A DNA stretch of 64,000 bases, from the NCBI RefSeq assembly GCF_016820515.1, contig NZ_JADHDV010000001.1:1-64000 (forward strand), written 5' to 3'. Origin of the DNA: Pseudoxanthomonas beigongshangi. Its GTDB lineage: Bacteria; Pseudomonadota; Gammaproteobacteria; Xanthomonadales; Xanthomonadaceae. Within the stretch, counting starts at the first letter, position 1; every line of letters begins with the position of its first letter. Position numbers and translations under genes: made by a program. Positions 1-64,000 of the stretch are shown here, one piece after another. A model generated the notes under the pieces. That model was given only the letters and a program-made list of their open reading frames with translations. It did not search any database and was not told where the DNA came from.

Positions 1-167
1 AGTGTCTACAGAACTCTGGCCGGTCCACCGGGACTAGGGGAACTGCACCGAAAGCATGGAGCCATAGTCGTGGTTGCAGGCGGCCTTAGTTGGTAGACAA
101 TCTTGACCATCAACGCGGTCGCTTGGTCGGATACACTCATTTCAGTTCTCTGATGCGGGATAGTGAG
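1..167. other. Left-edge stretch with no supported gene
   Basis: No reading frame here has convincing protein character. The first 37 bases read in frame 2 to a stop codon and could be the last codons of a gene that begins outside the window, but that is too short to identify. The rest lies downstream of the minus-strand small-gene cluster and appears non-coding. Confidence 0.4.
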
Positions 168-193
168 AAGGGCTGCACAAGTGCGCAGCCCTT
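168..193 (-). terminator. Hairpin downstream of the small-gene cluster
   Basis: The arms AAGGGCTGC and GCAGCCCTT are exact inverted repeats around an 8-base loop. They lie 20 bases past the stop of the minus-strand gene at 213-365. No run of T follows on the minus strand, so this is a candidate transcript end or stabilising hairpin rather than a canonical intrinsic terminator. Confidence 0.4.
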
Positions 194-212
194 GATGAAA
201 TCTATTCAGGAA

Positions 213-365
213 CTACTTCTTGCTATGTTGCGGGCCGCCTTCATTGGCTTGACGTTCCTTCGCCTGTTGGTCGCCCTGCTTGGCCTCCTTTTTGTCCGGT
301 TGGGACTGAGGCGCTGACGGCGCGGATTTCTTCTGGTCTTTGTCTTGTGGCTGATGGTTCTGCAT
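213..365 (-). CDS. Small hydrophilic Lys/Gln-rich protein, 50 aa
   Basis: This 50-codon frame starts at ATG 365, seven bases after an AGGAG ribosome binding site (CAGGAGAACGT), and stops at 213. The product is almost wholly charged and polar: Gln and Lys dominate, with DKDQKKS and QPDKKEAKQGDQQAKERQA stretches and no hydrophobic core, so it is probably disordered. It has no signal peptide or membrane segment. It is the last of several co-oriented minus-strand frames (FAS1 gene, 599-811, 439-588) and is followed by a hairpin. Small Lys/Gln-rich proteins of this kind often accompany stress genes, but no function can be assigned. The strong ribosome binding site is the main reason to accept it. 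Confidence 0.55.
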   Translation of the reverse strand: MQNHQPQDKDQKKSAPSAPQSQPDKKEAKQGDQQAKERQANEGGPQHSKK

Positions 366-438
366 TACGTTCTCCTGCTTGGCTTGTATCAATCGTCATA
401 TTTACGATGTCGCGCCTGGTTTGTAGGGATAGAAAAAG

Positions 439-588
439 CTATTGGTACTTGCCGGGATTTCGCAACTGCCCCTTGCCCGGCGGTTTGATGGGGAGACGAA
501 CTTCCGTTCGGGGCAGGGCGGCGTTGACCAAGGGGCGAGACACGCGAGGGGCGTGCTTGGCTTTGCCGCGTTTATTGGACTTGTCCAT
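439..588 (-). CDS. Small basic protein, 49 aa, unknown function
   Basis: ATG at 588 is preceded by GTGAGGAAATAGAA, a good Shine-Dalgarno at the right distance, which favours this start over the longer frame reaching 765. The product begins MDKSNKRGKAKH and is rich in Lys, Arg and Pro, with an estimated strongly positive net charge. It has no hydrophobic segment. It lies 73 bases upstream of the Lys/Gln-rich gene on the same strand. The composition would suit a nucleic-acid-binding or disordered stress peptide, but that is only inference. Confidence 0.45.
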   Translation of the reverse strand: MDKSNKRGKAKHAPRVSRPLVNAALPRTEVRLPIKPPGKGQLRNPGKYQ

Positions 589-598
589 TTCTATTTCC

Positions 599-811
599 TC
601 ACTTTGATTTCCAGCTCTTGCGCCATTTGTCAGGTGGTCCATGCGGATGCCAGCGAGGCGACCCTCCCTCTTTGTCTTGAATGCCCTGCTGTGGTGTTGG
701 TGGCCATCCCGTTCGCTTCGGGTCGGATGCGACATGCGCCAGGAAGGCGGGGGCGATGAGGCCAAGTTTTCGCCGGAGATAGTCCCGGACAGACTTCAGT
801 GCAGCTTTCAT
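599..811 (-). CDS. Hypothetical protein, 70 aa, doubtful
   Basis: The frame from ATG 811 to 599 begins with a plausible amphipathic segment (MKAALKSVRDYLRRKLGL). It then degrades into a Pro/Trp/Gly-rich stretch that looks like chance translation. There is no clear ribosome binding site. It is listed because it is co-oriented with its neighbours and ends 10 bases before the start of the next gene. It may be a frameshifted or decayed gene of which only the first third is real. Confidence 0.25.
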   Translation of the reverse strand: MKAALKSVRDYLRRKLGLIAPAFLAHVASDPKRTGWPPTPQQGIQDKEGGSPRWHPHGPPDKWRKSWKSK

Positions 812-930
812 AGGGGGTCTCAACTTCCGCTTGCGCGGTCGCTATTCGTGCGGGGCGTCATTCCAGTGATTCGACCCAACAACGCGGCAGGCGTCCCTTC
901 CTGCCGTCCACAGTCCCTTGTGGATTCTCG

Positions 931-1383
931 TCAGTGTTTGATTGGAGCCGGGATGTTGACCTTGTCGATGCCATGGAGGACGCCGTTGGTCGAGGTGATA
1001 TCGGCTTGGGTAACTTCAGCGCCATCGATGCTGAGTCGGTCACCTGCCAGTTGGATGGGCGCTGGCTGGCCGTTCACGGTCCGTGCGGCCTCCCACTTGC
1101 CAACGTCCGCCTTGCTGCGGCGACCATTGACGAGGTGATAGTTAAGTACGGAAGTGAGCTCCGCCTTGTTCTCAGGCTTGAACCATTCTTCCAGCTTGCC
1201 AGGAGGCAGTTTGGCGAACGCTTCATCCGTGGGGGCAAAGACCGTGAAGGGGCCAGGCCCGGCAAGGGTATCCTTCAATCCTGACTGATTCACAGCACGG
1301 GCGAAGGTCTTGAAGGAACCGTTGGCAGCAGCGGTATCCAGGAGGTTCTTCTCCTGGGGCTTGTTTTCTTGAGTCGTGTTCAT
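931..1383 (-). CDS. Fasciclin (FAS1) domain protein, 150 aa
   Basis: The start is taken at ATG 1383 (MNTTQENKPQEKNLLDTAAA); the upstream extension of the frame has no domain character. A single FAS1 domain covers about residues 12-145. It contains the family signatures GSFKTFARAV, the H1-like box GPFTVFAPTDEAFAKLP, a central NYHLVNGR and the closing TNGVLHGIDKVNIPA. FAS1 domains mediate adhesion and many bacterial ones are secreted. This one has no signal peptide and a hydrophilic N-terminus, so it is probably cytosolic or exported by other means. The family is certain; its role here is not known. An inverted repeat lies 17 bases upstream of the start. Confidence 0.85.
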   Translation of the reverse strand: MNTTQENKPQEKNLLDTAAANGSFKTFARAVNQSGLKDTLAGPGPFTVFAPTDEAFAKLPPGKLEEWFKPENKAELTSVLNYHLVNGRRSKADVGKWEAARTVNGQPAPIQLAGDRLSIDGAEVTQADITSTNGVLHGIDKVNIPAPIKH

Positions 1384-1399
1384 GTGTGAGCCTGGGTGT

Positions 1400-1418
1400 G
1401 ATTTGCGAATTGCAAATC
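1400..1418. promoter_or_regulatory. Inverted repeat upstream of the FAS1 gene
   Basis: GATTTGC and GCAAATC form a 7-base inverted repeat around GAATT. It ends 17 bases upstream of the FAS1 start codon on the minus strand. Its size and position suit an operator or leader hairpin. No regulator can be named. Confidence 0.3.
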
Positions 1419-1707
1419 GAAGATGGCCGAAGCCAAGGCCCCGATTGCCGGGGCGAGAACTCAATGCGGAGAGTGGGTGGAAGTGCGGCGCGGCTTGAGG
1501 AGCCGTTGCGGCATTGCGCGGCAACGAACCGAATATAGGCCCATTGGAGTTACCGTGCCGTGAGTGAATGCTACCGTTGGTCTGAGCGCAGGCCATATGG
1601 CGGCATGGGTGCTGCGCAGGTGCTATGGTGATTTGCTGCTGGAATACGAGTTACTCGTCTATCTCCAACGTCCGTTTCGTACCGGCCCGTACGACGGCGA
1701 GAACGTC

Positions 1708-1962
1708 ATGAAAAGAGATAAAGGGCACCGTGTCGTGAGTACCAACTTCGGCGAGACTATTGCAGCCCGCCAGACATCAGTGGCTGTGGAAAGGGCCGAG
1801 AACGAAGGCTGGCCCATCATTCCTATCGCAACGGAAGGGCCATCTTCCGTTGCCCGCTCCGGGGCGGTGCGGTGTGCTGCGAAGCATGTGATAAACCACT
1901 TCTGCAACGAATACAGGTTCTGGTCTGGACGGCCTGAGTCCGTACGTCGGGTGGCACACTAG
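1708..1962 (+). CDS. Possible hypothetical protein, 84 aa
   Basis: ATG 1708 follows a weak purine stretch (CGAGAACGTC) and opens a frame of 84 codons beginning MKRDKGHRVVSTNFGETIAA. No motif, signal peptide or membrane segment is visible, and competing frames exist on the other strand. It is the best candidate in the 1564-2030 interval, which is otherwise without a recognisable gene. Confidence 0.25.
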   Translation: MKRDKGHRVVSTNFGETIAARQTSVAVERAENEGWPIIPIATEGPSSVARSGAVRCAAKHVINHFCNEYRFWSGRPESVRRVAH

Positions 1963-2031
1963 GGCAACATTTGGGGTCGTAAAGACAGGTCAGGTCGTGA
2001 CGTTCTTGTCGGCGATTGCGCCGGCTGCGCC

Positions 2032-2367
2032 TTGGATGTGTCGAAAGCGGCGGAGAGAGTCGTCATCGACATTGAGGCCGAGTTGTTGCATTGGGAGCAG
2101 GTCATCCAGAGAGGGGGCCTCACCGGCCTTGACCACAATTTTCGGCAGCTACGTCCTACTCTGAAATTCTCCTACGATGCCTACTTGGCTTGGAGAGGGC
2201 AGGTTCTGATTGAACTGGAGAGTGTTCTGAAGTGTTCCTATGACCGGCAAGTCGATCCCCGAATGAGGCTTGATTGGTTCTATGCCGAACGGGTGGTGCA
2301 GGCCGTATGGCTGCGCCTTGGTGGCGATAGCTGTGTGGAATTCCAGCAAGTAGAGGTAGTGCAGTGA
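2032..2367 (+). CDS. Hypothetical protein, 111 aa
   Basis: The reading frame uses TTG 2032 or GTG 2038 as start. It encodes a protein of balanced composition with regular helical patterning (KAAERVVIDIEAELLHWEQV) and an aromatic-rich C-terminus (LDWFYAERVVQAVWLRLGG). Its 4-base overlap (GTGA) with the next gene suggests a translationally coupled pair. It has no signal peptide and no known motif, and its codon use is less GC-biased than the core genes, in keeping with the accessory region. Confidence 0.45.
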   Translation: MDVSKAAERVVIDIEAELLHWEQVIQRGGLTGLDHNFRQLRPTLKFSYDAYLAWRGQVLIELESVLKCSYDRQVDPRMRLDWFYAERVVQAVWLRLGGDSCVEFQQVEVVQ

Positions 2368-2630
2368 ATACGACACAACGTCAGGTACTGGCCTTGCGTA
2401 TCGGAAAAGGCCAGTCGATTGGATCCAGTGAGTTGCGAACCCTGTGGGCGACTGCATGTTCATCAATAGATGTCAAAGTCACGTGCATGGCTGTTGGTGA
2501 GAACATTGAACGCCAGACTTATGGTCTTTGGGGTGGGCTGAATCTCAATCGGCGTAGCGCCGGGATCCGAATGAGAAAGCTCCTTGCGCTGCGGGGGTAT
2601 CTGTTCACGCTCAGGGACGTCGGACTGTAG
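2364..2630 (+). CDS. Hypothetical protein, 88 aa
   Basis: This frame begins at GTG 2364, overlapping the stop of the upstream gene by four bases. It encodes 88 residues starting MNTTQRQVLALRIGKGQSIG. There is no recognisable domain; the C-terminal third is basic and Leu-rich. The coupled start is the main support. It could be a fragment of an island gene. Confidence 0.35.
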   Translation: MNTTQRQVLALRIGKGQSIGSSELRTLWATACSSIDVKVTCMAVGENIERQTYGLWGGLNLNRRSAGIRMRKLLALRGYLFTLRDVGL

Positions 2631-2694
2631 GTAGTTCTGGGCGCATTGACGTTTTGCACGCATTCCTCACATCGTGCGTGACGGCCGGATTTCG

Positions 2695-2919
2695 CTAATG
2701 CCTCGCGCCCAACTCACGAGGAATGATGCCTTCACACGCCAGTCGGAACATGGCGTGGTAATAGATGAGCGTCTTATCGTCGGGACCGGCACCCACCAGC
2801 AACGGACCCCAGGCTATCTCAATGCGCTGCCAGAGCGCGTCCCCAGTCAGACCATCGTCCTTGATGAGAGGAATCTCGGCCAGGAAGTCCTGCCAAGCTT
2901 TTGGGTCGCAGGTGGTCAT
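2695..2919 (-). CDS. RHS-locus-associated small protein, 74 aa (copy 1)
   Basis: This frame is almost identical to the one at 10450-10674; they differ at about eight of 74 residues. Both copies lie on the minus strand immediately upstream of, and divergent from, an RHS toxin locus. Near-synonymous conservation of the frame in two copies shows that it is translated. The protein begins MTTCDPKAWQDFLAEIPLIK, is acidic and helical, and has no signal peptide or membrane segment. No family is recognised. Its placement suggests a partner or regulator of the RHS locus, but it may simply have been carried along in the duplication. Confidence 0.65.
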   Translation of the reverse strand: MTTCDPKAWQDFLAEIPLIKDDGLTGDALWQRIEIAWGPLLVGAGPDDKTLIYYHAMFRLACEGIIPRELGARH

Positions 2920-3027
2920 TGGGTGGTCCGTGCCGGCATCAACCGATGGCTAATTCGGCATTCTACCCAATGAAATTGCACCGATCAGGGATGGCGGTTA
3001 TGACAATTGCCTTATTGTTGCGCGGAG

Positions 3028-3057
3028 TTGACGCGAGCATCTCCGGAGCGGTATTGA
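3028..3057 (+). promoter_or_regulatory. Candidate sigma-70 promoter for RHS locus 1
   Basis: TTGACG (3028-3033) and TATTGA (3052-3057) are separated by 18 bases and lie about 90 bases upstream of the first RHS gene. The -35 element matches five of six consensus bases and the -10 is fair. The interval also carries the start of the divergent 74-aa gene. Prediction only. Confidence 0.4.
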
Positions 3058-3145
3058 TACGCCACATTTGATGTGTTTCAGGGGACGCGGCGCACCGCTG
3101 CGCATTCAGGGAATTCGACCGGCTACGGTTGAAAGGGAAGAGGAA

Positions 3146-4930
3146 ATGAGAGGCTCCATCAGGATTCTGCTCCTGACGATGACGTTCGCCGCGCCGCTGC
3201 CTGCCCTCGCGCAGGTCACCATTCCACAGGAATACGAGAAGACCGTCCAGGCCAAGCAGGTCATTGGGGCCTTGGGGATGGATTTGTTCGGCGAGAGCAC
3301 CAGTTTCTATACGGGCGCCACCAGTTTCAGCGCGCTGGATGTCAGCCTGCCGGGCAACAGCGGACTGCCGATGGAAATCCGTCGGCAATTCGTTGTGGAA
3401 AGCCGGGACTCGCTGGATCGCAACCGGCTGTTGACGCGGGACGGCGGGTTCGCCGATTGGGAATTGGATCTGCCGCACCTGCGCGGGGTCTTCGCGTACG
3501 GCAAGGGATGGCAGGTGAACGGCACCACGACTGCGGCCAGGAACCAGCGCTGCGCCGGCGGAAACTCGTTTCCGCCCGAACCGCCCATCGCCGATGGCTC
3601 TCCCAGCGGATTCTGGGCCGCCGCCGAATACTGGCAAGGCAACCACCTGCACCTGCCAGCGGGCGGCGACCAGGAAATGCTGCTCATCGAGAATCCGACA
3701 TCACCCCGCCCCAACGACGGCAAGACCTATGTCTGGATTACCGAAAATCTCTGGGCCTTCTCCTGTCTTACCGGTACTGCCAATGGCGTAGCCGGGGATG
3801 CCTTCTTGGCGGTGGCTCCGGACGGCACCCGCTATTGGTTCAACTGGGTCGCCAAGCGGGAGGTCGCGGTCATCACCAAGACGGTCGGCGGCCCCATCGA
3901 TGCCCTCGCCGCGCAGGATGCCAGCGTCATGGCCGCGCCGGGAGGAACAGGGTCCGGCCTGATGCGCGAAGAGGTCCGCTTCCTTCCCACCCGTGTAGAA
4001 GACAAGGCGGGCAACTACATCACCTATACCTATGACCCCGCCAAGCCGTGGCGGTTGCTGAGCATGGCCGCCAATGACGGGCGTTCCCTGACCATGACCT
4101 ACGATGCCGCGGGTCACATCAGCACGGTCACCGATGGCACCCGGACCTGGACTTACACCTATGGCAATGGACTGACGGAAGTCACGCTGCCCGACCAGAG
4201 TCGCTGGCAGATTGATTTTGCAGGTCTGCGCGATGCCTTCACAATGCCCTATTCGCCCGGCGGATTGATGTGCTCCGAGTCCGGAGCCAGCACTGTCCAA
4301 TCCGTGTATACGGGCACCATCACCCATCCCTCTGGTGCCATTGGTACCTTCAGTTTCCAGTCCCGCACCCATGGCCGGTCCTACGTACCCAAGGTATGTG
4401 TAAGACCAGGCGGCATCGCGATACTGGACGACTACGCGCAGACGCCCTTTCTCTTCAACACAGTGGGCATCATCCAGAAGAAGATAGAAGGCCCCGGCGT
4501 TGCATCCCCTTATATCTGGACCTACAGCTACGGTGCGCCCAACAACAGTTGGGAGGAAAACTGCGCCAGTGGCTGCGTGGCGACGAAAACCGTGGAAGTG
4601 ACCGGTCCCGACGAATGGAAACGCTACACCTTCGGTAACCGCTACCGCCAGAATGAAGGCCGCTTGTTGAAGACCGAGTCGGGTACCAGCCCGACCAACA
4701 TCCTGGAAGTGGAAGAAACCGTCTATCAGACCGACCCGACGGGACAGCTCTATCCGGGATATCTCGGTGCTAGCCTCTACACACGCGGCGACTACATGGC
4801 GGGCAAGTTGACGCCGGTAAAGACCCGAACCATCAAGCGCCAGGGCACCGGCTTTACCTATACGGCTAACAGCTATGACCAGTACGCGCGCCCGGTCAGC
4901 GTCACCAAAAGCAGTGCGCCGGCGCCATGA
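3146..4930 (+). CDS. Secreted RHS/YD-repeat protein, N-terminal component of locus 1, 594 aa
   Basis: ATG 3146 follows AAGGGAAGAGGAA and gives a Sec signal peptide (MRGSIRILLLTMTFAAPLPALAQ, cleaved after ALA-Q). The mature part opens with the typical RHS entry region (QVIGALGMDLFGES, then a beta-rich segment with DVSLPGNSGLPMEIRRQF), followed by a Cys-containing segment and YD-like repeats from about residue 285 (YITYTYDPAKPWRLLS, YTYGNGLTEVTLPDQSRWQ). It has no RHS core and no toxin tip, and ends after a repeat-like segment (YTANSYDQYARPVSVTKS). A 62-base gap separates it from the second RHS gene. It appears to be the front half of a split RHS cage. A paralogue with the same layout is at 11025-12881. 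Confidence 0.85.
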   Translation: MRGSIRILLLTMTFAAPLPALAQVTIPQEYEKTVQAKQVIGALGMDLFGESTSFYTGATSFSALDVSLPGNSGLPMEIRRQFVVESRDSLDRNRLLTRDGGFADWELDLPHLRGVFAYGKGWQVNGTTTAARNQRCAGGNSFPPEPPIADGSPSGFWAAAEYWQGNHLHLPAGGDQEMLLIENPTSPRPNDGKTYVWITENLWAFSCLTGTANGVAGDAFLAVAPDGTRYWFNWVAKREVAVITKTVGGPIDALAAQDASVMAAPGGTGSGLMREEVRFLPTRVEDKAGNYITYTYDPAKPWRLLSMAANDGRSLTMTYDAAGHISTVTDGTRTWTYTYGNGLTEVTLPDQSRWQIDFAGLRDAFTMPYSPGGLMCSESGASTVQSVYTGTITHPSGAIGTFSFQSRTHGRSYVPKVCVRPGGIAILDDYAQTPFLFNTVGIIQKKIEGPGVASPYIWTYSYGAPNNSWEENCASGCVATKTVEVTGPDEWKRYTFGNRYRQNEGRLLKTESGTSPTNILEVEETVYQTDPTGQLYPGYLGASLYTRGDYMAGKLTPVKTRTIKRQGTGFTYTANSYDQYARPVSVTKSSAPAP

Positions 4931-4992
4931 CGAGCTGTGGCGAAGACAGGGCTGAACGACCGGCCTTGGCCGGTTTCGAGAGGGAATCACGC

Positions 4993-7900
4993 ATGAAGCG
5001 GACGGTATTGGGAATGGTGCTGGCGTTGCCGTTAGTGGCGCAGGCGCAGAGCTGGAGTCGGACCGAGACCATCACGTACCACGACAACCCGACGGTGTGG
5101 GTATTGGGGCAGACGGCCAAGGTGATCTGCGTGGCGCCGGCCGAGTGCACGCCGTCCTGGGCGCCTACGGGAATCGTGATGTCGGAGACGACCTACGACA
5201 CCCTGGCCCGGCCGGTGACGGTGAAGTCCTTCGGCAAGCTGACGCAGACCCTGACCTACGACACCACCTCCACGGTGGCCAGCGGTCAGCTGGGGACGCT
5301 GAAGACGGTCAAAGACGGCAACAACAACGTCACCACCTTCGGCAACTGGAAGCGGGGCATTCCGCAGGCCATCACCCATGCCGACAGTACGAGCCAGTCG
5401 GCGGTGGTGGATGACCGGGGCTGGATTGACTCGGTCACCGACGAGAACGGCTACAAGACCTGCTACACCTACGACACCATGGGGCGGCTGGCGAGCATTA
5501 CGTACCCCTCGGAGAGCGCGGCCAATGCCTGCGACACGACCGAGGCGAGCTGGAAGAAGACCCTGCTGACGTTCCAGCCGGTGGCGGTGGTCGAGTATGG
5601 CATTCCGGTCGGCCACTGGCGGCAGACGGTGAGCACCGGGGCGGGGCAGAAGATTACGTACTACGACGCCTTGTGGCGGCCGCTGGTGACCAAGGAGCTG
5701 GATGCCACCAATGGCACGGCCGAGACGTTGACCAAGCGGTTCCAGCGCTTTGCCTACGACGCCGAGGGACGCACCACCTTTGCCTCCTACCCCGGCACCA
5801 CCGATGCGCTGACCAAGGGCACCTGGACCGAGTACGACGCGCTGGGCCGAGTGACCTCGGTGAGCCAGGACAGCGAACTGGCGGCGCCGAGCAACCTGCT
5901 GACCACGACCACGCAATACCTCACCGGTTTCAAGACCCTGGTCACCAGCCCCAAGGGTCAGGTCACCACCACCAGCTACCAGACCTACGACCAACCCAGT
6001 TACGACTGGCCGGTGGCCATCACCCACCCGGAAGGCACCTACACCGACATCAGCCGGGACGTGTACGGCAAGGTGCTGACCATCACCCGGCGCAATGCCG
6101 GCAACACCGCCTGGCAGCGCCGCTACTACGTCTACAACGCCGCCCAGGAGCTGTGCAAAAGCACCGAGACCGAGACCGGCACCACGGCGTATGGCTACGA
6201 CGGTGCAGGCAACCTGAGCTGGAGTGCGGCGGGTCTGAGCTGGTCGCCGCCGGGGCCGTGCGAGCACACCAAGGAAGGCGTGGTGGCGCGCCGGGTGGAC
6301 CGCACCTATGACGCACGCAATCGGGTCAAGACACTAGTGTTCCCGGATGGACGCGGCAACACCACCAACACCTATGCCCCGGATGGTCAATTGGCCAGCA
6401 CAGCCGTGGACAATGACGGCACCAACGTGGTCACCACCACGTACAGCTACAACCGCCGTCGCCTGCCCACCAGCGAACGGATGCAATGGGGAAGTATCGA
6501 TTGGTCCATCGGCTATACCTATAACGCATTGGGGCACTTGGCCAGTCAGACCTACCCGAATACCGGGACAGTCACTTATGCGCCGAATGGTCTGGGACAG
6601 CCGACGCAAGCCGGCACTTATGCGACGGGAGTGACCTACCACCCTAACGGGGCGGTGAAGAACTTCACCTACGGCAATGGCATGGTCTACACCATGGCCC
6701 AGAATGCCCGCGGCCTGCCGACATGGAGCGTGGACTGCCTGATTGCCGGAGACTGCACCTTGTCCAATCGGCGCAAGTACCTGGCGTATACCTACGACGG
6801 CAATGGCAACGTGGCGACCATCACCGACCATGTCAACGGCCGCCAGACCCGGGCAATGACCTACGACGGCCTGGACCGGCTGACCCAGGCCACCGGCCCG
6901 AGCTTTGGTACCGCCACATACGGGTACAACGCTCTGGACAACATGACCACGCTAAAGGTCACCGCTGGTAGCAATATTCGGGACCATACCTATAACTACG
7001 ACACAGGCAACCGGCTAATCAGCGTTACCAATACCGTCGGCGGTGCCACGGTGGTTGGTCTGAGCTATGACGCCCAAGGCAACCTGGCAAACCAGAACGG
7101 CCGGGTATTCAACTTCGACTATGGCAATCGACTGCGCGGCGTGAACGGTGTGGCCAGCTATGTCTACGATGGCCATGGCCGACGGGTGCGGGACTACACC
7201 ACGGCCAGCAAGTACAGCCTGTACAGCCAGAGCGGGCAACTGGTGTTCGACAATGATGGCCGTGCCGGAAAGTCCAGCCAGTATGTATATCTGGGCACCA
7301 GTCTGGTGGCGGTGCGGGAGGTGGCCGGCAGTGTGACGACGGTGAAGTACCAGCACACCGATGCGCTGGGTACGCCCGTCGCAGTCACGGATGCAGCCAA
7401 GGCCATTGTTCAGACCAGCGAGTACGAACCCTATGGACAACTGGTCAACCGGCCGCTGACGGACGGGCCGGGCTTCACCGGGCATGTGCAGGATGCGGCC
7501 ACCGGGCTGACCTACATGCAGCAGCGGTATTACGATCCGCTCATCGGGCGGTTCCTGTCGGTCGACCCGGTGACGGCGTATGAGAAGCCTGTAACTAACT
7601 TCTGCCGTTACTGCTATGCCAGAAACAACCCATATAGATTTACCGATCCGGATGGTAGAGATACCGTTGGCGAAATGATTGACCAAGAAGCCTCTGCTGC
7701 TGCGCAACGGGGAGACAACTTGGCCACGTACGGATGGGCGTTTACGGCAGCAGCGTGGAACATTCTAGGGGCGGAAGGTGTTAGCCAGATTACCGACAAG
7801 GGACTATCTGGGACTGGAAACGGGAGCAAGGCAGGTGCTGCCGTAGAACTGGCCTCAGTGCTTCCAGTTGTTAAGGCTGCACGGGCAGTCGCCACACCCG

Positions 7901-8190
7901 TAAAATCGCTAATCAAGGCAGATTCGTTCTTAGTGAAAGCTGCTGAGTCTGCTGGAAAATCGGTTCAGAAATCTTTGGATGGACTGGTTTCTCAATTGTC
8001 CAAGGGGAACATGAACCCAGGCATCGGCACCAAACACTTATTTTCTGGGATCTTCGAGGCCAGAGCCCGCGATGGTGCCCGGGTCTACTTTCGCCAAACC
8101 GAGGGCGGTGGGATTGAAGTTGTGGCGAAGAGCTCAAAGCAGAACCAAGAGCAAGTTATCGGACGCCTCAAGGATATGTATGAAAAGTAG
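4993..8190 (+). CDS. Secreted RHS-core toxin protein of locus 1 with C-terminal toxin tip, 1065 aa
   Basis: The start at ATG 4993 gives a second signal peptide (MKRTVLGMVLALPLVAQAQS). About twenty YD-type repeats follow (for example YTYDTMGRLASI, YAYDAEGRT, YSYNRRRLPT). The RHS-associated core ends with YMQQRYYDPLIGRFLSVDP and closes at FTDPDGR (residues 885-889). The remaining 177 residues are unlike the paralogue and AT-richer. They hold an Ala-rich linker and a terminal domain of about 70 residues (GIGTKHL, ARDGARVYFR, GIEVVAKSSKQNQEQV). That pattern resembles RelE/ParE-like (BECR-fold) RNase toxins of polymorphic systems; this is a pattern match, not a proof. Sec export and the absence of PAAR or VgrG nearby argue against type VI delivery. 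The gene overlaps the putative immunity gene by 11 bases. Confidence 0.88.
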   Translation: MKRTVLGMVLALPLVAQAQSWSRTETITYHDNPTVWVLGQTAKVICVAPAECTPSWAPTGIVMSETTYDTLARPVTVKSFGKLTQTLTYDTTSTVASGQLGTLKTVKDGNNNVTTFGNWKRGIPQAITHADSTSQSAVVDDRGWIDSVTDENGYKTCYTYDTMGRLASITYPSESAANACDTTEASWKKTLLTFQPVAVVEYGIPVGHWRQTVSTGAGQKITYYDALWRPLVTKELDATNGTAETLTKRFQRFAYDAEGRTTFASYPGTTDALTKGTWTEYDALGRVTSVSQDSELAAPSNLLTTTTQYLTGFKTLVTSPKGQVTTTSYQTYDQPSYDWPVAITHPEGTYTDISRDVYGKVLTITRRNAGNTAWQRRYYVYNAAQELCKSTETETGTTAYGYDGAGNLSWSAAGLSWSPPGPCEHTKEGVVARRVDRTYDARNRVKTLVFPDGRGNTTNTYAPDGQLASTAVDNDGTNVVTTTYSYNRRRLPTSERMQWGSIDWSIGYTYNALGHLASQTYPNTGTVTYAPNGLGQPTQAGTYATGVTYHPNGAVKNFTYGNGMVYTMAQNARGLPTWSVDCLIAGDCTLSNRRKYLAYTYDGNGNVATITDHVNGRQTRAMTYDGLDRLTQATGPSFGTATYGYNALDNMTTLKVTAGSNIRDHTYNYDTGNRLISVTNTVGGATVVGLSYDAQGNLANQNGRVFNFDYGNRLRGVNGVASYVYDGHGRRVRDYTTASKYSLYSQSGQLVFDNDGRAGKSSQYVYLGTSLVAVREVAGSVTTVKYQHTDALGTPVAVTDAAKAIVQTSEYEPYGQLVNRPLTDGPGFTGHVQDAATGLTYMQQRYYDPLIGRFLSVDPVTAYEKPVTNFCRYCYARNNPYRFTDPDGRDTVGEMIDQEASAAAQRGDNLATYGWAFTAAAWNILGAEGVSQITDKGLSGTGNGSKAGAAVELASVLPVVKAARAVATPVKSLIKADSFLVKAAESAGKSVQKSLDGLVSQLSKGNMNPGIGTKHLFSGIFEARARDGARVYFRQTEGGGIEVVAKSSKQNQEQVIGRLKDMYEK

Positions 8191-8485
8191 TGTCTATCCA
8201 ATTGAGATTCGAATCCATCACGAAGTAGACGATGTTTTGAATGACAACGTAGATGCGGAGGTAGTGCTTTCAAATGGTGAAAGTAGAACGGTTACGTTCT
8301 TTACTCTCAGGAACATAGAGCAAGTGCTTAGTCGCTATAAGGAGTCTGGCGAATGCTTGTTTGGTAAGTATTTTTGGGCGAAGGATCTGATTATAGTTGA
8401 GAGTCTCGATTTTGAAGTCATCCGAAAGGTGGTGTGGGACCTTGTTGAGAGCGGTGAGTATGAAGGAGCGCTTGGTAGAAAGTAG
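8180..8485 (+). CDS. Putative cognate immunity protein of locus 1, 101 aa
   Basis: ATG 8180 lies inside the last codons of the toxin gene, seven bases after AAGGA, so the two are translationally coupled. The product is acidic, has no signal peptide and looks like a small alpha/beta protein (YPIEIRIHHEVDDVLNDNV, then RTVTFFTLRNIEQVLSRY and YFWAKDLIIVESLDFEVIRK). Position directly behind a toxin tip, small size, acidity and low GC are the usual marks of an immunity gene. A cytosolic immunity protein would suit an RNase tip. No named family is claimed. Confidence 0.65.
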   Translation: MKSSVYPIEIRIHHEVDDVLNDNVDAEVVLSNGESRTVTFFTLRNIEQVLSRYKESGECLFGKYFWAKDLIIVESLDFEVIRKVVWDLVESGEYEGALGRK

Positions 8486-8555
8486 TGTCGAGTGACTTGT
8501 TCAGTTGACAGGGCTGACCTACCTTTCTGTGGTACGCCCCCGCTTTCGTAGACGG

Positions 8556-9425
8556 TTAGGGGCTTTGTTTTGAGTTAACCGCCTCAAACATCATTGGGGC
8601 AAGGCCTCCCAGATGTCCATGGCGGCGCTGTCGATTGTAAAAAACCTCGATGTAATCGAACACGTCGCTACGCGCTTCTTCGCGACTGCTATAGACCCTG
8701 CCGCGTACGCGCTCCTTCTTCAAGCTGCTGAAGAACGACTCAGCGACTGAGTTGTCCCAGCAGTTGCCACGACGACTCATGCTGACTTCCAAGCCGTGCT
8801 CGCGGCAAAAGCGACGCCAGTCGTCACTGCCGTATTGCACGCCCTGGCCGGAGTGGATGACGACCTCCGATGTGGGTCGACGACGCCAGATAGCCATCAG
8901 CAAAGCATCCATCGCCAGTTCACGTGCCAAGCTGGATTTCATCGACCAGCCAATGACGGCACGCGAATAGAGATCGATCACCACGGCCAGATACAGCCAG
9001 CCTTCGGCGGTGCGCAGGTAGGTGATGTCCACCACCCACTTGGTGTTGGGTTCGTTGGCGGTGAAGTCACGGGCCAGATGATTGCGCACGAAGGACGGAC
9101 GCACGCCCGAAGGCTTGTGCCGCCAGCGTCGGCGCTGCGGCACGCCTGCCAGTCCGTCAGCTGTCATCAACCGAGCAACCCGGTTGAGGCTGTCGGTCTC
9201 GCCCTCGTAACCCAACACCTCGTGCATGCGCGGCGCACCCATGACGCCATCGCTGGCAGCATGGTGGTCGCGGATCTTCCCCAGCAATCGCGCGTTGTCA
9301 CGTGCACGCGTGCTGGGCTGGCGCAGGCACCAGTCGTGGAACCCGCTGGACGACACCTTCAGGCACCGGCACATCAGCCGGACTGGGTACTGGCCGCGGT
9401 GGCGCCGGATCGCCTCGTACCTCAA
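8556..9425 (-). CDS. IS3-family transposase OrfB, catalytic Asp replaced by Gly
   Basis: This 289-aa frame has the HTH_21 region ([15 protein letters not shown]), the linker [11 protein letters not shown] with the first catalytic Asp, and the family ending [19 protein letters not shown] with the catalytic Glu, then [19 protein letters not shown]. In the second catalytic box the usual HSDxGxQY reads [10 protein letters not shown]: codon 193 (8847-8849) is GGC, Gly, in place of Asp. The DDE triad is therefore broken and the protein should not transpose DNA. The frame begins inside OrfA with a 4-base overlap (9422-9425), the region where IS3 elements make an OrfAB fusion by frameshifting. Confidence 0.9.
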
Positions 9426-9660
9426 GACGATTCCTTGGCGAAGAACGCCGCCGCATCGCGCAAAAAATCGCGCTCCTTCGTCACCCGGGCCAACTGTCGC
9501 TTGAGCGCCAGGATTTCCTGGTCCCGAGCCACTCCTGCGCCGACAAAGGACTTCTTGCCGCGGACGTCCAACTCCCGGCGCCAGCGGAATAACAGGTTGG
9601 CACCTACGCCCAGGTCCTGGGCAATCTGACTGACGTTTCCTGCCCCATGATGAGGCTTCT
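9422..9660 (-). pseudogene. IS3-family OrfA, 5'-truncated
   Basis: The conserved part runs from [20 protein letters not shown], the second half of the helix-turn-helix, through the leucine-zipper region ([21 protein letters not shown]) to the family ending [10 protein letters not shown]. The first 30-35 residues expected in this family are missing. The open frame runs back through the terminal repeat to an ATG at 9772 outside the element, with no transposase character there. A deletion near this end of the IS is the simplest explanation. Confidence 0.75.
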
Positions 9661-9836
9661 TTGAAGTGTCCGTGTTAGCGGGGTAAAACCCGGAACACCC
9701 CGAGGGCGCCCTATATAGTTCCGGGCCATGGACTGAATAGCACGCCCGTCGCGCCGCTACTGCTGTCTTCACTCCAAAAGCACTAGAACTGAGGCCTACT
9801 CAAGAACCCCAAGATCTAAAATGGGAGTACTACGAG

Positions 9837-10085
9837 ATGCAGCACCCCACGCCTTCCAAGAGCGAACAGAATAATGGAAGGGAAGATATAGGCGACGAAC
9901 ATGCTGTTGAAGTGCTTGCTTGCCTGATTTCTATCGTTCGTGCGGTTCAGGAGCAGCCTGGAGTAGACGGCGCCAAGCTTCTATCGGGAATTCTCCGGAA
10001 TCTTGAGTCGGAGCCCGACACAACCCCGGATGCCAAGTCTATAGTTGGCCCCTTCCGGCAGGCGATTCGGGTCCTGTCATCCTAG
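9837..10085 (+). CDS. Hypothetical acidic protein, 82 aa
   Basis: ATG 9837 is preceded by GGGAG at a slightly long spacing. The product has a polar N-terminus (MQHPTPSKSEQNN), a helical middle (EHAVEVLACLISIVRAVQEQ) and an acidic linker. No family is recognised. It lies between the IS and a small membrane-protein gene on the same strand, 47 bases apart, and may be co-transcribed with it. Confidence 0.45.
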   Translation: MQHPTPSKSEQNNGREDIGDEHAVEVLACLISIVRAVQEQPGVDGAKLLSGILRNLESEPDTTPDAKSIVGPFRQAIRVLSS

Positions 10086-10132
10086 CGTCGTTTTCATTTC
10101 GACGTCCCAAGCTATTTGGCTAGTGAGGATAA

Positions 10133-10366
10133 ATGGACACCGAGAAAGACATGAACTCGCTCGCGGCCCACAAGGGTCTGTTGCTGGGCATGGTCTTTGG
10201 TACGGCGGTGGGCGCCTTCTTTGACCGCCCCGTAATCGGAATCGCGCTTGGCGCGGCCATCGGTTATCTGTACGACGCCGGGTACTTCAAGTCGAAGAGG
10301 CCTGCTTCGACGGCGGAGGGCGACGCCGCGTCCCAGAGTCCCAGTGAGGATGACGTTCCGCGCTAG
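10133..10366 (+). CDS. Small glycine-zipper membrane protein, 77 aa
   Basis: A GTGAGGAT ribosome binding site precedes ATG 10133. Residues 13-47 form a hydrophobic hairpin with Gly spacing (GLLLGMVFGTAVGAFF and VIGIALGAAIGYLYDAGYF), typical of small inner-membrane glycine-zipper proteins. A polar Ser/Asp-rich tail follows. No specific function can be given. It precedes RHS locus 2, but the divergent 74-aa gene lies in between. Confidence 0.55.
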   Translation: MDTEKDMNSLAAHKGLLLGMVFGTAVGAFFDRPVIGIALGAAIGYLYDAGYFKSKRPASTAEGDAASQSPSEDDVPR

Positions 10367-10449
10367 CAGGTCCACGATGTTCTCGCTCCTTTGGTTCGGA
10401 GCGTCGGATATAAGCTACTGAGTGGAATGATGGAGGCGCCACATTACTC

Positions 10450-10674
10450 TCAATGCCTCACGCCCCATTCGCGAGGAATGATGCCCTCGCATGCCAGCCG
10501 GAACATGGCGTGGTGATAGATGAGCGTCTTATCGTCGGGACAGGCCCCCACGAGCAATGGACGCCAAGCCCTCTCAATGCGCTGCCAGAGCGCATCTCCA
10601 GTCAGACCGTCATCCTTGATGAGGGGAATCTCGGCCAGGAAGTCCTGCCAAGCTTTCGGGTCACAAATAGTCAT
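10450..10674 (-). CDS. RHS-locus-associated small protein, 74 aa (copy 2)
   Basis: This is the paralogue of the gene at 2695-2919, with the same length, orientation and position relative to the following RHS pair. It begins MTICDPKAWQDFLAEIPLIK and ends FRLACEGIIPREWGVRH. Substitutions relative to copy 1 are few and do not break the frame, which supports a real protein. No family, signal peptide or membrane segment is seen. Its recurrence shows that the duplicated unit extends upstream of the RHS genes. Confidence 0.65.
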   Translation of the reverse strand: MTICDPKAWQDFLAEIPLIKDDGLTGDALWQRIERAWRPLLVGACPDDKTLIYHHAMFRLACEGIIPREWGVRH

Positions 10675-10900
10675 GGTGGGACTACAACGCTATCAGTCTC
10701 GAATACTGCGAGGGTCTGCTAAGGCTTTCATTGGCGGGCGCCAGCTAAAACGCCGTAGCCTGAACATATGTCCGAGCCGAGGCCTCCAGCCTGGATGCTG
10801 GTGCATGGTGCCAAACAAGAAACAGGTGCATCCATCCGCCGTTATCGGCTTTCATGATTCAAGGGGGCGGCGTCTACTCCTGACAATGATAGGGGGCGAC

Positions 10901-10929
10901 TTGTCGAGTCGCATGCGCTGGAATAGGAT
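10901..10929 (+). promoter_or_regulatory. Candidate sigma-70 promoter for RHS locus 2
   Basis: TTGTCG (10901-10906) and TAGGAT (10924-10929) are 17 bases apart and lie 96 bases before the first RHS gene of locus 2, about the distance seen in locus 1. The 10675-11024 interval otherwise holds no gene that I can support. Confidence 0.4.
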
Positions 10930-11024
10930 GCATTTTAATGATGGGGGACGGTCTTGGGGCGTAATCGGCCGCCCGTAGGCCGCATGTTTTCCTGAGTGCG
11001 CAGCATTCCGACGCAGGGGTAGGG

Positions 11025-12881
11025 ATGGGGATTTTGAAGTGTCGTAGTGGCAGCGTGGGGGTGTTCGGCGTCTTTTTCCTGATGGTGCTTCCGCAGATGG
11101 CGGCTGCCCAGGCGCCGAAGGAAACACACGAGGAATACGCCAAGCAGATCAAGACCGCCGAAGCCATCGGCGCGCTGGGCAGTGATTTGTTCGGCGAACA
11201 GGTCAATCTTTATACCGGCAGCCTGTCCTTCACCGTCACCGACGTCAGCCTGCGCGGGAACAACGCGCTGCCGGTGGAAGTCCGCCGCAGCTTCAAGGTC
11301 GAGTCGCGCGACAGCCTGTATTCGCTGGGCGCCTTCGGCGACTGGGAACTCGACATTCCCTACTTGTACGGCACGTTCGCCCGCAAGACGCTGTCCAGCG
11401 AGGTGGGCTGGCAGGTACGCACACTCACGCCCAACGCGCGTTGCTCGGTCAACGTCAATACCGCCATGCCACCGGATGCCGAAGCCTCCGGATCTGGTTC
11501 GGGTAACTACTTCGAGGCCGAGGAGTTCTGGGCCGGCAACTCCCTGCATCTCCCGGATGGCGGCGACCAGGAAATGCTGCTGGTGGCGTCGGAAAACCCC
11601 AATAAGCCGGCCGACGGGATGACCTATTACTGGACGACTTCCGGCCACTGGTTTTTCTCCTGTCTGGCCAATACGGCCAATGGCATCAGCGGCGAAGCCT
11701 TCCTGGCGCGCGGTCCGGACGGCACGACATACCGGTTCGACTACCCGGTAAAGCGCACCGCGCCCAGTCTCATGAGACGCATCTACAGCGCGACGGAGGG
11801 ATTCTCCGCAAGCGCGGCCGCGCCCCCGGCCGACGGAATCATCGTCCAGCCGATGGCCGCCAACGAACTGATTCTGAATCGGCAGGAAGTCCGCATCCTG
11901 CCCACCCGGGTGACCGACCGCTTCGGCAACTGGGTCGACTACACCTATGACGCCACGGTGGCGGGACGCTTGAACCGCATCAGCTCCAGCGATGGCCGCC
12001 AGATTGACCTGACCTACAACGCGAACGGCCAGATTGCGACGGTCACGGCCGGCACGCGGACCTGGACGTACGCCTACGCCACCGATACCACCGGCACGGC
12101 GCTCACCACGGTGACGCTGCCGGACAATGGCCGCTGGAGTTACAGCCTGGCGGGGCTGCGGACCATCTACGTGACCTACCTCCCGGACACGACCACTTGC
12201 GAGTCCGCCGGCGATATGGGCGGTTCCGGCGGTACCGGCACCCTGACACACCCCTCGGGGGCCAGTGGCAGCTTCACCGTCAACTGGGTGCGGCACGGAC
12301 GTTCCTACGTGCCCAATGGCTGCGTCATGGGCGGTGGCGGCCGGGTGCGCTACGCCATCATTCCGCAGACCTTCGACACGCCCAGCCTGACCAGCAAGCA
12401 AATCAGCGGCCCCGGCATCGCCACCGCCAACTGGACGTATGCCTACAGTGCCCCGACCGGCAGCTGGTTGCAGAACTGTCCCGCGCCCACCAGTTGCGTG
12501 CGCACCAAGACCGTGACGGTCAATGGTCCCGGGGAATGGTTGCGCTACACCTTCGGTACCAAGATGTTCGAGGACGAGGGCAAGCTGCTGAAGACCGAGC
12601 GCGGCGGAAGTGCATCCGCCCTCCTGCGCACGGACGAGACGACCTACCAGCTCAATGCCACGGGCATGGCGTACCCCCCTTTGCTGGGGCGCAGCCCCAA
12701 CGGGCGCGGCGACGGCATGTCCCAGTACCACGCACCGCAGCGCAAGGTCGTGACCACGCAACAGGGCACGGTATTCACCTGGCAGGTGGATGCCACCTGT
12801 GGCGGCAACGGGACGACCTTGTGCTTCGACACGTTCGCGCGTCCCACCAGGGTGACCAGGAGCAGCGCGCCGTCACCGTGA
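11025..12881 (+). CDS. Secreted RHS/YD-repeat protein, N-terminal component of locus 2, 618 aa
   Basis: The protein starts at ATG 11025 just after a GGGTAGGG purine stretch and carries a signal peptide (hydrophobic GVFGVFFLMVLPQMAAAQA). It is colinear with the locus 1 protein: the entry segment AEAIGALGSDLFGEQVNLY, the motif DVSLRGNNALPVEVRRSF, a DGGDQEMLLV segment, then YD-like repeats (WVDYTYDATVAGRLNRISS, WTYAYATDTTG). It ends with a Cys-bearing repeat and RPTRVTRSS. It has no RHS core or toxin tip. It is 58 bases upstream of the second RHS gene, and both carry their own signal peptides, so the two proteins probably meet outside the cytoplasm. Confidence 0.85.
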   Translation: MGILKCRSGSVGVFGVFFLMVLPQMAAAQAPKETHEEYAKQIKTAEAIGALGSDLFGEQVNLYTGSLSFTVTDVSLRGNNALPVEVRRSFKVESRDSLYSLGAFGDWELDIPYLYGTFARKTLSSEVGWQVRTLTPNARCSVNVNTAMPPDAEASGSGSGNYFEAEEFWAGNSLHLPDGGDQEMLLVASENPNKPADGMTYYWTTSGHWFFSCLANTANGISGEAFLARGPDGTTYRFDYPVKRTAPSLMRRIYSATEGFSASAAAPPADGIIVQPMAANELILNRQEVRILPTRVTDRFGNWVDYTYDATVAGRLNRISSSDGRQIDLTYNANGQIATVTAGTRTWTYAYATDTTGTALTTVTLPDNGRWSYSLAGLRTIYVTYLPDTTTCESAGDMGGSGGTGTLTHPSGASGSFTVNWVRHGRSYVPNGCVMGGGGRVRYAIIPQTFDTPSLTSKQISGPGIATANWTYAYSAPTGSWLQNCPAPTSCVRTKTVTVNGPGEWLRYTFGTKMFEDEGKLLKTERGGSASALLRTDETTYQLNATGMAYPPLLGRSPNGRGDGMSQYHAPQRKVVTTQQGTVFTWQVDATCGGNGTTLCFDTFARPTRVTRSSAPSP

Positions 12882-12939
12882 CGGGACAGGCATCCAGGAA
12901 TCAATGATCGGCACTGACCGGTCCAGACGGGGAACACGC

Positions 12940-15900
12940 ATGAAGCGGACAGGGAAGCAGGGGATGAAGCGGACGGTATTGAGCGTGCTGGTGGCCTTGC
13001 CCCTGGCGGCCCAGGCGCAGAGCTACAGCAAGACCGAGACCATCGAGTACCACGATGACACCACGTTGTGGGTGCTGGGCCAGGTCAAGCGGACCACGAC
13101 CAACGGCGTGGAGACGAGCCGGACCGATTATGGCTGGAAAGCGCTGCCGTGGAAGACGTATGCGTTCGGCAAGCTGCAGCAGACCTATGCCTACGACAAC
13201 ACTTCGGCAGTGAATACGGGCCAATTGGGCACGCTGAAGACGGTGACGGACGGCAACAACAACGTCACCACGTTCGGGAGCTGGAAGCGGGGCATTCCCC
13301 AGAGCATCGGCTACGCCGATGGCAGCACCCAGTCGGCGGTGGTGAACAATAACGGCTGGATTGACTCGGTCACCGACGAGAACGGCTACAAGACCTGCTA
13401 CACCTACGACACGATGGGGCGGTTGGCGAGCGTTACCCCACCGTCGGAAACCGCGGCCAATGCCTGCGACACCGGTGAGGCCAACTGGAAGAAGACCCTG
13501 CTGAGCTTCCAGCCGGTGGCGGCGGCCGAGTACGGCATTCCGGCCGGGCACTGGCGGCAGACGGTGAGCACCGGGACCGGGCAGAAGATTTCCTACTTCG
13601 ATGCCCTATGGCGGCCCTTGGTGGTACGCGAGTACGACGCAGCCAACGTGACGGGCTCCCAGCGTTTCAACCGGTTCGCCTACGACGCCGAGGGTCGGGT
13701 GACGTTCGCCTCCTACCCGGGCACGACCGATGCACTGACCACCGGCACTTGGACCGACTACGACGCCCTGGGCCGGGTGACGTCGGTGAGCCAGGACAGC
13801 GAGCAGGGACTGCTGACCACCACCACCCAGTACCTCGGCGATGCGACCAGCGCTTACGTGCGCACGGTCAGCCCGCGCGGCGTGGTGACGGTGACCCGGC
13901 ACCAGGCCTTTGACCAGCCCAGCTACGACACCCCGGTACTCATCGACCAGGGCCAGAACCTGGCCGAGCGGGTGGGCATCGACATCACCCGCGACGTGTT
14001 CGGCAAGGTACTGTCCATCCGCAAGCGCAACCCGGCCGGCACGCTGGCAGTGACCCGCAGCTATGCCTATAACGCCAACCAGGAGTTGTGCCGTTCGGTG
14101 GAACCGGAGACCGGGGCCACCTTGATGGGCTACGACGGGGCGGGCAACCTGGCCTGGAGCGCGGCGGGGCTGCCCGCGACCACGGCCTGCGAGGCCAACG
14201 GCACCAGTGGCCCCGTGGTGCTGCGCAAGGCGTCACGCACCTATGACGCCCGCAACCGGGTCAAGACGCTGGTCTTCCCGGACGGGCGGGGCAACACGAC
14301 CAATACCTACACGCCGGACGGCCTGCTGGCCACTACGGTGGTGGACAACGACGGCACCAACGTCGTGACCACCGGCTACACCTACAACCGCCGCCGCCTG
14401 TTGACGCTGGAACGGATGACCTGGGGGAGCGTGAACTGGCCGCTGGGCTACGGCTACAACGCGCTGGGGCACGTGAGCTGGCAAAGCTATCCCGATGCGG
14501 TGTCCTTGGTGAACTACGCACCCAATGCGCTGGGCCAACCGACTTCGGTCATTGACCAGGCCGGCAACGTCTACGCCAGCGGCATTCAATACCATCCCAA
14601 TGGCGGAATGAAGCAGTTCAGCTACGGCAATGGCATCGTCCACACGATGACCCAGAACGCCCGGCAGCTGCCGGCGCGCAGCACCGACAGCAACGGGGTG
14701 CTGGACCTGGGCTATGCCTACGACAAGCACGCCAACGTCACCGGCATCACCGACTACACGACCGGGGCCCGCCAGAGCCGTTCCATGATTTACAACGGTC
14801 TGGACCAACTGGTCCAGACCACTGGCGTCAGTTTCGGTACGGCCAACTACAGTTACAACGTGCTGGACAACCTGACCTCGCTGAAGGTGACCGGTGGCAG
14901 CCACGCCCGCGACCACACCTACCATTACGACGCCAGAAATCTGCTGACCAGTGTGACCAACACGGTGGGCGGCGCCACGGTGGTGGGCATGGACTACGAC
15001 CCGCAGGGCAACCTGAGCAACAAGAACGGGCAGGGCTATACCTTCGACCTCGGCAACCGCCTGCGCACGGCTGACAACCTGGTCAGTTATGTCTATGACG
15101 GCCACGGTCGGCGCGTAAGGGATGTCACGGCGGCCGGCAGCAAGTACAGCTTGTACAACCAGGCCGGACAGTTGATGTATGCCAGCGACGTACGGCAGAG
15201 CAGGCAGACCTATTACATTTCGCTGAACGGAAGCCTGTTGGCCACCCGCGAGAAGAACACCGCCACCGGTGCCGTGGTGAGCCGGTTCCAGCACACCGAT
15301 GCGCTGGGCACGCCCATCGCGGTGACGGATGCAGCCAAGGCCATCGTTGAGACCAGCGAGTACGAGCCTTATGGGCCCCTGGTCAACCGGGCGTTGACGG
15401 ACGGGCCCGGCTTCACCGGGCATGTGCAGGATGCGGCCACCGGGCTGACCTACATGCAGCAGCGGTATTACGACCCGGTCATCGGTCGGTTCCTGTCGGT
15501 GGACCCGGTGACGGCGTATTCCAAGGGAACAGATTTTTTTAACCGATATAAGTACGCGAACAATAACCCGTACAAGTTTACGGACCCGGATGGACGGGAA
15601 GTGGTTTACGCGTATGGAGAAGGTATATCGGCTTCAGACGGAAGGAGATTCATGATATCTGTGGCGGGTTTCTCTGAAACTGCACATAGTGAAATGAGGC
15701 AGCTTGAGGAGTCAGGGAAGATGTACACCGTTCTCATCGATAACAATGTACAGCCTGGTTACGATCCGAATACACGTACAGTGAGGCTAAATCCTTCTTA
15801 TGGATTTCGTATTAAATCGACGGGTCAAGTGCAATCACCAAAAGTGAATAGTGGGCATGAAATTACTCATGCTGCTGAGCACGATCGTGTAGGAGATAAA

Positions 15901-16086
15901 GCATTTGGGGCGGCGCTAAAGAGACCGACAAACTCTGATGGCACGAAGGGGGTTAGTCCAGAGGAGAAGCGCGCGACCAACGTAGAGAGAAAGATTGGCG
16001 AAGAACTCGGTGAACCTACGCGGAAAGATTATAAGGATGCCGGAGATATGGTGAAGTGCAATCCGAAGGCGACTACTGGGTGTTAG
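12940..16086 (+). CDS. Secreted RHS-core toxin protein of locus 2 with M91-like metallopeptidase tip, 1048 aa
   Basis: ATG 12940 after GGGGAACACGC gives an N-terminus with two in-frame copies of MKRT; ATG 12964 is the position equivalent to locus 1. A signal peptide (VLSVLVALPLAAQAQS) is followed by YD repeats nearly identical to locus 1 and a core ending YYDPVIGRFLSVDP...FTDPDGR (882-886). The last 163 residues are unrelated to locus 1, AT-richer, and contain GHEITHAAEH (zinc motif H973-E974-x-x-H977) and, downstream, ERKIGEELGEPTRKDY. That combination resembles the M91 (NleD-type) effector peptidases found as RHS tips. Zinc-peptidase activity follows from the family; the target is unknown. 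The tip ends in a short Cys-containing tail. Confidence 0.88.
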   Translation: MKRTGKQGMKRTVLSVLVALPLAAQAQSYSKTETIEYHDDTTLWVLGQVKRTTTNGVETSRTDYGWKALPWKTYAFGKLQQTYAYDNTSAVNTGQLGTLKTVTDGNNNVTTFGSWKRGIPQSIGYADGSTQSAVVNNNGWIDSVTDENGYKTCYTYDTMGRLASVTPPSETAANACDTGEANWKKTLLSFQPVAAAEYGIPAGHWRQTVSTGTGQKISYFDALWRPLVVREYDAANVTGSQRFNRFAYDAEGRVTFASYPGTTDALTTGTWTDYDALGRVTSVSQDSEQGLLTTTTQYLGDATSAYVRTVSPRGVVTVTRHQAFDQPSYDTPVLIDQGQNLAERVGIDITRDVFGKVLSIRKRNPAGTLAVTRSYAYNANQELCRSVEPETGATLMGYDGAGNLAWSAAGLPATTACEANGTSGPVVLRKASRTYDARNRVKTLVFPDGRGNTTNTYTPDGLLATTVVDNDGTNVVTTGYTYNRRRLLTLERMTWGSVNWPLGYGYNALGHVSWQSYPDAVSLVNYAPNALGQPTSVIDQAGNVYASGIQYHPNGGMKQFSYGNGIVHTMTQNARQLPARSTDSNGVLDLGYAYDKHANVTGITDYTTGARQSRSMIYNGLDQLVQTTGVSFGTANYSYNVLDNLTSLKVTGGSHARDHTYHYDARNLLTSVTNTVGGATVVGMDYDPQGNLSNKNGQGYTFDLGNRLRTADNLVSYVYDGHGRRVRDVTAAGSKYSLYNQAGQLMYASDVRQSRQTYYISLNGSLLATREKNTATGAVVSRFQHTDALGTPIAVTDAAKAIVETSEYEPYGPLVNRALTDGPGFTGHVQDAATGLTYMQQRYYDPVIGRFLSVDPVTAYSKGTDFFNRYKYANNNPYKFTDPDGREVVYAYGEGISASDGRRFMISVAGFSETAHSEMRQLEESGKMYTVLIDNNVQPGYDPNTRTVRLNPSYGFRIKSTGQVQSPKVNSGHEITHAAEHDRVGDKAFGAALKRPTNSDGTKGVSPEEKRATNVERKIGEELGEPTRKDYKDAGDMVKCNPKATTGC

Positions 16087-16091
16087 AAACC

Positions 16092-16538
16092 ATGAGAGCA
16101 ATCTTGTCCGGCTGTTTACTAATCTTTATTGTGAGTTGCTCGCGTGAAAGTGAATCGGACGCGTCTGCGGAGGGGAGGGCTGCTGTTACGGGTAGTTTTA
16201 GCTCGGAGGCATGCCTTCCATCGGCTCCGACTTATGAAACAGTGTCTATTGCCGAACTGATTGCAAGTCCAGATAAATTTGACGGCAGGTCCATTGTCGT
16301 AACAGGATACTACTATTCTGGATTCGAGCTTAGTGCGCTATATCCAAGTAGGCGTAATCCGGAGAATTCGGAGACAGATGATGGCCTATGGATATACGGG
16401 TTGTCGCCATTTCTAGACCTTGATGGACGGCACATCGCTGTATCGGGGATCTTTAATAGCAAGGAAAAGGGCCATCTTGGGCAGTGGCCAGGATCGGTGT
16501 GTGTCTCAGCAGTTCCTTCAGTCCTGCAACCGGAGTAA
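16092..16538 (+). CDS. Putative immunity lipoprotein of locus 2, 148 aa, OB-fold-like
   Basis: The gene starts five bases after the toxin stop. The N-terminus MRAILSGCLLIFIVSC has a lipobox (IVSC), so the mature protein should be a lipid-anchored periplasmic or outer-membrane protein. The remainder (VSIAELIASPDKFDGRSIVV, LYPSRRNPEN, HIAVSGIFNSKEKGHLGQW) resembles small OB-fold-like beta-barrel proteins. Location suggests immunity, and a periplasmic anchor would imply that the peptidase tip acts in the periplasm or envelope. The alternative is an unrelated cargo lipoprotein. Confidence 0.6.
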   Translation: MRAILSGCLLIFIVSCSRESESDASAEGRAAVTGSFSSEACLPSAPTYETVSIAELIASPDKFDGRSIVVTGYYYSGFELSALYPSRRNPENSETDDGLWIYGLSPFLDLDGRHIAVSGIFNSKEKGHLGQWPGSVCVSAVPSVLQPE

Positions 16539-16656
16539 CGGCCTAGTGGCCCAGAGAGAAGATTGCTGTAGCGTTCTTTAGCCGCTGTTCGTGTTTCTTT
16601 GAAATTCTCCGCTCGCAAGTACGGTGAGTTCCTGCTGGCGCAGATAGGATAAAATA

Positions 16657-16770
16657 AAGCGCTTTGTAGATGAGTTGCCCGATGCAAAAGCACTTGCTGA
16701 GGAGTTCTCTTGGACCTTTGGTGGTGAACTGCATTATTCTCGAATAAAGCCATTCGCAAGGGCAGACTAG
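16657..16770 (+). pseudogene. Gene remnant, 37 codons of protein-like sequence
   Basis: With no local start, this frame reads KRFVDELPDAKALAEEFSWT and on through GGELHYSRIKPFARAD to a stop. Its composition is natural, unlike that of other frames in the 16539-17031 interval. A second protein-like stretch (RKYGEFLLAQIG) precedes it in another frame and stops, as a frameshift would leave. It may be the tail of an orphan immunity or island gene. Confidence 0.3.
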
Positions 16771-17031
16771 GCGTCGCCGTGAGGTGAATTCGCGAGTACG
16801 CGAATGGAGAGCGTTGCGCATACGTCTGATTGCCGTGTAGGGTCATGACAGACGCGCCTTCCGGGTGCCGGTGCGTGAATGCAGTGGAGTGGTGATTGCA
16901 TAACGCGGGCGCTAGCAGTCCGCGTTTTTGTTGCGTGTCGTTGGCCGAGTCGGCGTTCGGTTTGCCGGAGTGCCAGCGGAGCTGGTTGAGGATGTGGCTG
17001 GCTTCGTGGGTGAGGCTGGCGAAGCAGCGAT

Positions 17032-17256
17032 TCACGAGCCGAAAAGCGTAGTACACGATGACTTCCTGGTTCGTGCCTGTAGCGTGACCCAATCATTGAC
17101 CTCCGAGGTTAGCCAGCGACTGCTCCGGCCGACCTTGATCGGCGCCGGGAATCGACCCGTCTGTACCCAGGCGTGGATGGTCGACCTGCAAACCCCGAGG
17201 CGACGGGCCACTGAGAGGACATTCTCGAGGGTAAGCGAGGGGGCAGGCTTTTCCAT
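17032..17256 (-). CDS. AlpA-like helix-turn-helix regulator, 74 aa
   Basis: The protein has the MerR-type winged-helix layout of the AlpA/excisionase family: a first helix (TLENVLSVARRLGVCRSTIH), the conserved Trp turn (AWVQTGRFPAPIKVG) and the wing (RSSRWLTSEVNDWV). AlpA-type proteins regulate or excise prophages and integrative elements and bind DNA at their ends. No integrase is in the window. The C-terminal tail (SSCTTLFGS) is unusual and may be a frameshift product. The gene supports a mobile origin for the surrounding region. Confidence 0.75.
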   Translation of the reverse strand: MEKPAPSLTLENVLSVARRLGVCRSTIHAWVQTGRFPAPIKVGRSSRWLTSEVNDWVTLQARTRKSSCTTLFGS

Positions 17257-17302
17257 TGGTTCCGCTTCGTGACAGCACGGTCTTTGTGCTGTGGTCAGTC
17301 TG

Positions 17303-17334
17303 CAACCCCACCGCGGCGCCCATAAGTGGGGTTG
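17303..17334. repeat. Inverted repeat in the AlpA / beta-lactamase intergenic region
   Basis: CAACCCCAC (17303-17311) and GTGGGGTTG (17326-17334) form an exact inverted repeat with a 14-base loop in the 17257-17445 gap. A T-rich stretch follows on the plus strand. It could be a terminator or an AlpA-bound site. No gene is seen in this gap. Confidence 0.3.
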
Positions 17335-17445
17335 AGGGGTGTTTCGTTTCTTCCCAGATTTGTTTGAGCTTCACTCCCCAAACGAGCCACATGCCGATTG
17401 GAGGCGTGGAGGTGTCCCCATGAAAGAGGCCAGGGTCTGCTGACG

Positions 17446-18633
17446 CTACCGGGATGGGCTCTGACCAGCGAGCTTCTCTCTCGCGGCAATTCTTTCGACC
17501 AGCGTATTTATCGCCGTCTCCATGGCGCGCGCAGTATGGTCGCCGCTCTGGTTGGTGATGACGAATATGCCGAGGTCGTACTTCGGCACGATGTAGATGT
17601 AGCACTGCGATCGGGGCACGCCACCATGATGAGCGTAGTAAACACCCTTCAAGCGGTCACCGCTGACGATGTTCCAGAAGTAGCCGATGCTGAACTCGGA
17701 ATCGAACTTGACGAGGGTTCGATGCGACTCCGTTACGACGGGCCCACCGGCCAACTGGAACTTGAGGTATTTCATCATTTCCGGAACCGTCGCCTTTACG
17801 TTTCCGGATGCGCCCCAAGGCAATTGCGGCATCGGCGTGGTCGGTACGGCGTTGTCGCTATGATAGCCAACCGCAAGCCGGGTCGCCTCGGTGTCGCCCA
17901 GCCTAATTCTGAGGCCGGTCATCGCCGCGGAATCGCGAAAGAATCCGCGTAGCAGCGACTCGTAGTCGCTCTTGTAAACCGTCTCCAGAATATGCGCCGT
18001 CAGTTCGGTTCCTGTACTGGAGTAGGCGTAGTCCTTCCCTGGCGCCTGGCGAATCTCGACAGCGTGCAGATCCCTGAAGAAATCGGCTTGGCCGTAGTGC
18101 GCGTAGATGGCATTGAGTTCGCCGGGCGTGCGCAGGTCGGTGAAATCCGCGAGCACCGTGTTCGCGCGCTCCGGCAACATGTTCGGCAGGCCGCTCGTAT
18201 GCGACAGCAGGTGACGGATGCGAATGGGAGCGCCTCGGTACTCCAGGTTCGGATAGTCCCCCTGCAGATACATCCGGACGTCATCGTCCAGGCTCACCTT
18301 GCGCTCCAGGACTGCACTCGCCATCAGGGTCCCCGCCAGGGTCTTGCTCAACGAACCGATTTCGTAGAGGGTCTCATCGGTCGGAGGGTTTGACTTCCCG
18401 GTTTCCATGTCGCCGCGATGACGGATGAATTCCGTGCCCCGATACGTGACGCCGATCGAGGTCGAGTGGAGCAGTGGCTGCTCGATCAGCGTTGCGGCGA
18501 CCTCATTGATGTCGGTCCCCAGATCTTTCGCTGGCGCAGGCTTGTCCGTGCAGCCCGCGGCCAAGAGCGCGGTGGACAATACGACATGGTTAAGCCACCA
18601 CCGGTTTCGAAACATCGTCGAAATCGCTTGCAT
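17446..18633 (-). CDS. Beta-lactamase-family serine hydrolase, lipoprotein, 395 aa
   Basis: The N-terminus is a lipoprotein signal (VLSTALLAAGC), so the enzyme is anchored in the envelope. The fold is class C beta-lactamase / penicillin-binding type: the nucleophile box SLSK (S94, K97 from the first ATG), the second-motif position YSS near residue 205 where AmpC has YAN, and HHGG near residue 335 in place of KTG. RIRHLLSHTSGLPNMLP is the conserved segment of this hydrolase family. Replacement of the YxN Asn and of KTG is usual in esterases and peptidases of this group, so penicillin resistance should not be assumed. The start could be ATG 18633 or 18615. A remnant of a related gene lies at 19323-19715. 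Confidence 0.9.
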   Translation of the reverse strand: MQAISTMFRNRWWLNHVVLSTALLAAGCTDKPAPAKDLGTDINEVAATLIEQPLLHSTSIGVTYRGTEFIRHRGDMETGKSNPPTDETLYEIGSLSKTLAGTLMASAVLERKVSLDDDVRMYLQGDYPNLEYRGAPIRIRHLLSHTSGLPNMLPERANTVLADFTDLRTPGELNAIYAHYGQADFFRDLHAVEIRQAPGKDYAYSSTGTELTAHILETVYKSDYESLLRGFFRDSAAMTGLRIRLGDTEATRLAVGYHSDNAVPTTPMPQLPWGASGNVKATVPEMMKYLKFQLAGGPVVTESHRTLVKFDSEFSIGYFWNIVSGDRLKGVYYAHHGGVPRSQCYIYIVPKYDLGIFVITNQSGDHTARAMETAINTLVERIAAREKLAGQSPSR

Positions 18634-18764
18634 GCGTCAGGTTTGGAAGGGGAATGTGAAAGGGTCCCAAGATAGCCGATTGCCGGGGCACATACCTGCG
18701 TCTGTTCTCGCGGTTGCGCTTTGTTCGAACGCAGTCCTCACGAGTGCGGGAGTGGGGCCGGGGC

Positions 18765-18792
18765 CCAAATCCCACTATAGGGTGGGATTTGG
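18765..18792. repeat. 28-base near-perfect palindrome with related degenerate copies
   Basis: CCAAATCCCAC and GTGGGATTTGG are exact 11-base arms around TATAGG. Related half-sites GTGGGACTGGCC (near 18812) and GTGGGATTGGG (near 18866) follow within 110 bases. The cluster lies between a minus-strand hydrolase gene and a plus-strand DUF3024 gene, so it could serve as an operator for either or be a repetitive palindrome. Confidence 0.65.
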
Positions 18793-18966
18793 CCTCTCGC
18801 CACACTGGGAGTGGGACTGGCCTTGAAGCGGAGCCTGTCGCGCCACCCCTCGTAGCCTTCCTTTAGTGGGATTGGGTCCAGCCCCACGTAAAGTAGATAG
18901 GTGGGGGAAGGAAAAAATCAGGCCCGTGCTTAGAATGCAGCAGGCTAGCCTGGATGTGCTGGACGA

Positions 18967-19308
18967 ATGCTCAACGACCTCGAACGCAAACGCGCTGAAC
19001 GGACTCTGGTGCCTCTTCTAAGGCCTAGGCTGAGTTCGCACGTCAAAGATGGGGGCAGGATTGCATATCGCTTCTCTGACCACTGGATCGAGTTGTTTTC
19101 GGTTAGGCCGGCATGGGATGACCCGAGCGAACTTATCGAGTTGCCGATCGCGAAGTTCCGATACATCCGGGTTAGAGAGGAGTGGAGTCTGTTCTGGAAT
19201 CGCCAGAGCGGTAAGTGGCGGGCTTACCAACCGCTGCCCACGGCCGAGCGTTTGGAGACGTTGGTGGACGAGGTATTGGCAGATCCGCATTGCTGCTTCT
19301 GGGGTTAG
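18967..19308 (+). CDS. DUF3024 family protein, 113 aa
   Basis: The sequence matches the DUF3024 pattern over its full length: an N-terminal LNDLERKRAERTLVPLL, a central SDHWIELFSVRPAWDDPSE, then AKFRYIRVREEWSLFWNR, KWRAYQPLPTAERLETLVDE and the terminal HCCFWG. The family is small, cytosolic, widespread in proteobacteria and of unknown function. The motifs HWIELF and the ending CxFWG are its most constant parts. It stands alone between two minus-strand beta-lactamase-type sequences. Confidence 0.85.
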   Translation: MLNDLERKRAERTLVPLLRPRLSSHVKDGGRIAYRFSDHWIELFSVRPAWDDPSELIELPIAKFRYIRVREEWSLFWNRQSGKWRAYQPLPTAERLETLVDEVLADPHCCFWG

Positions 19309-19322
19309 CCAGATGAGATGGC

Positions 19323-19715
19323 TCAGGTGGCCAGAGAGTGCCTAGCTGTTCTCATGTAGGCACCCGTGTTCCAGAGCGCCACCGTTCTATCGAGCTCGCG
19401 CAGGGACCACCCCATCGCATACTCATCGGAACCGGCATGCAGACGCTGTATGGAAGATGCCATGAGCAGCCCGTCACGACCGGTGAGCCCTGCAAGATGG
19501 AACTGCAGGGACTTGGCGTAATCGGCGAGTGACAGCGAGTAATCGCCGGCCGGCTCGAAGATGGCGCCCAGTGCCCAGCCGTCCCCGGGGCCTGCGGCTC
19601 GACAGCATTCTGGTAGGTCGCCATGCCGAAGAATGCGGGCTTCGGTTTGTGCCCCCATGGTTGGGCGCTGTCGCCACGTGCAGGCAAGCCGTACGTCAGG
19701 CTTATTCCCAGGGCC
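19323..19715 (-). pseudogene. Frameshifted fragment of a beta-lactamase-family hydrolase
   Basis: Two minus-strand frames together spell a C-terminal half of a class C type hydrolase. One reads AQPWGHKPKPAFFGMATYQN. After a frame change near 19600 the other reads ALGAIFEPAGDYSLSLADYA and continues with KSLQFHLAGLTGRDGLL and DEYAMGWSLRELDRTVALWN. The N-terminal half with SxxK is absent, and the C-terminus is lost after TGAYMRTAR. It cannot be functional. It may be a relic of duplication of the 17446-18633 gene type or an imported fragment. Confidence 0.65.
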
Positions 19716-19745
19716 GGGCTAGTCTGCGGCAAGCAAATTACGAAC

Positions 19746-19767
19746 GGGCACCAAACGGGCACCAAAT
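19746..19767. repeat. Tandem 11-base repeat next to tRNA-Phe
   Basis: CGGGCACCAAA occurs twice in exact tandem. It lies 55 bases from the 3' end of the tRNA-Phe gene, just beyond the tRNA terminator. Tandem motifs of this sort can be integrase arm sites, which would suit an island boundary, but no integrase is present to support it. Confidence 0.45.
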
Positions 19768-19780
19768 CTTGGTCGCGACC

Positions 19781-19813
19781 AAAGAAAAAGGGCCTGCATT
19801 TCTGCAAGCCCTT
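19781..19813 (-). terminator. Intrinsic terminator of tRNA-Phe
   Basis: On the minus strand AAGGGCTTGCA and TGCAGGCCCTT form a stem with a GAAA loop, followed by a TTTTTCTTT tract (19781-19789 on the plus strand). It begins nine bases after the CCA end of the tRNA. Confidence 0.8.
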
Positions 19814-19821
19814 GAAAAATA

Positions 19822-19897
19822 TGGTGGCCGGGGAGGGAATCGAACCCCCGACACAGGGATTTTCAATCCCTTGCTCTACCAACTGAGCTACCCGGCC
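19822..19897 (-). tRNA. tRNA-Phe (GAA)
   Basis: The minus strand folds as a 76-base cloverleaf. Acceptor arms are GGCCGGG and CCCGGCC, the D-arm is GCTCAGTTGGTAGAGC, the anticodon arm AGGGA-TTGAAAA-TCCCT reads GAA, and the T-arm loop is GTTCGATTC. The CCA is encoded. Its 3' end faces the accessory region, the arrangement produced when an integrase uses a tRNA 3' end as its attachment site. Confidence 0.97.
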
Positions 19898-19940
19898 AGG
19901 TTTTATCGCTTTGCGGCTACGTGGCCGGTGCGAGCCGCGC

Positions 19941-19970
19941 ATGATACGGGAAGGGCGGGCGGACTGGCAA
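19941..19970 (-). promoter_or_regulatory. Promoter of tRNA-Phe
   Basis: On the minus strand TTGCCA and TATCAT are separated by 18 bases, about 45 bases upstream of the mature tRNA. A GC-rich discriminator (GCGCGGC) follows the -10 box, as is usual for stable-RNA promoters under stringent control. Confidence 0.65.
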
Positions 19971-20079
19971 GCCGGACGATGGCTGAACGTGCCAGGGACG
20001 CGCCCGCGCCGGCGGTCGGCGGCTGGTGCATGATGCTGCCGGGAAGAGAAAAAACGTCGACCCGACCGGGAGTTACGCC

Positions 20080-20529
20080 ATGAAACGTCTGTTCCTGCTG
20101 TGTGCCCTGGCCGCGCTCAGCGCGTGCGCCACCACCAAGATGAGTTCCACCGAACGCCTTGCCCTGTATCGCGAGCATGCCGCCGCGCCGGTCAAGGATT
20201 TCAGCTATTTCGGCAGCCTCAACGGCTGGCAGCCGCTGGGTGATTCCGCGCTGGCCGTCTGGACCAAACCCAATGAAGCCTACCTGCTGGATCTGGCCGG
20301 TCCCTGTCCGGATCTGGAGTTTGCGCCGGCCATCAGCATCAGCAGCATGATGGGGCGGGTGACCAACTTCGACCGCGTGCGCCCGCTGGGAGGCGGTAGA
20401 GGGATGATGCGGATGTCCTGCCGGATCAAGACCATCAGCCCGCTGGACCTGAAGTCGCTGAAGGCGGCAGAGAAGGAAATGCGCGAGGCCAAGATCGAGG
20501 CGCGCCAGGAAGGCGAGCCGGCCAACTAG
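20080..20529 (+). CDS. DUF6491-type lipoprotein, 149 aa
   Basis: A GGGAGTTACGCC ribosome binding site precedes ATG 20080. The N-terminus MKRLFLLCALAALSACATTK is a lipoprotein signal with lipobox LSAC. The body (FSYFGSLNGWQPLGDSALAV, the phrase YLLDLAGPCPDLEF, then CRIKTISPLDLKSLKAAE) matches small xanthomonad lipoproteins grouped as DUF6491, in which a cofactor-free beta-rich core senses or binds an unknown ligand. The function is unknown. It is convergent with yggX across a shared terminator. Confidence 0.75.
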   Translation: MKRLFLLCALAALSACATTKMSSTERLALYREHAAAPVKDFSYFGSLNGWQPLGDSALAVWTKPNEAYLLDLAGPCPDLEFAPAISISSMMGRVTNFDRVRPLGGGRGMMRMSCRIKTISPLDLKSLKAAEKEMREAKIEARQEGEPAN

Positions 20530-20551
20530 TCGGCCATTGGTCCGGTCCACG

Positions 20552-20580
20552 AAAAAGGCGGGGATATCCCCGCCTTTTTT
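20552..20580. terminator. Bidirectional intrinsic terminator
   Basis: AAAAAGGCGGGGATATCCCCGCCTTTTTT is a self-complementary GC stem with A and T tracts on both sides. It serves the plus-strand lipoprotein gene and the convergent yggX gene, whose stop codon abuts it. Confidence 0.9.
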
Positions 20581-20849
20581 CATGCTTCCGGCACGTAGCC
20601 GGCCGGTTTGTCGGCGCCGCCGCCGAACAGGAACTTCTCCAGTTCCGCTTCCAGGAAGGCGCGGTGTTTCGGGTCGCGCGGCGACAGCCGGTTCTCGTTG
20701 ATCAGCATGGTCTGGTGGGCGAGCCAGGCCGCCCAGGCCACCTTGCCGATGTGGGCGAACACGCGCTTGCCGAGTTCGCCGGGGTAGGGCACGAAATCCA
20801 GGCCCTCGGTTTCGCGCTTTTCGTATTCGCAGTAAACGGTGCGTGCCAT
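20580..20849 (-). CDS. yggX: Oxidative damage protection protein YggX (Fe-S / Fe(II) trafficking)
   Basis: The 89-aa protein shows the whole YggX pattern: [38 protein letters not shown], then [21 protein letters not shown]. The conserved Cys7 is present. YggX is a small cytosolic protein linked to iron handling and protection of Fe-S clusters from oxidants. It lies directly downstream of mutY, as in many gammaproteobacteria, which suits the Fe-S cluster of MutY; the gap is 79 bases. Length is normal. Confidence 0.95.
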
Positions 20850-20928
20850 GTAGGTGTGTGGATGTATCTTCGTCGTCGTGGGCGACAGGATAGCCGGTTC
20901 CCGCCGTAATGACGGTCGGAACGCGGGT

Positions 20929-21981
20929 TCAGACCGTGGTCAGCAGCTTGCGGATCGGTGCCGGCAGGCCGATCCGGGCCAATTCGTCACGTGCCACCCA
21001 GCGCAGATCGGCACCGTCGCGTACCGCCGCCCGTGGTGCGAGTCCGCGCCAGCGCAGCGGATGCATGCGCAGGCGATAGTGGCTGAACACATGCGGCAGT
21101 TCCGGCAGAGCCTCGGCGCGGTCGTAGTCGCCCTGCAGATGGGCATCGAACCAGTGCCGCGCTGCATCGTGATCGTCCGCCTCGGGCAGTGACCACAGCG
21201 AAGCCCAGATGCCCGTCGGGGGGCGCCGTTGCAGCAATACCTGGCCGTCGTCGTTTTCGGCCAGCAGCATGATCGCGATGCGTTCGGGCAGCGGCTTGCC
21301 GGGTTTGGAGGTCGGCAGTTCGTCGACCTGTCCGTCGCGCAGTGCCACGCAGTCCACGTGCACCGGGCAGAGCATGCAGGCGGGATCGTGGCGCGTGCAC
21401 AGGGTGGCGCCCAGATCCATTTGTGCCTGGGTGTAGTCGGCCATGCGGCCTGCCGGCAGATGGGCGGCGGCGAATTGCCACAGCTGCTTTTCCACCGCGG
21501 GGGTCCCCGGCCAGCCGGTGACGCCGTGGTAGCGCGAGAGCACGCGTTTGACGTTGCCGTCCAGGATCGGGAAGCGGTCGCCCCAGGCCTGCGAGAGGAT
21601 CGCGCCGGCGGTGCTGCGGCCGATGCCGGGCAGCGCGAGCAGGGCGTCGAAATCGCGCGGCAGGTCGCCGCCGTGCTGCTCCACACAGATGCGCGCGGCC
21701 GCGTGCAGGTTGCGGGCGCGGGCGTAGTAGCCCAGGCCGGACCACTGCGCCAGCACTTCATCGAGCGTGGCGGTGCCCAGATCCTTCAGGGTCGGAAAGG
21801 CTTCCAGGAAGCGGGCGAAGTAGGGAATCACCGTCTTCACCTGAGTTTGCTGGAGCATGATTTCCGACAGCCATACGCGGTAGGGCGTCCGTGGATGCAA
21901 CCAGGGCAGGTCGTGGCGGCCGGACTGGTCGAACCAGGCCAGCAGGTGGTCGGCGAAACGGTCTTCGGTGGTGCTGGTCAT
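20929..21981 (-). CDS. mutY: A/G-specific adenine DNA glycosylase MutY, 350 aa
   Basis: MutY removes adenine mispaired with 8-oxoguanine. The start at ATG 21981 overlaps the upstream stop by four bases. Visible features in order: the catalytic-region motif [17 protein letters not shown] with the catalytic Glu, the helix-hairpin-helix [12 protein letters not shown], the catalytic Asp in [13 protein letters not shown], the Fe-S loop [17 protein letters not shown] (C-x6-C-x2-C-x5-C), and a C-terminal Nudix-like domain with [11 protein letters not shown] that recognises 8-oxoG. Length is normal for the family. It is co-transcribed with the AsmA-like gene and ftsY upstream and probably yggX downstream. 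Confidence 0.96.
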
Positions 21982-23228
21982 GGCGCGGATTCGGGGGCGG
22001 GCAGGGCCGGATCGTCCAACTGCAGATCCACGCCTTCCAGGGTGGCGCCGGACACTTCCAGGCGGGGGGCGGTGAAGCGGCCGCTCAGCGGCGGCAGCGG
22101 CGAGCCACCACCGGCCTGCAGCGCATGCAGCCAGTCCATGACTTCGAACAGCCGGAAGCGGGCGTCGAAGCGGGCGTCTTCGCGTTGCAGGCGCAGGTGC
22201 GCGATGTCCGCCAGGTCGGTGGTGCCGCGATAGGCCAGTGCGAAGGGAAGTGAGGAGGTCGAGCGTCCCAGCGGCGGCGGCAACGCCGGCCATGCGTCCG
22301 GCCAGCCCGCCAATCGTCCGCGCCAGTCGAGCAGCAGGCCGTCTTCCAGGCCGAGTTCACCGGCGGCGTCCAGCGAGGGCATGGCCCCTTGCCCGCGCAG
22401 GGCGAACGCGGCCGGGCGCAGGCGCAGACCACCGGCGAATTCCAGTGGTCCGGCCACGCCAAGCGCGAACGGCTGCCGGGTCGCGCCCGCGAGGTAGTGC
22501 GCGCTGGCGCCGAGCACGGCGCGTTCCAGGCGCGATTCGGCCTGGCGCAGGTAGGCGGACAGGCGCAGCCTCGTCGGCAGCCGCCAATCCTTGCCCGCCG
22601 GCGTGGCCTGCCCGGCGACGCCCAGTCCGCCATCCTCGCCCAGCCGGCGCAGATGGAAGGCCAGATCCAGCGGTGCTTGCAGCTCGCCGCCCCGATAGTG
22701 CGCCTGCACCTGGCCGCGCAGGGGCTGTCCGGCTTCCAGGCGGGGAATGCGCAGGTCGATGCGTTCGAGCGACCAGTCATCGCCGCGGATCCGACCGCCG
22801 TCGACGCGTATGCCATCGGTGAGCGTGGGGATGCGGGCTTCACCCGCCGGTCGCCGCGCCAGCCAGCGCCGGAGCGCCGCCAGATCGAGGACCGGTGCGT
22901 CCAGTTCCAGCCGCACCGCGGTCAGGTCGCGGCCACGCGCGCGCAGCGTCGACCAGGGTACCGAAATGAAGACGCGGTCGGCGGTCAGCAGGGGCGTCGC
23001 GGCGCCCGGTTCCCGCGCGGTCACGCCGCGGACGATCAACTGCGGCGTGCCACGCAGGCGGTATTCGCCAACGCCGGATGCGGAGATTTCCAGGCCCAGC
23101 GCATTGCCGGCCATGCCCAGCAGCGCCGGCGCCAGCCGCTGAGGTTGCAATAGCCAGTGCAGCAGGCCGATGCCTGCGAGCAGCAGGACCGCCAGCGACA
23201 GCAGCGCCAGCCTGCGGCGCCGGCTCAC
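21978..23228 (-). CDS. AsmA-like single-pass membrane protein, 416 aa
   Basis: An N-terminal basic stretch (MSRRRRLALL) and one membrane helix (LAVLLLAGIGLLHWLLQP) anchor a long periplasmic beta-rich region of repeated strands (LIVRGVTAREPG, VRLELDAPVLDLAAL, RIDLRIPRLEAGQPL). This is the layout of AsmA/DUF748-type proteins, which belong to the bridge-like lipid-transfer class. Membership is inferred from topology and the N-terminal pattern rather than from a diagnostic motif. It overlaps both mutY and ftsY by four bases and so is in their operon. Confidence 0.65.
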   Translation of the reverse strand: MSRRRRLALLSLAVLLLAGIGLLHWLLQPQRLAPALLGMAGNALGLEISASGVGEYRLRGTPQLIVRGVTAREPGAATPLLTADRVFISVPWSTLRARGRDLTAVRLELDAPVLDLAALRRWLARRPAGEARIPTLTDGIRVDGGRIRGDDWSLERIDLRIPRLEAGQPLRGQVQAHYRGGELQAPLDLAFHLRRLGEDGGLGVAGQATPAGKDWRLPTRLRLSAYLRQAESRLERAVLGASAHYLAGATRQPFALGVAGPLEFAGGLRLRPAAFALRGQGAMPSLDAAGELGLEDGLLLDWRGRLAGWPDAWPALPPPLGRSTSSLPFALAYRGTTDLADIAHLRLQREDARFDARFRLFEVMDWLHALQAGGGSPLPPLSGRFTAPRLEVSGATLEGVDLQLDDPALPAPESAP

Positions 23229-24376
23229 GCGCCCAGCGTTTCCGGCAGCAGCGCGTCAACGAAGGCTTCGGCGTCGAACACCCGCAGATCCTCGGAACGT
23301 TCGCCGATGCCAGCGAACCGGATCGGGATGCCGAACTCGCGTGCGAGCGCGAACACCACGCCTCCCTTGGCGGTGCCGTCCAGCTTGGTCACCACCAGCC
23401 CGGTGATGTTCACCGCGGCGTGGAACTGGCGCAGCTGCGACAGCGCGTTCTGGCCGGTGGTGCCGTCGATGACCAGCAGCACTTCGTGCGGCGCGGCCGG
23501 ATCCAGTTTCTGCAGCACGCGCTTGATCTTGCCCAGTTCCGCCATCAGGCCCTGCTGGGTGTGCAGGCGTCCGGCGGTATCGGCGATCAGCACTTCGGTA
23601 CCGCGCGCCTGCGCGGCCTGCAGGGCGTCGAACGCGACCGAGGCCGCGTCCGCGTTCTGTCCCTGCGCCACCACCGGCACGCCGTTGCGTTCGCCCCAGG
23701 TCTGCAACTGCGCCACCGCGGCGGCGCGGAAGGTATCGCCGGCGGCCAGCATGAGGTTGCGGCCTTCGTCCTTGAAGCGGCGCGCCAGCTTGCCGATGGT
23801 GGTGGTCTTGCCGACGCCGTTGACGCCGACCGTGAGCAGCACGAAGGGGCGAATGTTCCGCGGGATCTCCAGCGGTTTGGCCACCGGCGCCAGCATCGCG
23901 ATCAGGTCCGTCCGCAGCGCGGCCAGCAGTGCGCGGGCGTCGGCGAACTCGCGCGCCTTCATGCGCTTGCGCAGGCCCTCGACCAGCGCGGTGGTGGCGG
24001 GCACGCCGACGTCGGCGGTCAGCAGCGCGGTCTCGATTTCATCCAGCAGGTCGTCGTCCAGGCGCGGGTTGCGCGAGAACAGGCCGCCCAGGCCACGGGC
24101 AAAGCTGGTGTTGCGCAGGCGCTCGCGCCAGCCCGGCTTGCCGGCGGGGGCGGCGGGCGGCTCGGTTCCGGATGCGACGGTAGCGGTGGGGGCGACGACC
24201 GTCGGGGCGGCAGCCGGCACGGGTGCCTCGAATACGGCCGGTGTGGGCGATGCGGCGGCATCGTCCTGCGAAACGGGGTGGGAAGTGTCGGAAACGGGAT
24301 TTTGGGGCGCCGGGCGCTGCGTCTCGGGCAGGCTCGCGGGCGCGTCAGGCTTCTTGCGTCGGAACCAGCTGACCAT
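23225..24376 (-). CDS. ftsY: Signal recognition particle receptor FtsY, 383 aa
   Basis: FtsY is the SRP receptor GTPase that docks ribosomes to SecYEG. From ATG 24376 (MVSWFRRKK) there is an Ala/Pro-rich acidic A-domain of about 85 residues, then the N domain (SFARGLGGLFSRNPRLDDD) and the G domain with the P-loop GVNGVGKTTTIGKLA, the insertion-box DTFRAAAVAQLQTW, DTAGR, TKLDGTAKGG and GIGERSEDLRVFD. Length and motif order are normal. The frame is open further upstream into rsmD on the other strand, but the MVSWF start is the family norm. It is the first gene of the ftsY/AsmA-like/mutY operon. Confidence 0.96.
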   Translation of the reverse strand: MVSWFRRKKPDAPASLPETQRPAPQNPVSDTSHPVSQDDAAASPTPAVFEAPVPAAAPTVVAPTATVASGTEPPAAPAGKPGWRERLRNTSFARGLGGLFSRNPRLDDDLLDEIETALLTADVGVPATTALVEGLRKRMKAREFADARALLAALRTDLIAMLAPVAKPLEIPRNIRPFVLLTVGVNGVGKTTTIGKLARRFKDEGRNLMLAAGDTFRAAAVAQLQTWGERNGVPVVAQGQNADAASVAFDALQAAQARGTEVLIADTAGRLHTQQGLMAELGKIKRVLQKLDPAAPHEVLLVIDGTTGQNALSQLRQFHAAVNITGLVVTKLDGTAKGGVVFALAREFGIPIRFAGIGERSEDLRVFDAEAFVDALLPETLGA

Positions 24377-24434
24377 GACACGGGCAATCGCGGAGAATGG
24401 GCGCCATGGTATCACCCGCCCCCTTTCCGCCCCG

Positions 24435-25579
<1,145 letters not shown>

Positions 25580-25636
25580 ACCGCGTGCTTTTGTGGCACG
25601 ATCCTTCCTACATCGACTCATTGAGGGGACAGAACC

Positions 25637-26131
25637 ATGACCAACATCGCCACACGACTGCTGCTGATCGCCTGCCTGGTCGTGCCGTTCGCCGCGTGCA
25701 AGAAGGAAGAGGCCAAGCCGGTCGAGGCCGCCGAGGCACCGCTGGTCGTTCCCGCCAAGGACGATGACGCCGGCTGGCGCACCTATCTGTCCGAGGTGGT
25801 GACCCGCAACATGGGCACCATCACCAACACCCCGTTCCTCTACTACCTCCCGCCGGAATCGGATCCGGAGTTCCAGGCCAAGTACGATCGTTCGCTGGAA
25901 CAGGCCAAGAACGCGATCGCGCGCGGCATCGTCGGCGGCAACCTGCTGGCGTTCGGTTCCTCCGCTTCCACCCGCATGGCGGATCTGGTGGTCGCCTCGT
26001 TCCAGGGCGTCGAACCCGACACCATGAAGGGCGTGCGCGTGGTCTTCATCGGCGAAGCCGCCGACGGCGAGCGCGTCAAGGCGGCCGTGGCCCCGGCCGG
26101 CGTGGACTACGTCTTCGTCGAAGCCAAGTAA
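25637..26131 (+). CDS. Conserved lipoprotein of unknown function, 164 aa
   Basis: ATG 25637 is preceded by GAGGGGAC. The signal MTNIATRLLLIACLVVPFAAC carries a lipobox (FAAC). The mature protein starts with a Lys/Glu linker, then a compact domain (DDDAGWRTYLSEVVTRNMGT, RSLEQAKNAIARGIVGGNLL, VRVVFIGEAADGERVKAAVA). Its position between coaD and the YfhL-type ferredoxin is the order expected in Xanthomonadaceae. The terminal segment resembles a small Rossmann-like half-domain, but no function is known. Confidence 0.75.
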   Translation: MTNIATRLLLIACLVVPFAACKKEEAKPVEAAEAPLVVPAKDDDAGWRTYLSEVVTRNMGTITNTPFLYYLPPESDPEFQAKYDRSLEQAKNAIARGIVGGNLLAFGSSASTRMADLVVASFQGVEPDTMKGVRVVFIGEAADGERVKAAVAPAGVDYVFVEAK

Positions 26132-26141
26132 CAGGCTCCGC

Positions 26142-26165
26142 GCGTGGCCGCCTTCGCGGCCACGC
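26142..26165 (+). terminator. Hairpin after the coaD-lipoprotein unit
   Basis: GCGTGGCCGC and GCGGCCACGC form a 10-base stem with a CTTC tetraloop, ending with CTTTG. It lies 10 bases past the lipoprotein stop. The T tract is short, so termination may be partial. Confidence 0.55.
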
Positions 26166-26226
26166 CTTTGCGGGGGCATCGCGCCCCCGCGAAAGCGGGG
26201 CTCCCGGAATCGAGAAGTCCCCCGCA

Positions 26227-26475
26227 ATGTCACTCAAGATCAACGAACTCTGCGTCAACTGCGATGTCTGCGAGCCCGCCTGTCCCAACCAGGCCATCTC
26301 GATGGGCGAGACGATCTACGTGATCGATCCGGCGCGCTGCACCGAGTGCGTCGGCCATCATGACGAACCGCAATGTGTCGTCGTCTGCCCGGTGGAGTGC
26401 ATCGACCCCGATCCGGCGTATCCTGAGACCCAGGAGCAGCTGCTGGCCAAGTTGCGCCGGCTGCAAGGCGGCTGA
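26227..26475 (+). CDS. YfhL-family 2[4Fe-4S] ferredoxin, 82 aa
   Basis: Two cluster motifs are visible: CVNCDVCEPACPNQAIS (C-x2-C-x2-C-x3-C with Pro) and CTECVGHHDEPQCVVVCPVECI, where the second motif has the longer x8-type spacing characteristic of the YfhL/Allochromatium-type ferredoxins. It begins MSLKINELC, the family norm. These small cytosolic proteins transfer electrons at very low potential. It stands between the lipoprotein and ggt on the same strand. Confidence 0.93.
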   Translation: MSLKINELCVNCDVCEPACPNQAISMGETIYVIDPARCTECVGHHDEPQCVVVCPVECIDPDPAYPETQEQLLAKLRRLQGG

Positions 26476-26514
26476 CGCGGGAGGGCCGCCAACAGGTACC
26501 CGTCAGGAGATGTC

Positions 26515-28281
26515 GTGAAAGCACGTCGAGTCACCGCGCTACTGTTTGCGCTTTCCCTTTTCGTTCCCGCGCTGCATGCCACCGATGCCGGCGACGCCGG
26601 CCAGCGCGTCGCCAACGCGGCGACCCATCCGCCCGGATCGGCCATTGCCAGCGCGCATGCGCTGGCGACCGAAGCCGGCTTCGAAATCCTGCACGCCGGC
26701 GGCAACGCCTTCGACGCGGCGGTCGCGGTATCGTCGGTGCTGTCCGTGGTCGAACCGATCAGCTCGGGCATCGGCGGTGGCGGCTTCTTCCTGCTGCACG
26801 ATGCGAGGACCGGCAAGGACGTGTTCGTCGATGCGCGCGAGACCGCGCCGGCCGCCGCCACGCCGAAGGCCTATCTGCTGGCGAACGGCGAGTTCAATCG
26901 CGATCGCGCCGAGAACGGTCCCTGGGCCGCCGGCATTCCCGGCCTGCCCGCCGCGCTGGTCCACCTGGCGAAGAACTACGGCAAGCTGCCGCTTGAGACC
27001 TCGCTCGGCCCCGCCATCCGCATCGCCAGCGATGGCTTTCCCGTCTATGGCCGGCTGGCGCGTGGCTATGCCTCGCGCCGCGAGGTGATGGAACGTTTCC
27101 CGGGTACCCGCGCGGTGTTCCTGGCCGATGGTGATCCGCCCAAGGAAGGCGAAATCCTCAAGCAGCCCGACCTGGCCCGCACGCTGCAATTGCTGGCCGA
27201 GCGCGGCCACGACGGTTTCTACAAGGGCGAGATCGCGGGCAAGCTGATCAAGGGCGTGAAGGCCGAAGGCGGTCGCTGGACCGCCGGCGAACTGGCCGCC
27301 TACCAGGTGCGCGAGCGCGAACCGCTGAAGTTCAAGTATCGCGACTGGCAGATCACCACCGCGCCACCGCCATCCTCCGGTGGCGTGGCGGTGGCGCAGA
27401 TGCTGCAGATCCTGGAAGGCTGGGACCTGGCGAAGCTCGATGAAACGCACCGCACCCACCTGACGGTGGAGGCGATGCGCCGCGCCTTCCGCGATCGCAC
27501 CTTCTACCTGGGCGATCCCGATTTCGTCGAGATTCCGTTGAAGACGCTGACCAGCCGCGACTACGCCGCCGGTCTGCGCGCGACCATCAATCCGGACAAG
27601 GCCACGCCGAGCAACCTGTTTTCGGGCCAACCCACGCCGCTGGAAGACGAGGAAACCACCCATTTCTCGATCATCGACGCCGAGGGCAACCGGGTCGCGG
27701 CCACCCAGACGGTCAACCTGCTGTTCGGCTCGGGCCTGATTCCGCCCGGCACCGGCGTGCTGCTCAACAACGAGATGGACGATTTCGCGCTCAAGCCCGG
27801 CACGCCGAATGCCTTTGGCGTGATGGGCTTCGAGGCCAACGCGCCCAAGCCGGGCAAGCGCATGCTCAGTTCGATGACGCCCAGTTTCATGGAGTCGCCG
27901 GATCGCATCGCCGTGCTGGGCACGCCCGGCGGCAGCCGCATCATCACCATGGTCCTGCTGGGCATGCTCGGCTACGACCAGGGGTTGGGCGCGCAACAGG
28001 TCGCCGCGCTGCCGCGCTTCCATCACCAATGGCTGCCGGACGTGATTTCCGCCGAAAGCGGCGCGTTCAGCCCGCAGGTGGCCGAGGCACTGCGGGCGAT
28101 GGGCCACCAGGTCGACCTGCCCGGCGACACCGCCGCCGGCGGTCGCGGTTCCAGCCACGTCTGGGGCAACCTGCAGACCGTGCTGTGGGATCGCAAGGCT
28201 AACACCCTCACCGGTGGCGCGGATCCGCGCAATCCGGTGGGCAAGGCTGAAGTCGAACTGGGCGAAGCCGCCACGCGCTGA
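26515..28281 (+). CDS. ggt: Gamma-glutamyltransferase, periplasmic, 588 aa
   Basis: The enzyme cleaves gamma-glutamyl bonds of glutathione and transfers the glutamyl group to water or amino acids. The start is GTG 26515 after CAGGAGATGTC. A signal peptide ([15 protein letters not shown]) directs it to the periplasm. Conserved parts: [41 protein letters not shown], the autoprocessing and catalytic Thr in TTHFS (T381), NNEMDDF, and the substrate loop GTPGGSRII. Cleavage before T381 would give the usual large and small subunits. Length is normal. Confidence 0.95.
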
Positions 28282-28295
28282 GAAGGATCCCATCC

Positions 28296-28362
28296 GTAGA
28301 GCGGAGCTTGCTCCGCTGCTGGGCGGGCTGGAGACCATCCAGCCGAGCAAGCTCGGCTCTAC
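28296..28362. repeat. REP pair (BIME), family A
   Basis: GTAGAGCGGAGCTTGCTCCGCT at 28296-28317 faces an inverted partner ending GAGCAAGCTCGGCTCTAC at 28362. Each half is itself a short palindrome around GAGCTTGCTC. This family recurs at 29281, 29914, 35124, 39677, 39799 and 43410, always between genes. Its likely mobiliser is the RAYT at 29435-29917. Confidence 0.85.
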
Positions 28363-28388
28363 ACGCGCACCGGCGTACAATCGGTGCC

Positions 28389-29279
28389 ATGAAACTCTGG
28401 TCCATTCTCGGCAATTCCCAGAAGCTCGACGGCGGCGCGATGTTCGGCAACGCGCCGCGCGCGATGTGGTCCAAATGGCTGGCGCCCGACGAACAGAACC
28501 GGGTGCCGCTGGCCTGCCGCGCATTGCTGGCGAGCCCGCTCAACGGCAAGACCGTGCTGTTCGAAACCGGCATTGGCGCGTTCTTCGATCCGAAGATGCG
28601 CGAGCGCTTCGGCGTGCAGGAGGAGCGGCATGTCCTGCTGGACTCGCTGCGCGAAGCCGGCTTCGGCCACGACGACATCGACGTGGTGGTGCTGAGCCAT
28701 CTGCATTTCGACCACGCCGGTGGACTGTTGGCGCCGTGGAGCGAAGGCCAGGCACCGGAACTGTTGTTTCCCAACGCCACCTTCGTGGTCGGCAAGGCGC
28801 ACTGGCAGCGGGCGCTGAAGCCGCATCCGCGCGATCGCGCGAGCTTCATTCCCGAGTTGCAGGGATTGCTGGAGGCCAGCGGCCGGCTCGAGCTCGTGGA
28901 CGGCGAACATTCGCGCGCGCTGGGCGACAGCGTGCGCTTCAGTTTCAGCGATGGCCACACGCCGGGGCTGATGCTGGCCGAAGTGGTGGGTCCGGAACGC
29001 GTGGATGGCGCGCCGCATGGCGGCGTGGTGTTCTGTGCCGATCTGATTCCCGGACGTTCCTGGGTGCACGTGCCGATCACGATGGGCTATGACCGCAACG
29101 CGGAACTGCTGATCGACGAGAAGCGCGCATTCCTGGAAGACAAGCTGGCCCGCAACGTGCACCTGTTCTTCACCCATGATCCCGATTGCGCGCTGGCCCA
29201 GGTCACTCGCGACGAACGCGGCAAGTTCGGCGTGGCGCACGAGTTACCGGAGCTGCGCGCCCGTCCGCTGGCCGCATGA
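28389..29279 (+). CDS. MBL-fold metallohydrolase, 296 aa
   Basis: The start at ATG 28389 ([20 protein letters not shown]) is preferred; the longer frame runs through a REP. The metallo-beta-lactamase zinc motif HLHFDHAGG is intact, with later metal ligands in [18 protein letters not shown] and [13 protein letters not shown]. These features match the quorum-quenching-lactonase-like and glyoxalase-like branch of MBL hydrolases rather than a beta-lactamase. No signal peptide, so it is cytosolic. The substrate is unknown. It is flanked by REP pairs on both sides. Confidence 0.88.
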
Positions 29280-29280
29280 C

Positions 29281-29349
29281 GTAGAGCGGAGCTTGCTCCG
29301 CTTCGCGCGAGAAGCAGGTCATGAAGGAGCCGGGCAAGCCCGGCTCTAC
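29281..29349. repeat. REP pair (BIME), family A, upstream of RAYT
   Basis: GTAGAGCGGAGCTTGCTCCG at 29281 pairs with GGGCAAGCCCGGCTCTAC ending at 29349. It begins one base after the MBL stop codon and lies 86 bases before the RAYT gene. Confidence 0.85.
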
Positions 29350-29434
29350 GTGGTTGACGTCATCCGTAGGGATCCCGCTACAACGCGCAACGTTTGAATC
29401 CGACACGTCGATGGAGCTTGTTCCGACGGCGGCG

Positions 29435-29917
29435 ATGAGGCGACCACGCCATGCTTCGGTCATGGCAAGTCCAGCATTGAACAAGGGAAGATGGTCGGAG
29501 AAGGGCGCGTACTACGTCGTCACCGTGGTGACGGCCAGCCGGACGCCCTGGTTCCGCGAGCCTCGGCCGGCGCATTGCATTGCAGGCGAATTGAAGCGTT
29601 GCGAGGACGAAGAGCGGCTCAGGTCGTTGGCCTGGGTGGTGATGCCCGATCATGTGCACTGGTTGTTCGAGCTTGGTGACGGCTCCATCAGCCAATGTCT
29701 GCAGGCATTCAAATCACGCAGTGCACGCGTGGTCAACGAAATCGTCGGGCGCGCGGGACCTGTCTGGCAGGCTGGTTTCCATGATCACCGGGTGCGCAGT
29801 CATGAAGACTTGCGTTCGCAGGCGCGCTACATCGTTCGCAACCCCTTGCGCCGTGGTTTGGTGGAACGACTGGATCACTATCCGCACTGGTATTGCGAAT
29901 GGCCAGCCGACGCGTAG
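29435..29917 (+). CDS. REP-associated tyrosine transposase (RAYT), 160 aa
   Basis: RAYTs are single-copy Y1-type HUH nucleases that act on REP palindromes. Visible features: the strand YYVVTVVTASRTPWF, the HUH motif MPDHVHW (H73, H75), RRPRHAS near the N-terminus, KSRSARVVNEIVGRAGPVWQ, and the catalytic Tyr in QARYIVRNPLRRGLV (Y132). Both active-site elements are intact, so it could be active. ATG 29435 gives the usual RRPR-type N-terminus; ATG 29462 is an alternative, and neither has a strong ribosome binding site. REP elements flank it on both sides, including three directly downstream. Confidence 0.92.
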   Translation: MRRPRHASVMASPALNKGRWSEKGAYYVVTVVTASRTPWFREPRPAHCIAGELKRCEDEERLRSLAWVVMPDHVHWLFELGDGSISQCLQAFKSRSARVVNEIVGRAGPVWQAGFHDHRVRSHEDLRSQARYIVRNPLRRGLVERLDHYPHWYCEWPADA

Positions 29918-30088
29918 AGCGGAGCTTGCTCCGCTTCGGGCTTGCCAGACGTCTGGAGGAGCCGGGCAAGCTCGGCTCTACGCGGGCTGTAGAGCGGAGC
30001 TTGCTCCGCTTCGGACGTGCCAAGCATCCAGAGGAGCCGAGCGAGCTCGGCTCTACGCGGGTTGTGGAGCGGAGCTTGGTCCGCTCCG
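29914..30088. repeat. REP array, family A, three units, downstream of RAYT
   Basis: Two complete REP pairs (29914-29981 and 29989-30056) and one degenerate half (30063-30088, GAGCGGAGCTTGGTCCGCTC) follow in tandem. The first begins inside the last codon of the RAYT gene. The spacer sequence between halves is similar in the first two units, as if copied. Confidence 0.88.
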
Positions 30089-30134
30089 GGGCACGATGCA
30101 AATCCGGGAGAATCCGCGCAGCCTGGGCTTCGGC

Positions 30135-30767
30135 TCAGCCCACGCGGGTGCCGAAGATCCGATCACCTGCATCGCCGAGGCCAGGCAGGATGTAACCCTT
30201 GTCGTTCAGATGGTTGTCGATGGCGGCGGTATAGACCTCGACGTCGGGGTGGGCCGCTTCCAGCGCGGCCAGCCCCTCGGGCGCGGCAACCAGGAAGATG
30301 CCCTTGATGCGTTTGGCGCCGGCGCGCTTGAGCATGTCGATGGTGGCGATGAGGGTGCCGCCGGTGGCCAGCATCGGATCCAGGATGAGCGCGTCACGCT
30401 CGTCCAGGCGACCGGTCAGGCGTTCGAAGTAGGGCACCGGTTGCAGGGTCTCCTCGTCGCGCTGCAAGCCGACCACGCTGACCTTGGCGGCGGGAATCAG
30501 CGCCAGCACGCCCGGCAGCATGCCCAGGCCGGCGCGCAGGATGGGGACCAGGGTGATCTTGGCGCCGGCGATCTTGCGCACCTGGACCGGTCCGGCCCAG
30601 CCCGGCATGGTCGCTTCCTCGGTTTCCAGATCCGCCGTCGCCTCGTAGGCCAGCAGGGTGCCCAGCTCGGTCACCAGTTCGCGGAAGCCCTTGGTACTGA
30701 GCGAGGCGTCGCGCAGCAGGCCGATCTTGTGCTGGACGAGGGGGTGGCGGACTTCGACGGTCTTCAT
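30135..30767 (-). CDS. upp: Uracil phosphoribosyltransferase Upp, 210 aa
   Basis: Upp converts uracil and PRPP to UMP in pyrimidine salvage. The protein begins [20 protein letters not shown] and holds the PRPP loop [18 protein letters not shown] and the uracil-binding C-terminal segment [29 protein letters not shown] is another family mark. Length is the usual 208-210. It is cytosolic, a single-gene unit between a REP array and a convergently placed terminator region; the next minus-strand gene is a TonB receptor. Confidence 0.97.
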
Positions 30768-30822
30768 GGCGGCCTGCGGCGATGACGGGTGGCGGAAGTC
30801 TGCATCAAACCCGCCCGTCCCA

Positions 30823-30853
30823 CAAAAAAGGAAGCCGGCTTGCGCCGGCTTCC
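30823..30853 (-). terminator. Intrinsic terminator of the TonB-receptor gene
   Basis: On the minus strand GGAAGCCGGCG-CA-AGCCGGCTTCC is followed by TTTTTT. It begins 24 bases after the receptor stop codon and lies upstream of upp. Confidence 0.88.
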
Positions 30854-30876
30854 ACTGGGCACGGGGAGGGCCGTGC

Positions 30877-33219
30877 TCAGAACGCCCAGCGCATGACCAG
30901 CTGATAGCTCGGTCCGGCTTCCTCGGTTTCCAGTTCGTATTCGTCGTAGTCGCGATCGATCTGGTCGGCCTGGTTGTCGAACTTGTGGAAGAACTCGTCC
31001 TTGGAGGCGTCCAGCAGGTTGGCGGCGGTCAGGCGCATCGACATGGTCTTGCCGAAGCGCTTCTCCACGAACACTTCCAGATCGTCGCCGTACTTGACGG
31101 TCACTTCCTCGGCCAGGATGCGGCTGAAGGCGTCGCCCTGCTTGCGATAGGTGGCGCCGAAGCTGGCACCGAGCGACGGCAGGTCCTGGATGAAGCCGAC
31201 GTTGTAGACGCTCTTGGCCTGGTCGTTGAAGCGGCGCTCGCCGATGAAATCGGTGACCTTGCTGTTGAGGTAGGAGTAGTTGAGGAACACGCCGGTGTTC
31301 GGCATGCCCAGCGCGGTCAACGGGGTCGACAGATCGAACTCGACGCCATAGACCTTGCCGTCGCCGACGTTGGCCGAGGTGAACAGCCAGCTTTCGGCGT
31401 CGAACTGGAAATCGTCCTCGGTCGCGCCGGGATTCTCCGCCAGGAATTCCTCCAGGTCCTCGGCGTACTTGTCCTGCGCGTCCTCGCTCAGTTCGCCGGT
31501 GTTGACCAGTTCGATCAGGTTCTTCACATCGCGGTAGAAGAAGTTCAAGCCCACCACGCCATGCTTGCCGAGGCGGCGCTCGAAGCCAAGGTCGATGCCG
31601 TTGGCGGTTTCCGGCTCGAGTTCCGGATTGCCGATGTAGTCGTTATCGCCGTACTCGCCGTCCAGCAGGGCGGGAATCAGCTCGTTGAAGTTCGGGCGCT
31701 TCACGCTCTTGGCCAGCGACAGGCTGATGCGGGTGGCTTCATCCAGATCCCACTTCAGGTGCAGCGAGGGCAACAGTTCGTTGTAGTCCTTGCTGGCGGA
31801 TCCGGCGACGTCGCCGTCCTCCTGGTAGCGGATGTCCGAACGGGTGGTTTCGTAGCGCAGGCCGGCTTCCCAGGAGAACGCCTGGCCCTTGCCCGAAAGC
31901 ATCAGGTAGGGGTCGACACGGGTTTCCTCGATCAGCGAGCCGATGACGCCGTCCGGTTCATAGGCCACCGGGTCGCCTTCATTCTCCGCTTCCCAGGCGT
32001 AGTTGGTGTAGGTGACGTCGCGTTTCTTGCGCCGCCAGTCCACGCCGAATTCGAGTTCGGCGCCGCCCGCCGGGCGCTTGTGCGCGATCTTGAAGCTGGT
32101 CTCGGTGTCCTTGGCGTCCACGGCCTGGGATTCGGCTTCGGAAGCGTCCCATTCGCCGTTCACGTACTCGTGCTTTTCTTCGCTGACGGCGCTGTCGTCC
32201 TCGAAGCGCGCGTAATCGAGGTCGAACTCGGTGGTGCCGCCGGCCATGTCGAACCTGTACTCGGTGCCGATACCCCAGTTGCGCTGGTCGATCGGATTCA
32301 AGCCGGGCACGCGGGAGTCGATGACGTCTTCGTCGTCGTACTCCACTTCATGGGAGACCTCGGTGACGTCGCGGTCGGTCTTGACGTAGAAGCCGTCGAT
32401 GCTGATGCGACCGGTTTCGCCGACGTCGGCGGTGTACGACACGTTGGCCGAGTAGTCGCGGCCGTCCTTGACCTCGGTCTGGTCTTCCCAGCTCACCAGT
32501 TCCTGCCGGGACGGGTCGGCGAAGCGGTCCGAGCGCTTGACCTTGGAGCGGTAGCGGTCCTGCACGTTGATGCCGGCGAGCAGGCGGCCACCCAAGGCGT
32601 CGACGCTGGTCACCGCGCCGAAGGTCGGGTTCACCTCGCCGTCGTACCAGCGATTGACGCCGATTCGCAGGTAGCTGCCGTCGAACACGTAGGCGTCGCG
32701 CAGGACGATGTTGATGGTGCCGGCGATGGCGTCGCCGCTGCGGTTGGCGCTGTTGCTGCGCAGGATTTCGATGTGGTCGACCATTTCCGCCGGGATGCGG
32801 TCCACCCAGAACGAGCGATCGTCACCGGCGCCGGGCACCTTCTTGCCGTTGATCAACACCTGGGTGTAGCCGGCGGCCATGCCACGCATCATCGCGCCGT
32901 CGAATTCCATGATGTCCGAGCCGACGAAGGTCACGCCGGGCACGCGCTTGAGCATGTCGCCCACGGTGTTCGGCTCGAAACGCTGGAAGTACTCCAGGTC
33001 GTAGGACAGGGTGGGGGAGATGTCGTCGGTGCGGTTGCGGTAGGCGATTTCGCCCTGGACGACGATGGTGTCCAGTTGCTTGGGGTCCTCCGCCGGCACG
33101 GCGGACGCGCCGCCACCGCCATCGGGCATGGCCTGCGCTCGCGCCAGCGGGATGGCACTGATCATGCCGGCGCAGAGCAATGCCTGTGACAGGCCGATGG
33201 CCAGGGCGGTGCGTTTCAT
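30877..33219 (-). CDS. TonB-dependent outer-membrane receptor, 780 aa, probably for phytate or related phosphate esters
   Basis: The signal peptide ([20 protein letters not shown]...ARAQA) is followed by a TonB-box-like LDTIVVQGE, a plug domain ([55 protein letters not shown]) and a long 22-strand-type barrel ending in RWAF, the terminal Phe needed for outer-membrane assembly. The start is ATG 33219 after GGGGA. It is divergent from a phytase-like lipoprotein and a secreted pyrophosphatase. TonB receptors next to phytases are known in Caulobacter and xanthomonads, so inositol phosphates are the inferred substrate; sequence alone does not show this. Confidence 0.92.
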
Positions 33220-33391
33220 CGTCGTGTTTTCCCCGTGTGAAGATAAACGGCGATTTCTACGGGGCTTAGATGGCGGCAATATGACCATCAGATGGCACGT
33301 CGGCGAACGTTCGAAGATGCAACCAAAACGTCATAATCGATGCGTAGAACATTGCGGTTTGTTGACCGTCAACCGCTCCAGGGGATAACGC

Positions 33392-34522
33392 ATGTCGCAC
33401 CGCTTGAACGCAATGGCCAGCCTGCTGGCGATCCTGTCCATGGCCGGCTGCGCCGGCGTCGCGCCGACGGTGGCCGACCGCGAGCCGGACGAGAACGTGG
33501 AAAAGGATCCGCTGCTGAGCGAAGCGAAGATCCCGCACGTGGTGGTGCCCGAGGCTTTCCTGACCGCCGACACGCCGGCCGACAACGTCGACTCGCCGGC
33601 CAGTTGGCGCTCGCCGGACGGCAAGCGTTGGCTGATCGCCACCGCCAAGGCGACGGATCAGCTGATCGTCTATGACGGTGTCAGCGGCGAACGCCTGCGC
33701 ACGGTCGGGGGGCCGGGCACGGGTGCCGGCCAGCTCCAGCGTCCCAACGGCATCGCCGTGATTGACGATCTGGTGCTGGTGGTCGAGCGCGACAACCATC
33801 GCGTGCAACTGTTCCAGCTGCCGGGATTCCAGCCGCTGCTCAGTTTCGGCGCCGAGGACCTGAAGCAGCCCTATGGCCTGTGGGTTCGCCCGCAGAAGGA
33901 CAGCTACGAGGTCATCGTCAGCGACAACTACATGTCGCCGCAGAACGAGGACGTGCCGCCGCCGCTGGCGGAGCTGGATCGCCGGTTCAAGCGCTACCAG
34001 CTGCGGCGCGTGCCGCAGGGCTGGGCGGCGACATTGACGGGCACCTTCGGCGACACCTCCGAAGCCGGCGCGATCCGGATCGCCGAGTCGGTGTTCGGCG
34101 ATATCGCCAACGATCGCCTGCTGCTGGCGGAAGAGGACGTCGCCACCGGCACCCGCCTGCGCGAGTACGGGCTGGACGGTCGCTATCGCGGCCGCGACAT
34201 CGGCGCCGACCTGTTCAAGGCGCAGGCCGAGGGCATGGCGCTGGCGCAGTGCGCGGGTGGCACGGGCTTCTGGATCGCCACCGATCAGTTCAAGGATCGC
34301 AGCGTGTTCCATGTGTTCGATCGCCTCAGCCTGGAACACCTGGGTGCCTTCACCGGCGAGCGCACCGCCAACACCGACGGCGTGTGGCTCGATCAGACCG
34401 TCGACAAGCGCTTCCCGGAAGGCGTGTTCTACGCGGTGGATGACGACAAGGCCGTCGCCGCGTTCGACTGGCAGGCGATTGCCCGCGCGTTGAAGCTGCC
34501 CGCCTGCAAGCCGGCACAATGA
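33392..34522 (+). CDS. Beta-propeller phytase-like lipoprotein, 376 aa
   Basis: The signal ends in the lipobox MAGC (MASLLAILSMAGC), so the protein is lipid-anchored. The body looks like a six-bladed propeller of the 3-phytase (BPP) family: WLIATAKATDQLIVYD, QRPNGIAVID, LVVERDNHRVQLFQL, PYGLWVRP, the acidic AEGMALAQC and the TANTDGVWLDQTV segment that supplies calcium ligands. Phytases release phosphate from inositol hexakisphosphate. The acidic residues expected at the calcium and phosphate sites are partly visible, but I cannot confirm each. It overlaps the next gene by four bases. Confidence 0.8.
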   Translation: MSHRLNAMASLLAILSMAGCAGVAPTVADREPDENVEKDPLLSEAKIPHVVVPEAFLTADTPADNVDSPASWRSPDGKRWLIATAKATDQLIVYDGVSGERLRTVGGPGTGAGQLQRPNGIAVIDDLVLVVERDNHRVQLFQLPGFQPLLSFGAEDLKQPYGLWVRPQKDSYEVIVSDNYMSPQNEDVPPPLAELDRRFKRYQLRRVPQGWAATLTGTFGDTSEAGAIRIAESVFGDIANDRLLLAEEDVATGTRLREYGLDGRYRGRDIGADLFKAQAEGMALAQCAGGTGFWIATDQFKDRSVFHVFDRLSLEHLGAFTGERTANTDGVWLDQTVDKRFPEGVFYAVDDDKAVAAFDWQAIARALKLPACKPAQ

Positions 34523-35127
34523 GCCGCGCGGTCGTCCTGCTTGCGGGATTGATGGGCGCATCGCTGGCGCAGGCCGGCGATACGGTGGTCCACCCGTTCC
34601 TGGCCGCGCAATCGCCGAAGGTGCCGGAAGAAGCGGTGCTGGCGGTGGAAATACCGGCCGGCAGTTTCACCAAGTACGAGATCAACGAAGAAGGATTGCT
34701 GTTCGTCGATCGTTTCCAGTCTATGCCGGTGGCCTATCCGGCCAACTACGGTTCGATGCCGCGCACCCTGGCAGGGGATGGGGATCCCCTGGATGCGCTG
34801 GTGTTGACCCGCGAGCCGCTGCATCCCGGCGTGCTGATCCGGTTCCGGCCGATTGGCGTGCTGCGGATGGTCGATGACGGCAAGACCGACGAGAAGATCA
34901 TCGGCGTGCCGACGGACAAGGTGGATCCCACCTACGCCGGCATCCGTGATCTCGCCGACCTGCCCGCCATCGAGCGCGATCGCATCGAGGCGTTCTTCCG
35001 TGTGTACAAGGATTTGCCCAGGGGGCGCAATCCGGTCCGGTTGAACGGCTATGGCGACGCCGCCGAGGCCAGGGCGTTGATCCGGGCGGTGATGGTGCGG
35101 TTCAACGAGGCGAAGCGCACGCCGTAG
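34519..35127 (+). CDS. Exported inorganic pyrophosphatase, 202 aa
   Basis: It has a signal peptide (MSRAVVLLAGLMGASLAQAG), unlike the usual cytosolic Ppa. The family-I pyrophosphatase motifs follow: IPAGSFTKYEINEEGLLFVDR, YPANYGSMPRTLAGDGDPLDALVL (the DxDPxD metal site) and the RMVDDGKTDEKIIGVP box, ending with KDLPRGRNPVRLNGYGDA. It should hydrolyse PPi in the periplasm. Its start overlaps the phytase stop (ATGA), so the two enzymes form one phosphate-scavenging unit. A separate cytosolic Ppa must exist elsewhere. Confidence 0.9.
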   Translation: MSRAVVLLAGLMGASLAQAGDTVVHPFLAAQSPKVPEEAVLAVEIPAGSFTKYEINEEGLLFVDRFQSMPVAYPANYGSMPRTLAGDGDPLDALVLTREPLHPGVLIRFRPIGVLRMVDDGKTDEKIIGVPTDKVDPTYAGIRDLADLPAIERDRIEAFFRVYKDLPRGRNPVRLNGYGDAAEARALIRAVMVRFNEAKRTP

Positions 35128-35188
35128 CGCCGGACTTGCCGGCGCGGGATGGTGGGGAGCCCGGGCAGCGGAGCAAGCTCCGCTCTAC
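35124..35188. repeat. REP pair, family A (one half diverged)
   Basis: The left half GTAGCGCCGGACTTGCCGGC is a variant, and the right half GCGGAGCAAGCTCCGCTCTA ends at 35188. It overlaps the stop codon of the pyrophosphatase gene. Confidence 0.7.
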
Positions 35189-35202
35189 GCGAGCCGCGCG
35201 CA

Positions 35203-35233
35203 AAAAAGGCGGACACCGCCAGGGGTGTCCGCC
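35203..35233 (-). terminator. Intrinsic terminator of the aminotransferase gene
   Basis: On the minus strand GGCGGACACC and GGTGTCCGCC form the stem, followed by TTTTTT. It lies 28 bases past the aminotransferase stop. Confidence 0.85.
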
Positions 35234-35260
35234 CACGAGGAAAAACGCGATCCGGGAGGA

Positions 35261-36757
35261 TCAGGCCGCCGCGGCCTGGGTGTTGCGCGGACCTTCCTGC
35301 AGCGCGCGGCCGACCATCGACACCAGCAGTTCCAGTTCCTCGGCGCCCATCGCGAAATGCGGGGTGAAGCGCAGCGAGTTGGCGCCGCCGTGGATGACGT
35401 TGATGCCGTGCTGGCGCAGCCATTCCTCGGTGGAATTGGCGCCGTAGCACTTGAATTGCGTGGCCAGTTCGCAGGAGAACAGCAGGCCGGTGCCCTGCAC
35501 CTTGGTGATCAGGCCGCCCAGTTCGTCCTTCAGTTTCTCGAGGCGGGCGACCGCGTCGACGCCGCGGGCGCGGATGTTCTCGCGGACCTGCGGGGTCAGC
35601 TGTTCCAGGGTGGCGCAGGCCACGTCGAGCGCGCGCGGATTGGTGGTCATGGTGTTGCCGTAGACGCCCTTGCGGTACAGGCCGGCGGCGCGTTCGCTGA
35701 CCGCCAGCACCGACAGCGGGTACTGCGCGGCGTTGAGCGCCTTGGAGTAGGTCTCCATGTCCGGCGCGTCCAGGCCTTCGAAACCGGGGTAGTCGACGAT
35801 CGACAGTACGCCGTGGGCGCGCAGGCCGGCCTGGATGGAGTCGACCAGGAACAGGCTGCCGTGCTGGCGGGTCAGCTCGCGCGCGGCGGCGTAGAACGCC
35901 GGCGGCACCGAGCGGCCCGGATCGCCTTCGCCCATCACCGGCTCCAGGAACACCGCCTCGATGAACCAGCCCTTGGTTTCGGCGTCGGCGAACGCCCGCT
36001 TGAGCGCCTCGACGTCGTAGGGCTCGATGGCGATCAGCGAATCCTCGCCACGGTAGCTGGCCAGGTGCTGCTGGTAGGTCTTTCGCGAAGAGTCCGAATA
36101 CAGGGCCGGACGCTCGGTGCGGCCATGGAAGCTGCCCTTCACGACCACGCGCTTGACCGCGCGACCTTCGTGGCGGGCACCCGGGTCGGTCTGCAGCTTG
36201 GTGTTGATGTCGGCGATGCGGGCGGCCAGGCCGACCGACTCGGAGCCCGAGTTCAGGCACAGGAACTTCGCGTACGGACAACCGCCGCGGGTCTGGCCGA
36301 TTTCCTTGCGCAGGGCGCGGTCGAAGCGCAACTGCGACAGGCTCGGGGTCATGATGTTGGCCATCACCTGCGGCCGCGCCATCGCCGCCAGGATCGGCTC
36401 GGGGGTATGGCCGAAGCCGAGCATGCCGTAGCCGCCGGCGTCGTACAGCACCGCGCCGTTGAGGGTCACCACCCACGGACCGCGCGCGGCCAGCGCCACG
36501 TACGGGTTGACCGCGTCGTCCGGATAGAAATTGACGTAGCCGGCCTGGACGGCGCGCAGCTGCGCTTCCTCGTCCAGATCCAGCACCTCGGCGAATTCGT
36601 CCTTCAGGCGGGCGTGTTCGGCGGCGGCGGCCTCGATGGCCGCGACCAGGGCCGGCTGGCTGGCGGCGAAACGCTCGAGGGTAGCGTCGTCCAGTCCGGT
36701 GGTCAGGCGCTTGCCCGCATGGGCGCGGAGGGGGGCGAGCAGGTCGAGGAGGGCCAT
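35261..36757 (-). CDS. Class III PLP-dependent aminotransferase, 498 aa
   Basis: The start is at ATG 36757, after CCGGAGAACAC; the longer frame runs into the regulatory region. Features: LNGAVLYDAGGYGMLGFGHT, the pyridoxal-phosphate pocket LCLNSGSESVGLAARIA, the HGRTERPALYS segment, Asp in SLFLVDSIQAGLR and the Schiff-base Lys in ETYSKALNAA. It is about 70 residues longer than ornithine-type aminotransferases, with an N-terminal helical extension. The substrate is not evident. Divergent transcription from an Lrp/AsnC regulator suggests an amino-acid-responsive step, as with lysine or branched amino acid catabolism. Confidence 0.85.
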   Translation of the reverse strand: MALLDLLAPLRAHAGKRLTTGLDDATLERFAASQPALVAAIEAAAAEHARLKDEFAEVLDLDEEAQLRAVQAGYVNFYPDDAVNPYVALAARGPWVVTLNGAVLYDAGGYGMLGFGHTPEPILAAMARPQVMANIMTPSLSQLRFDRALRKEIGQTRGGCPYAKFLCLNSGSESVGLAARIADINTKLQTDPGARHEGRAVKRVVVKGSFHGRTERPALYSDSSRKTYQQHLASYRGEDSLIAIEPYDVEALKRAFADAETKGWFIEAVFLEPVMGEGDPGRSVPPAFYAAARELTRQHGSLFLVDSIQAGLRAHGVLSIVDYPGFEGLDAPDMETYSKALNAAQYPLSVLAVSERAAGLYRKGVYGNTMTTNPRALDVACATLEQLTPQVRENIRARGVDAVARLEKLKDELGGLITKVQGTGLLFSCELATQFKCYGANSTEEWLRQHGINVIHGGANSLRFTPHFAMGAEELELLVSMVGRALQEGPRNTQAAAA

Positions 36758-36845
36758 GGTGTTCTCCGGAAAGGATGGCAAACCTCTATTATGTGGATAA
36801 ATTCGTCGTTTGACAGTTATGATTTGCACGAATTTTCTGTAGATT

Positions 36846-36860
36846 TCGTCGAATCGACGA
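36846..36860. promoter_or_regulatory. Candidate Lrp/AsnC operator
   Basis: TCGTCGAATCGACGA is a perfect 6+3+6 inverted repeat 15 bases before the regulator start. An AAATTCGTCG half-site near 36797 and GCACGAATTT near 36826 repeat its elements in the AT-rich divergent intergenic region. Multiple phased half-sites are typical of Lrp-family autoregulation. Confidence 0.5.
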
Positions 36861-36875
36861 GGCGAGTGCCCTGAA

Positions 36876-37307
36876 ATGAAGATCTCCGCGACCGACCAGT
36901 TGCTGCTCAGCCTGTTGCGCGACAACGCGCGCGCCTCGACCGCCCAGATCGCGCGCCGGCTCAATCTGTCGCGAACGACGGTGCAGAGCCGGATCGAGCG
37001 GCTGGAACGCGAGGGCGTCATCAGCGGCTATACCGTGCGGGTGCACGATGACTACGAGCGCGGGCACATCCGCGCGCACATCATGATCACCGTGCATCCC
37101 AAGCAGATGACCTCGGTGGTCGCCTCCCTGCGCGCGATGCCCGAGGTGCGCCTGCTGCAGTCGGTCAGCGGCGCCTACGATCTGATCGCGGTGGGCGTGG
37201 TGCCATCGGTGGACGGCATGGATTTGCTGACCGATCGGATCGGCGCGATTGACGGCGTCGAGCGCACCACCTCGTCGATCGTGCTGTCGACCAAGTTCGA
37301 GCGCTGA
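36876..37307 (+). CDS. Lrp/AsnC-family transcriptional regulator, 143 aa
   Basis: An N-terminal winged helix-turn-helix ([20 protein letters not shown], then [20 protein letters not shown]) is followed by the RAM/AsnC effector domain ([40 protein letters not shown]). Such proteins form octamers and respond to amino acids. It is divergent from the class III aminotransferase with a 118-base AT-rich interval holding inverted repeats, so it probably controls that gene and itself. Length is normal. Confidence 0.93.
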
Positions 37308-37392
37308 ACGGCGGCGCGGGCCGGGCAGGGGACGCAAACGCCCGTGGCGACCGGCTCCCTTACAATGGCGGGCTTCCCCGAGCCGTCCCCCT

Positions 37393-38421
37393 GTGAAGAA
37401 ATCCGATTTCCATTTCGACCTGCCCGAGGCCTTGATCGCCCAGGCGCCGCTGCCGGAGCGTTCGGCCAGCCGCCTGCTGGTGGTGCCGCCGGGCGACGCC
37501 GCCTTCGCCGATCGCCAGGTCCGCGATCTGCCGGAATGGCTGGCGCCGGGCGATCTGCTGGTGTTCAACGACACCCGGGTGATTCCGGCCCGGCTGTTCG
37601 GCCAGAAGGAGACCGGCGGGCGGGTCGAAATCCTGATCGAGCGCCTGTTGCCTGACAACGAGGCGCGGGCGCAGGTGGGTGCCAGCAAGTCGCCCAAGCC
37701 CGGTAGCAGGATTGCCCTGGACGCCGGCGGCGAGGCCGAGGTGCTGGGCCGGGACGGCGAGTTCTACCGCCTGCGCTTCCACGTGCCCGCGGCGCTGGAA
37801 AGCTGGCTGCTGCAGGCTGGCCGCCTGCCGCTGCCGCCGTACATCCAGCGCGAAGCGGGGAAGGACGACGACGAGCGCTACCAGACCGTGTTCGCGCGCG
37901 AGCCGGGCGCGGTCGCCGCACCGACCGCCGGCCTGCATTTCGACGAGCCGCTGCTGGCGGCGCTGCACGAACGCGGCGTCGAATTCGGCCACGTCACCCT
38001 GCACGTGGGCGCCGGCACCTTCCAGCCGGTGAGGGTGGATGACGTCCGCCAGCACCAGATGCACAGCGAATGGCTGAACGTCGGTGCGGCGCTGATCGAA
38101 CGCATCCAGGCCACCCGCGCCCGCGGCGGGCGGGTGATCGCGGTGGGCACCACCGTGGTGCGCGCGCTGGAATCGGCGATGCGCGATGGTCAACTGCAAC
38201 CGTTCGCCGGCGAGACCCGCATCTTCATCTTCCCCGGTTATCGCATCCGCAGCGTGGACGCGATGATCACCAATTTCCACCTGCCGGAGAGCACCCTGCT
38301 GATGCTGGTTTCGGCGTTCGCCGGCAAGGAACGCGTGTTCGCCGCCTATGAGCACGCGGTGCGCGAACGCTATCGCTTCTTTTCCTACGGCGACGCGATG
38401 CTGCTGTTTCCGTCCATATGA
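37393..38421 (+). CDS. queA: tRNA preQ1(34) S-adenosylmethionine ribosyltransferase-isomerase QueA, 342 aa
   Basis: QueA transfers the ribosyl moiety of SAM to preQ1 in tRNA to make epoxyqueuosine. The start is GTG 37393 ([20 protein letters not shown]), the family's canonical N-terminus. Motifs: [56 protein letters not shown] and [14 protein letters not shown]. Length is normal. It precedes tgt, the next gene of the queuosine pathway, with a REP pair between them. No preQ1 riboswitch leader is visible upstream. Confidence 0.96.
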
Positions 38422-38424
38422 CTC

Positions 38425-39666
<1,242 letters not shown>

Positions 39667-39676
39667 CCGCGATCGC

Positions 39677-39742
39677 GTAGAGCCGAGCTTGCTCGGCTTG
39701 GCGGGTGAGGGGGGAAGAGCAGCGGAGCAAGCTCCGCTCTAC
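39677..39742. repeat. REP pair, family A
   Basis: GTAGAGCCGAGCTTGCTCGG at 39677 pairs with GGAGCAAGCTCCGCTCTAC ending at 39742. It is the first of two units in the 39667-40012 gap. Confidence 0.85.
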
Positions 39743-39798
39743 GCGGGTGCGCCGAGCTTGCCTATCGGCAAGTGCGCTCCGGCGGTAACCACCAGCAT

Positions 39799-39870
39799 GT
39801 AGAGCCGAGCTTGCTCGGCTGGGCGGGATGCCCGGGTGAGGGGAGAGCAGCGGGGCAAGCTCCGCTCTAC
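39799..39870. repeat. REP pair, family A
   Basis: GTAGAGCCGAGCTTGCTCGG at 39799 pairs with GGGGCAAGCTCCGCTCTAC ending at 39870. The spacer GCGGGATGCCCGGGTGAGGG resembles that of the preceding unit, which suggests local copying. After it, a separate hairpin (GGGACGGT / ACCGTCCC, 39897-39918) lies before yajC; the rest of the gap holds no gene. Confidence 0.85.
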
Positions 39871-40012
39871 AGGGTGATGCGGAACCTTTCCGGGCCGGGA
39901 CGGTCTTCACACCGTCCCGGCGAAGCCCGCCGGGTCCGGCGCGGCGCCGGGACGGGGATGCCTGCCGCGTGGCATAATTCCCGGCTGCTTTCGCATAAGA
40001 ACGGATAACTCC

Positions 40013-40354
40013 ATGAATCTGCTCGATTTTCTGATCGCCCCGGCGCATGCACAGGCCGCCGGCGCTCCCCAGGGTGGCCTGGGTGGTTTCGGCCTGCTGA
40101 TGCCGATCATCCTGATTGCCATCATGTACTTCCTGATGATCCGCCCGCAGATGAAGCGTGCGAAGGAACATCGGGCCATGCTGGAAAAGCTCTCGCGCGG
40201 CGACGAGGTCATCACCACCGGTGGCATCGCCGGCACCATCACCGACATCGGCGACAACTTCATCACCATCGAAGTGGCCGACAACGTGCGGGTGCGCGTG
40301 CAGAAGGCCGCCGTGGGCAATGTCCTGCCCAAGGGCACCCTGAAGTCCGCCTGA
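40013..40354 (+). CDS. yajC: Preprotein translocase subunit YajC, 113 aa
   Basis: YajC associates with SecDF at the inner-membrane translocon. The N-terminus (MNLLDFLIAPAHAQAAGAPQ) precedes one membrane helix (LMPIILIAIMYFLMIRPQMK), followed by a cytosolic segment KEHRAMLEKLSRGDEVITTG and GIAGTITDIGDNFITIEVAD. Length is normal. It is the first gene of the yajC-secD-secF operon; an ACTCC start context gives only a weak ribosome binding site. Confidence 0.96.
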   Translation: MNLLDFLIAPAHAQAAGAPQGGLGGFGLLMPIILIAIMYFLMIRPQMKRAKEHRAMLEKLSRGDEVITTGGIAGTITDIGDNFITIEVADNVRVRVQKAAVGNVLPKGTLKSA

Positions 40355-40413
40355 TTTTCCCTTCCGACCATCGTTGAGCGCGCACCCGGGACGGGTGTGC
40401 GCGGGTTGCCGCA

Positions 40414-42318
40414 ATGCTTGAATTCCCTCGCTGGAAATACGTCGTCATCCTGCTGGTCGTTGCGCTGAGCGTGTTCTACGCCCTGCCCAACATCTACCCG
40501 CAGGATCCCTCGGTACAGATCACCCCGAACCGCGGATACGCGGTGGACGCGGCGTTGCGGCAGAAGGTCGAGGCCAGCCTCAAGGAGGCCGGCGTGGCCA
40601 CCAAGGCGCTGGACGACCAGGATGGCAAGAGCCTGCTGGTCCGCCTGCCGGGCCTGGATGCGCAGACCAAGGCCAACGACGTCCTTCGCGGCGCGTTGGG
40701 CGAGAACTACGTGGTGGCGCTGAACCTGGCCTCGACGGTCCCGGACTGGCTCAGCCGGTTCGGCGCCCGCCCGATGGTGCAGGGCCTGGATTTGCAGGGC
40801 GGCGTGCACTTCGAGTTGCAGGTCGACCAGAAGGCCGCGCTGGACAAGCGCGTCGACGCCTACGTCGAGGACGCCCGCCTGACCCTGCGCGACAACCGCA
40901 TCAAGTACCAGTCGGTAGAACGCCGTCCGGACAACAGCATCGCCATCGCCCTGGCCCCGGGCGAGGACGCCAACAAGGCGCGCGACCTGCTGGCCAAGAC
41001 CCTGGTCGCCTCGTCCAATGCCGGCGGCGCCGGGCTGGCGGGCGGCGGCGCCCTGACCTATGACGTGGAAGGCGAGCGCATCACCATCGTCCTGCCGGAG
41101 AGCGAACTGAACCAGATCGCCGGCAGCGCCATCGAGCAGAACATCACCACCCTGCGCAACCGCGTGAACGAGCTGGGCGTGGCCGAGCCGATCATCCAGC
41201 GCCAGGGCAACGATCGCGTGGTCGTGCAGCTGCCGGGCGTGCAGGACACCGCCGAGGCCAAGCGCATGATCGGTGCGACCGCCACCCTGGAGTACCGCGC
41301 AGCGGTCGACGGCAACGCCTACGACGCGGTCGCCAGCGGCAACGTGCCGCCGGAGGCGCGGGTGTACTACCGCCGCGAGCTGGGCCCCGATGGCAAGCCG
41401 ATCCCGATCCTGCTGAACAAGCGCGTGATCGTGTCCGGCGACCAGATGGTCGGCGCGCAGACCTCGACCGACCAGAACGGCCTGCCGGCGGTCAACGTCA
41501 CGCTGAACAACATCGGCGGCCAGCGCATGTTCGACTTCACCAGCGCCAACGTGAACAAGCCGATGGCGGTGGTCTACATCGAGCGCATCCCGCAGGTGGA
41601 TATCGTCAACGGCGAGGAAGTGCGCAGCACCCGGATCAAGGAAGAAGTGATCTCGGTGGCCAACATCAATGGCGTGTTCGGCAAGAACTTCATCACCACC
41701 GGCCTGGAAAAGACCGAGGCCGACGGCCTGGCCAAGCTGCTGCGCGCCGGCTCGCTGGCCGCGCCGATGGACTTCATCAACGAGCGTGTGGTCGGTCCCA
41801 GCCTCGGCAAGGAGAACGTCGAGCGCGGCACCAAGGCGGTGATGTTCTCGTTCCTGTTCGCACTGGCTTTCTTCCTTGTCTATTACCGGGTGTTCGGTCT
41901 GCTGACCTGCATCGCGCTGCTGCTCAACCTGGTGATGGTGGTGGCGGTGATGTCGCTGTTCGGCGCCACCATGACGCTGCCGGGCTTCGCCGGCCTGGCG
42001 CTGTCGATCGGCATGTCGGTGGACGCGAACGTGCTGATCAACGAACGCATACGCGAGGAATTGAGGGCGGGGGTGCCACCGCTGGCGTCCATCGCCACCG
42101 GCTACGACAAGGCCTCCGGCACCATCTTCGACTCGAACATGACCGCGCTGCTGGCCGGCGTGGCGCTGTTCGCCTTTGGCACCGGCCCGCTGAAGGGCTT
42201 CGCCGTCACCATGATCGTCGGCATCCTGACCTCCGTGTTCACCGCCGTGACCGTGTCGCGCGCGCTGGCCACGCTGATCTACGGCCGCCGCCGCAAGCTG
42301 AAGTCGCTGGCCATCTGA
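40414..42318 (+). CDS. secD: Protein translocase subunit SecD, 634 aa
   Basis: SecD with SecF uses the proton gradient to help pull proteins across the inner membrane. TM1 is in WKYVVILLVVALSVFYALPN. A long periplasmic P1 domain follows, with RPMVQGLDLQGGVHFELQVD at its start and NIGGQRMFDFTSANVNKPMA in the head. The last five helices begin with KAVMFSFLFALAFFLVYYRV and include the signature GLALSIGMSVDANVLINERI. Length is typical. It lies 59 bases after yajC. Confidence 0.97.
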   Translation: MLEFPRWKYVVILLVVALSVFYALPNIYPQDPSVQITPNRGYAVDAALRQKVEASLKEAGVATKALDDQDGKSLLVRLPGLDAQTKANDVLRGALGENYVVALNLASTVPDWLSRFGARPMVQGLDLQGGVHFELQVDQKAALDKRVDAYVEDARLTLRDNRIKYQSVERRPDNSIAIALAPGEDANKARDLLAKTLVASSNAGGAGLAGGGALTYDVEGERITIVLPESELNQIAGSAIEQNITTLRNRVNELGVAEPIIQRQGNDRVVVQLPGVQDTAEAKRMIGATATLEYRAAVDGNAYDAVASGNVPPEARVYYRRELGPDGKPIPILLNKRVIVSGDQMVGAQTSTDQNGLPAVNVTLNNIGGQRMFDFTSANVNKPMAVVYIERIPQVDIVNGEEVRSTRIKEEVISVANINGVFGKNFITTGLEKTEADGLAKLLRAGSLAAPMDFINERVVGPSLGKENVERGTKAVMFSFLFALAFFLVYYRVFGLLTCIALLLNLVMVVAVMSLFGATMTLPGFAGLALSIGMSVDANVLINERIREELRAGVPPLASIATGYDKASGTIFDSNMTALLAGVALFAFGTGPLKGFAVTMIVGILTSVFTAVTVSRALATLIYGRRRKLKSLAI

Positions 42319-42334
42319 CGAGAGCAACCGAACC

Positions 42335-43300
42335 ATGAAACTCTTTCCGCTGCATCTCGTTCCCAACGACACCAACATCGACTTCATGCGCCTGCGCTGG
42401 GTGTCGCTGGCGGTCGCCCTGATCCTCGCGGTGGTCGCCGTCGGCGCCATGGCATTCAAGGGCTTCAACTACGCGCTCGATTTCACCGGCGGCATCATGG
42501 TGGAACTGCGCTTCGACAACCCGCCGGACGTGGATGGCGTGCGCGAGCGCCTGGAAACCTCCGGTTACCAGGGCGCGCAGGTCCAGACCTTCGGCAGCGG
42601 CCGGGATCTGCTGGTCCGCCTGCAGCCGCGCGAAGGCCAGACCGATTCGGAAGCCGCCAACCGCACCGCCACCGAGGTGGTGAAGCTGGCGTCCTCGGCG
42701 GAGAACCCGGCGACCAAGCTGCGCAGCGAAATCGTCAGCCCGCAGGTCGGCAAGGAACTGGCCATGAACGGCCTGTACGCGCTGATCTTCGTGGTGGTCG
42801 GCTTCCTGATCTACATCGCGTTCCGGTTCGAATGGAAATTCGCGCTGGCGGCGATCTTCACCACCCTGCACGACGTGCTGATCTGCGCCGGCTTCTTCGC
42901 CCTGACCGGGCGGGAGTTCGACCTGACCGTGCTGGCGGGCCTGCTGTCGGTGATGGGTTTCTCGATCAACGACACCATCGTGGTGTTCGACCGCGTGCGC
43001 GAGAATTTCCGCTCGCTGCGCGTGGATCCGGTCGAGGTGCTGAATCGTTCGGTCAACCAGACCCTGTCGCGCACCATCATCACCTCGTTCGTGGCGTTCC
43101 TGACCGTGCTGGCGCTGTACATCTACGGCGGCGGTTCGCTGGAAGGCATGGCGATCTCGCAGATGATCGGCATCGTGATCGGCACCATCTCCTCGATCTT
43201 CATCGCTTGCCCGCTGCTGACGATGGGCTTCATGAAGGTCACCAAGCAGGATCTGATGCCCAAGGCCAAGGACGAGGCGGCGCTGGCGCGGAGGCCCTGA
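42335..43300 (+). CDS. secF: Protein translocase subunit SecF, 321 aa
   Basis: SecF begins MKLFPLHLVPNDTNIDFMRL with TM1 in VALILAVVAVGAMAFKGFNYALDFTGG and has a shorter periplasmic domain than SecD. The signature D4 region VMGFSINDTIVVFDRVRENF is intact, followed by NQTLSRTIITSFVAFLTVLA. It has six membrane segments and normal length. It is 16 bases after secD and ends before a strong bidirectional terminator. Confidence 0.97.
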   Translation: MKLFPLHLVPNDTNIDFMRLRWVSLAVALILAVVAVGAMAFKGFNYALDFTGGIMVELRFDNPPDVDGVRERLETSGYQGAQVQTFGSGRDLLVRLQPREGQTDSEAANRTATEVVKLASSAENPATKLRSEIVSPQVGKELAMNGLYALIFVVVGFLIYIAFRFEWKFALAAIFTTLHDVLICAGFFALTGREFDLTVLAGLLSVMGFSINDTIVVFDRVRENFRSLRVDPVEVLNRSVNQTLSRTIITSFVAFLTVLALYIYGGGSLEGMAISQMIGIVIGTISSIFIACPLLTMGFMKVTKQDLMPKAKDEAALARRP

Positions 43301-43310
43301 GGGCCGAGAT

Positions 43311-43352
43311 TCGCCTGAGGGCCGAGATTCGGGAGTGGGGATTCGGGATTCG
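43311..43352. repeat. Direct repeats, family C (GGGATTCGGGATT type)
   Basis: GGCCGAGATTCG occurs twice, followed by GGGGATTCGGGATTCG. The motif resembles the inverted GGGATTxGGGATT array at 52404-52563, though only half of it is present here. It lies directly after secF. Confidence 0.55.
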
Positions 43353-43376
43353 ATAGTTTCCCTGTCCAGCTACAAG

Positions 43377-43409
43377 AAAAAGGCCGCGCATCGCGCGGCC
43401 TTTTTTTTT
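43377..43409. terminator. Strong bidirectional intrinsic terminator between secF and suhB
   Basis: AAAAAGGCCGCGCATCGCGCGGCC followed by nine T residues. The 8-base GC stem has a 3-base loop and both an A and a T tract, serving the plus-strand sec operon and the convergent suhB. Confidence 0.95.
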
Positions 43410-43475
43410 GTAGAGCGGAGCTTGCTCCGCTGATGTTCATCCGGGCAAGGCGAAGCCGAGCAAGCCCGGCTCTAC
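43410..43475. repeat. REP pair, family A
   Basis: GTAGAGCGGAGCTTGCTCCG at 43410 pairs with GAGCAAGCCCGGCTCTAC ending at 43475. It begins immediately after the T tract of the terminator and ends just before the suhB stop codon. Confidence 0.85.
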
Positions 43476-43479
43476 CGCA

Positions 43480-44310
43480 TCAGCCCTTGGGCGGGTCGAA
43501 GCTGGCGGCGTAGCCGGAGCTGACGATGGTCTTCTGCAGGGCTTCGGCCACCTTGATGTTGCCGGCGACGATCTGGCGGGAGGCCGGGCCACGCCCGTCC
43601 ATGCGCGGGGTGGCCGCGCCGCGGAAGTCGCAGATGCGGCCGCCGGCCTCGCGCACCAGCAGCACGCCGGCGGCGATGTCCCAGTCCTTCACGCCGGCTT
43701 CGAAGTAGGCATCCAGGCGGCCACAGGCCACGTAGGCCAGATCGAGCGCGGCCGAACCGGTGCGGCGGACGTCCTCGGCCTGGACCAGCAGTTCGCGCAC
43801 GCATTCGAGCTGGGCGCCGGCACGGGCGCGCTCGCGCGGCGGGAAGCCGGTGCTGATGACGGTGCCGGCCAGATCCTTGCGATCGGCCACCCGGATCTTG
43901 CGCTCGTTGAGCTGGGCGCCGGCGCCGCGGCTGGCGGTGAACAGGTCGTTGCGCAGGGGATCGAAGATCACCGCGTCGGTGGGCTCGCCGTTTTCGACCA
44001 GCGCGATCGACACGCAATAGTGCGGGAAGCCGCGCAGGTAGTTGCTGGTGCCGTCGAGCGGGTCGATGACCCAGGTGTAGCGGCTCTGGCCCTGGATGCC
44101 GCCTTCCTCGCCGACCACGGCGTAATCGGGATAGGCGCGGCGGAGTTCCTTGACGATGACCTTCTCGGCATCGGCGTCCACTTCGCTGGCGTAGTCCATC
44201 CGGTCCTTCTGCACCACGTTCAGCGCGTCCAGCTTGTTGATGCTGCGCAACAGGACGTTGCCTGCCAGTCGGGCGGCTTTGACCATGACGGTGACGGCGG
44301 GTTTCTGCAT
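43480..44310 (-). CDS. suhB: Inositol-1-monophosphatase family protein SuhB, 276 aa
   Basis: The IMPase fold dephosphorylates myo-inositol monophosphates; in enterobacteria SuhB also joins the rRNA antitermination complex. The start is ATG 44310 ([20 protein letters not shown]). The metal-site motifs are intact: [25 protein letters not shown] and [17 protein letters not shown]. Length is normal. It is divergent from trmJ across 95 bases, a neighbour often seen with suhB in proteobacteria. Confidence 0.94.
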
Positions 44311-44405
44311 GGCTTCGGACCTCGGAACAGGCAGGGGGCGGTATGGACGGTGGAAAAGAACGGCGCGGCGCAGGGGCCGGCGCGCACAGTTTAACATCTG
44401 CGCCC

Positions 44406-45179
44406 ATGAACACTCCCGAATTCCCGCTCCCCGCGTCCGACCGGCTGCGCATCGTGCTGGTCGGCACCCAGCATCCCGGCAACATCGGCGCCGCCGCGCG
44501 CGCCCTCAAGACCATGGGGCTGGCCCGGCTGGTATTGGTCGCCCCCGAACAGTTCCCGGCCGAGGAGGCCAGCCGCCGCGCCGCCGGGGCCGACGATCTG
44601 CTGGCCGATGCCCGGGTGGTCGCCACCCTGGCCGAAGGGGTGGCCGACTGCCGCTACGTGCTGGGCTGCACCGCCCGCAGCCGCCGGGTGCAACTGGAGG
44701 AATTCGAGCCGCGCCAGGCCGCCGCCCAGGCGGTGACGATGGCCGCGCAAGGCGAGGTGGCGCTGGTGTTCGGCCGCGAACGCACCGGCCTGACCAACGA
44801 GGAACTGCAGCTGTGCCACGCCGCCGTCCACATTCCGGCCAATCCCGAGTACAGCTCCCTGAACCTGGCCGCCGCCGTGCAGGTGCTGGCGTATGAGCTG
44901 CGCCTGGCATTGCGCGGGCAGGCCTCGTCGCCGGCGCCGGAAAGCCGCCACCCCGACGACGCGCCGGCCAGCCACGCGCAACTGGAAGGCTTCTTCGCCC
45001 AGTTGGGGCAGACCCTGGACGAGATCGATTTCCACAAGGGCCGCACGCCGGATTCGGCGATGCGCAAACTGCGTCGCCTGTTCCTGCGCGCGGACCTGAG
45101 CGAACAGGAGGTGAGGCTGTTGCGGGGCGTGCTGGCGGACGCCCAGCGGATGGCCCGTTTGGCCGACGGACGCACGTAA
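44406..45179 (+). CDS. trmJ: tRNA (cytidine/uridine-2'-O-)-methyltransferase TrmJ, 257 aa
   Basis: TrmJ is a SPOUT enzyme that methylates the 2'-O of nucleotide 32 in tRNA. SPOUT motifs are clear: [20 protein letters not shown] (motif 1), [16 protein letters not shown] (motif 2) and [20 protein letters not shown] (motif 3, trefoil knot). The C-terminal extension ([18 protein letters not shown]...) is the helical dimer/tRNA arm. The start at ATG 44406 matches family length. Confidence 0.95.
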
Positions 45180-45242
45180 TCTACTGTCCCAAAGTCACAA
45201 TTTCGGCTAGGCTCCCACCACCTTTTCGAAGGATTCTCCTCG

Positions 45243-46175
45243 TTGCCTACGTCCCGGTTCGCATTCGTCCTGACGCTGATCGGGGCGTTCCTCCTGCCGG
45301 GTGCCGTGGCGCCGGCCGATGCCGCCGGTGGCGATGATCACGTGCTTGTCCTGGGCCGCATCAGCGATGATCCCAAGGCCCACTACGAACAGCTCAAGCC
45401 GCTGCTGGACTACGTGATCCCGCGCATGCGCGATGTCGGCATCACCGAGGGCCGCATCCTGATGGCGCGCGACACCCAGCAGATGATCAGCTACCTGCGC
45501 CGGGGCCGGGTGGACTGGGTGACCGAAACCGCCGGCACCGCGATGCGGTTGCAGGACCGGGCCGGCGCAAAGCCGCTGGTGCTGACCGAGCGTGGCGGGG
45601 TGGGGCGCTACCACGGCGTGTTCTTCGTGCGCCGCGACAGCGGGCTGGAGAACCTGCAGGACCTGAAGGGCAAGGCGATCGCGTTCCAGAACACCGCTTC
45701 CACCAGCGCCTATTTCGCGCCGGCGGTGGAATTGCTGGATGCCGGCCAGCGGCTGGAGATCCTGCTGTCGCCGATGGATCGGCCGGCCCCGGATTCGGTC
45801 GGCTATGTGTTCGCCCGCACCGAACTGAACATCGCGGCCTGGGTCCACAAGCGCCTGGTCGATGCCGGCGTGGTGAGCAGCCTGGACTGGAACGACGCCC
45901 GCCGCATCCCGCCCTCGTTCCGCAACGACTTCCGCATCATCCACGAAACCCCCGAGTATCCGCGCGCGCTGGAGATGGTGCGTGGCGATCTGGAGCCGGC
46001 GGTCGAGGCGCGCCTGCGCGAGGTGCTGCTGCAGGCCGCCGAAGATCCGCAGGCGCGCGAGGCGATGCGGCTGTTCTTCCGCACCACCGCCTTCCTGCCG
46101 GTGGATCCCGACTCGCGGCGTGCGCTGGAGCACCTGCGGCAGGGCGTGGGCCGCGTGCGCGAGCAGGTCGAATGA
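45243..46175 (+). CDS. PhnD-type periplasmic binding protein, 310 aa
   Basis: The start is TTG 45243 after GAAGGATTCTCC. A signal peptide (FAFVLTLIGAFLLPGAVAPADA) leads to a two-lobed binding fold: VLGRISDDPKAHYEQLKPLL, the ligand-loop region RRGRVDWVTETAGTAMRLQD and LKGKAIAFQNTASTSAYFAP. This is the pattern of the phosphate/phosphonate (PhnD) binding proteins, but no ABC transporter genes are adjacent. Instead the stop overlaps the start of a GGDEF-EAL receptor gene (ATGA), so it is probably the periplasmic ligand-binding partner of that signalling protein. Confidence 0.85.
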   Translation: MPTSRFAFVLTLIGAFLLPGAVAPADAAGGDDHVLVLGRISDDPKAHYEQLKPLLDYVIPRMRDVGITEGRILMARDTQQMISYLRRGRVDWVTETAGTAMRLQDRAGAKPLVLTERGGVGRYHGVFFVRRDSGLENLQDLKGKAIAFQNTASTSAYFAPAVELLDAGQRLEILLSPMDRPAPDSVGYVFARTELNIAAWVHKRLVDAGVVSSLDWNDARRIPPSFRNDFRIIHETPEYPRALEMVRGDLEPAVEARLREVLLQAAEDPQAREAMRLFFRTTAFLPVDPDSRRALEHLRQGVGRVREQVE

Positions 46176-48295
46176 AGAACAACCTACGTTTTGGCCTGGA
46201 AGCGCGCTTCCTCACCGCCATGGCCATCATGCTGGCGGTGGTCATCGGGTTGCTGGCGACCCTGCTGCACCGGCAGAAGGCGATGCAGCAGGAAGTGGCG
46301 GGCGTGGCCCGCGAGGCCATGCACGGCATGGCCGAGGACAGCCTGCGCCGGCACGGCGGCGCCACCGTCGAGCAACTGGCCGACGCCCTGGCCAATCCGC
46401 TGTACTACTTCGATCTGGACACCATCGGCACGCTGGTCCGCTCCGCGCAGAAAGAGCCGGACGTCAGCTATGTGCTGGTCTACGACCCGCAGGGGCGGAT
46501 CATCCACGACGGTTCCGAGGAAATCGCGGTCTACGGGCAGCAGATGAGCGACCCGCTGGCCTACGAGGCGATCAGCACGCCGGAACTGCATACCCAGTGG
46601 TCGCCGCAGATCGTCGATATCTCGGAGCCGATCATGATCGGCAACCAGCGCATCGGCGGGGTGCGGGTGGGCTACTCGCTGGATTCGGTGCGCGGACACG
46701 AGGATCGCGCCGTCGCCGCGGCGCGTACACGGCTGGAGGAACTGGGACACCGCCACCTGATCTGGGTGTGGGCGCTGTTGGCCGCGCTGGTGGTGGCCTG
46801 CGTGGCCATCATGGTCTACGCCCAGCGCACCCTGGTGCGTCCGATCCGGCAACTGGCCGAAGCCGCGCACGCCATCGAAGTGGGCAACTACAACGGCGAA
46901 CGCCCGGTCAGCCACCGCAACGACGAGGTCGGCGAACTGGTGCGCGCCTTCAGCAGCATGAGCGACAGCATCGCCCGCCACGATCGCGACGTGCGGCGCA
47001 TGGCCTACACCGATTCGCTGACCGGCCTGACCAATCGGCTGGCGTTCCGCGAGAGCCTGGATCACCGGCTGATGATGCTGCGCGGCGCCGGCCGCCAGTT
47101 GGCGCTGCTGTTCGCCGACATCGACGACTTCAAGAGGGTCAACGATACCCTCGGCCACGAGGCCGGTGACGAGGTGCTGCAGCAGTTCGCCAACCGCATC
47201 CGCGAGGCGGTCGAGCAACTGGGCGGCGACGACGCGATGCTGGCACGCTTCGGCGGCGACGAGTTCGTCATCCTGATCCAGGACGGCGACGTGCGTTCGG
47301 TGGCGACCCGGCTGGCCGAACAGTTGGTGACCGAGCTGGGCCGGCCGCTGGTGATCCAGGATCGACAGGTATTCCTGGGCACGTCGATCGGCATCACCCT
47401 GTTCCCCGAGGACGCCTCCGGCGCCACCGCGCTGATGAAGAACGGCGACATCGCCATGTACCAGGCCAAGGTGGCCGGCAAGAACTGCTACCGCTTCTAC
47501 AGCCGGGCGATGGATCAGGCGGTGGAGCGGCGGGTGCGGATGGAGCAGGAACTGCGCGGCGCCTGGGAGCGCGGCGAACTCAGCCTGCTGTACCAGCCGG
47601 TGTTCCGGCTGTCCGACAGCCGCATCGTCGGCGCCGAGGCGCTGCTGCGCTGGCAGCACCCGGAGCTGGGGATGGTGGCGCCCTCGGTGTTCATCGACGT
47701 GGCCGAGCAGAGCGGCCTGATCGAGAGCATCGGCCCGCGCGTTCTGCGCGCGGCGTGCACGGCGGCCGCGCGCTGGAGCGCGGATCGGGATCCGATGGAT
47801 CAGCTGTTCGTGTCGGTCAACGTCTCGCCGCGCCAGTTGCGCAGTGGCGATCTGCCGGAGGTCGTGGCCGAATGCCTGCGCGAAACCGGGCTGGCTTCCT
47901 CGCGGCTGCACCTGGAACTGACCGAGACCGCGGTGATCGCCGACGAGGCGCACGCCAGTGCGCTGCTGGCGACCCTGCACCGCACCGGGGTGAAGGTCTG
48001 GCTGGACGATTTCGGCACCGGCTTCTCCGGACTGAGCCACCTGCGCCGGGTACCGGTCGACGGCGTGAAGATCGATCGCAGCTTCATCGCCGACATGCTG
48101 CGCGATCCGGACGATCTGGCCCTGACCAGCGCGATCATCGCCATGGCCCATTCGCTGGGCATCACGGTGGTGGCCGAAGGCGTGGAGAAGGAAGGCCAGT
48201 TCAACATCCTGCGCGAACGCGGCTGCGATCTGGCCCAGGGCTATTGGCTGGGCTACCCGGTCACGGCTGCCGAGTTCGCCCAGCTCATTGCTTGA
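46172..48295 (+). CDS. Membrane HAMP-GGDEF-EAL protein, 707 aa
   Basis: An N-terminal helix (FLTAMAIMLAVVIGLLATLL), a periplasmic sensor of about 160 residues (from EEIAVYGQQM), a second helix (WVWALLAALVVACVAIMVYA) and a HAMP (VRPIRQLAEAAHAIEVGNYN) precede GGDEF (G361-G-D-E-F365, in ARFGGDEFVI) and EAL (E489-A-L491 in GAEALLRWQH). Both catalytic motifs are intact and no inhibitory RxxD lies just before GGDEF. Conserved EAL parts NVSPRQLRSGD, LELTETAVI and DDFGTGFSGLSHLRR follow. It could make or degrade c-di-GMP. Coupled to a PhnD-like protein, it probably senses that protein's ligand. Confidence 0.93.
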   Translation: MKNNLRFGLEARFLTAMAIMLAVVIGLLATLLHRQKAMQQEVAGVAREAMHGMAEDSLRRHGGATVEQLADALANPLYYFDLDTIGTLVRSAQKEPDVSYVLVYDPQGRIIHDGSEEIAVYGQQMSDPLAYEAISTPELHTQWSPQIVDISEPIMIGNQRIGGVRVGYSLDSVRGHEDRAVAAARTRLEELGHRHLIWVWALLAALVVACVAIMVYAQRTLVRPIRQLAEAAHAIEVGNYNGERPVSHRNDEVGELVRAFSSMSDSIARHDRDVRRMAYTDSLTGLTNRLAFRESLDHRLMMLRGAGRQLALLFADIDDFKRVNDTLGHEAGDEVLQQFANRIREAVEQLGGDDAMLARFGGDEFVILIQDGDVRSVATRLAEQLVTELGRPLVIQDRQVFLGTSIGITLFPEDASGATALMKNGDIAMYQAKVAGKNCYRFYSRAMDQAVERRVRMEQELRGAWERGELSLLYQPVFRLSDSRIVGAEALLRWQHPELGMVAPSVFIDVAEQSGLIESIGPRVLRAACTAAARWSADRDPMDQLFVSVNVSPRQLRSGDLPEVVAECLRETGLASSRLHLELTETAVIADEAHASALLATLHRTGVKVWLDDFGTGFSGLSHLRRVPVDGVKIDRSFIADMLRDPDDLALTSAIIAMAHSLGITVVAEGVEKEGQFNILRERGCDLAQGYWLGYPVTAAEFAQLIA

Positions 48296-48316
48296 GCAAC
48301 CCGGATCGATTCTCCT

Positions 48317-48424
48317 GTAGGAGCGACGTGGGTCGCGACCGTGCGCTTGCACCTGTCCGTATGGAACGGTATCCGGCTTTCATGGCCGAATCGGGTTGAC
48401 GGTCGCGACTGACGTCGCTCCTAC
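48317..48424. repeat. Palindromic pair, family B
   Basis: GTAGGAGCGACGTGGGTCGC at 48317 faces GCGACTGACGTCGCTCCTAC ending at 48424, with 66 bases between the arms. The unit fills the gap between the GGDEF-EAL gene and the convergent ExoD gene. Confidence 0.8.
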
Positions 48425-48440
48425 AACAGGCTCACGCGGA

Positions 48441-49073
48441 TCAGGAAAACCAGCGGCCGAGGAATTCGGTGGTGGCGGCGACCAAGTGGCCGGACAGGAA
48501 GCCGAACACGATCACCGCGGTCCCGCCCGCCACCCAGGCCACCAGCATCAACGCGCCATCGCGTTCCAGCAGGGCCAGCGCGAACAGCAGCAACAGCACG
48601 CCGAACACGTAGTTGGTGAACGGAATCGGCAGGGCCAGCAGCAATCCCAGCAGGATCAGCAGCAGGCCGGTGAAGGAGAGCGCCAGCTTGTGATCGAGCA
48701 CCGCGTGCAGGCGCGGGCGGATCAGTTTTTCCAGCCGTGCCAGCCAGGGCGAGAGCAGGCTGCGGAAGGTGATCAGCGCACTGCGGTGCGGACCGCGCCG
48801 GGCGATGAAGCCGGGCAGCCACAGCCGGGAGAGGCCGACCAGCAACTGCACGCCGACCAGGATCACCAGCGGACCGCCGATGGCGCCGCCGACGCCCGGG
48901 ATGGGAATGAATGCGGGCAGCACGCCGATGAACAGCAGCAGGCCGAACGCGCTCTGGCCGAAACCGGACAGCAGATCGCCCAGTTGCAGGACCTGGTTGG
49001 GATCGCCGAGCGCGAAATCGTCCAGCAGGGCGCGGGTCCCCGCGTGGGGCGGGTGGGATGAGGTGGAATCCAT
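48441..49073 (-). CDS. ExoD-family membrane protein, 210 aa
   Basis: The protein has an N-terminal cytosolic stretch (MDSTSSHPPHAGTRALLDDF), a first hydrophobic pair (SAFGLLLFIGVLPAFIPIPG) with the ExoD-type loop GVGGAIGGPLVILVGVQLL, LRLWLPGFIARR, and four further helices (LALSFTGLLLILLGLLLALP and on). ExoD proteins affect exopolysaccharide in rhizobia but the molecular role is unknown. It is four bases from the upstream CNNM gene stop, so the two are co-transcribed. Confidence 0.85.
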   Translation of the reverse strand: MDSTSSHPPHAGTRALLDDFALGDPNQVLQLGDLLSGFGQSAFGLLLFIGVLPAFIPIPGVGGAIGGPLVILVGVQLLVGLSRLWLPGFIARRGPHRSALITFRSLLSPWLARLEKLIRPRLHAVLDHKLALSFTGLLLILLGLLLALPIPFTNYVFGVLLLLFALALLERDGALMLVAWVAGGTAVIVFGFLSGHLVAATTEFLGRWFS

Positions 49074-49077
49074 GGGG

Positions 49078-50382
49078 TCAGGCCGCCGCGTCTTCGCCGG
49101 TTTCCTCCGGCAAGCGCTGCAGCAGCAGCTTGTCGACGCGCGCGCCGTCGAGGTCCACGACCTCGAAACGCCAGCCGTCCAGCTGGAAGGATTCGCCCAC
49201 GTGCGGGATGCGGCCGAAGCGTTCGATCACCAGGCCGGCGATGGTGTTGTACTCGTCATCGTCGGGCAGGGTCACGCCCAGCAGTTCGCGCAGGTCATCG
49301 TTGGGCAGCGAGCCGTCCACCAGCAGCGAACCGTCGTCGCGCACGACCACCAGCGCGGCGTCCTCGTTGTTCTCCGCGGACTGCAGGCGTCCCACCACCG
49401 CGCCCATCAGGTCGCTGATGGTCACCAGGCCCTGGATTTCGCCGTATTCGTCCACCACCAGCGCCAGCGACTGCTGTTCCTCGCGGAAAATCTCCAGCAG
49501 CTTCATCGCATGGGTCGATTCGGACACGAACAGCGGCTCGCGCAGGTTGCGGAAAATCTCGGGCGACTTGTCGGCGAAGCGGTCCAGCAGCGACTTGACC
49601 TCCAGCACGCCGACCACGTCCTGGTCGCCGGCGCGATAGACCGGGAAGCGCGAGAACTGGGATTCGCGCATGACCTCGAGGTTTTCCTGGTAGTCGGCGG
49701 CGGTATCCAGCCAGACGATCTTCTTGCGCGGGGTCATCAGGCTGTCGGCGGTGCGATCGCCCAGGCGCATGACCCGGTTCATCATGTTGCGCTCGTCGAC
49801 GTCGATCACGCCCTGCTCGTGGCTCTCGGTCACCAGCAGGCGGATTTCCTCCTCGGTCACCGCGCCGCGGTTGTCGTCGCGGATGCCGAGCATGCGTAGC
49901 ACGGCGCGGTTGATCGCGCCCAGCACGAACACCACCGGGCGGGCGATGCGCGACAGCCAGTCCAGCGGGATGGCCACCATCGACGCGATGGCCTCGGCAT
50001 TGGTCAGCGCCAGCCGCTTGGGAATCAGTTCGCCGAAGATGACCGAGCCGGCGGTGATCAGGGTGACCGCGGTACCGATGCCGATCGGGCGGGCGTACTG
50101 CTGGATGCCCGGCACCAGCTCGGCCAGCCAGCCGGCGATGATCGCGCCGATGGCGTCGCCGCCGAACACGCCGGCCAGGATGCCGATCAGGGTGATGCCG
50201 ATCTGGACCGTGGACAGCAGGTTGTCCGGGTGCTCGGCCAGGTGCAGGGCCACGCGTGCCCCGCGGCTTTCCTGGGCCATCTGCTTGAGCTTGAGCTTGC
50301 GCGAGGTCATCAGCGCCATCTCCGACAGGGCGAAGAAGGCGTTCAGGATGATCAGGGCGATGACGATCAGCAGTTCAAGCAC
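49078..50382 (-). CDS. CNNM/CorC-HlyC family protein, 434 aa
   Basis: The DUF21/CNNM membrane domain (LELLIVIALIILNAFFALSE, TVQIGITLIGILAGVFGGDA, TAVTLITAGSVIFGELIPKR) is followed by two CBS domains (VWLDTAADYQENLEVMRESQ, LVVDEYGEIQGLVTISDL) and a C-terminal CorC_HlyC domain (LGVTLPDDDEYNTIAGLVIE). The inner-membrane protein is linked to Mg2+/Co2+ efflux; older databases call it hemolysin-like. Length is normal. It is the first gene of a pair with the ExoD gene. Confidence 0.93.
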   Translation of the reverse strand: MLELLIVIALIILNAFFALSEMALMTSRKLKLKQMAQESRGARVALHLAEHPDNLLSTVQIGITLIGILAGVFGGDAIGAIIAGWLAELVPGIQQYARPIGIGTAVTLITAGSVIFGELIPKRLALTNAEAIASMVAIPLDWLSRIARPVVFVLGAINRAVLRMLGIRDDNRGAVTEEEIRLLVTESHEQGVIDVDERNMMNRVMRLGDRTADSLMTPRKKIVWLDTAADYQENLEVMRESQFSRFPVYRAGDQDVVGVLEVKSLLDRFADKSPEIFRNLREPLFVSESTHAMKLLEIFREEQQSLALVVDEYGEIQGLVTISDLMGAVVGRLQSAENNEDAALVVVRDDGSLLVDGSLPNDDLRELLGVTLPDDDEYNTIAGLVIERFGRIPHVGESFQLDGWRFEVVDLDGARVDKLLLQRLPEETGEDAAA

Positions 50383-50570
50383 GGCGGCCCTCCGTCATGG
50401 CCGGAGAGGGCGCCGCCGGGGATGCGTATCGCGGGCGACAGTGCGAGGGGGAGGTAGGGTCGTCTTCCATAGGGTGCACCCTCGGGTGCCGGAGGAGTGT
50501 ACCAAACCCGGACCGGAGGGCCGCAGAGGGGGCTTTCCAGGGTCGGGATGGGGCCTGGCCGTCGCCAGGA

Positions 50571-50588
50571 CGGTCACTAAACGGTCAT
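50571..50588 (+). promoter_or_regulatory. Pho box (PhoB binding site) for the Pit operon
   Basis: CGGTCACTAAACGGTCAT is two direct 7-base half-sites (CGGTCAC and CGGTCAT) spaced by TAAA, an 11-base period. This is the Pho-box layout (consensus C-T-G-T-C-A-T repeated). It lies 48 bases upstream of the DUF47 gene. PhoB would induce the operon under phosphate limitation. Confidence 0.75.
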
Positions 50589-50635
50589 AATTCCGCCCCT
50601 AAAGCCGTCCGCCCCGTGACGGCGGGATTTCCCCG

Positions 50636-51262
50636 ATGTTCTCGCTGCAGACCATTTTCGGCTCCGGCCAGCAGTTCTACACCCTGCTCGAAGAGGCTTC
50701 CCAGGCCGCCCTGGACAGCGCCAAGGCCCTCCACGCCATGATGAAGGAAAGCGACCGCCAGCCGGCGCTGGACGCCTTCAAGCTGGCCCGCCTGCGCGAG
50801 CGCGCCACCTCGGACAAGATCAGCCAGGCGCTGGTGGACAGTTTCATCACCCCGATCGAGCGCGAGGACATCGAGGCGCTGGGTTCGGCCCTGTACAAGA
50901 TTCCCAAGCAGATCGAGAAGTTCGCCGATCGCTACTCGCTGGCCCTGCAGCACCTGGAAGGCATCGACTTCGCGCCGCGCGCGGCGATGCTGGAGCAGGC
51001 CGCCGCGGTGGTGGTGGAGATGGTCCACGAACTGAAGAAGATGAACATCGATCGCATGACCGCGCTCAACGAGAAGCTGCGCGCGATCGAGAACGAGGCC
51101 GACCGGCTGATGCTGGAGCTGTACCGCGACATCTATTCCGGTCGCCTGGACCACCTGCAGATGTTCCTGCTCAAGGAGTTCTTCGAGATCCTGGAAAAGG
51201 CCATCGACCGCTGCCGCGAAGCCGGCGTGGTGGCCTACCAGATCGTGCTGAAGAACAGCTGA
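50636..51262 (+). CDS. DUF47 / PhoU-like accessory protein of Pit transporter, 208 aa
   Basis: The helical protein (MFSLQTIFGSGQQFYTLLEE, ITPIEREDIEALGSALYKIP, ALNEKLRAIENEADRLMLEL, LKEFFEILEKAIDRCREAGV) has the PhoU-like DUF47 pattern, including the ExxD-type metal motifs in IEREDIEAL and IENEADRL. DUF47 proteins partner Pit permeases and limit phosphate uptake. It is 10 bases before pit. The start is preceded by an AT-poor leader and a Pho box. Confidence 0.93.
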   Translation: MFSLQTIFGSGQQFYTLLEEASQAALDSAKALHAMMKESDRQPALDAFKLARLRERATSDKISQALVDSFITPIEREDIEALGSALYKIPKQIEKFADRYSLALQHLEGIDFAPRAAMLEQAAAVVVEMVHELKKMNIDRMTALNEKLRAIENEADRLMLELYRDIYSGRLDHLQMFLLKEFFEILEKAIDRCREAGVVAYQIVLKNS

Positions 51263-51272
51263 GGACCGGCCC

Positions 51273-52394
51273 ATGCTGACCCTGGTCCTGGTGGTGATCC
51301 TGGCCGCGCTCGTGTTCGAGTTCATCAACGGCTTCCACGACACCGCCAATTCCATCGCCACCGTGGTCGCCACCAAGGTGCTCTCGCCCGGACAGGCGGT
51401 GATGCTGGCGGCGATCATGAACCTGGTGGGCGCGTTGACCGGCACCGCGGTCGCCAAGACGATTGCCTCCGGCCTGATCGACACCGGCGTGGTCGAGGTC
51501 ACCTCGCAGGTGATCCTGTGCGCGCTGCTGGGCGGCATCGTCTGGAACCTCATCACCTGGTGGAAGGGCCTGCCGTCCTCCTCCTCGCATGCGCTGATCG
51601 GCGGCCTGTGCGGCGCCGCGCTGGCCGCGGCCCACAACGACTGGGGCGCGCTGATCTGGTCCGAAGCGGTCGGCGACTGGACCAAGAACAAGGGCATCCT
51701 GTGGAAGGTGGTGGTGCCGATGATCAGCTCGCCGATCGCCGGCTTCCTGCTCGGCATCGGCGTGATGCTGCTGCTGTGGGGCCTGATCGCGCTGCTCTCG
51801 CGGGCGACGGGCTGGCTGCGCCGGCTGGCCCGTCCGAACTTCGTCAACAAGTTCTTCGGCAAGGCGCAGATCATTTCCGCGGCCTACATGGGCTACGCGC
51901 ACGGCCACAACGACGCGCAGAAGACCATGGGCATCATCGCGCTGACCCTGTTCGGCGCCGAGGCCTCGGGCGCGCTGAACGACCTGCCGGACTGGCTTGC
52001 GTTCCTGCATCCGGGCAGCGCCGGCGAGCAGGACATCGCGACCTGGATCGTGCTGACCTGCGCGGTGGTGATGGCACTGGGCACCGCCTCGGGCGGCTGG
52101 AAGATCATCAAGACCCTCGGCCACAAGATGGTCAAGCTGCATCCGATCAACGGCTTCGCCGCGGAAACCAGCTCGGCCACCATCCTGACCGTGGCCGCGC
52201 ATTTCGGCATGCCGGTCTCCACCACCCACAGCATCTCCACCGCCATCATGGGCGTTGGCTTCGCCAAGAACCCGCGCGCGCTGAAGTTCAGCGTGGTCGA
52301 GCGGATCATCTGGGCCTGGATCCTGACCATCCCCGCAGCCGGCGGCATCGCCTATGGCCTGTTGAAGTTGCTGCAGGCGATTGGGTGGGCCTGA
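51273..52394 (+). CDS. pit: Inorganic phosphate transporter, Pit family, 373 aa
   Basis: The two Pit signature repeats are present: FINGFHDTANSIATVVATKV at the N-terminus and YAHGHNDAQKTMGIIALTL in the middle, each carrying the conserved GxxD/N motif, with about ten membrane helices. SSSSHALIGGLCGAALAAAH and MPVSTTHSISTAIMGVGFA are further family marks. It is a low-affinity metal-phosphate symporter of the inner membrane. Operon with the DUF47 gene and control by the Pho box are inferred. Confidence 0.95.
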   Translation: MLTLVLVVILAALVFEFINGFHDTANSIATVVATKVLSPGQAVMLAAIMNLVGALTGTAVAKTIASGLIDTGVVEVTSQVILCALLGGIVWNLITWWKGLPSSSSHALIGGLCGAALAAAHNDWGALIWSEAVGDWTKNKGILWKVVVPMISSPIAGFLLGIGVMLLLWGLIALLSRATGWLRRLARPNFVNKFFGKAQIISAAYMGYAHGHNDAQKTMGIIALTLFGAEASGALNDLPDWLAFLHPGSAGEQDIATWIVLTCAVVMALGTASGGWKIIKTLGHKMVKLHPINGFAAETSSATILTVAAHFGMPVSTTHSISTAIMGVGFAKNPRALKFSVVERIIWAWILTIPAAGGIAYGLLKLLQAIGWA

Positions 52395-52403
52395 TGAGGG
52401 GCC

Positions 52404-52563
52404 GGGATTAGGGATTGGGGATTCGGGATTGGCAGGAGCGAAGGCGTGTTGCCTGCGACCTGATCGCGTTCCGATCCCGGGTCCCGCTGGGTGAATCCCG
52501 GTCCTGATGTTCCAACGCCGGGATCGGCTTCAACGAATCCCCAATCCCGAATCCCCAACCCCC
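52404..52563. repeat. Inverted repeat array, family C
   Basis: GGGATTAGGGATTGGGGATT (from 52405) and GAATCCCCAATCCCGAATCC (from 52536) are inverted copies about 100 bases apart, each made of tandem GGGATT units. Between them two GATCCCGG/CCGGGATC stretches also pair. The unit fills the gap between pit and the next minus-strand gene and can form a long hairpin. Confidence 0.75.
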
Positions 52564-52567
52564 GCCT

Positions 52568-52978
52568 TCAGAGCAAATCCCCTTCGGCGGAAAGCGCGCG
52601 TTCCATGCGATCGCCCAGGCCGCCGATTTCCAGCACCAGGCGGTCGACTTCGGCCGGGGTCAGGCCGTCGTAGGGGCGGTTTTCGCATAGTTGCAGGTAC
52701 GGCACGCCGTCGAGTTCGCCGATGGCGAGGTAGCCGACGCTGCTGTGCCAGTTGAAGCCGAGCGCGCGGCGGGCGTCGACGCCGGTGATCGGCGCGATGA
52801 CCGTGCTGACCCGCAGGTAGCTGCGCTCGTCGTCGTTGCTCAGTTCGGACAGGAAGATGGCCTGGTGCCGGCTACCGCTGTCCAGCGACAGTTCCACGCA
52901 GGCCACATAGGGTTCCTGCACCGACACCCGGTAGCCGGAGGTGGTCAGGTGGCTGCGGATCTGTTCGAAATTCTTCAT
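52568..52978 (-). CDS. YbjN-like / secretion-chaperone-fold protein, 136 aa
   Basis: The start is ATG 52978 (MKNFEQIRSHLTTSGYRVSV). The alternation of helix, beta strands (YVACVELSLDSGSRHQAIFL, YLRVSTVIAPITGVD, VGYLAIGELDGVPYLQLCEN) and a C-terminal helix (LTPAEVDRLVLEIGGLGDRM) is the YbjN / type III chaperone-like fold. No secretion genes are near, so a YbjN-type sensor or chaperone role is more likely. The assignment rests on pattern and is tentative. Confidence 0.6.
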   Translation of the reverse strand: MKNFEQIRSHLTTSGYRVSVQEPYVACVELSLDSGSRHQAIFLSELSNDDERSYLRVSTVIAPITGVDARRALGFNWHSSVGYLAIGELDGVPYLQLCENRPYDGLTPAEVDRLVLEIGGLGDRMERALSAEGDLL

Positions 52979-53096
52979 GGCGTGACGGACTCGGGAAATT
53001 CCAGAACCGTATGGTAGGCCGGTTTGCGGTGGCCGGGGTAGCCAGCGGGCGGGGCACGCGCCACACTTCCGGCATTCACCGACCGGAACGCCCCGC

Positions 53097-53435
53097 ATGG
53101 CGGAAGCCACGCCTGAAGCGAAGATCCTCGCGGCCATCCGCGCGATTCCGCGCGGCCAGGTGGCCGGTTATGGCGAGGTCGCGCGTCGCGCGGGGCTGCC
53201 GGGCCGGGCGCGGCTGGTGGCGCGCATCCTCAGCAACAACGACGACGCGCGGCTGCCCTGGCATCGGGTCCTGCGTTCGGACGGCCGCATCGCGTTTCCC
53301 GAGGGTTCGAAGGGCTACCGCGAACAGAGCCAGCGGCTGCGTGCCGAAGGCGTGAGGGTCGAGCAGGGGCGGGTGCGCGGAGTGAAAGCTGCACGCACGC
53401 TGGACGAGGCGTTGTGGGGACCGCCGGGCGGCTGA
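53097..53435 (+). CDS. Alkyltransferase-like protein (ATL, MGMT family), 112 aa
   Basis: The DNA-binding domain of the MGMT family is present: AIPRGQVAGYGEVARRAGLP, the HTH recognition segment ARLVARILSNND and LPWHRVLRSDGRIAFPEGS. In MGMT the motif is PCHRV with the acceptor Cys; here it is PWHRV with Trp, the mark of ATL proteins. ATLs bind O6-alkylguanine without removing the alkyl group and hand the lesion to nucleotide excision repair. Length is typical. Confidence 0.92.
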   Translation: MAEATPEAKILAAIRAIPRGQVAGYGEVARRAGLPGRARLVARILSNNDDARLPWHRVLRSDGRIAFPEGSKGYREQSQRLRAEGVRVEQGRVRGVKAARTLDEALWGPPGG

Positions 53436-53478
53436 AACCCAGCGGTTATCATGGGCCCGTTCCCGAAGGATGCGAGCC

Positions 53479-54141
53479 ATGTTCCCTCCCGTGCTGCCGG
53501 TTACCCGCGCGCTGCTGATCGCCAATGTGGTGGTGTTTCTATTCCAACAGGTTCTGGGGGCGGCGGTCACCGATTTGTTTGTCCAGTGGCCCATCGACTT
53601 CACGGGTGTGGGTCCCCGTGACGGTGGTTTCATGCTGTGGCAACTGCTCACCAGCGGCTTCATGCATGGCAGCCCCGGCCATCTGTTCTTCAACATGCTG
53701 GCCCTGTGGATGTTCGGCTCGCCGCTGGAAGCCACCTGGGGTGAGAAGCGCTTCATCACCTATTACTTCGTCTGCCTGATTGGCGCCAACCTGTGCCAGT
53801 TACTGGTGAGTTCGTGGGTGCTGGCCAGCGGTGGTCCCAACATCTATTCAATGGGCGCTTCCGGCGCCGTGTTCGGCGTGCTGCTGGGTTACGGCATGTT
53901 GTTCCCCAACCAGCGCATGATCGTGTTTCCGATTCCGATGGAGATCCGCGCCCGCACGCTGGTGATCATCTACGGTGCTTTGGCACTGTTCTTTGGAATC
54001 ACCGGAACGAAAGCCGGTATAGGTCATTTCGCCCATCTCGGCGGCATGATTTTCGGCTGGCTGATGATCCGCTACTGGCGCGGGCAGCCGCCGTTCGGCA
54101 AGCGCCGGCCGCCGGGGCCGAGGATGCGGATCGTCAAGTAA
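53479..54141 (+). CDS. Rhomboid intramembrane serine protease, 220 aa
   Basis: Six membrane helices begin with RALLIANVVVFLFQQVLG. The rhomboid features are SGFMHGSPGHLFFNMLALWMF (oxyanion His/Asn helix), the catalytic Ser128 in MGASGAVFGVLLGYG and the catalytic His186 in HFAHLGGMIFGWLM. ATG 53479 is chosen because AAGGA lies 9-10 bases upstream; ATG 53470 is in frame too. It is an inner-membrane protease with unknown substrate. Confidence 0.93.
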   Translation: MFPPVLPVTRALLIANVVVFLFQQVLGAAVTDLFVQWPIDFTGVGPRDGGFMLWQLLTSGFMHGSPGHLFFNMLALWMFGSPLEATWGEKRFITYYFVCLIGANLCQLLVSSWVLASGGPNIYSMGASGAVFGVLLGYGMLFPNQRMIVFPIPMEIRARTLVIIYGALALFFGITGTKAGIGHFAHLGGMIFGWLMIRYWRGQPPFGKRRPPGPRMRIVK

Positions 54142-54187
54142 TCGATCCGAACGGACGGCACTCCTCCCGGGGAGGAAGCCGCACAAA

Positions 54188-54217
54188 GAAAAACGGCGCG
54201 TTTCCGCGCCGTTTTTT
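54188..54217. terminator. Bidirectional intrinsic terminator
   Basis: AAAAACGGCGCGTTTCCGCG followed by CCGTTTTTT forms a GC stem with A and T tracts. It separates the rhomboid gene from the convergent M13 peptidase gene. Confidence 0.92.
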
Positions 54218-54240
54218 GTTGGCTTTTCCGGCCCGCCGTT

Positions 54241-56247
54241 TCAGCGCCACTTGCCGATCAGATCCGCGTCCTTGCGCTGCATCGGCTGGCCCGGCTTGCA
54301 GCTGAAGGCCTGGCCGAATGTCGCCTGGTTGGACAGCGGCGCGTTGGTGCGCCAGACGCCCGGCGCACGCACGTCGGTGGCGGCGCGCTGGGCGGCCTCG
54401 GCGGCGTCCATGCGTTGCGCCCACAACTGCGCCCAGGCGGTGTAGAACGACTGCTTGGCGGGGACGGCGGCCTGCGGCTCGGCGGTGATGAAGGCATCCC
54501 ACGCCAGTTCGACACCGGCCAGGTCGGCCAATGCCTCGTCCTGGACCAGCTTGCCGTTGACCTTGACGTTCTTCAGTTCGGGATAGGCGAACGCGTCGTA
54601 CTGCGCCGCGATCTTCGCGCCGATGGCGTTCCAGGCGGTCAGCTCGGAGGCGGTCCACCAGTCGCGCAGTTCGCCCTTGGCGTCGACCATGCGGCCCTTG
54701 TTGTCGAAGCCGCGGCTGAGCTCGTGACCCACCAGCGCGCCGTAGGCGCCGTACTGGCCGGCGGCATCGCGCTGCGGATCGAACACCGGTGCCTGCAGCA
54801 CCGCGGCGGTGACGATCAGGCGGTTCTGGGCCAGGTCGTAGGCCAGCGCGGGCTGCTGCGGCAGCACGTCCCAGCGGCGATCCGCATTGCCCTTGCCGAT
54901 CCGCTTCATCTCCTCGCGATGGCGCCAGGTCGAGGCGATCAGCATGTTGCCGCCGAAGCTGCCGCGGCCCATCGGCTGCACGCTGTAATCGACGTCGCGG
55001 TGCGGCGTGCCGACTTCGATCTTGAGCTTGCCCAGCTTGGCCTTGGCTTCGGCCTTGGCGCCATCGCTGAGCCAGGTGGCGCGTTCGACCGCGCGGCCCA
55101 GCGCGTCGCGGACCTGGGCGGCGATCGCCTCGGCCTGCTGGTCGCTGGACCTGGGCAGGTAACGCTCGGCGTACTCCTTGCCCAGCATCGGGCCGGCGGC
55201 CAGGTTGATTGCGCCCAGCACCTGCTGCCAGCGGGCCGGCGGCGTGGTCTCCCCGCGCAGGACCTTGCCGCGGAACTCGAATTCGGCGTCGCGGAACGAC
55301 TTGGCCAGGTACGGGGCCATGGCATCGCCGACGCGCCAGCGCAGGTAGGCCTTCCACTGGTCCGGCTTGAGGCTGGCGACCAGCGTGTCGATCTGCTTGA
55401 ACAGCGCCGGATCGGCGATCGACACGGTGTCGTCGCTGACGCCCTGGGCCTTGAGGAAGGCATCGATCTGCAGGTTGCGGTATTGCTTGCCCAGTTCCTT
55501 GGTGGTGACCGGGGCGAAGTTGGACAGCGGATTGCGCAGGTCCAGCAGCGGCTTGGAAACCTGCGCCAGGCGGGTTTCCATATCCAGCACCGCCTGCGTG
55601 TCGGCGTCCAGGCGATTCTGCGCGGTGCCGGTGAGGGCGAGGATCTGCTTCACGTAGGCGCGATAGCGATCCATCACCTGTTTGGTGTCGGCGTCATTGC
55701 GGGTGTAGTAGGCGGGATCCGGCAGGCCCAGGCCACCCTGCATGAAGTAGCCGATGTGGCGATCCAGCGCACGCAGGTCCACGTCGGGGCTGAAATTGAA
55801 GGCGACCGGAATGCCGACCTGGTGCAGCGCCGCGATCGCCGGCGCGACGTCCTTGGCCTTCTTGATGGCGTTGATGCGATCCAGCAGCGGCGCGATCGGC
55901 TTGGCGCCGTCGGCTTCCACCGCGGCTTCGTCCAGGCCACTGGCCCAGAAGTCGCCGAGCAGCTTCTGCACGTGTCCCTGCGGCGACTGCATCGCCGCCT
56001 GCAGCAGGTCGCGCTGCTGCTGTTCCGCGCGCTCGCGCAGCTGGCCCAACGCGCTGGTGCCCGGCGTGGCGTTGGCCTTCAGCCAGTCGGCATTGGCATG
56101 GGCATAGAAATCGCTGCAGGCGGGGCTGACGGCGGGAGCGCGCGGCGCCTTCTTCTTGGCGGCTTCGGCCTGCGGGATGCCCAGCGCGGCGACCAGGGCG
56201 AAGGCGAGCAGGGAGGGATGGCCAAGGGCGGCGCGGGTCTTCGACAT
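54241..56247 (-). CDS. M13-family peptidase homologue with a broken zinc site, 668 aa
   Basis: From ATG 56247 a signal peptide (LLAFALVAALGIPQAEA) leads to the M13 (neprilysin/PepO) fold: CSDFYAHANADWLKANATPG, YFMQGGLGLPDPAYYT, AYLRWRVGDAMAPYLAKSFR and FGQAFSCKPGQPM at the C-terminus. The zinc motif HExxH is altered: VGHELSRGFDNKG (H508-E509-L-S-R512, codon 54712-54714), so the second His ligand is Arg. The Glu-Asp ligand motif ExxxD is still there (EALADLAG). Peptidase activity is therefore doubtful. The intact paralogue lies directly upstream. Confidence 0.92.
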   Translation of the reverse strand: MSKTRAALGHPSLLAFALVAALGIPQAEAAKKKAPRAPAVSPACSDFYAHANADWLKANATPGTSALGQLRERAEQQQRDLLQAAMQSPQGHVQKLLGDFWASGLDEAAVEADGAKPIAPLLDRINAIKKAKDVAPAIAALHQVGIPVAFNFSPDVDLRALDRHIGYFMQGGLGLPDPAYYTRNDADTKQVMDRYRAYVKQILALTGTAQNRLDADTQAVLDMETRLAQVSKPLLDLRNPLSNFAPVTTKELGKQYRNLQIDAFLKAQGVSDDTVSIADPALFKQIDTLVASLKPDQWKAYLRWRVGDAMAPYLAKSFRDAEFEFRGKVLRGETTPPARWQQVLGAINLAAGPMLGKEYAERYLPRSSDQQAEAIAAQVRDALGRAVERATWLSDGAKAEAKAKLGKLKIEVGTPHRDVDYSVQPMGRGSFGGNMLIASTWRHREEMKRIGKGNADRRWDVLPQQPALAYDLAQNRLIVTAAVLQAPVFDPQRDAAGQYGAYGALVGHELSRGFDNKGRMVDAKGELRDWWTASELTAWNAIGAKIAAQYDAFAYPELKNVKVNGKLVQDEALADLAGVELAWDAFITAEPQAAVPAKQSFYTAWAQLWAQRMDAAEAAQRAATDVRAPGVWRTNAPLSNQATFGQAFSCKPGQPMQRKDADLIGKWR

Positions 56248-56343
56248 CAGGGAATCCGGGGTGTTGGAGTTGGCGGATTCTAGCAAGCAGGGCTGGCACT
56301 CCCTGAACGCGGCGCACACTTCCAGGGCAGGTCCGGAAACGAG

Positions 56344-56369
56344 GAAGGCCCGGGAATTCCCGGGCCTTC
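56344..56369. terminator. Palindrome between the two M13 genes
   Basis: GAAGGCCCGGGAATTCCCGG continuing to GCCTTC at 56369 is a perfect 26-base palindrome. It lies 26 bases past the stop of the upstream M13 gene and could end its transcript, though no T tract follows. Confidence 0.5.
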
Positions 56370-56395
56370 GAGGGTACCGCCGGACGTAGTCCGGA

Positions 56396-58510
56396 TTACC
56401 AGATCACCACCTGCTTGTCGCCGTCGCGGACCATGGCGTCGCCGGCCTTGCACTGGAACGCCGCGGCGAACGCCGGCAGGTTGGACGGGGCACCGATGGC
56501 GCGGAAGTTGGCCGGCGCGTGCGGGTCGGTCTTCAGGCGCACGGTCAGTTCTTCCGGGGTGAAATTGCGACGCCACACCGTGGCCCAGTTCAGGAAGAAG
56601 CGCTGGTCGCGGGTCAGCCCGTCGGTCTTCGGATCCGGGGTGGCCTCGGTGGCCTTCTTCATCGCTTCGTACGCGGTCGCCAGGCCGCCCAGGTCGGCGA
56701 TGTTCTCGCCCAGGGTCAGGCTGCCGTTGACCTTGCCGCCGCCTTCGGTGGTGTAGCCGTTGAACTGGTTGACCAGCTTGCCGGTGAGGCCGGAGAACGC
56801 CTTGGCGTCGCCGTCGGTCCACCACACTTCCATGTTGCCGGTCGGCCCGAAGCGCGAGCCCTGATCGTCGTAGCCGTGGATCATCTCGTGGCCGATCACC
56901 GCGCCGATGCCGCCGTAGTTCATTTCATCCGAGGCATTGGGATCGAAGAACGGCGGCTGCAGGATGGCGGCCGGGAACACGATCTCGTTCTGCAGCGGGT
57001 TGTAGTAGGCGTTGACCATCTGCGGCGGCATGCCCCATTCGGTCTTGTCCACGGGCTTGCCGATCTTGCCGAGGTTCCACTTGTAGTTGAATTCCTGCGC
57101 GGCCAGCACGTTGCCGATGTAGCTGTCGCGGCTGGTGGCCAGGCCGGTCCACTCGCGCCACTTGTCGGGATAGCCGATCTTCGGGGTGAAGGTTTCCCAC
57201 TTGGCGATGGCCTTCTGCTTGGTCTCCGCGCTCATCCACGGCAGGTTTTCCAGGCGGGTCTTCAGCGCGGTGCGCAGGTTGCCGACCAGGGTTTCCATCT
57301 TGGCCTTGGACTCGGCCGGGAAGGCGACCTTCACGTACATCTGGCCCAGCGCTTCGCCGGCCTCGCCTTCCACGGTGTCGAGCACGCGCTTCCAGCGCGG
57401 CTTGATTTCCTTCTGCCCGCGCAGGGTCTTGGCGTAGAAGTTGAAGTTCTCGTTGGCGAAGGCGTCGCTCAGGTACGGCGAGGCGCCGTCGACGGTGTGG
57501 AAGCGCAGGTAGGCGCGCCAGATCGCCGGGTCGGTGTCGCCCAGCATCTTGCTCACTTCCTGGTGGAAGCCCGGCATCGCCAGCGAGAACTTGTCCGCCT
57601 TCACGCCCTGCGATTCGAAGAACCGGGTCCAGGAGAAATTCGGGGTCAGCTTGTCGGCGTCGGCCAGGGTGACCGGGTTGTAGTACAGCGAGACGTCGCG
57701 CGAGAGTTCCTCGCTGGTCTTGGACGCTTTCGCCAGGCGGGTTTCGAACGCGACCACGTCCTTGGCCTGCTTGGCGGCGTCGGCGACGGCCACGCCGGAC
57801 AGTTCCAGCACCTTGGCGATGTGGGCCTCGTACGCCTGCAGCTTTTCCTTGTTCTCGGCGTTGGTGTAGTACTCCGGATCCGGCAGGCCCAGGCCGCCCT
57901 GGGAGGCGTAGGCCAGCACCATCGAGGAATCCTTGAAATCGGCTTCGCCGCCGAAGCCGAACAGGAAGTTGCGGCCCTTGGCGGCATTGGCGCTCAGGTA
58001 TTCGACAATCGCTTCCTTGCCGGCCAGGCCGTCGATCGCGGCCAGATCGGCCTTGATCGGCTCGATGCCCTGGGCGTTGACCTTGGCTTCGTCCATGCCG
58101 GTGGCCCACAGGTCGCCGACGATCTTCTCCACGCCGGTGGCGTTGGCATGCGCGGCGGCCTGTTCGGCCAGCTGACGTTGCACGGCGGTGGAACGCTCAT
58201 CCAGCATTTCGAACGCGCCCCAGCTGGTGCGATCGCCCGGGATGGCGTTGGCGGCCAGCCACTTGCCGTTGGCGTAGCCGGTGAAATCGGCGCAGGCGTT
58301 CTTGCTGGTGTCCAGATCCGAGACCAGGAAGCGGTTCACCGGCGGCAACTTGCTCTCGTCCAGCTTCAGCTGAAGTTCGCCGCTGTCGGCGCCGGCCTTG
58401 GCGGCGGCGTCGGGGGAGGCGGCTTCGTTGGGCTTGGAACAGCCGGCGAGGGCCGCGGTGACGGCCAGGGACAAGAGAAGCATCTGCGGTTTACGGAAGG
58501 TCACTTTCAA
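56396..58510 (-). CDS. M13-family zinc metallopeptidase, lipoprotein, 704 aa
   Basis: The signal ends in a lipobox (SLAVTAALAGC), so the enzyme is envelope-anchored. M13 features: CADFTGYANGKWLAANAIPG, GGLGLPDPEYYTN, NAYYNPLQNEIVFPAAILQP, the zinc site VIGHEMIHGYDDQG (H541-E542-x-x-H545) and the third ligand in LTLGENIADLGGL, with the C-terminal RFFLNWATVWRR. All ligands are intact. It cleaves short peptides in the periplasm. The truncated zinc site of the neighbour contrasts with this copy. Confidence 0.95.
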   Translation of the reverse strand: MKVTFRKPQMLLLSLAVTAALAGCSKPNEAASPDAAAKAGADSGELQLKLDESKLPPVNRFLVSDLDTSKNACADFTGYANGKWLAANAIPGDRTSWGAFEMLDERSTAVQRQLAEQAAAHANATGVEKIVGDLWATGMDEAKVNAQGIEPIKADLAAIDGLAGKEAIVEYLSANAAKGRNFLFGFGGEADFKDSSMVLAYASQGGLGLPDPEYYTNAENKEKLQAYEAHIAKVLELSGVAVADAAKQAKDVVAFETRLAKASKTSEELSRDVSLYYNPVTLADADKLTPNFSWTRFFESQGVKADKFSLAMPGFHQEVSKMLGDTDPAIWRAYLRFHTVDGASPYLSDAFANENFNFYAKTLRGQKEIKPRWKRVLDTVEGEAGEALGQMYVKVAFPAESKAKMETLVGNLRTALKTRLENLPWMSAETKQKAIAKWETFTPKIGYPDKWREWTGLATSRDSYIGNVLAAQEFNYKWNLGKIGKPVDKTEWGMPPQMVNAYYNPLQNEIVFPAAILQPPFFDPNASDEMNYGGIGAVIGHEMIHGYDDQGSRFGPTGNMEVWWTDGDAKAFSGLTGKLVNQFNGYTTEGGGKVNGSLTLGENIADLGGLATAYEAMKKATEATPDPKTDGLTRDQRFFLNWATVWRRNFTPEELTVRLKTDPHAPANFRAIGAPSNLPAFAAAFQCKAGDAMVRDGDKQVVIW

Positions 58511-58687
58511 CTCCGGCCCGGGTGGGCATTGGGATAGGTCTGTCCAGACGGACGTGCGCGGACTCTACTCCCCGCCCGGAAAGGCGGGGGGTGTCGAAGG
58601 TCATGGTACGGGGCCGGCCATTGCCGGGGCGTCATGGCCACGGTGGCCGGTCATGCTAGGGTTGGGCGGACATTGCGAGAGCCGAGA

Positions 58688-60061
58688 ATGCGGATCGAAT
58701 TCCATGGCGCGGCCGGCGAGGTGACCGGCTCGATGCATCTGGTGCACGCCGGCGGCAGGCGGATCCTGCTGGACTGCGGGATGCTCCAGGGCAGCCGCGA
58801 GGCCGAGGCCCGCAATGCCGATCCGTTCCCGTTCGAACCGTCGTCGCTGGACGCGCTGGTGGTAAGCCATGCCCACATCGATCACATCGGTCGGATTCCG
58901 CTGCTGGTGCGGCGCGGATTCCGCGGGCCGATCCATGCGCAGGCGGCCACCGCCGAACTGATGCCGGTGATGCTGATGGACTCGGCCTCGTTGGCCGAAG
59001 CGGACGCCGAACGCGCCAACCGGCGCCGCCGCGACGGCGAGCCCGAGATCCAGCCGCTGTACGGACGCGAGGACGTGCAGGCGGCGATGGCGCAGGTACG
59101 GCCGCTTGCATACGACCAGCGACAGCCGATCCTGGCGGGCGTGGACATCGCCTTCCGCGATGCCGGCCATATCCTCGGTTCCAGCATCGTCGAGATCTGG
59201 GCCGATGATCGCAAGCTGGTGTTCTCCGGCGATCTGGGCCAGAAGGGCACGCCGATCCTGCGCGATCCTTCGCCGGTGCGCGACGCGGACCTGGTGCTGA
59301 TGGAGTCCACCTATGGCGATCGCAACCATCGCGATCGTCCGGCCACGGTACGCGAGCTGGGCGATGTCCTCGAGCAGGCCTGGGCCGATCGCGGCAATGT
59401 GCTGATACCCGCGTTCGCGGTCGGCCGCAGCCAGGAACTGCTGTACTGGTTCGCGCGCCATTGGGACGAGTGGAACCTGTCGCGCTGGCGCGTGTTCCTG
59501 GACAGTCCGATGGCGGGCAAGGTCGTGCAGATATACGGACGCCACCACGAACTGTTCGACATGGAAGCGCAGGAAGTCTGGCGCGGCTCGCCCAATCCGT
59601 TCCGGCTGCCCAACCTGCACATCACCGAAAGCACCGCCGAATCGATGGCGATCAACCAGATCACCAATGGCGCGATCATCATCGCCGGCTCGGGCATGGC
59701 CAACGGCGGTCGCATCCAGCACCACCTGGCCCACAACCTGGATCGGCAGCGCACGCACGTGGTGTTTGTCGGTTACCAGGCCGAGGGCACGCTGGGACGG
59801 CGGCTGGTCGATGGCGCGCGCTGGGTACGCATCCACGGTCGCGATCACCGGGTCAATGCGCGGTGCCACACCATCGGCGGCCTGTCCGCGCATGCGGATC
59901 AGGCCGGATTGCTGGCGTGGTACGGCGGCTTCGAACCTTCGCCTCCGGTGGTGCTGGTGCATGGCGAGGACCGCGCGCGCGAGGCGCTGGCCGGCGAAAT
60001 CGGCGAACGCTTCGGAGTGACCGCGGAACTGGCGCGGCCGGGCATGCAACTGGACGTCTGA
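58688..60061 (+). CDS. MBL-fold/beta-CASP RNA exonuclease-like protein, 457 aa
   Basis: The start at ATG 58688 (MRIEFHGAAGEVTGSMHLVH) fits family length. MBL metal motifs: VVSHAHIDHIGRIPLL, DAGHILGSSIVEI, SGDLGQKGTP. The beta-CASP insert begins at NVLIPAFAVGRSQELLYWF and holds IIAGSGMANGGRIQHHLAHN; the C-terminal motif is TIGGLSAHADQAGLLAWYGG. This is the YsiF/PSE-type family of RNA-processing exonucleases, cytosolic. Substrate unknown. It is divergent from the M13 gene. Confidence 0.92.
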   Translation: MRIEFHGAAGEVTGSMHLVHAGGRRILLDCGMLQGSREAEARNADPFPFEPSSLDALVVSHAHIDHIGRIPLLVRRGFRGPIHAQAATAELMPVMLMDSASLAEADAERANRRRRDGEPEIQPLYGREDVQAAMAQVRPLAYDQRQPILAGVDIAFRDAGHILGSSIVEIWADDRKLVFSGDLGQKGTPILRDPSPVRDADLVLMESTYGDRNHRDRPATVRELGDVLEQAWADRGNVLIPAFAVGRSQELLYWFARHWDEWNLSRWRVFLDSPMAGKVVQIYGRHHELFDMEAQEVWRGSPNPFRLPNLHITESTAESMAINQITNGAIIIAGSGMANGGRIQHHLAHNLDRQRTHVVFVGYQAEGTLGRRLVDGARWVRIHGRDHRVNARCHTIGGLSAHADQAGLLAWYGGFEPSPPVVLVHGEDRAREALAGEIGERFGVTAELARPGMQLDV

Positions 60062-60088
60062 AAACACTCGCGACCGGTGCGCCGGTCG

Positions 60089-61759
60089 TCAGGGCGTCGC
60101 GGCGGCGTGGCTCACACTGCGGTTGCGACCGGCCTGCTTGGCCTGGTACAGCGCCGCGTCGGCGCGTTCGAACACTTCCGCCGAATCCAGGTTGTCGCCG
60201 GCCTGGGTGGTGTGGATGCCGATGCTGGCGGTGAATGGCGGCGCATCGAGGGCACGCTCGGTGCGGGCGGCGAGATTGGCCAGATCGACATGGATGGTGG
60301 TGGCGATGGTGGCGGCCGCCTGCGCGGAGGTTTCCGGCAGCAGCACCGCGAATTCGTCGCCGCCCAATCGCGCGATCACGTCGCGCGGGCGGCGCGCGCG
60401 TCCGCGCAGCACGCGCGCCAGCAGCCGCAGCACCGCGTCGCCGCTGGCGTGTCCCTGGCTGTCATTGAGCTGCTTGAAGTGATCGATGTCCAGCAGCAGC
60501 AGCGACATCGGCAGGTGGGTGCGCTGGATCGCGCGCAGTTCCTGTTCCAGCGCATGGTTGAACTTGTTGCGGTTGGCCAGCCCGGTCAACGGGTCGGTCT
60601 GGGCGGCGCGCTGGGTGCGGCGAATCAGGCGGTATACCCATACCGACGCGCCGGTCGCCAGCACCAGCAGGGTGGCCGAGGCGGGGAACCACAGCCGCGC
60701 GAACTGCAGCAGCAGCAGGGACAGCAGCAAGGTCAGGGCAATCGTGGCCAGCGCCGGCCGCCAGATCTGGCGGAACGCCGGGAAGCCGCACAACACCATC
60801 GGCAGCGATACCAGCAGGATCGACAGCAGCAATTGCGCGCCCAGCGACATCGGGGTGATGGCGGTGCCCTGGATCAGCATGTTGAGCACGTTGGCCTCGT
60901 ACTCAACGCCGGTCAGTCCGCGTCCGCCGCGCTGGCCCGGCACGTTGACGGTGTCGCCCATTCCCATCGCGGTGGTGCCCACCAGCACCCAGCGTCCCTG
61001 CAACAGCGAGGCCGGCACGCGCTGGTGGATGACGTCGGTGTAGGAAACCTGGGCGAATCCGCCCGGAGGACTGGCGTAGGGAACCAGCACGCGGTGATCG
61101 CGCACCCAGCGCTGCGGCGAGGCCTGGTCCTGATCCGACAGGCGTTCGCCGGGCAGATCATCGTTCTGGGCCAGCGGCTGATCCAACTGGCTCAGCGCCA
61201 GCGCCAGGGCCGGCCAGCGCGGAGAACCCTGGCCGGCGCGCAGATAGGCGCTGCGCACCACGCCATCGTCGTCCGCCGCCAGGTCCACGTGACCCAGTGA
61301 AGCGACCGATGCGGAGAATTCCGGGATTGGCAGCAGTTCCACCAGCGGCCCGTTGGCCTGGGTCGCCTCGGCCAGCACCGGCAACACCACCTTGCCGTGG
61401 CGACTCATGGCACGCGCCAGCAACGCATCGCCCTCGGGGTCGAACAGCGCCGGTTCGGACAGCAGCAGATCCAGGCCGATGCCACGCACGCCGATGCGTC
61501 CGAGTTCGTCGATCAGGCGCGCATGCTGGCGCCGCGACCACGGCCAGCGACCCAGTTCGCCCAGGCTCTTTTCGTCGATGGCGACGACGACGATGCGATT
61601 GTCCGCTTCCTGCGAGACCAGCGGGCCGAGCCGGTCGTACAGCCACTGATCCATCCGCGCGACCAGGCCGGTCAGGATCAGGCAGGCCACGATTGCCGAT
61701 GCGCCCAGCGCGATCAGCAGGCGGCTCCTGGGCTTGGAGGTCGAGGGCGGGGGGATCAT
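60089..61759 (-). CDS. CHASE2-GGDEF diguanylate cyclase, 556 aa
   Basis: ATG 61759 overlaps the upstream stop by four bases. One N-terminal helix (LLIALGASAIVACLILTGLV) leads to a periplasmic CHASE2 domain (VVVAIDEKSLGELGRWPWSR, GIGLDLLLSEP, RWVLVGTTAMGMGDTVNVPG), then three helices (LLLSILLVSLPMVLCGFPAF and on) and GGDEF (DPLTGLANRNKFNHALEQEL, ARLGGDEFAVLL). An RPRD sequence five residues before GGDEF is a product-inhibition I-site. It should make c-di-GMP with feedback control. The coupled LysM-FecR protein is its likely periplasmic partner. Confidence 0.94.
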   Translation of the reverse strand: MIPPPSTSKPRSRLLIALGASAIVACLILTGLVARMDQWLYDRLGPLVSQEADNRIVVVAIDEKSLGELGRWPWSRRQHARLIDELGRIGVRGIGLDLLLSEPALFDPEGDALLARAMSRHGKVVLPVLAEATQANGPLVELLPIPEFSASVASLGHVDLAADDDGVVRSAYLRAGQGSPRWPALALALSQLDQPLAQNDDLPGERLSDQDQASPQRWVRDHRVLVPYASPPGGFAQVSYTDVIHQRVPASLLQGRWVLVGTTAMGMGDTVNVPGQRGGRGLTGVEYEANVLNMLIQGTAITPMSLGAQLLLSILLVSLPMVLCGFPAFRQIWRPALATIALTLLLSLLLLQFARLWFPASATLLVLATGASVWVYRLIRRTQRAAQTDPLTGLANRNKFNHALEQELRAIQRTHLPMSLLLLDIDHFKQLNDSQGHASGDAVLRLLARVLRGRARRPRDVIARLGGDEFAVLLPETSAQAAATIATTIHVDLANLAARTERALDAPPFTASIGIHTTQAGDNLDSAEVFERADAALYQAKQAGRNRSVSHAAATP

Positions 61760-63411
61760 AGGCTCAGCAGGAGCAGGACCGCGCCCGCTCCGGCACCGAT
61801 CCGGCACAGCCGACAGGGCAGCTTGACCTTCTGCGCCGGCGCGAACTCGCCGGTTTCCCCGTCGGTGTCGATGGCCTGCGCGCGCAGGTACCAGGTTCCG
61901 CCGGCCAGCTTGGACACGGTGATTTCGGGCTGTTCGACGACCTCGTCGACGCGCAGCTTGTCAAACGACGGCGAACGCGACATCTGGAAGCGGTAGCGCT
62001 GGCCCGGCTGGCCCGCGCGCCAGTTGAAACTGATGCCTCCGGCGCGTGCGCCATCCTTGTCCAGATCGATGTCGTCGATCGGATCCAGCGGGCGGACCGT
62101 GAACTCGATGGCGTCTCCAAATGGCCCCTTCTTCCCCTGGGCATCGATGCTGCCCACCCGCCAATAGTACGCGCCGGGCGGCAACGGCTCTGCGACGGTG
62201 ATCGCTTCTCCGCGCACCTCGTCCCCTCGTGCGACCGGGGCGCGGAACTCGGGGTTGTCCGCCACTTCGTAGCGGTAGCGGTGGGCTTCCGGCGCCTGGG
62301 TCCAGCGCAATGCCGGACGGTTCTGGCGGACCAGGCCGCCGGCCGAGGGAGTGATGGCATACGGCGGCACGGGCCGGCCTTCGATGGCGAACGCGGCGTC
62401 GGCATCGCGGCCTTCCAGGCCGCCGCCATCAATCGCGCTGACCCGAAGGTGGTACTGGCCCGGCTCCAGCACCGGGGCGGTGACCGACGGCGTGCCGCTG
62501 GCGAGATCGGCGACGAGCGCCGCGAAATCCGGGTGCGGGCTGATCAGGACACGATAGCCCGCGGCGCCGGCGACCGCGGGCCAGGCGAACTGCGGGCGCA
62601 CGCTGTCCTGGTGCGCGGCGATCGACGAAAGGTCCGGCGCGGGCAGCAGCGCGATCGGCTGCAGCGAATCGCCACCCCCGGTTTGCGCGTGCGTGCCGAA
62701 GCCGGGCTTGAGCAAGGTCGCGTGACGCCCGACGGTCACCGCGACGCGTCCGTCCAGCACCTCCGCCTGGGTACCCTGGTCACCGCTGTGGATGCGGAAA
62801 CGGGTGCCGCGCACGGCGGAGGAAGCAGTGGGCGTGTCGACGATGAAGCGGGAACCCGGACCACGCAGATGGCGGACTTCGTTGTGGACGTGGCCGCGCT
62901 GCAGGCGCAGGCGGGTGTCGACCATGCCGGTGCGGCCGTAGCGGGTCAGCCGGTCCAGCACCAGTTCGCTGCCCTCGCGCAGGCGCAGGCGGGAGCCATC
63001 GGCGAACTGCAGGCTCAGCGATGCGCCCGCGGCGGTCAGCAGGCGGCTGCCTGCTCCCAGTTCCATGCCTTCGTTCACTGCTTGCGAGGTGCCGGCGCTG
63101 GTCACGGTGGTGGCCTTGCCGATCAACGCCACCACCCGCGCCCGCGCCGGCTGCTGGCGCAGCCAGGTCAGGGGAATGCGCAGGCGGGTGCCCGGCGCCA
63201 GCCGGTAGGGATCGGCGATGCGGTTATGCTGTTGAAGCCGATGCCAGTCGACTCCGGGTTTGAGATAGGCGCCGCCCAGATCCCACAGGGTGTCGCCCGG
63301 GCGGACCCGGTAGACCCAGTCTTCGGCGAACGCGGGGACGCAGGCCAACGCCAGGACCAGCAAGAGCCCCGCGCGGAATCCCATTCCCCGGACCAACGTC
63401 GTGATCGCCAA
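61756..63411 (-). CDS. Exported LysM-FecR domain protein, 551 aa
   Basis: A signal peptide (GLLLVLALACVPAFA) precedes a LysM domain at about residues 31-80 (YRVRPGDTLWDLGGAYLKPG, LAPGTRLRIPLTWL), a FecR domain at about 115-215 (GMELGAGSRLLTAAGASLSL, DTPTASSAVRGTRFRIHSG) and fibronectin-like beta-sandwich repeats (FAWPAVAGAAGYRVLISPHP, LRWTQAPEAHRYRYEVADNP). It ends with a short hydrophobic C-tail (GAGAGAVLLLLSL). LysM binds peptidoglycan. FecR-LysM proteins commonly precede CHASE2 cyclases. The pair probably senses the cell wall. Confidence 0.88.
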   Translation of the reverse strand: MAITTLVRGMGFRAGLLLVLALACVPAFAEDWVYRVRPGDTLWDLGGAYLKPGVDWHRLQQHNRIADPYRLAPGTRLRIPLTWLRQQPARARVVALIGKATTVTSAGTSQAVNEGMELGAGSRLLTAAGASLSLQFADGSRLRLREGSELVLDRLTRYGRTGMVDTRLRLQRGHVHNEVRHLRGPGSRFIVDTPTASSAVRGTRFRIHSGDQGTQAEVLDGRVAVTVGRHATLLKPGFGTHAQTGGGDSLQPIALLPAPDLSSIAAHQDSVRPQFAWPAVAGAAGYRVLISPHPDFAALVADLASGTPSVTAPVLEPGQYHLRVSAIDGGGLEGRDADAAFAIEGRPVPPYAITPSAGGLVRQNRPALRWTQAPEAHRYRYEVADNPEFRAPVARGDEVRGEAITVAEPLPPGAYYWRVGSIDAQGKKGPFGDAIEFTVRPLDPIDDIDLDKDGARAGGISFNWRAGQPGQRYRFQMSRSPSFDKLRVDEVVEQPEITVSKLAGGTWYLRAQAIDTDGETGEFAPAQKVKLPCRLCRIGAGAGAVLLLLSL

Positions 63412-63528
63412 GCCTGTTCCCTGCCATCCAGTTTGCGTGCTGAATCACAATTATAGGCGAGCCGGCCTCCCGGCTGTGGCCGCTGCGGGCCCCGGCTTCC
63501 GTTTAGGCGTTCCGGCCGGAGCGGGGGC

Positions 63529-64000
63529 ATGAGCGACTCCTCCCGGGACGTCCTGCTGGTCGGTGGAGGCCACAACGGCCTGGTCTGCGCGACCTATCTG
63601 GCCAGGGCGGGCCTGGGGGTGACCGTGCTGGAACGCCGCGCGGTGCTGGGTGGCGCCGCGGTCACGGAGGAATTCCACCCCGGTTTCCGCAATTCGGTGG
63701 CTTCCTATACGGTCTCGCTGCTGCAGCCCCGGGTCATCGCCGAGCTGGAGCTTGCCCGCCATGGCCTGCGGGTGGTCGAGCGCCGACGCAACAACTTCCT
63801 GCCGCTGCCGGACGGCGGCTACCTGCTGACCGGCGGCGGCCAGACCCGGGCCGAGTTCGCCAAGTTCTCCGCCCGCGACGCCGAGCGGCTGCCGGCCTAC
63901 GAGGCCCGCCTGGACGCGATCGCCGACGTGCTGCGCGCGCTGGCGCTGGAGCCGCCGCCCAACCTGACCGATGGCGGTTGGTGGAAAGCATTGCCGGAAC
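63529..64000 (+). CDS. FAD-dependent oxidoreductase, phytoene-desaturase-like, truncated by the window end
   Basis: The frame from ATG 63529 after GAGCGGGGGC stays open to the window end (157 codons). The dinucleotide-binding motif VLLVGGGHNGLVCATYLARA (GxGxxG with His-Asn) and VTVLERRAVLGGAAVTEEF are typical of the CrtI/phytoene-desaturase-like NAD(P)/FAD oxidoreductases, followed by FRNSVASYTVSLLQP. The complete protein is about 520-550 residues. Its substrate cannot be told from this part. It is divergent from the LysM-FecR gene across 117 bases. Confidence 0.88.
   Translation, partial: MSDSSRDVLLVGGGHNGLVCATYLARAGLGVTVLERRAVLGGAAVTEEFHPGFRNSVASYTVSLLQPRVIAELELARHGLRVVERRRNNFLPLPDGGYLLTGGGQTRAEFAKFSARDAERLPAYEARLDAIADVLRALALEPPPNLTDGGWWKALPE

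What the first reader, a model, noticed from the sequence alone, without database searches (positions are those of the whole stretch)
2695..16538. Two adjacent, paralogous split RHS toxin loci with shared backbone and different toxin tips
Each locus has the same four parts in order: a divergent 74-aa gene, a secreted RHS protein of about 600 aa without a core, a secreted RHS protein of about 1050 aa with core and tip, and a small gene in the immunity position. The backbones are so alike that DNA runs are shared (around 7470-7570 and 15408-15510), while the tips after the FTDPDGR motif are unrelated and AT-richer. RHS toxins are usually one large protein with PAAR or another delivery domain. 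A two-protein, Sec-exported RHS with a signal peptide on each half is unusual. The likely meaning is an extracellular or periplasmic cage assembled from two polypeptides, with locus duplication allowing toxin swapping.
Basis: partly seen in the sequence, partly recalled or inferred. Interest (0 to 1): 0.85.

Follow-up and report, generated by a model that had tools for sequence, protein, structure and literature searches.

The report
Secreted RHS toxin in separate pieces
Two neighbouring bacterial toxin loci each encode one cage-like toxin as two separately exported proteins, and relatives show the same cage cut again and again at the same three places, each new piece with its own export signal, so the cage is probably put together outside the cytoplasm.

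Summary
Two loci (3146-8485, 11025-16538) each encode P1 (~600 aa, no core), P2 (~1,060-1,090 aa: repeats, core, tip) and a small downstream gene; P1 and P2 each start with a leader. The 74-aa gene is not part of the system. A frameshift is very unlikely: among 116 homologous loci, 84 have P1 and P2 as one chain and 26 were called split, 25 of them with a leader at the same repeat turn. The backbone is also cut at two other fixed turns: J2 (11 split, 90 fused) and J3, just before the core (26 split, 65 fused); leaders were called on 10/11 and 25/26 downstream pieces (1.9 and 2.8 expected). Every J2 and J3 split has extra residues at a free end (FN3/Ig where scanned); no fused chain counted does. 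P1, P2 and tips are exchanged independently. Best reading: one RHS shell assembled after Sec export from separate pieces. Assembly is inferred: P2 alone aligns over most of an Rhs shell, so P1 may be a cap. Five searches of an open-access library listed nothing on split secreted Rhs cages. New variant of a known kind.

The parts
3146..4930 (+). P1a: leader + first RHS repeats, no core (ORF from 3068; start 3146 preferred)
   Evidence: leader MRGSIRILLLTMTFAAPLPALA read by eye (the rule did not reach it); homologous to P1b
4993..8190 (+). P2a: leader + RHS/YD repeats + RHS core + tip A (ORF from 4927; start 4993 preferred)
7660..8190 (+). tip A, after FTDPDGR
   Evidence: no Pfam or NCBIfam family matched it at E 0.1 that covers it convincingly; full-length homologue 60% identical at the end of a 1,719-aa open frame in G300
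8180..8485 (+). presumed immunity gene for tip A, overlapping the P2a stop
   Evidence: homologue (55%) directly behind the full-length tip-A homologue in L178
11025..12881 (+). P1b: leader + DUF6531-like part and first RHS repeats, no core
   Evidence: (both matches weak); AlphaFold2 pLDDT 89.6, pTM 0.88; Foldseek 8qjc E 5.9e-13 but TM 0.10-0.27 over the listed RHS, teneurin and Tc hits
12964..16086 (+). P2b: leader + RHS/YD repeats + RHS core + tip B (ORF from 12904; start 12939 or 12964)
   Evidence: AlphaFold2 blocks from 41 to 850 at pLDDT 86-98
15598..16086 (+). tip B, HEITH motif, weak Peptidase_M91 match
   Evidence: E 0.039, below cut-off; found on a J3 cartridge in G036
16092..16538 (+). 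presumed immunity lipoprotein for tip B (ORF from 16056)
   Evidence: homologue (40%) directly behind the tip-B homologue in L074/L174; lipobox IVSC read by eye

Best explanation
Each locus makes one antibacterial RHS polymorphic toxin as two separately exported chains. P1 (N-terminal part and first RHS strands) and P2 (remaining strands, core autoprotease, toxin tip) each cross the inner membrane by Sec with their own leader and pair in the periplasm or outside, the last P1 strand meeting the first P2 strand where a single-chain relative simply has a hairpin turn. The core is expected to cut after DPDGR and leave the tip in the shell; the small gene behind protects the producer. The wider family shows the design rule: leader-bearing cuts fall at three turns (J1 P1/P2, J2 near P2b 376-381, J3 near 786-790, just before the core), free ends often carry extra domains of FN3/Ig type, and core+tip pieces can occur as secreted cartridges, sometimes several beside one body. 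Shown: gene structure, recurrence, leaders by a simple rule, extra residues at free ends, module exchange. Inferred: co-assembly, cleavage, target, and exit across the outer membrane (type II secretion is the first candidate).
For: 116 distinct P1 loci. Fused/split/rest: J1 84/26/6, J2 90/11/15, J3 65/26/25. Leader called on the downstream piece in 25/26, 10/11, 25/26, against 1.9, 1.9, 2.8 expected from shuffled N-termini. Hydrophobic segment at J1: 2 of 84 fused, 25 of 26 split. Breaks noted by eye elsewhere in the listing (between pieces: L069, L086, L102, L128, L166, L170; inside P1: L073, L081, L105, L152) had no leader called on the later piece. Fused chains read ..FD.FARPT.VT.SS..Y.RTE..Y.D..; most split ones stop after ..SSAP.P and restart leader + Y.[RK]TE, 8 of 26 with an added stretch over 80-120 aa. 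J2 and J3 lie in inter-strand turns of the P2b model. Extra residues at free ends: J2 11/11 split vs 0/90 fused, J3 26/26 vs 0/65; no single ORF with an insert over 80 aa there. P2b shares 85.9% DNA with L062 from 12929 to 15596 (P2 start to DPDGR) while the P1s are 31% identical. Tip+immunity pairs recur on other backbones. dN/dS 0.25-0.40 in five P1 or P2 comparisons, two of them with dS above 1.2. No T6SS VipA in the genome; GspD present.
Against: No experiment and no model of the complex. P2 alone aligns over about a whole Rhs shell (8qjb, 964 columns with gaps on a 1,037-residue chain, TM 0.51; Tse5 TM 0.57) and collinearly with a bacterial teneurin shell, so it might close without P1. 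The highest P2 TM, 0.59 with TcdB2-TccC3, is hardly above Tse5, and other TcB-TcC entries score 0.48-0.58. TM for P1 is low everywhere. Leaders come from a simple rule, not SignalP; it misses what look like leaders in L132 and L108 and misplaces L141. Loci are not independent samples. The P2-like gene on C21 has no P1 beside it. J2 and J3 lying in turns is weak by itself: 47% of P2b residues 45-857 are outside strands.
Confidence: 0.65

Rival explanations
1. P2 closes its own cage and P1 is a separately acting cap, plug or adhesin, kept next to it for regulation or release.
For: P2 spans almost a whole Rhs/teneurin shell in sequence and by Foldseek; P1 identity varies widely against P2 (r 0.30 over 4,529 pairs); P2-like gene without P1 on C21; P1 superposes poorly on every solved shell listed.
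Against: In 84 loci P1 and P2 are one chain joined inside one repeat; P1's first 40 listed structural hits are RHS, teneurin or Tc shells and one related salivary protein.
Confidence: 0.25
2. The split is selectively neutral: fission is tolerated because Sec leaders are easily gained, and the pieces simply reassemble. (Overlaps with the best explanation on assembly, differs on its use.)
For: J1 changes state at least 17 times on either tree, almost as often as shuffled labels (minimum 18).
Against: Leader-bearing cuts fall at three sites; J2/J3 states cluster on the trees (4-6 and 9-16 changes vs shuffled minima 9 and 19); every J2/J3 split has extra residues at a free end and no fused chain counted does.
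Confidence: 0.3
3. Pseudogene or assembly frameshift.
For: Some loci in the set are broken off-site (for example L069, L086, L102, L105, L128, L166, L170).
Against: Window splits have ribosome-binding sites and leaders, recur in 25 loci of many species, and both halves look under purifying selection.
Confidence: 0.03

Closest known systems
Tc/ABC toxin TcB-TcC cocoon (YenB with YenC1/C2/C3)
   Same: RHS cocoon made of two polypeptides; one B chain can take several C chains encoded at different loci, each with a variable tip (PMC11067744, passages read).
   Different: No SpvB or propeller family in P1a/P1b (Pfam to E 0.1); each piece has its own leader; up to three cut sites. A TcA partner was not looked for. 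Tc sequences were not fetched.
Bacterial teneurin-like proteins (BiTLP, 9ifo)
   Same: Top hit of P2 by profile and by Foldseek E-value (TM only 0.33); toxin kept in the shell; R/D/D autoprotease residues at matching places (R854, D867, D894 in P2b; PMC13018210 section 7).
   Different: One chain with NHL and FN-plug; no NHL or fn3 family found in P1 or P2.
T6SS PAAR-Rhs effectors (RhsA, Tse5, Tre23)
   Same: Same shell and core family; in RhsA self-cleavage at both ends leaves pieces that stay together (PMC8765631, passages read).
   Different: RhsA carries PAAR and goes through a T6SS; here no PAAR and no VipA in the genome.
Sec/T2SS-class RHS polymorphic toxins and orphan toxin modules
   Same: Signal-peptide RHS toxins with swappable tips are known (PMC3482391, passages read).
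   Different: No split shell in the passages read; orphan modules are described as incomplete gene fragments (PMC11067744), whereas the J3 cartridges here are whole ORFs with leader and core.

Membership tests
RHS/YD-repeat polymorphic toxin | YD/RHS repeats | tested here: met
   PF05593 E 1.4e-29 (P2a), 2.6e-14 (P2b), both above cut-off; P1a E 0.0014 and P1b E 0.083, both below cut-off
RHS/YD-repeat polymorphic toxin | core with autoprotease residues | tested here: met
   TIGR03696 above cut-off; R854, D867, D894 invariant in 27 rows; cleavage itself not tested
RHS/YD-repeat polymorphic toxin | variable tip with cognate immunity | tested here: inconclusive
   tips diverge after FTDPDGR; a homologue of the downstream gene lies behind 1 of 3 other tip-B carriers and 1 of 3 tip-A matches, two of which match the first 116 residues only; protection not tested
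Tc toxin BC component | SpvB and propeller regions in the B chain | tested here: not met
   no such Pfam family at E <= 0.1 in P1a/P1b
Tc toxin BC component | RHS cocoon built from two chains | tested here: inconclusive
   two chains shown; joint cocoon inferred
T6SS PAAR-Rhs effector | PAAR domain and a T6SS | tested here: not met
   no PAAR family in P1/P2; no VipA in own genome
Bacterial teneurin-like protein | NHL and FN-plug before the shell | tested here: not met
   no NHL or fn3 family in P1a, P1b, P2a, P2b at E <= 0.1; the FN-plug itself was not modelled
Type II secreted protein | export across the outer membrane by Gsp proteins | not testable with these tools
   only presence of GspD shown

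The most novel reading that the evidence does not exclude
A modular, separately secreted RHS machine: shell segments and toxin cartridges are exported one by one and snap together outside the cytoplasm at three fixed hairpin turns, so one body can be loaded with several cartridges without gene rearrangement, and free ends carry adhesive domains that aim it.
Probability: 0.4. Interest if true: 0.85.

Novelty: new variant of a known kind. Interest (0 to 1): 0.68.

Why it matters
RhsA and the bacterial teneurin BiTLP hold their toxin inside a one-gene cage (passages read). If pieces exported separately can pair and still enclose a toxin, assembly and loading must happen after Sec export, a directly testable folding question. 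The three fixed cut sites would be natural split-protein sites, and the cartridges would allow toxin exchange at the protein level. P1 relatives were found in 29 of 61 genomes searched around the window and, in the named scan, across Xanthomonadales with some Massilia, Undibacterium and Roseateles.

Tried and rejected
The 74-aa gene as a fourth part: rejected. Assembly frameshift: very unlikely. T6SS delivery: no VipA in the genome. Recent tandem duplication: not supported by the quick P1 tree. Tip families: nothing usable for tip A; Peptidase_M91 for tip B only at E 0.039. Bias in the decoration count: 'fused' was defined by one BLAST segment crossing the site, which could hide inserts, so I looked for single ORFs with two segments and an insert over 80 aa: none at J2 or J3; that check cannot register J1, where 3 of 84 fused chains have a spacer over 80 aa. 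'Decorated' there means length only; domains were named for 8 proteins. L166 was first counted as a J1 split; it breaks upstream and was recoded. My note says 8 loci hold two or more cartridges; the output lists 7. The list of off-site breaks was made by eye, not by a count. The decisive computation, a P1-P2 complex model, could not be run (single chains up to 1,200 aa). Literature: five searches listed no split secreted Rhs cage; only open-access papers are held.

Full report
What is there. The window is the first 64 kb of contig C1 of a 4.23-Mb genome in 68 contigs. Locus A: P1a 3146-4930, P2a 4993-8190, small gene 8180-8485. Locus B: P1b 11025-12881, P2b 12964-16086, small gene 16092-16538. 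P1 has only weak RHS-repeat (and, P1b, DUF6531) matches; P2 has clear RHS repeats and an RHS core. P2a and P2b are 63% identical to FTDPDGR and unrelated after it. A third P1/P2 locus lies on C68, a P2-like gene without P1 on C21, and a P1 fragment at the start of C34.

The split is real and recurrent. At J1, 84 are fused, 26 split, 6 incomplete. Fused chains run straight through a single YD repeat; split ones end after its first strand and restart with a leader and its second strand, in 8 of 26 with an added stretch between. A leader was called in 25 of 26; the exception, L166, is broken upstream of the site. In the window, P2a has AGAGGGA before ATG 4993, and P2b has purine-rich stretches before both candidate starts.

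Two more cut sites. The same backbone is cut near P2b residues 376-381 (J2: 11 split, 90 fused, 15 other) and 786-790 (J3: 26 split, 65 fused, 25 other). Both fall between consecutive strands of the P2b model, although 47% of residues 45-857 lie outside strands, so this alone is weak. Leaders were called in 10 of 11 and 25 of 26, against 1.9 and 2.8 expected; L141's call is at the wrong place, while L132 and L108, called negative, look like leaders by eye. Measured from the longest ORF start, 6 J1, 5 J2 and 11 J3 splits overlap by 4 bases; real starts may differ. Breaks that I noted by eye elsewhere (between pieces L069, L086, L102, L128, L166, L170; inside P1 L073, L081, L105, L152) had no leader called on the later piece.

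Decoration. All 11 J2 and all 26 J3 splits have 98-676 extra residues at a free end, none of the 90 and 65 fused chains does. Of 8 such proteins scanned, Pfam names fn3 in L107 above cut-off (weaker in L123), Big_7 in L114 and L165, N_BRCA1_IG in L094, L132 and L130; L158 gave none for its extension. At J1, 8 of 26 splits are decorated and 3 of 84 fused chains have a spacer over 80 aa. The window's own two loci are undecorated.

Evolution. On quick trees of P1 (113 rows) and P2 (97 rows), J1 changes state at least 17 times on either, J2 6 and 4 times, J3 16 and 9 times. Parsimony cannot tell fission from fusion, and recombination inflates the counts. P1 and P2 recombine: identities correlate at r 0.30 over 4,529 pairs; L119/L120 (two fused loci on one contig) share 90% in P2 and 32% in P1; window P2b and L062 share 84% in P2 and 31% in P1, with DNA homology from 12929 to 15596.

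Tips and immunity. Of 299 genomes searched, tip B recurs in 3 others: on a J3 cartridge in G036 with a 40% identical lipoprotein gene behind it, and in two where no homologue of that gene was found in the fetched DNA. Tip A recurs full-length in 1 other (G300), at the end of a long open frame with a 55% identical gene behind it; two more match its first 116 residues only. So the same tip is found on split and fused backbones. A lipoprotein immunity suggests that tip B acts in the periplasm, and a leaderless one that tip A acts in the cytoplasm (inference).

Cartridges. By the same leader rule, without a shuffled control, 32 ORFs with leader + core + tip lie in 24 loci; 7 loci hold two or more, one of which (L157) also holds two bodies. 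L146 (Undibacterium flavidum) has three with nearly the same stretch before the core and different residues after it. L160 and L171 are bodies ending in FN3-like repeats (by eye) with no cartridge called directly behind; L144 looks alike but its contig ends there.

Structure. AlphaFold2: P1b pLDDT 89.6, pTM 0.88; P2b backbone mostly 86-98, tip disordered, pTM 0.77. Foldseek: P1 hits RHS shells first (8qjc E 5.9e-13) with TM 0.10-0.27; P2 hits BiTLP 9ifo E 3.7e-39 (TM 0.33), Tse5 TM 0.57, and TcdB2-TccC3 entries TM 0.48-0.59. P1 is therefore RHS-like sheet and P2 most of a shell. Whether they share one cocoon is not decided by these scores.

Mechanism, step by step. Separate export of both halves: likely (0.85, leaders by rule). 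Co-assembly into one shell: likely (0.65). Self-cleavage after DPDGR: expected from the conserved R/D/D residues (BiTLP R2103/D2116/D2140, PMC13018210 section 7). Antibacterial role with immunity: likely. Outer-membrane exit by T2SS: a guess (0.3), resting on GspD presence and T6SS absence.

Known or not. Sec-class RHS toxins (PMC3482391), two-chain RHS cocoons with several C chains (PMC11067744) and a self-cleaved Rhs shell (PMC8765631) are known; these three were read as passages only, PMC13018210 as abstract, passages and section 7, and PMC6653060 (T6SS of Xanthomonadales) as passages, which name Rhs proteins only in a T6SS context. None of these passages describes leader-bearing split shells, and five searches of the held library listed none. 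I rate it a new variant of a known kind.

Noticed in passing
window 8556-9772: An IS3-like transposase pair (name recalled from the sequence; no family search run) lies between the two loci; 8526-9029 is 84% identical in DNA to part of L126.
   Followed up: no
window 2695-2919 and 10450-10674: Two copies of a 74-aa gene, 91% identical, dN/dS 0.08: a real gene of unknown role, distant homologues in 3 of 37 other genomes of the genus.
   Followed up: partly
L022 5423-8863 (own genome C21): P2-like gene with a different N-terminus and no P1 beside it; tip looks like an M23 peptidase (motif recalled, not searched).
   Followed up: partly
L025 2614-3336, minus strand (own genome C14): Leader-like start joined to the last part of the core (RFLSVDP..) and a tip: a cartridge cut later than J3.
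   Followed up: no
own genome C2:157019-158779: Another RHS frame near a contig end that gave no P1 or P2 match in the listing.
   Followed up: no
L146 12945-18795: Three leader-bearing cartridges in a row with nearly the same stretch before the core and different tips, one behind a P2 fragment.
   Followed up: partly
L119 and L120: Two fused loci on one contig of Lysobacter psychrotolerans: P1 32% identical, P2 90%: recombination at J1 in single-chain genes too.
   Followed up: partly
window 2-27 and end of C68 (L021 9855-9880): 26 identical bases in inverted orientation at the ends of contigs C1 and C68, perhaps a repeat that broke the assembly.
   Followed up: no
window 9837-10085 and 10133-10366: Two small ORFs between the loci with no match in loci fetched from elsewhere.
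   Followed up: partly
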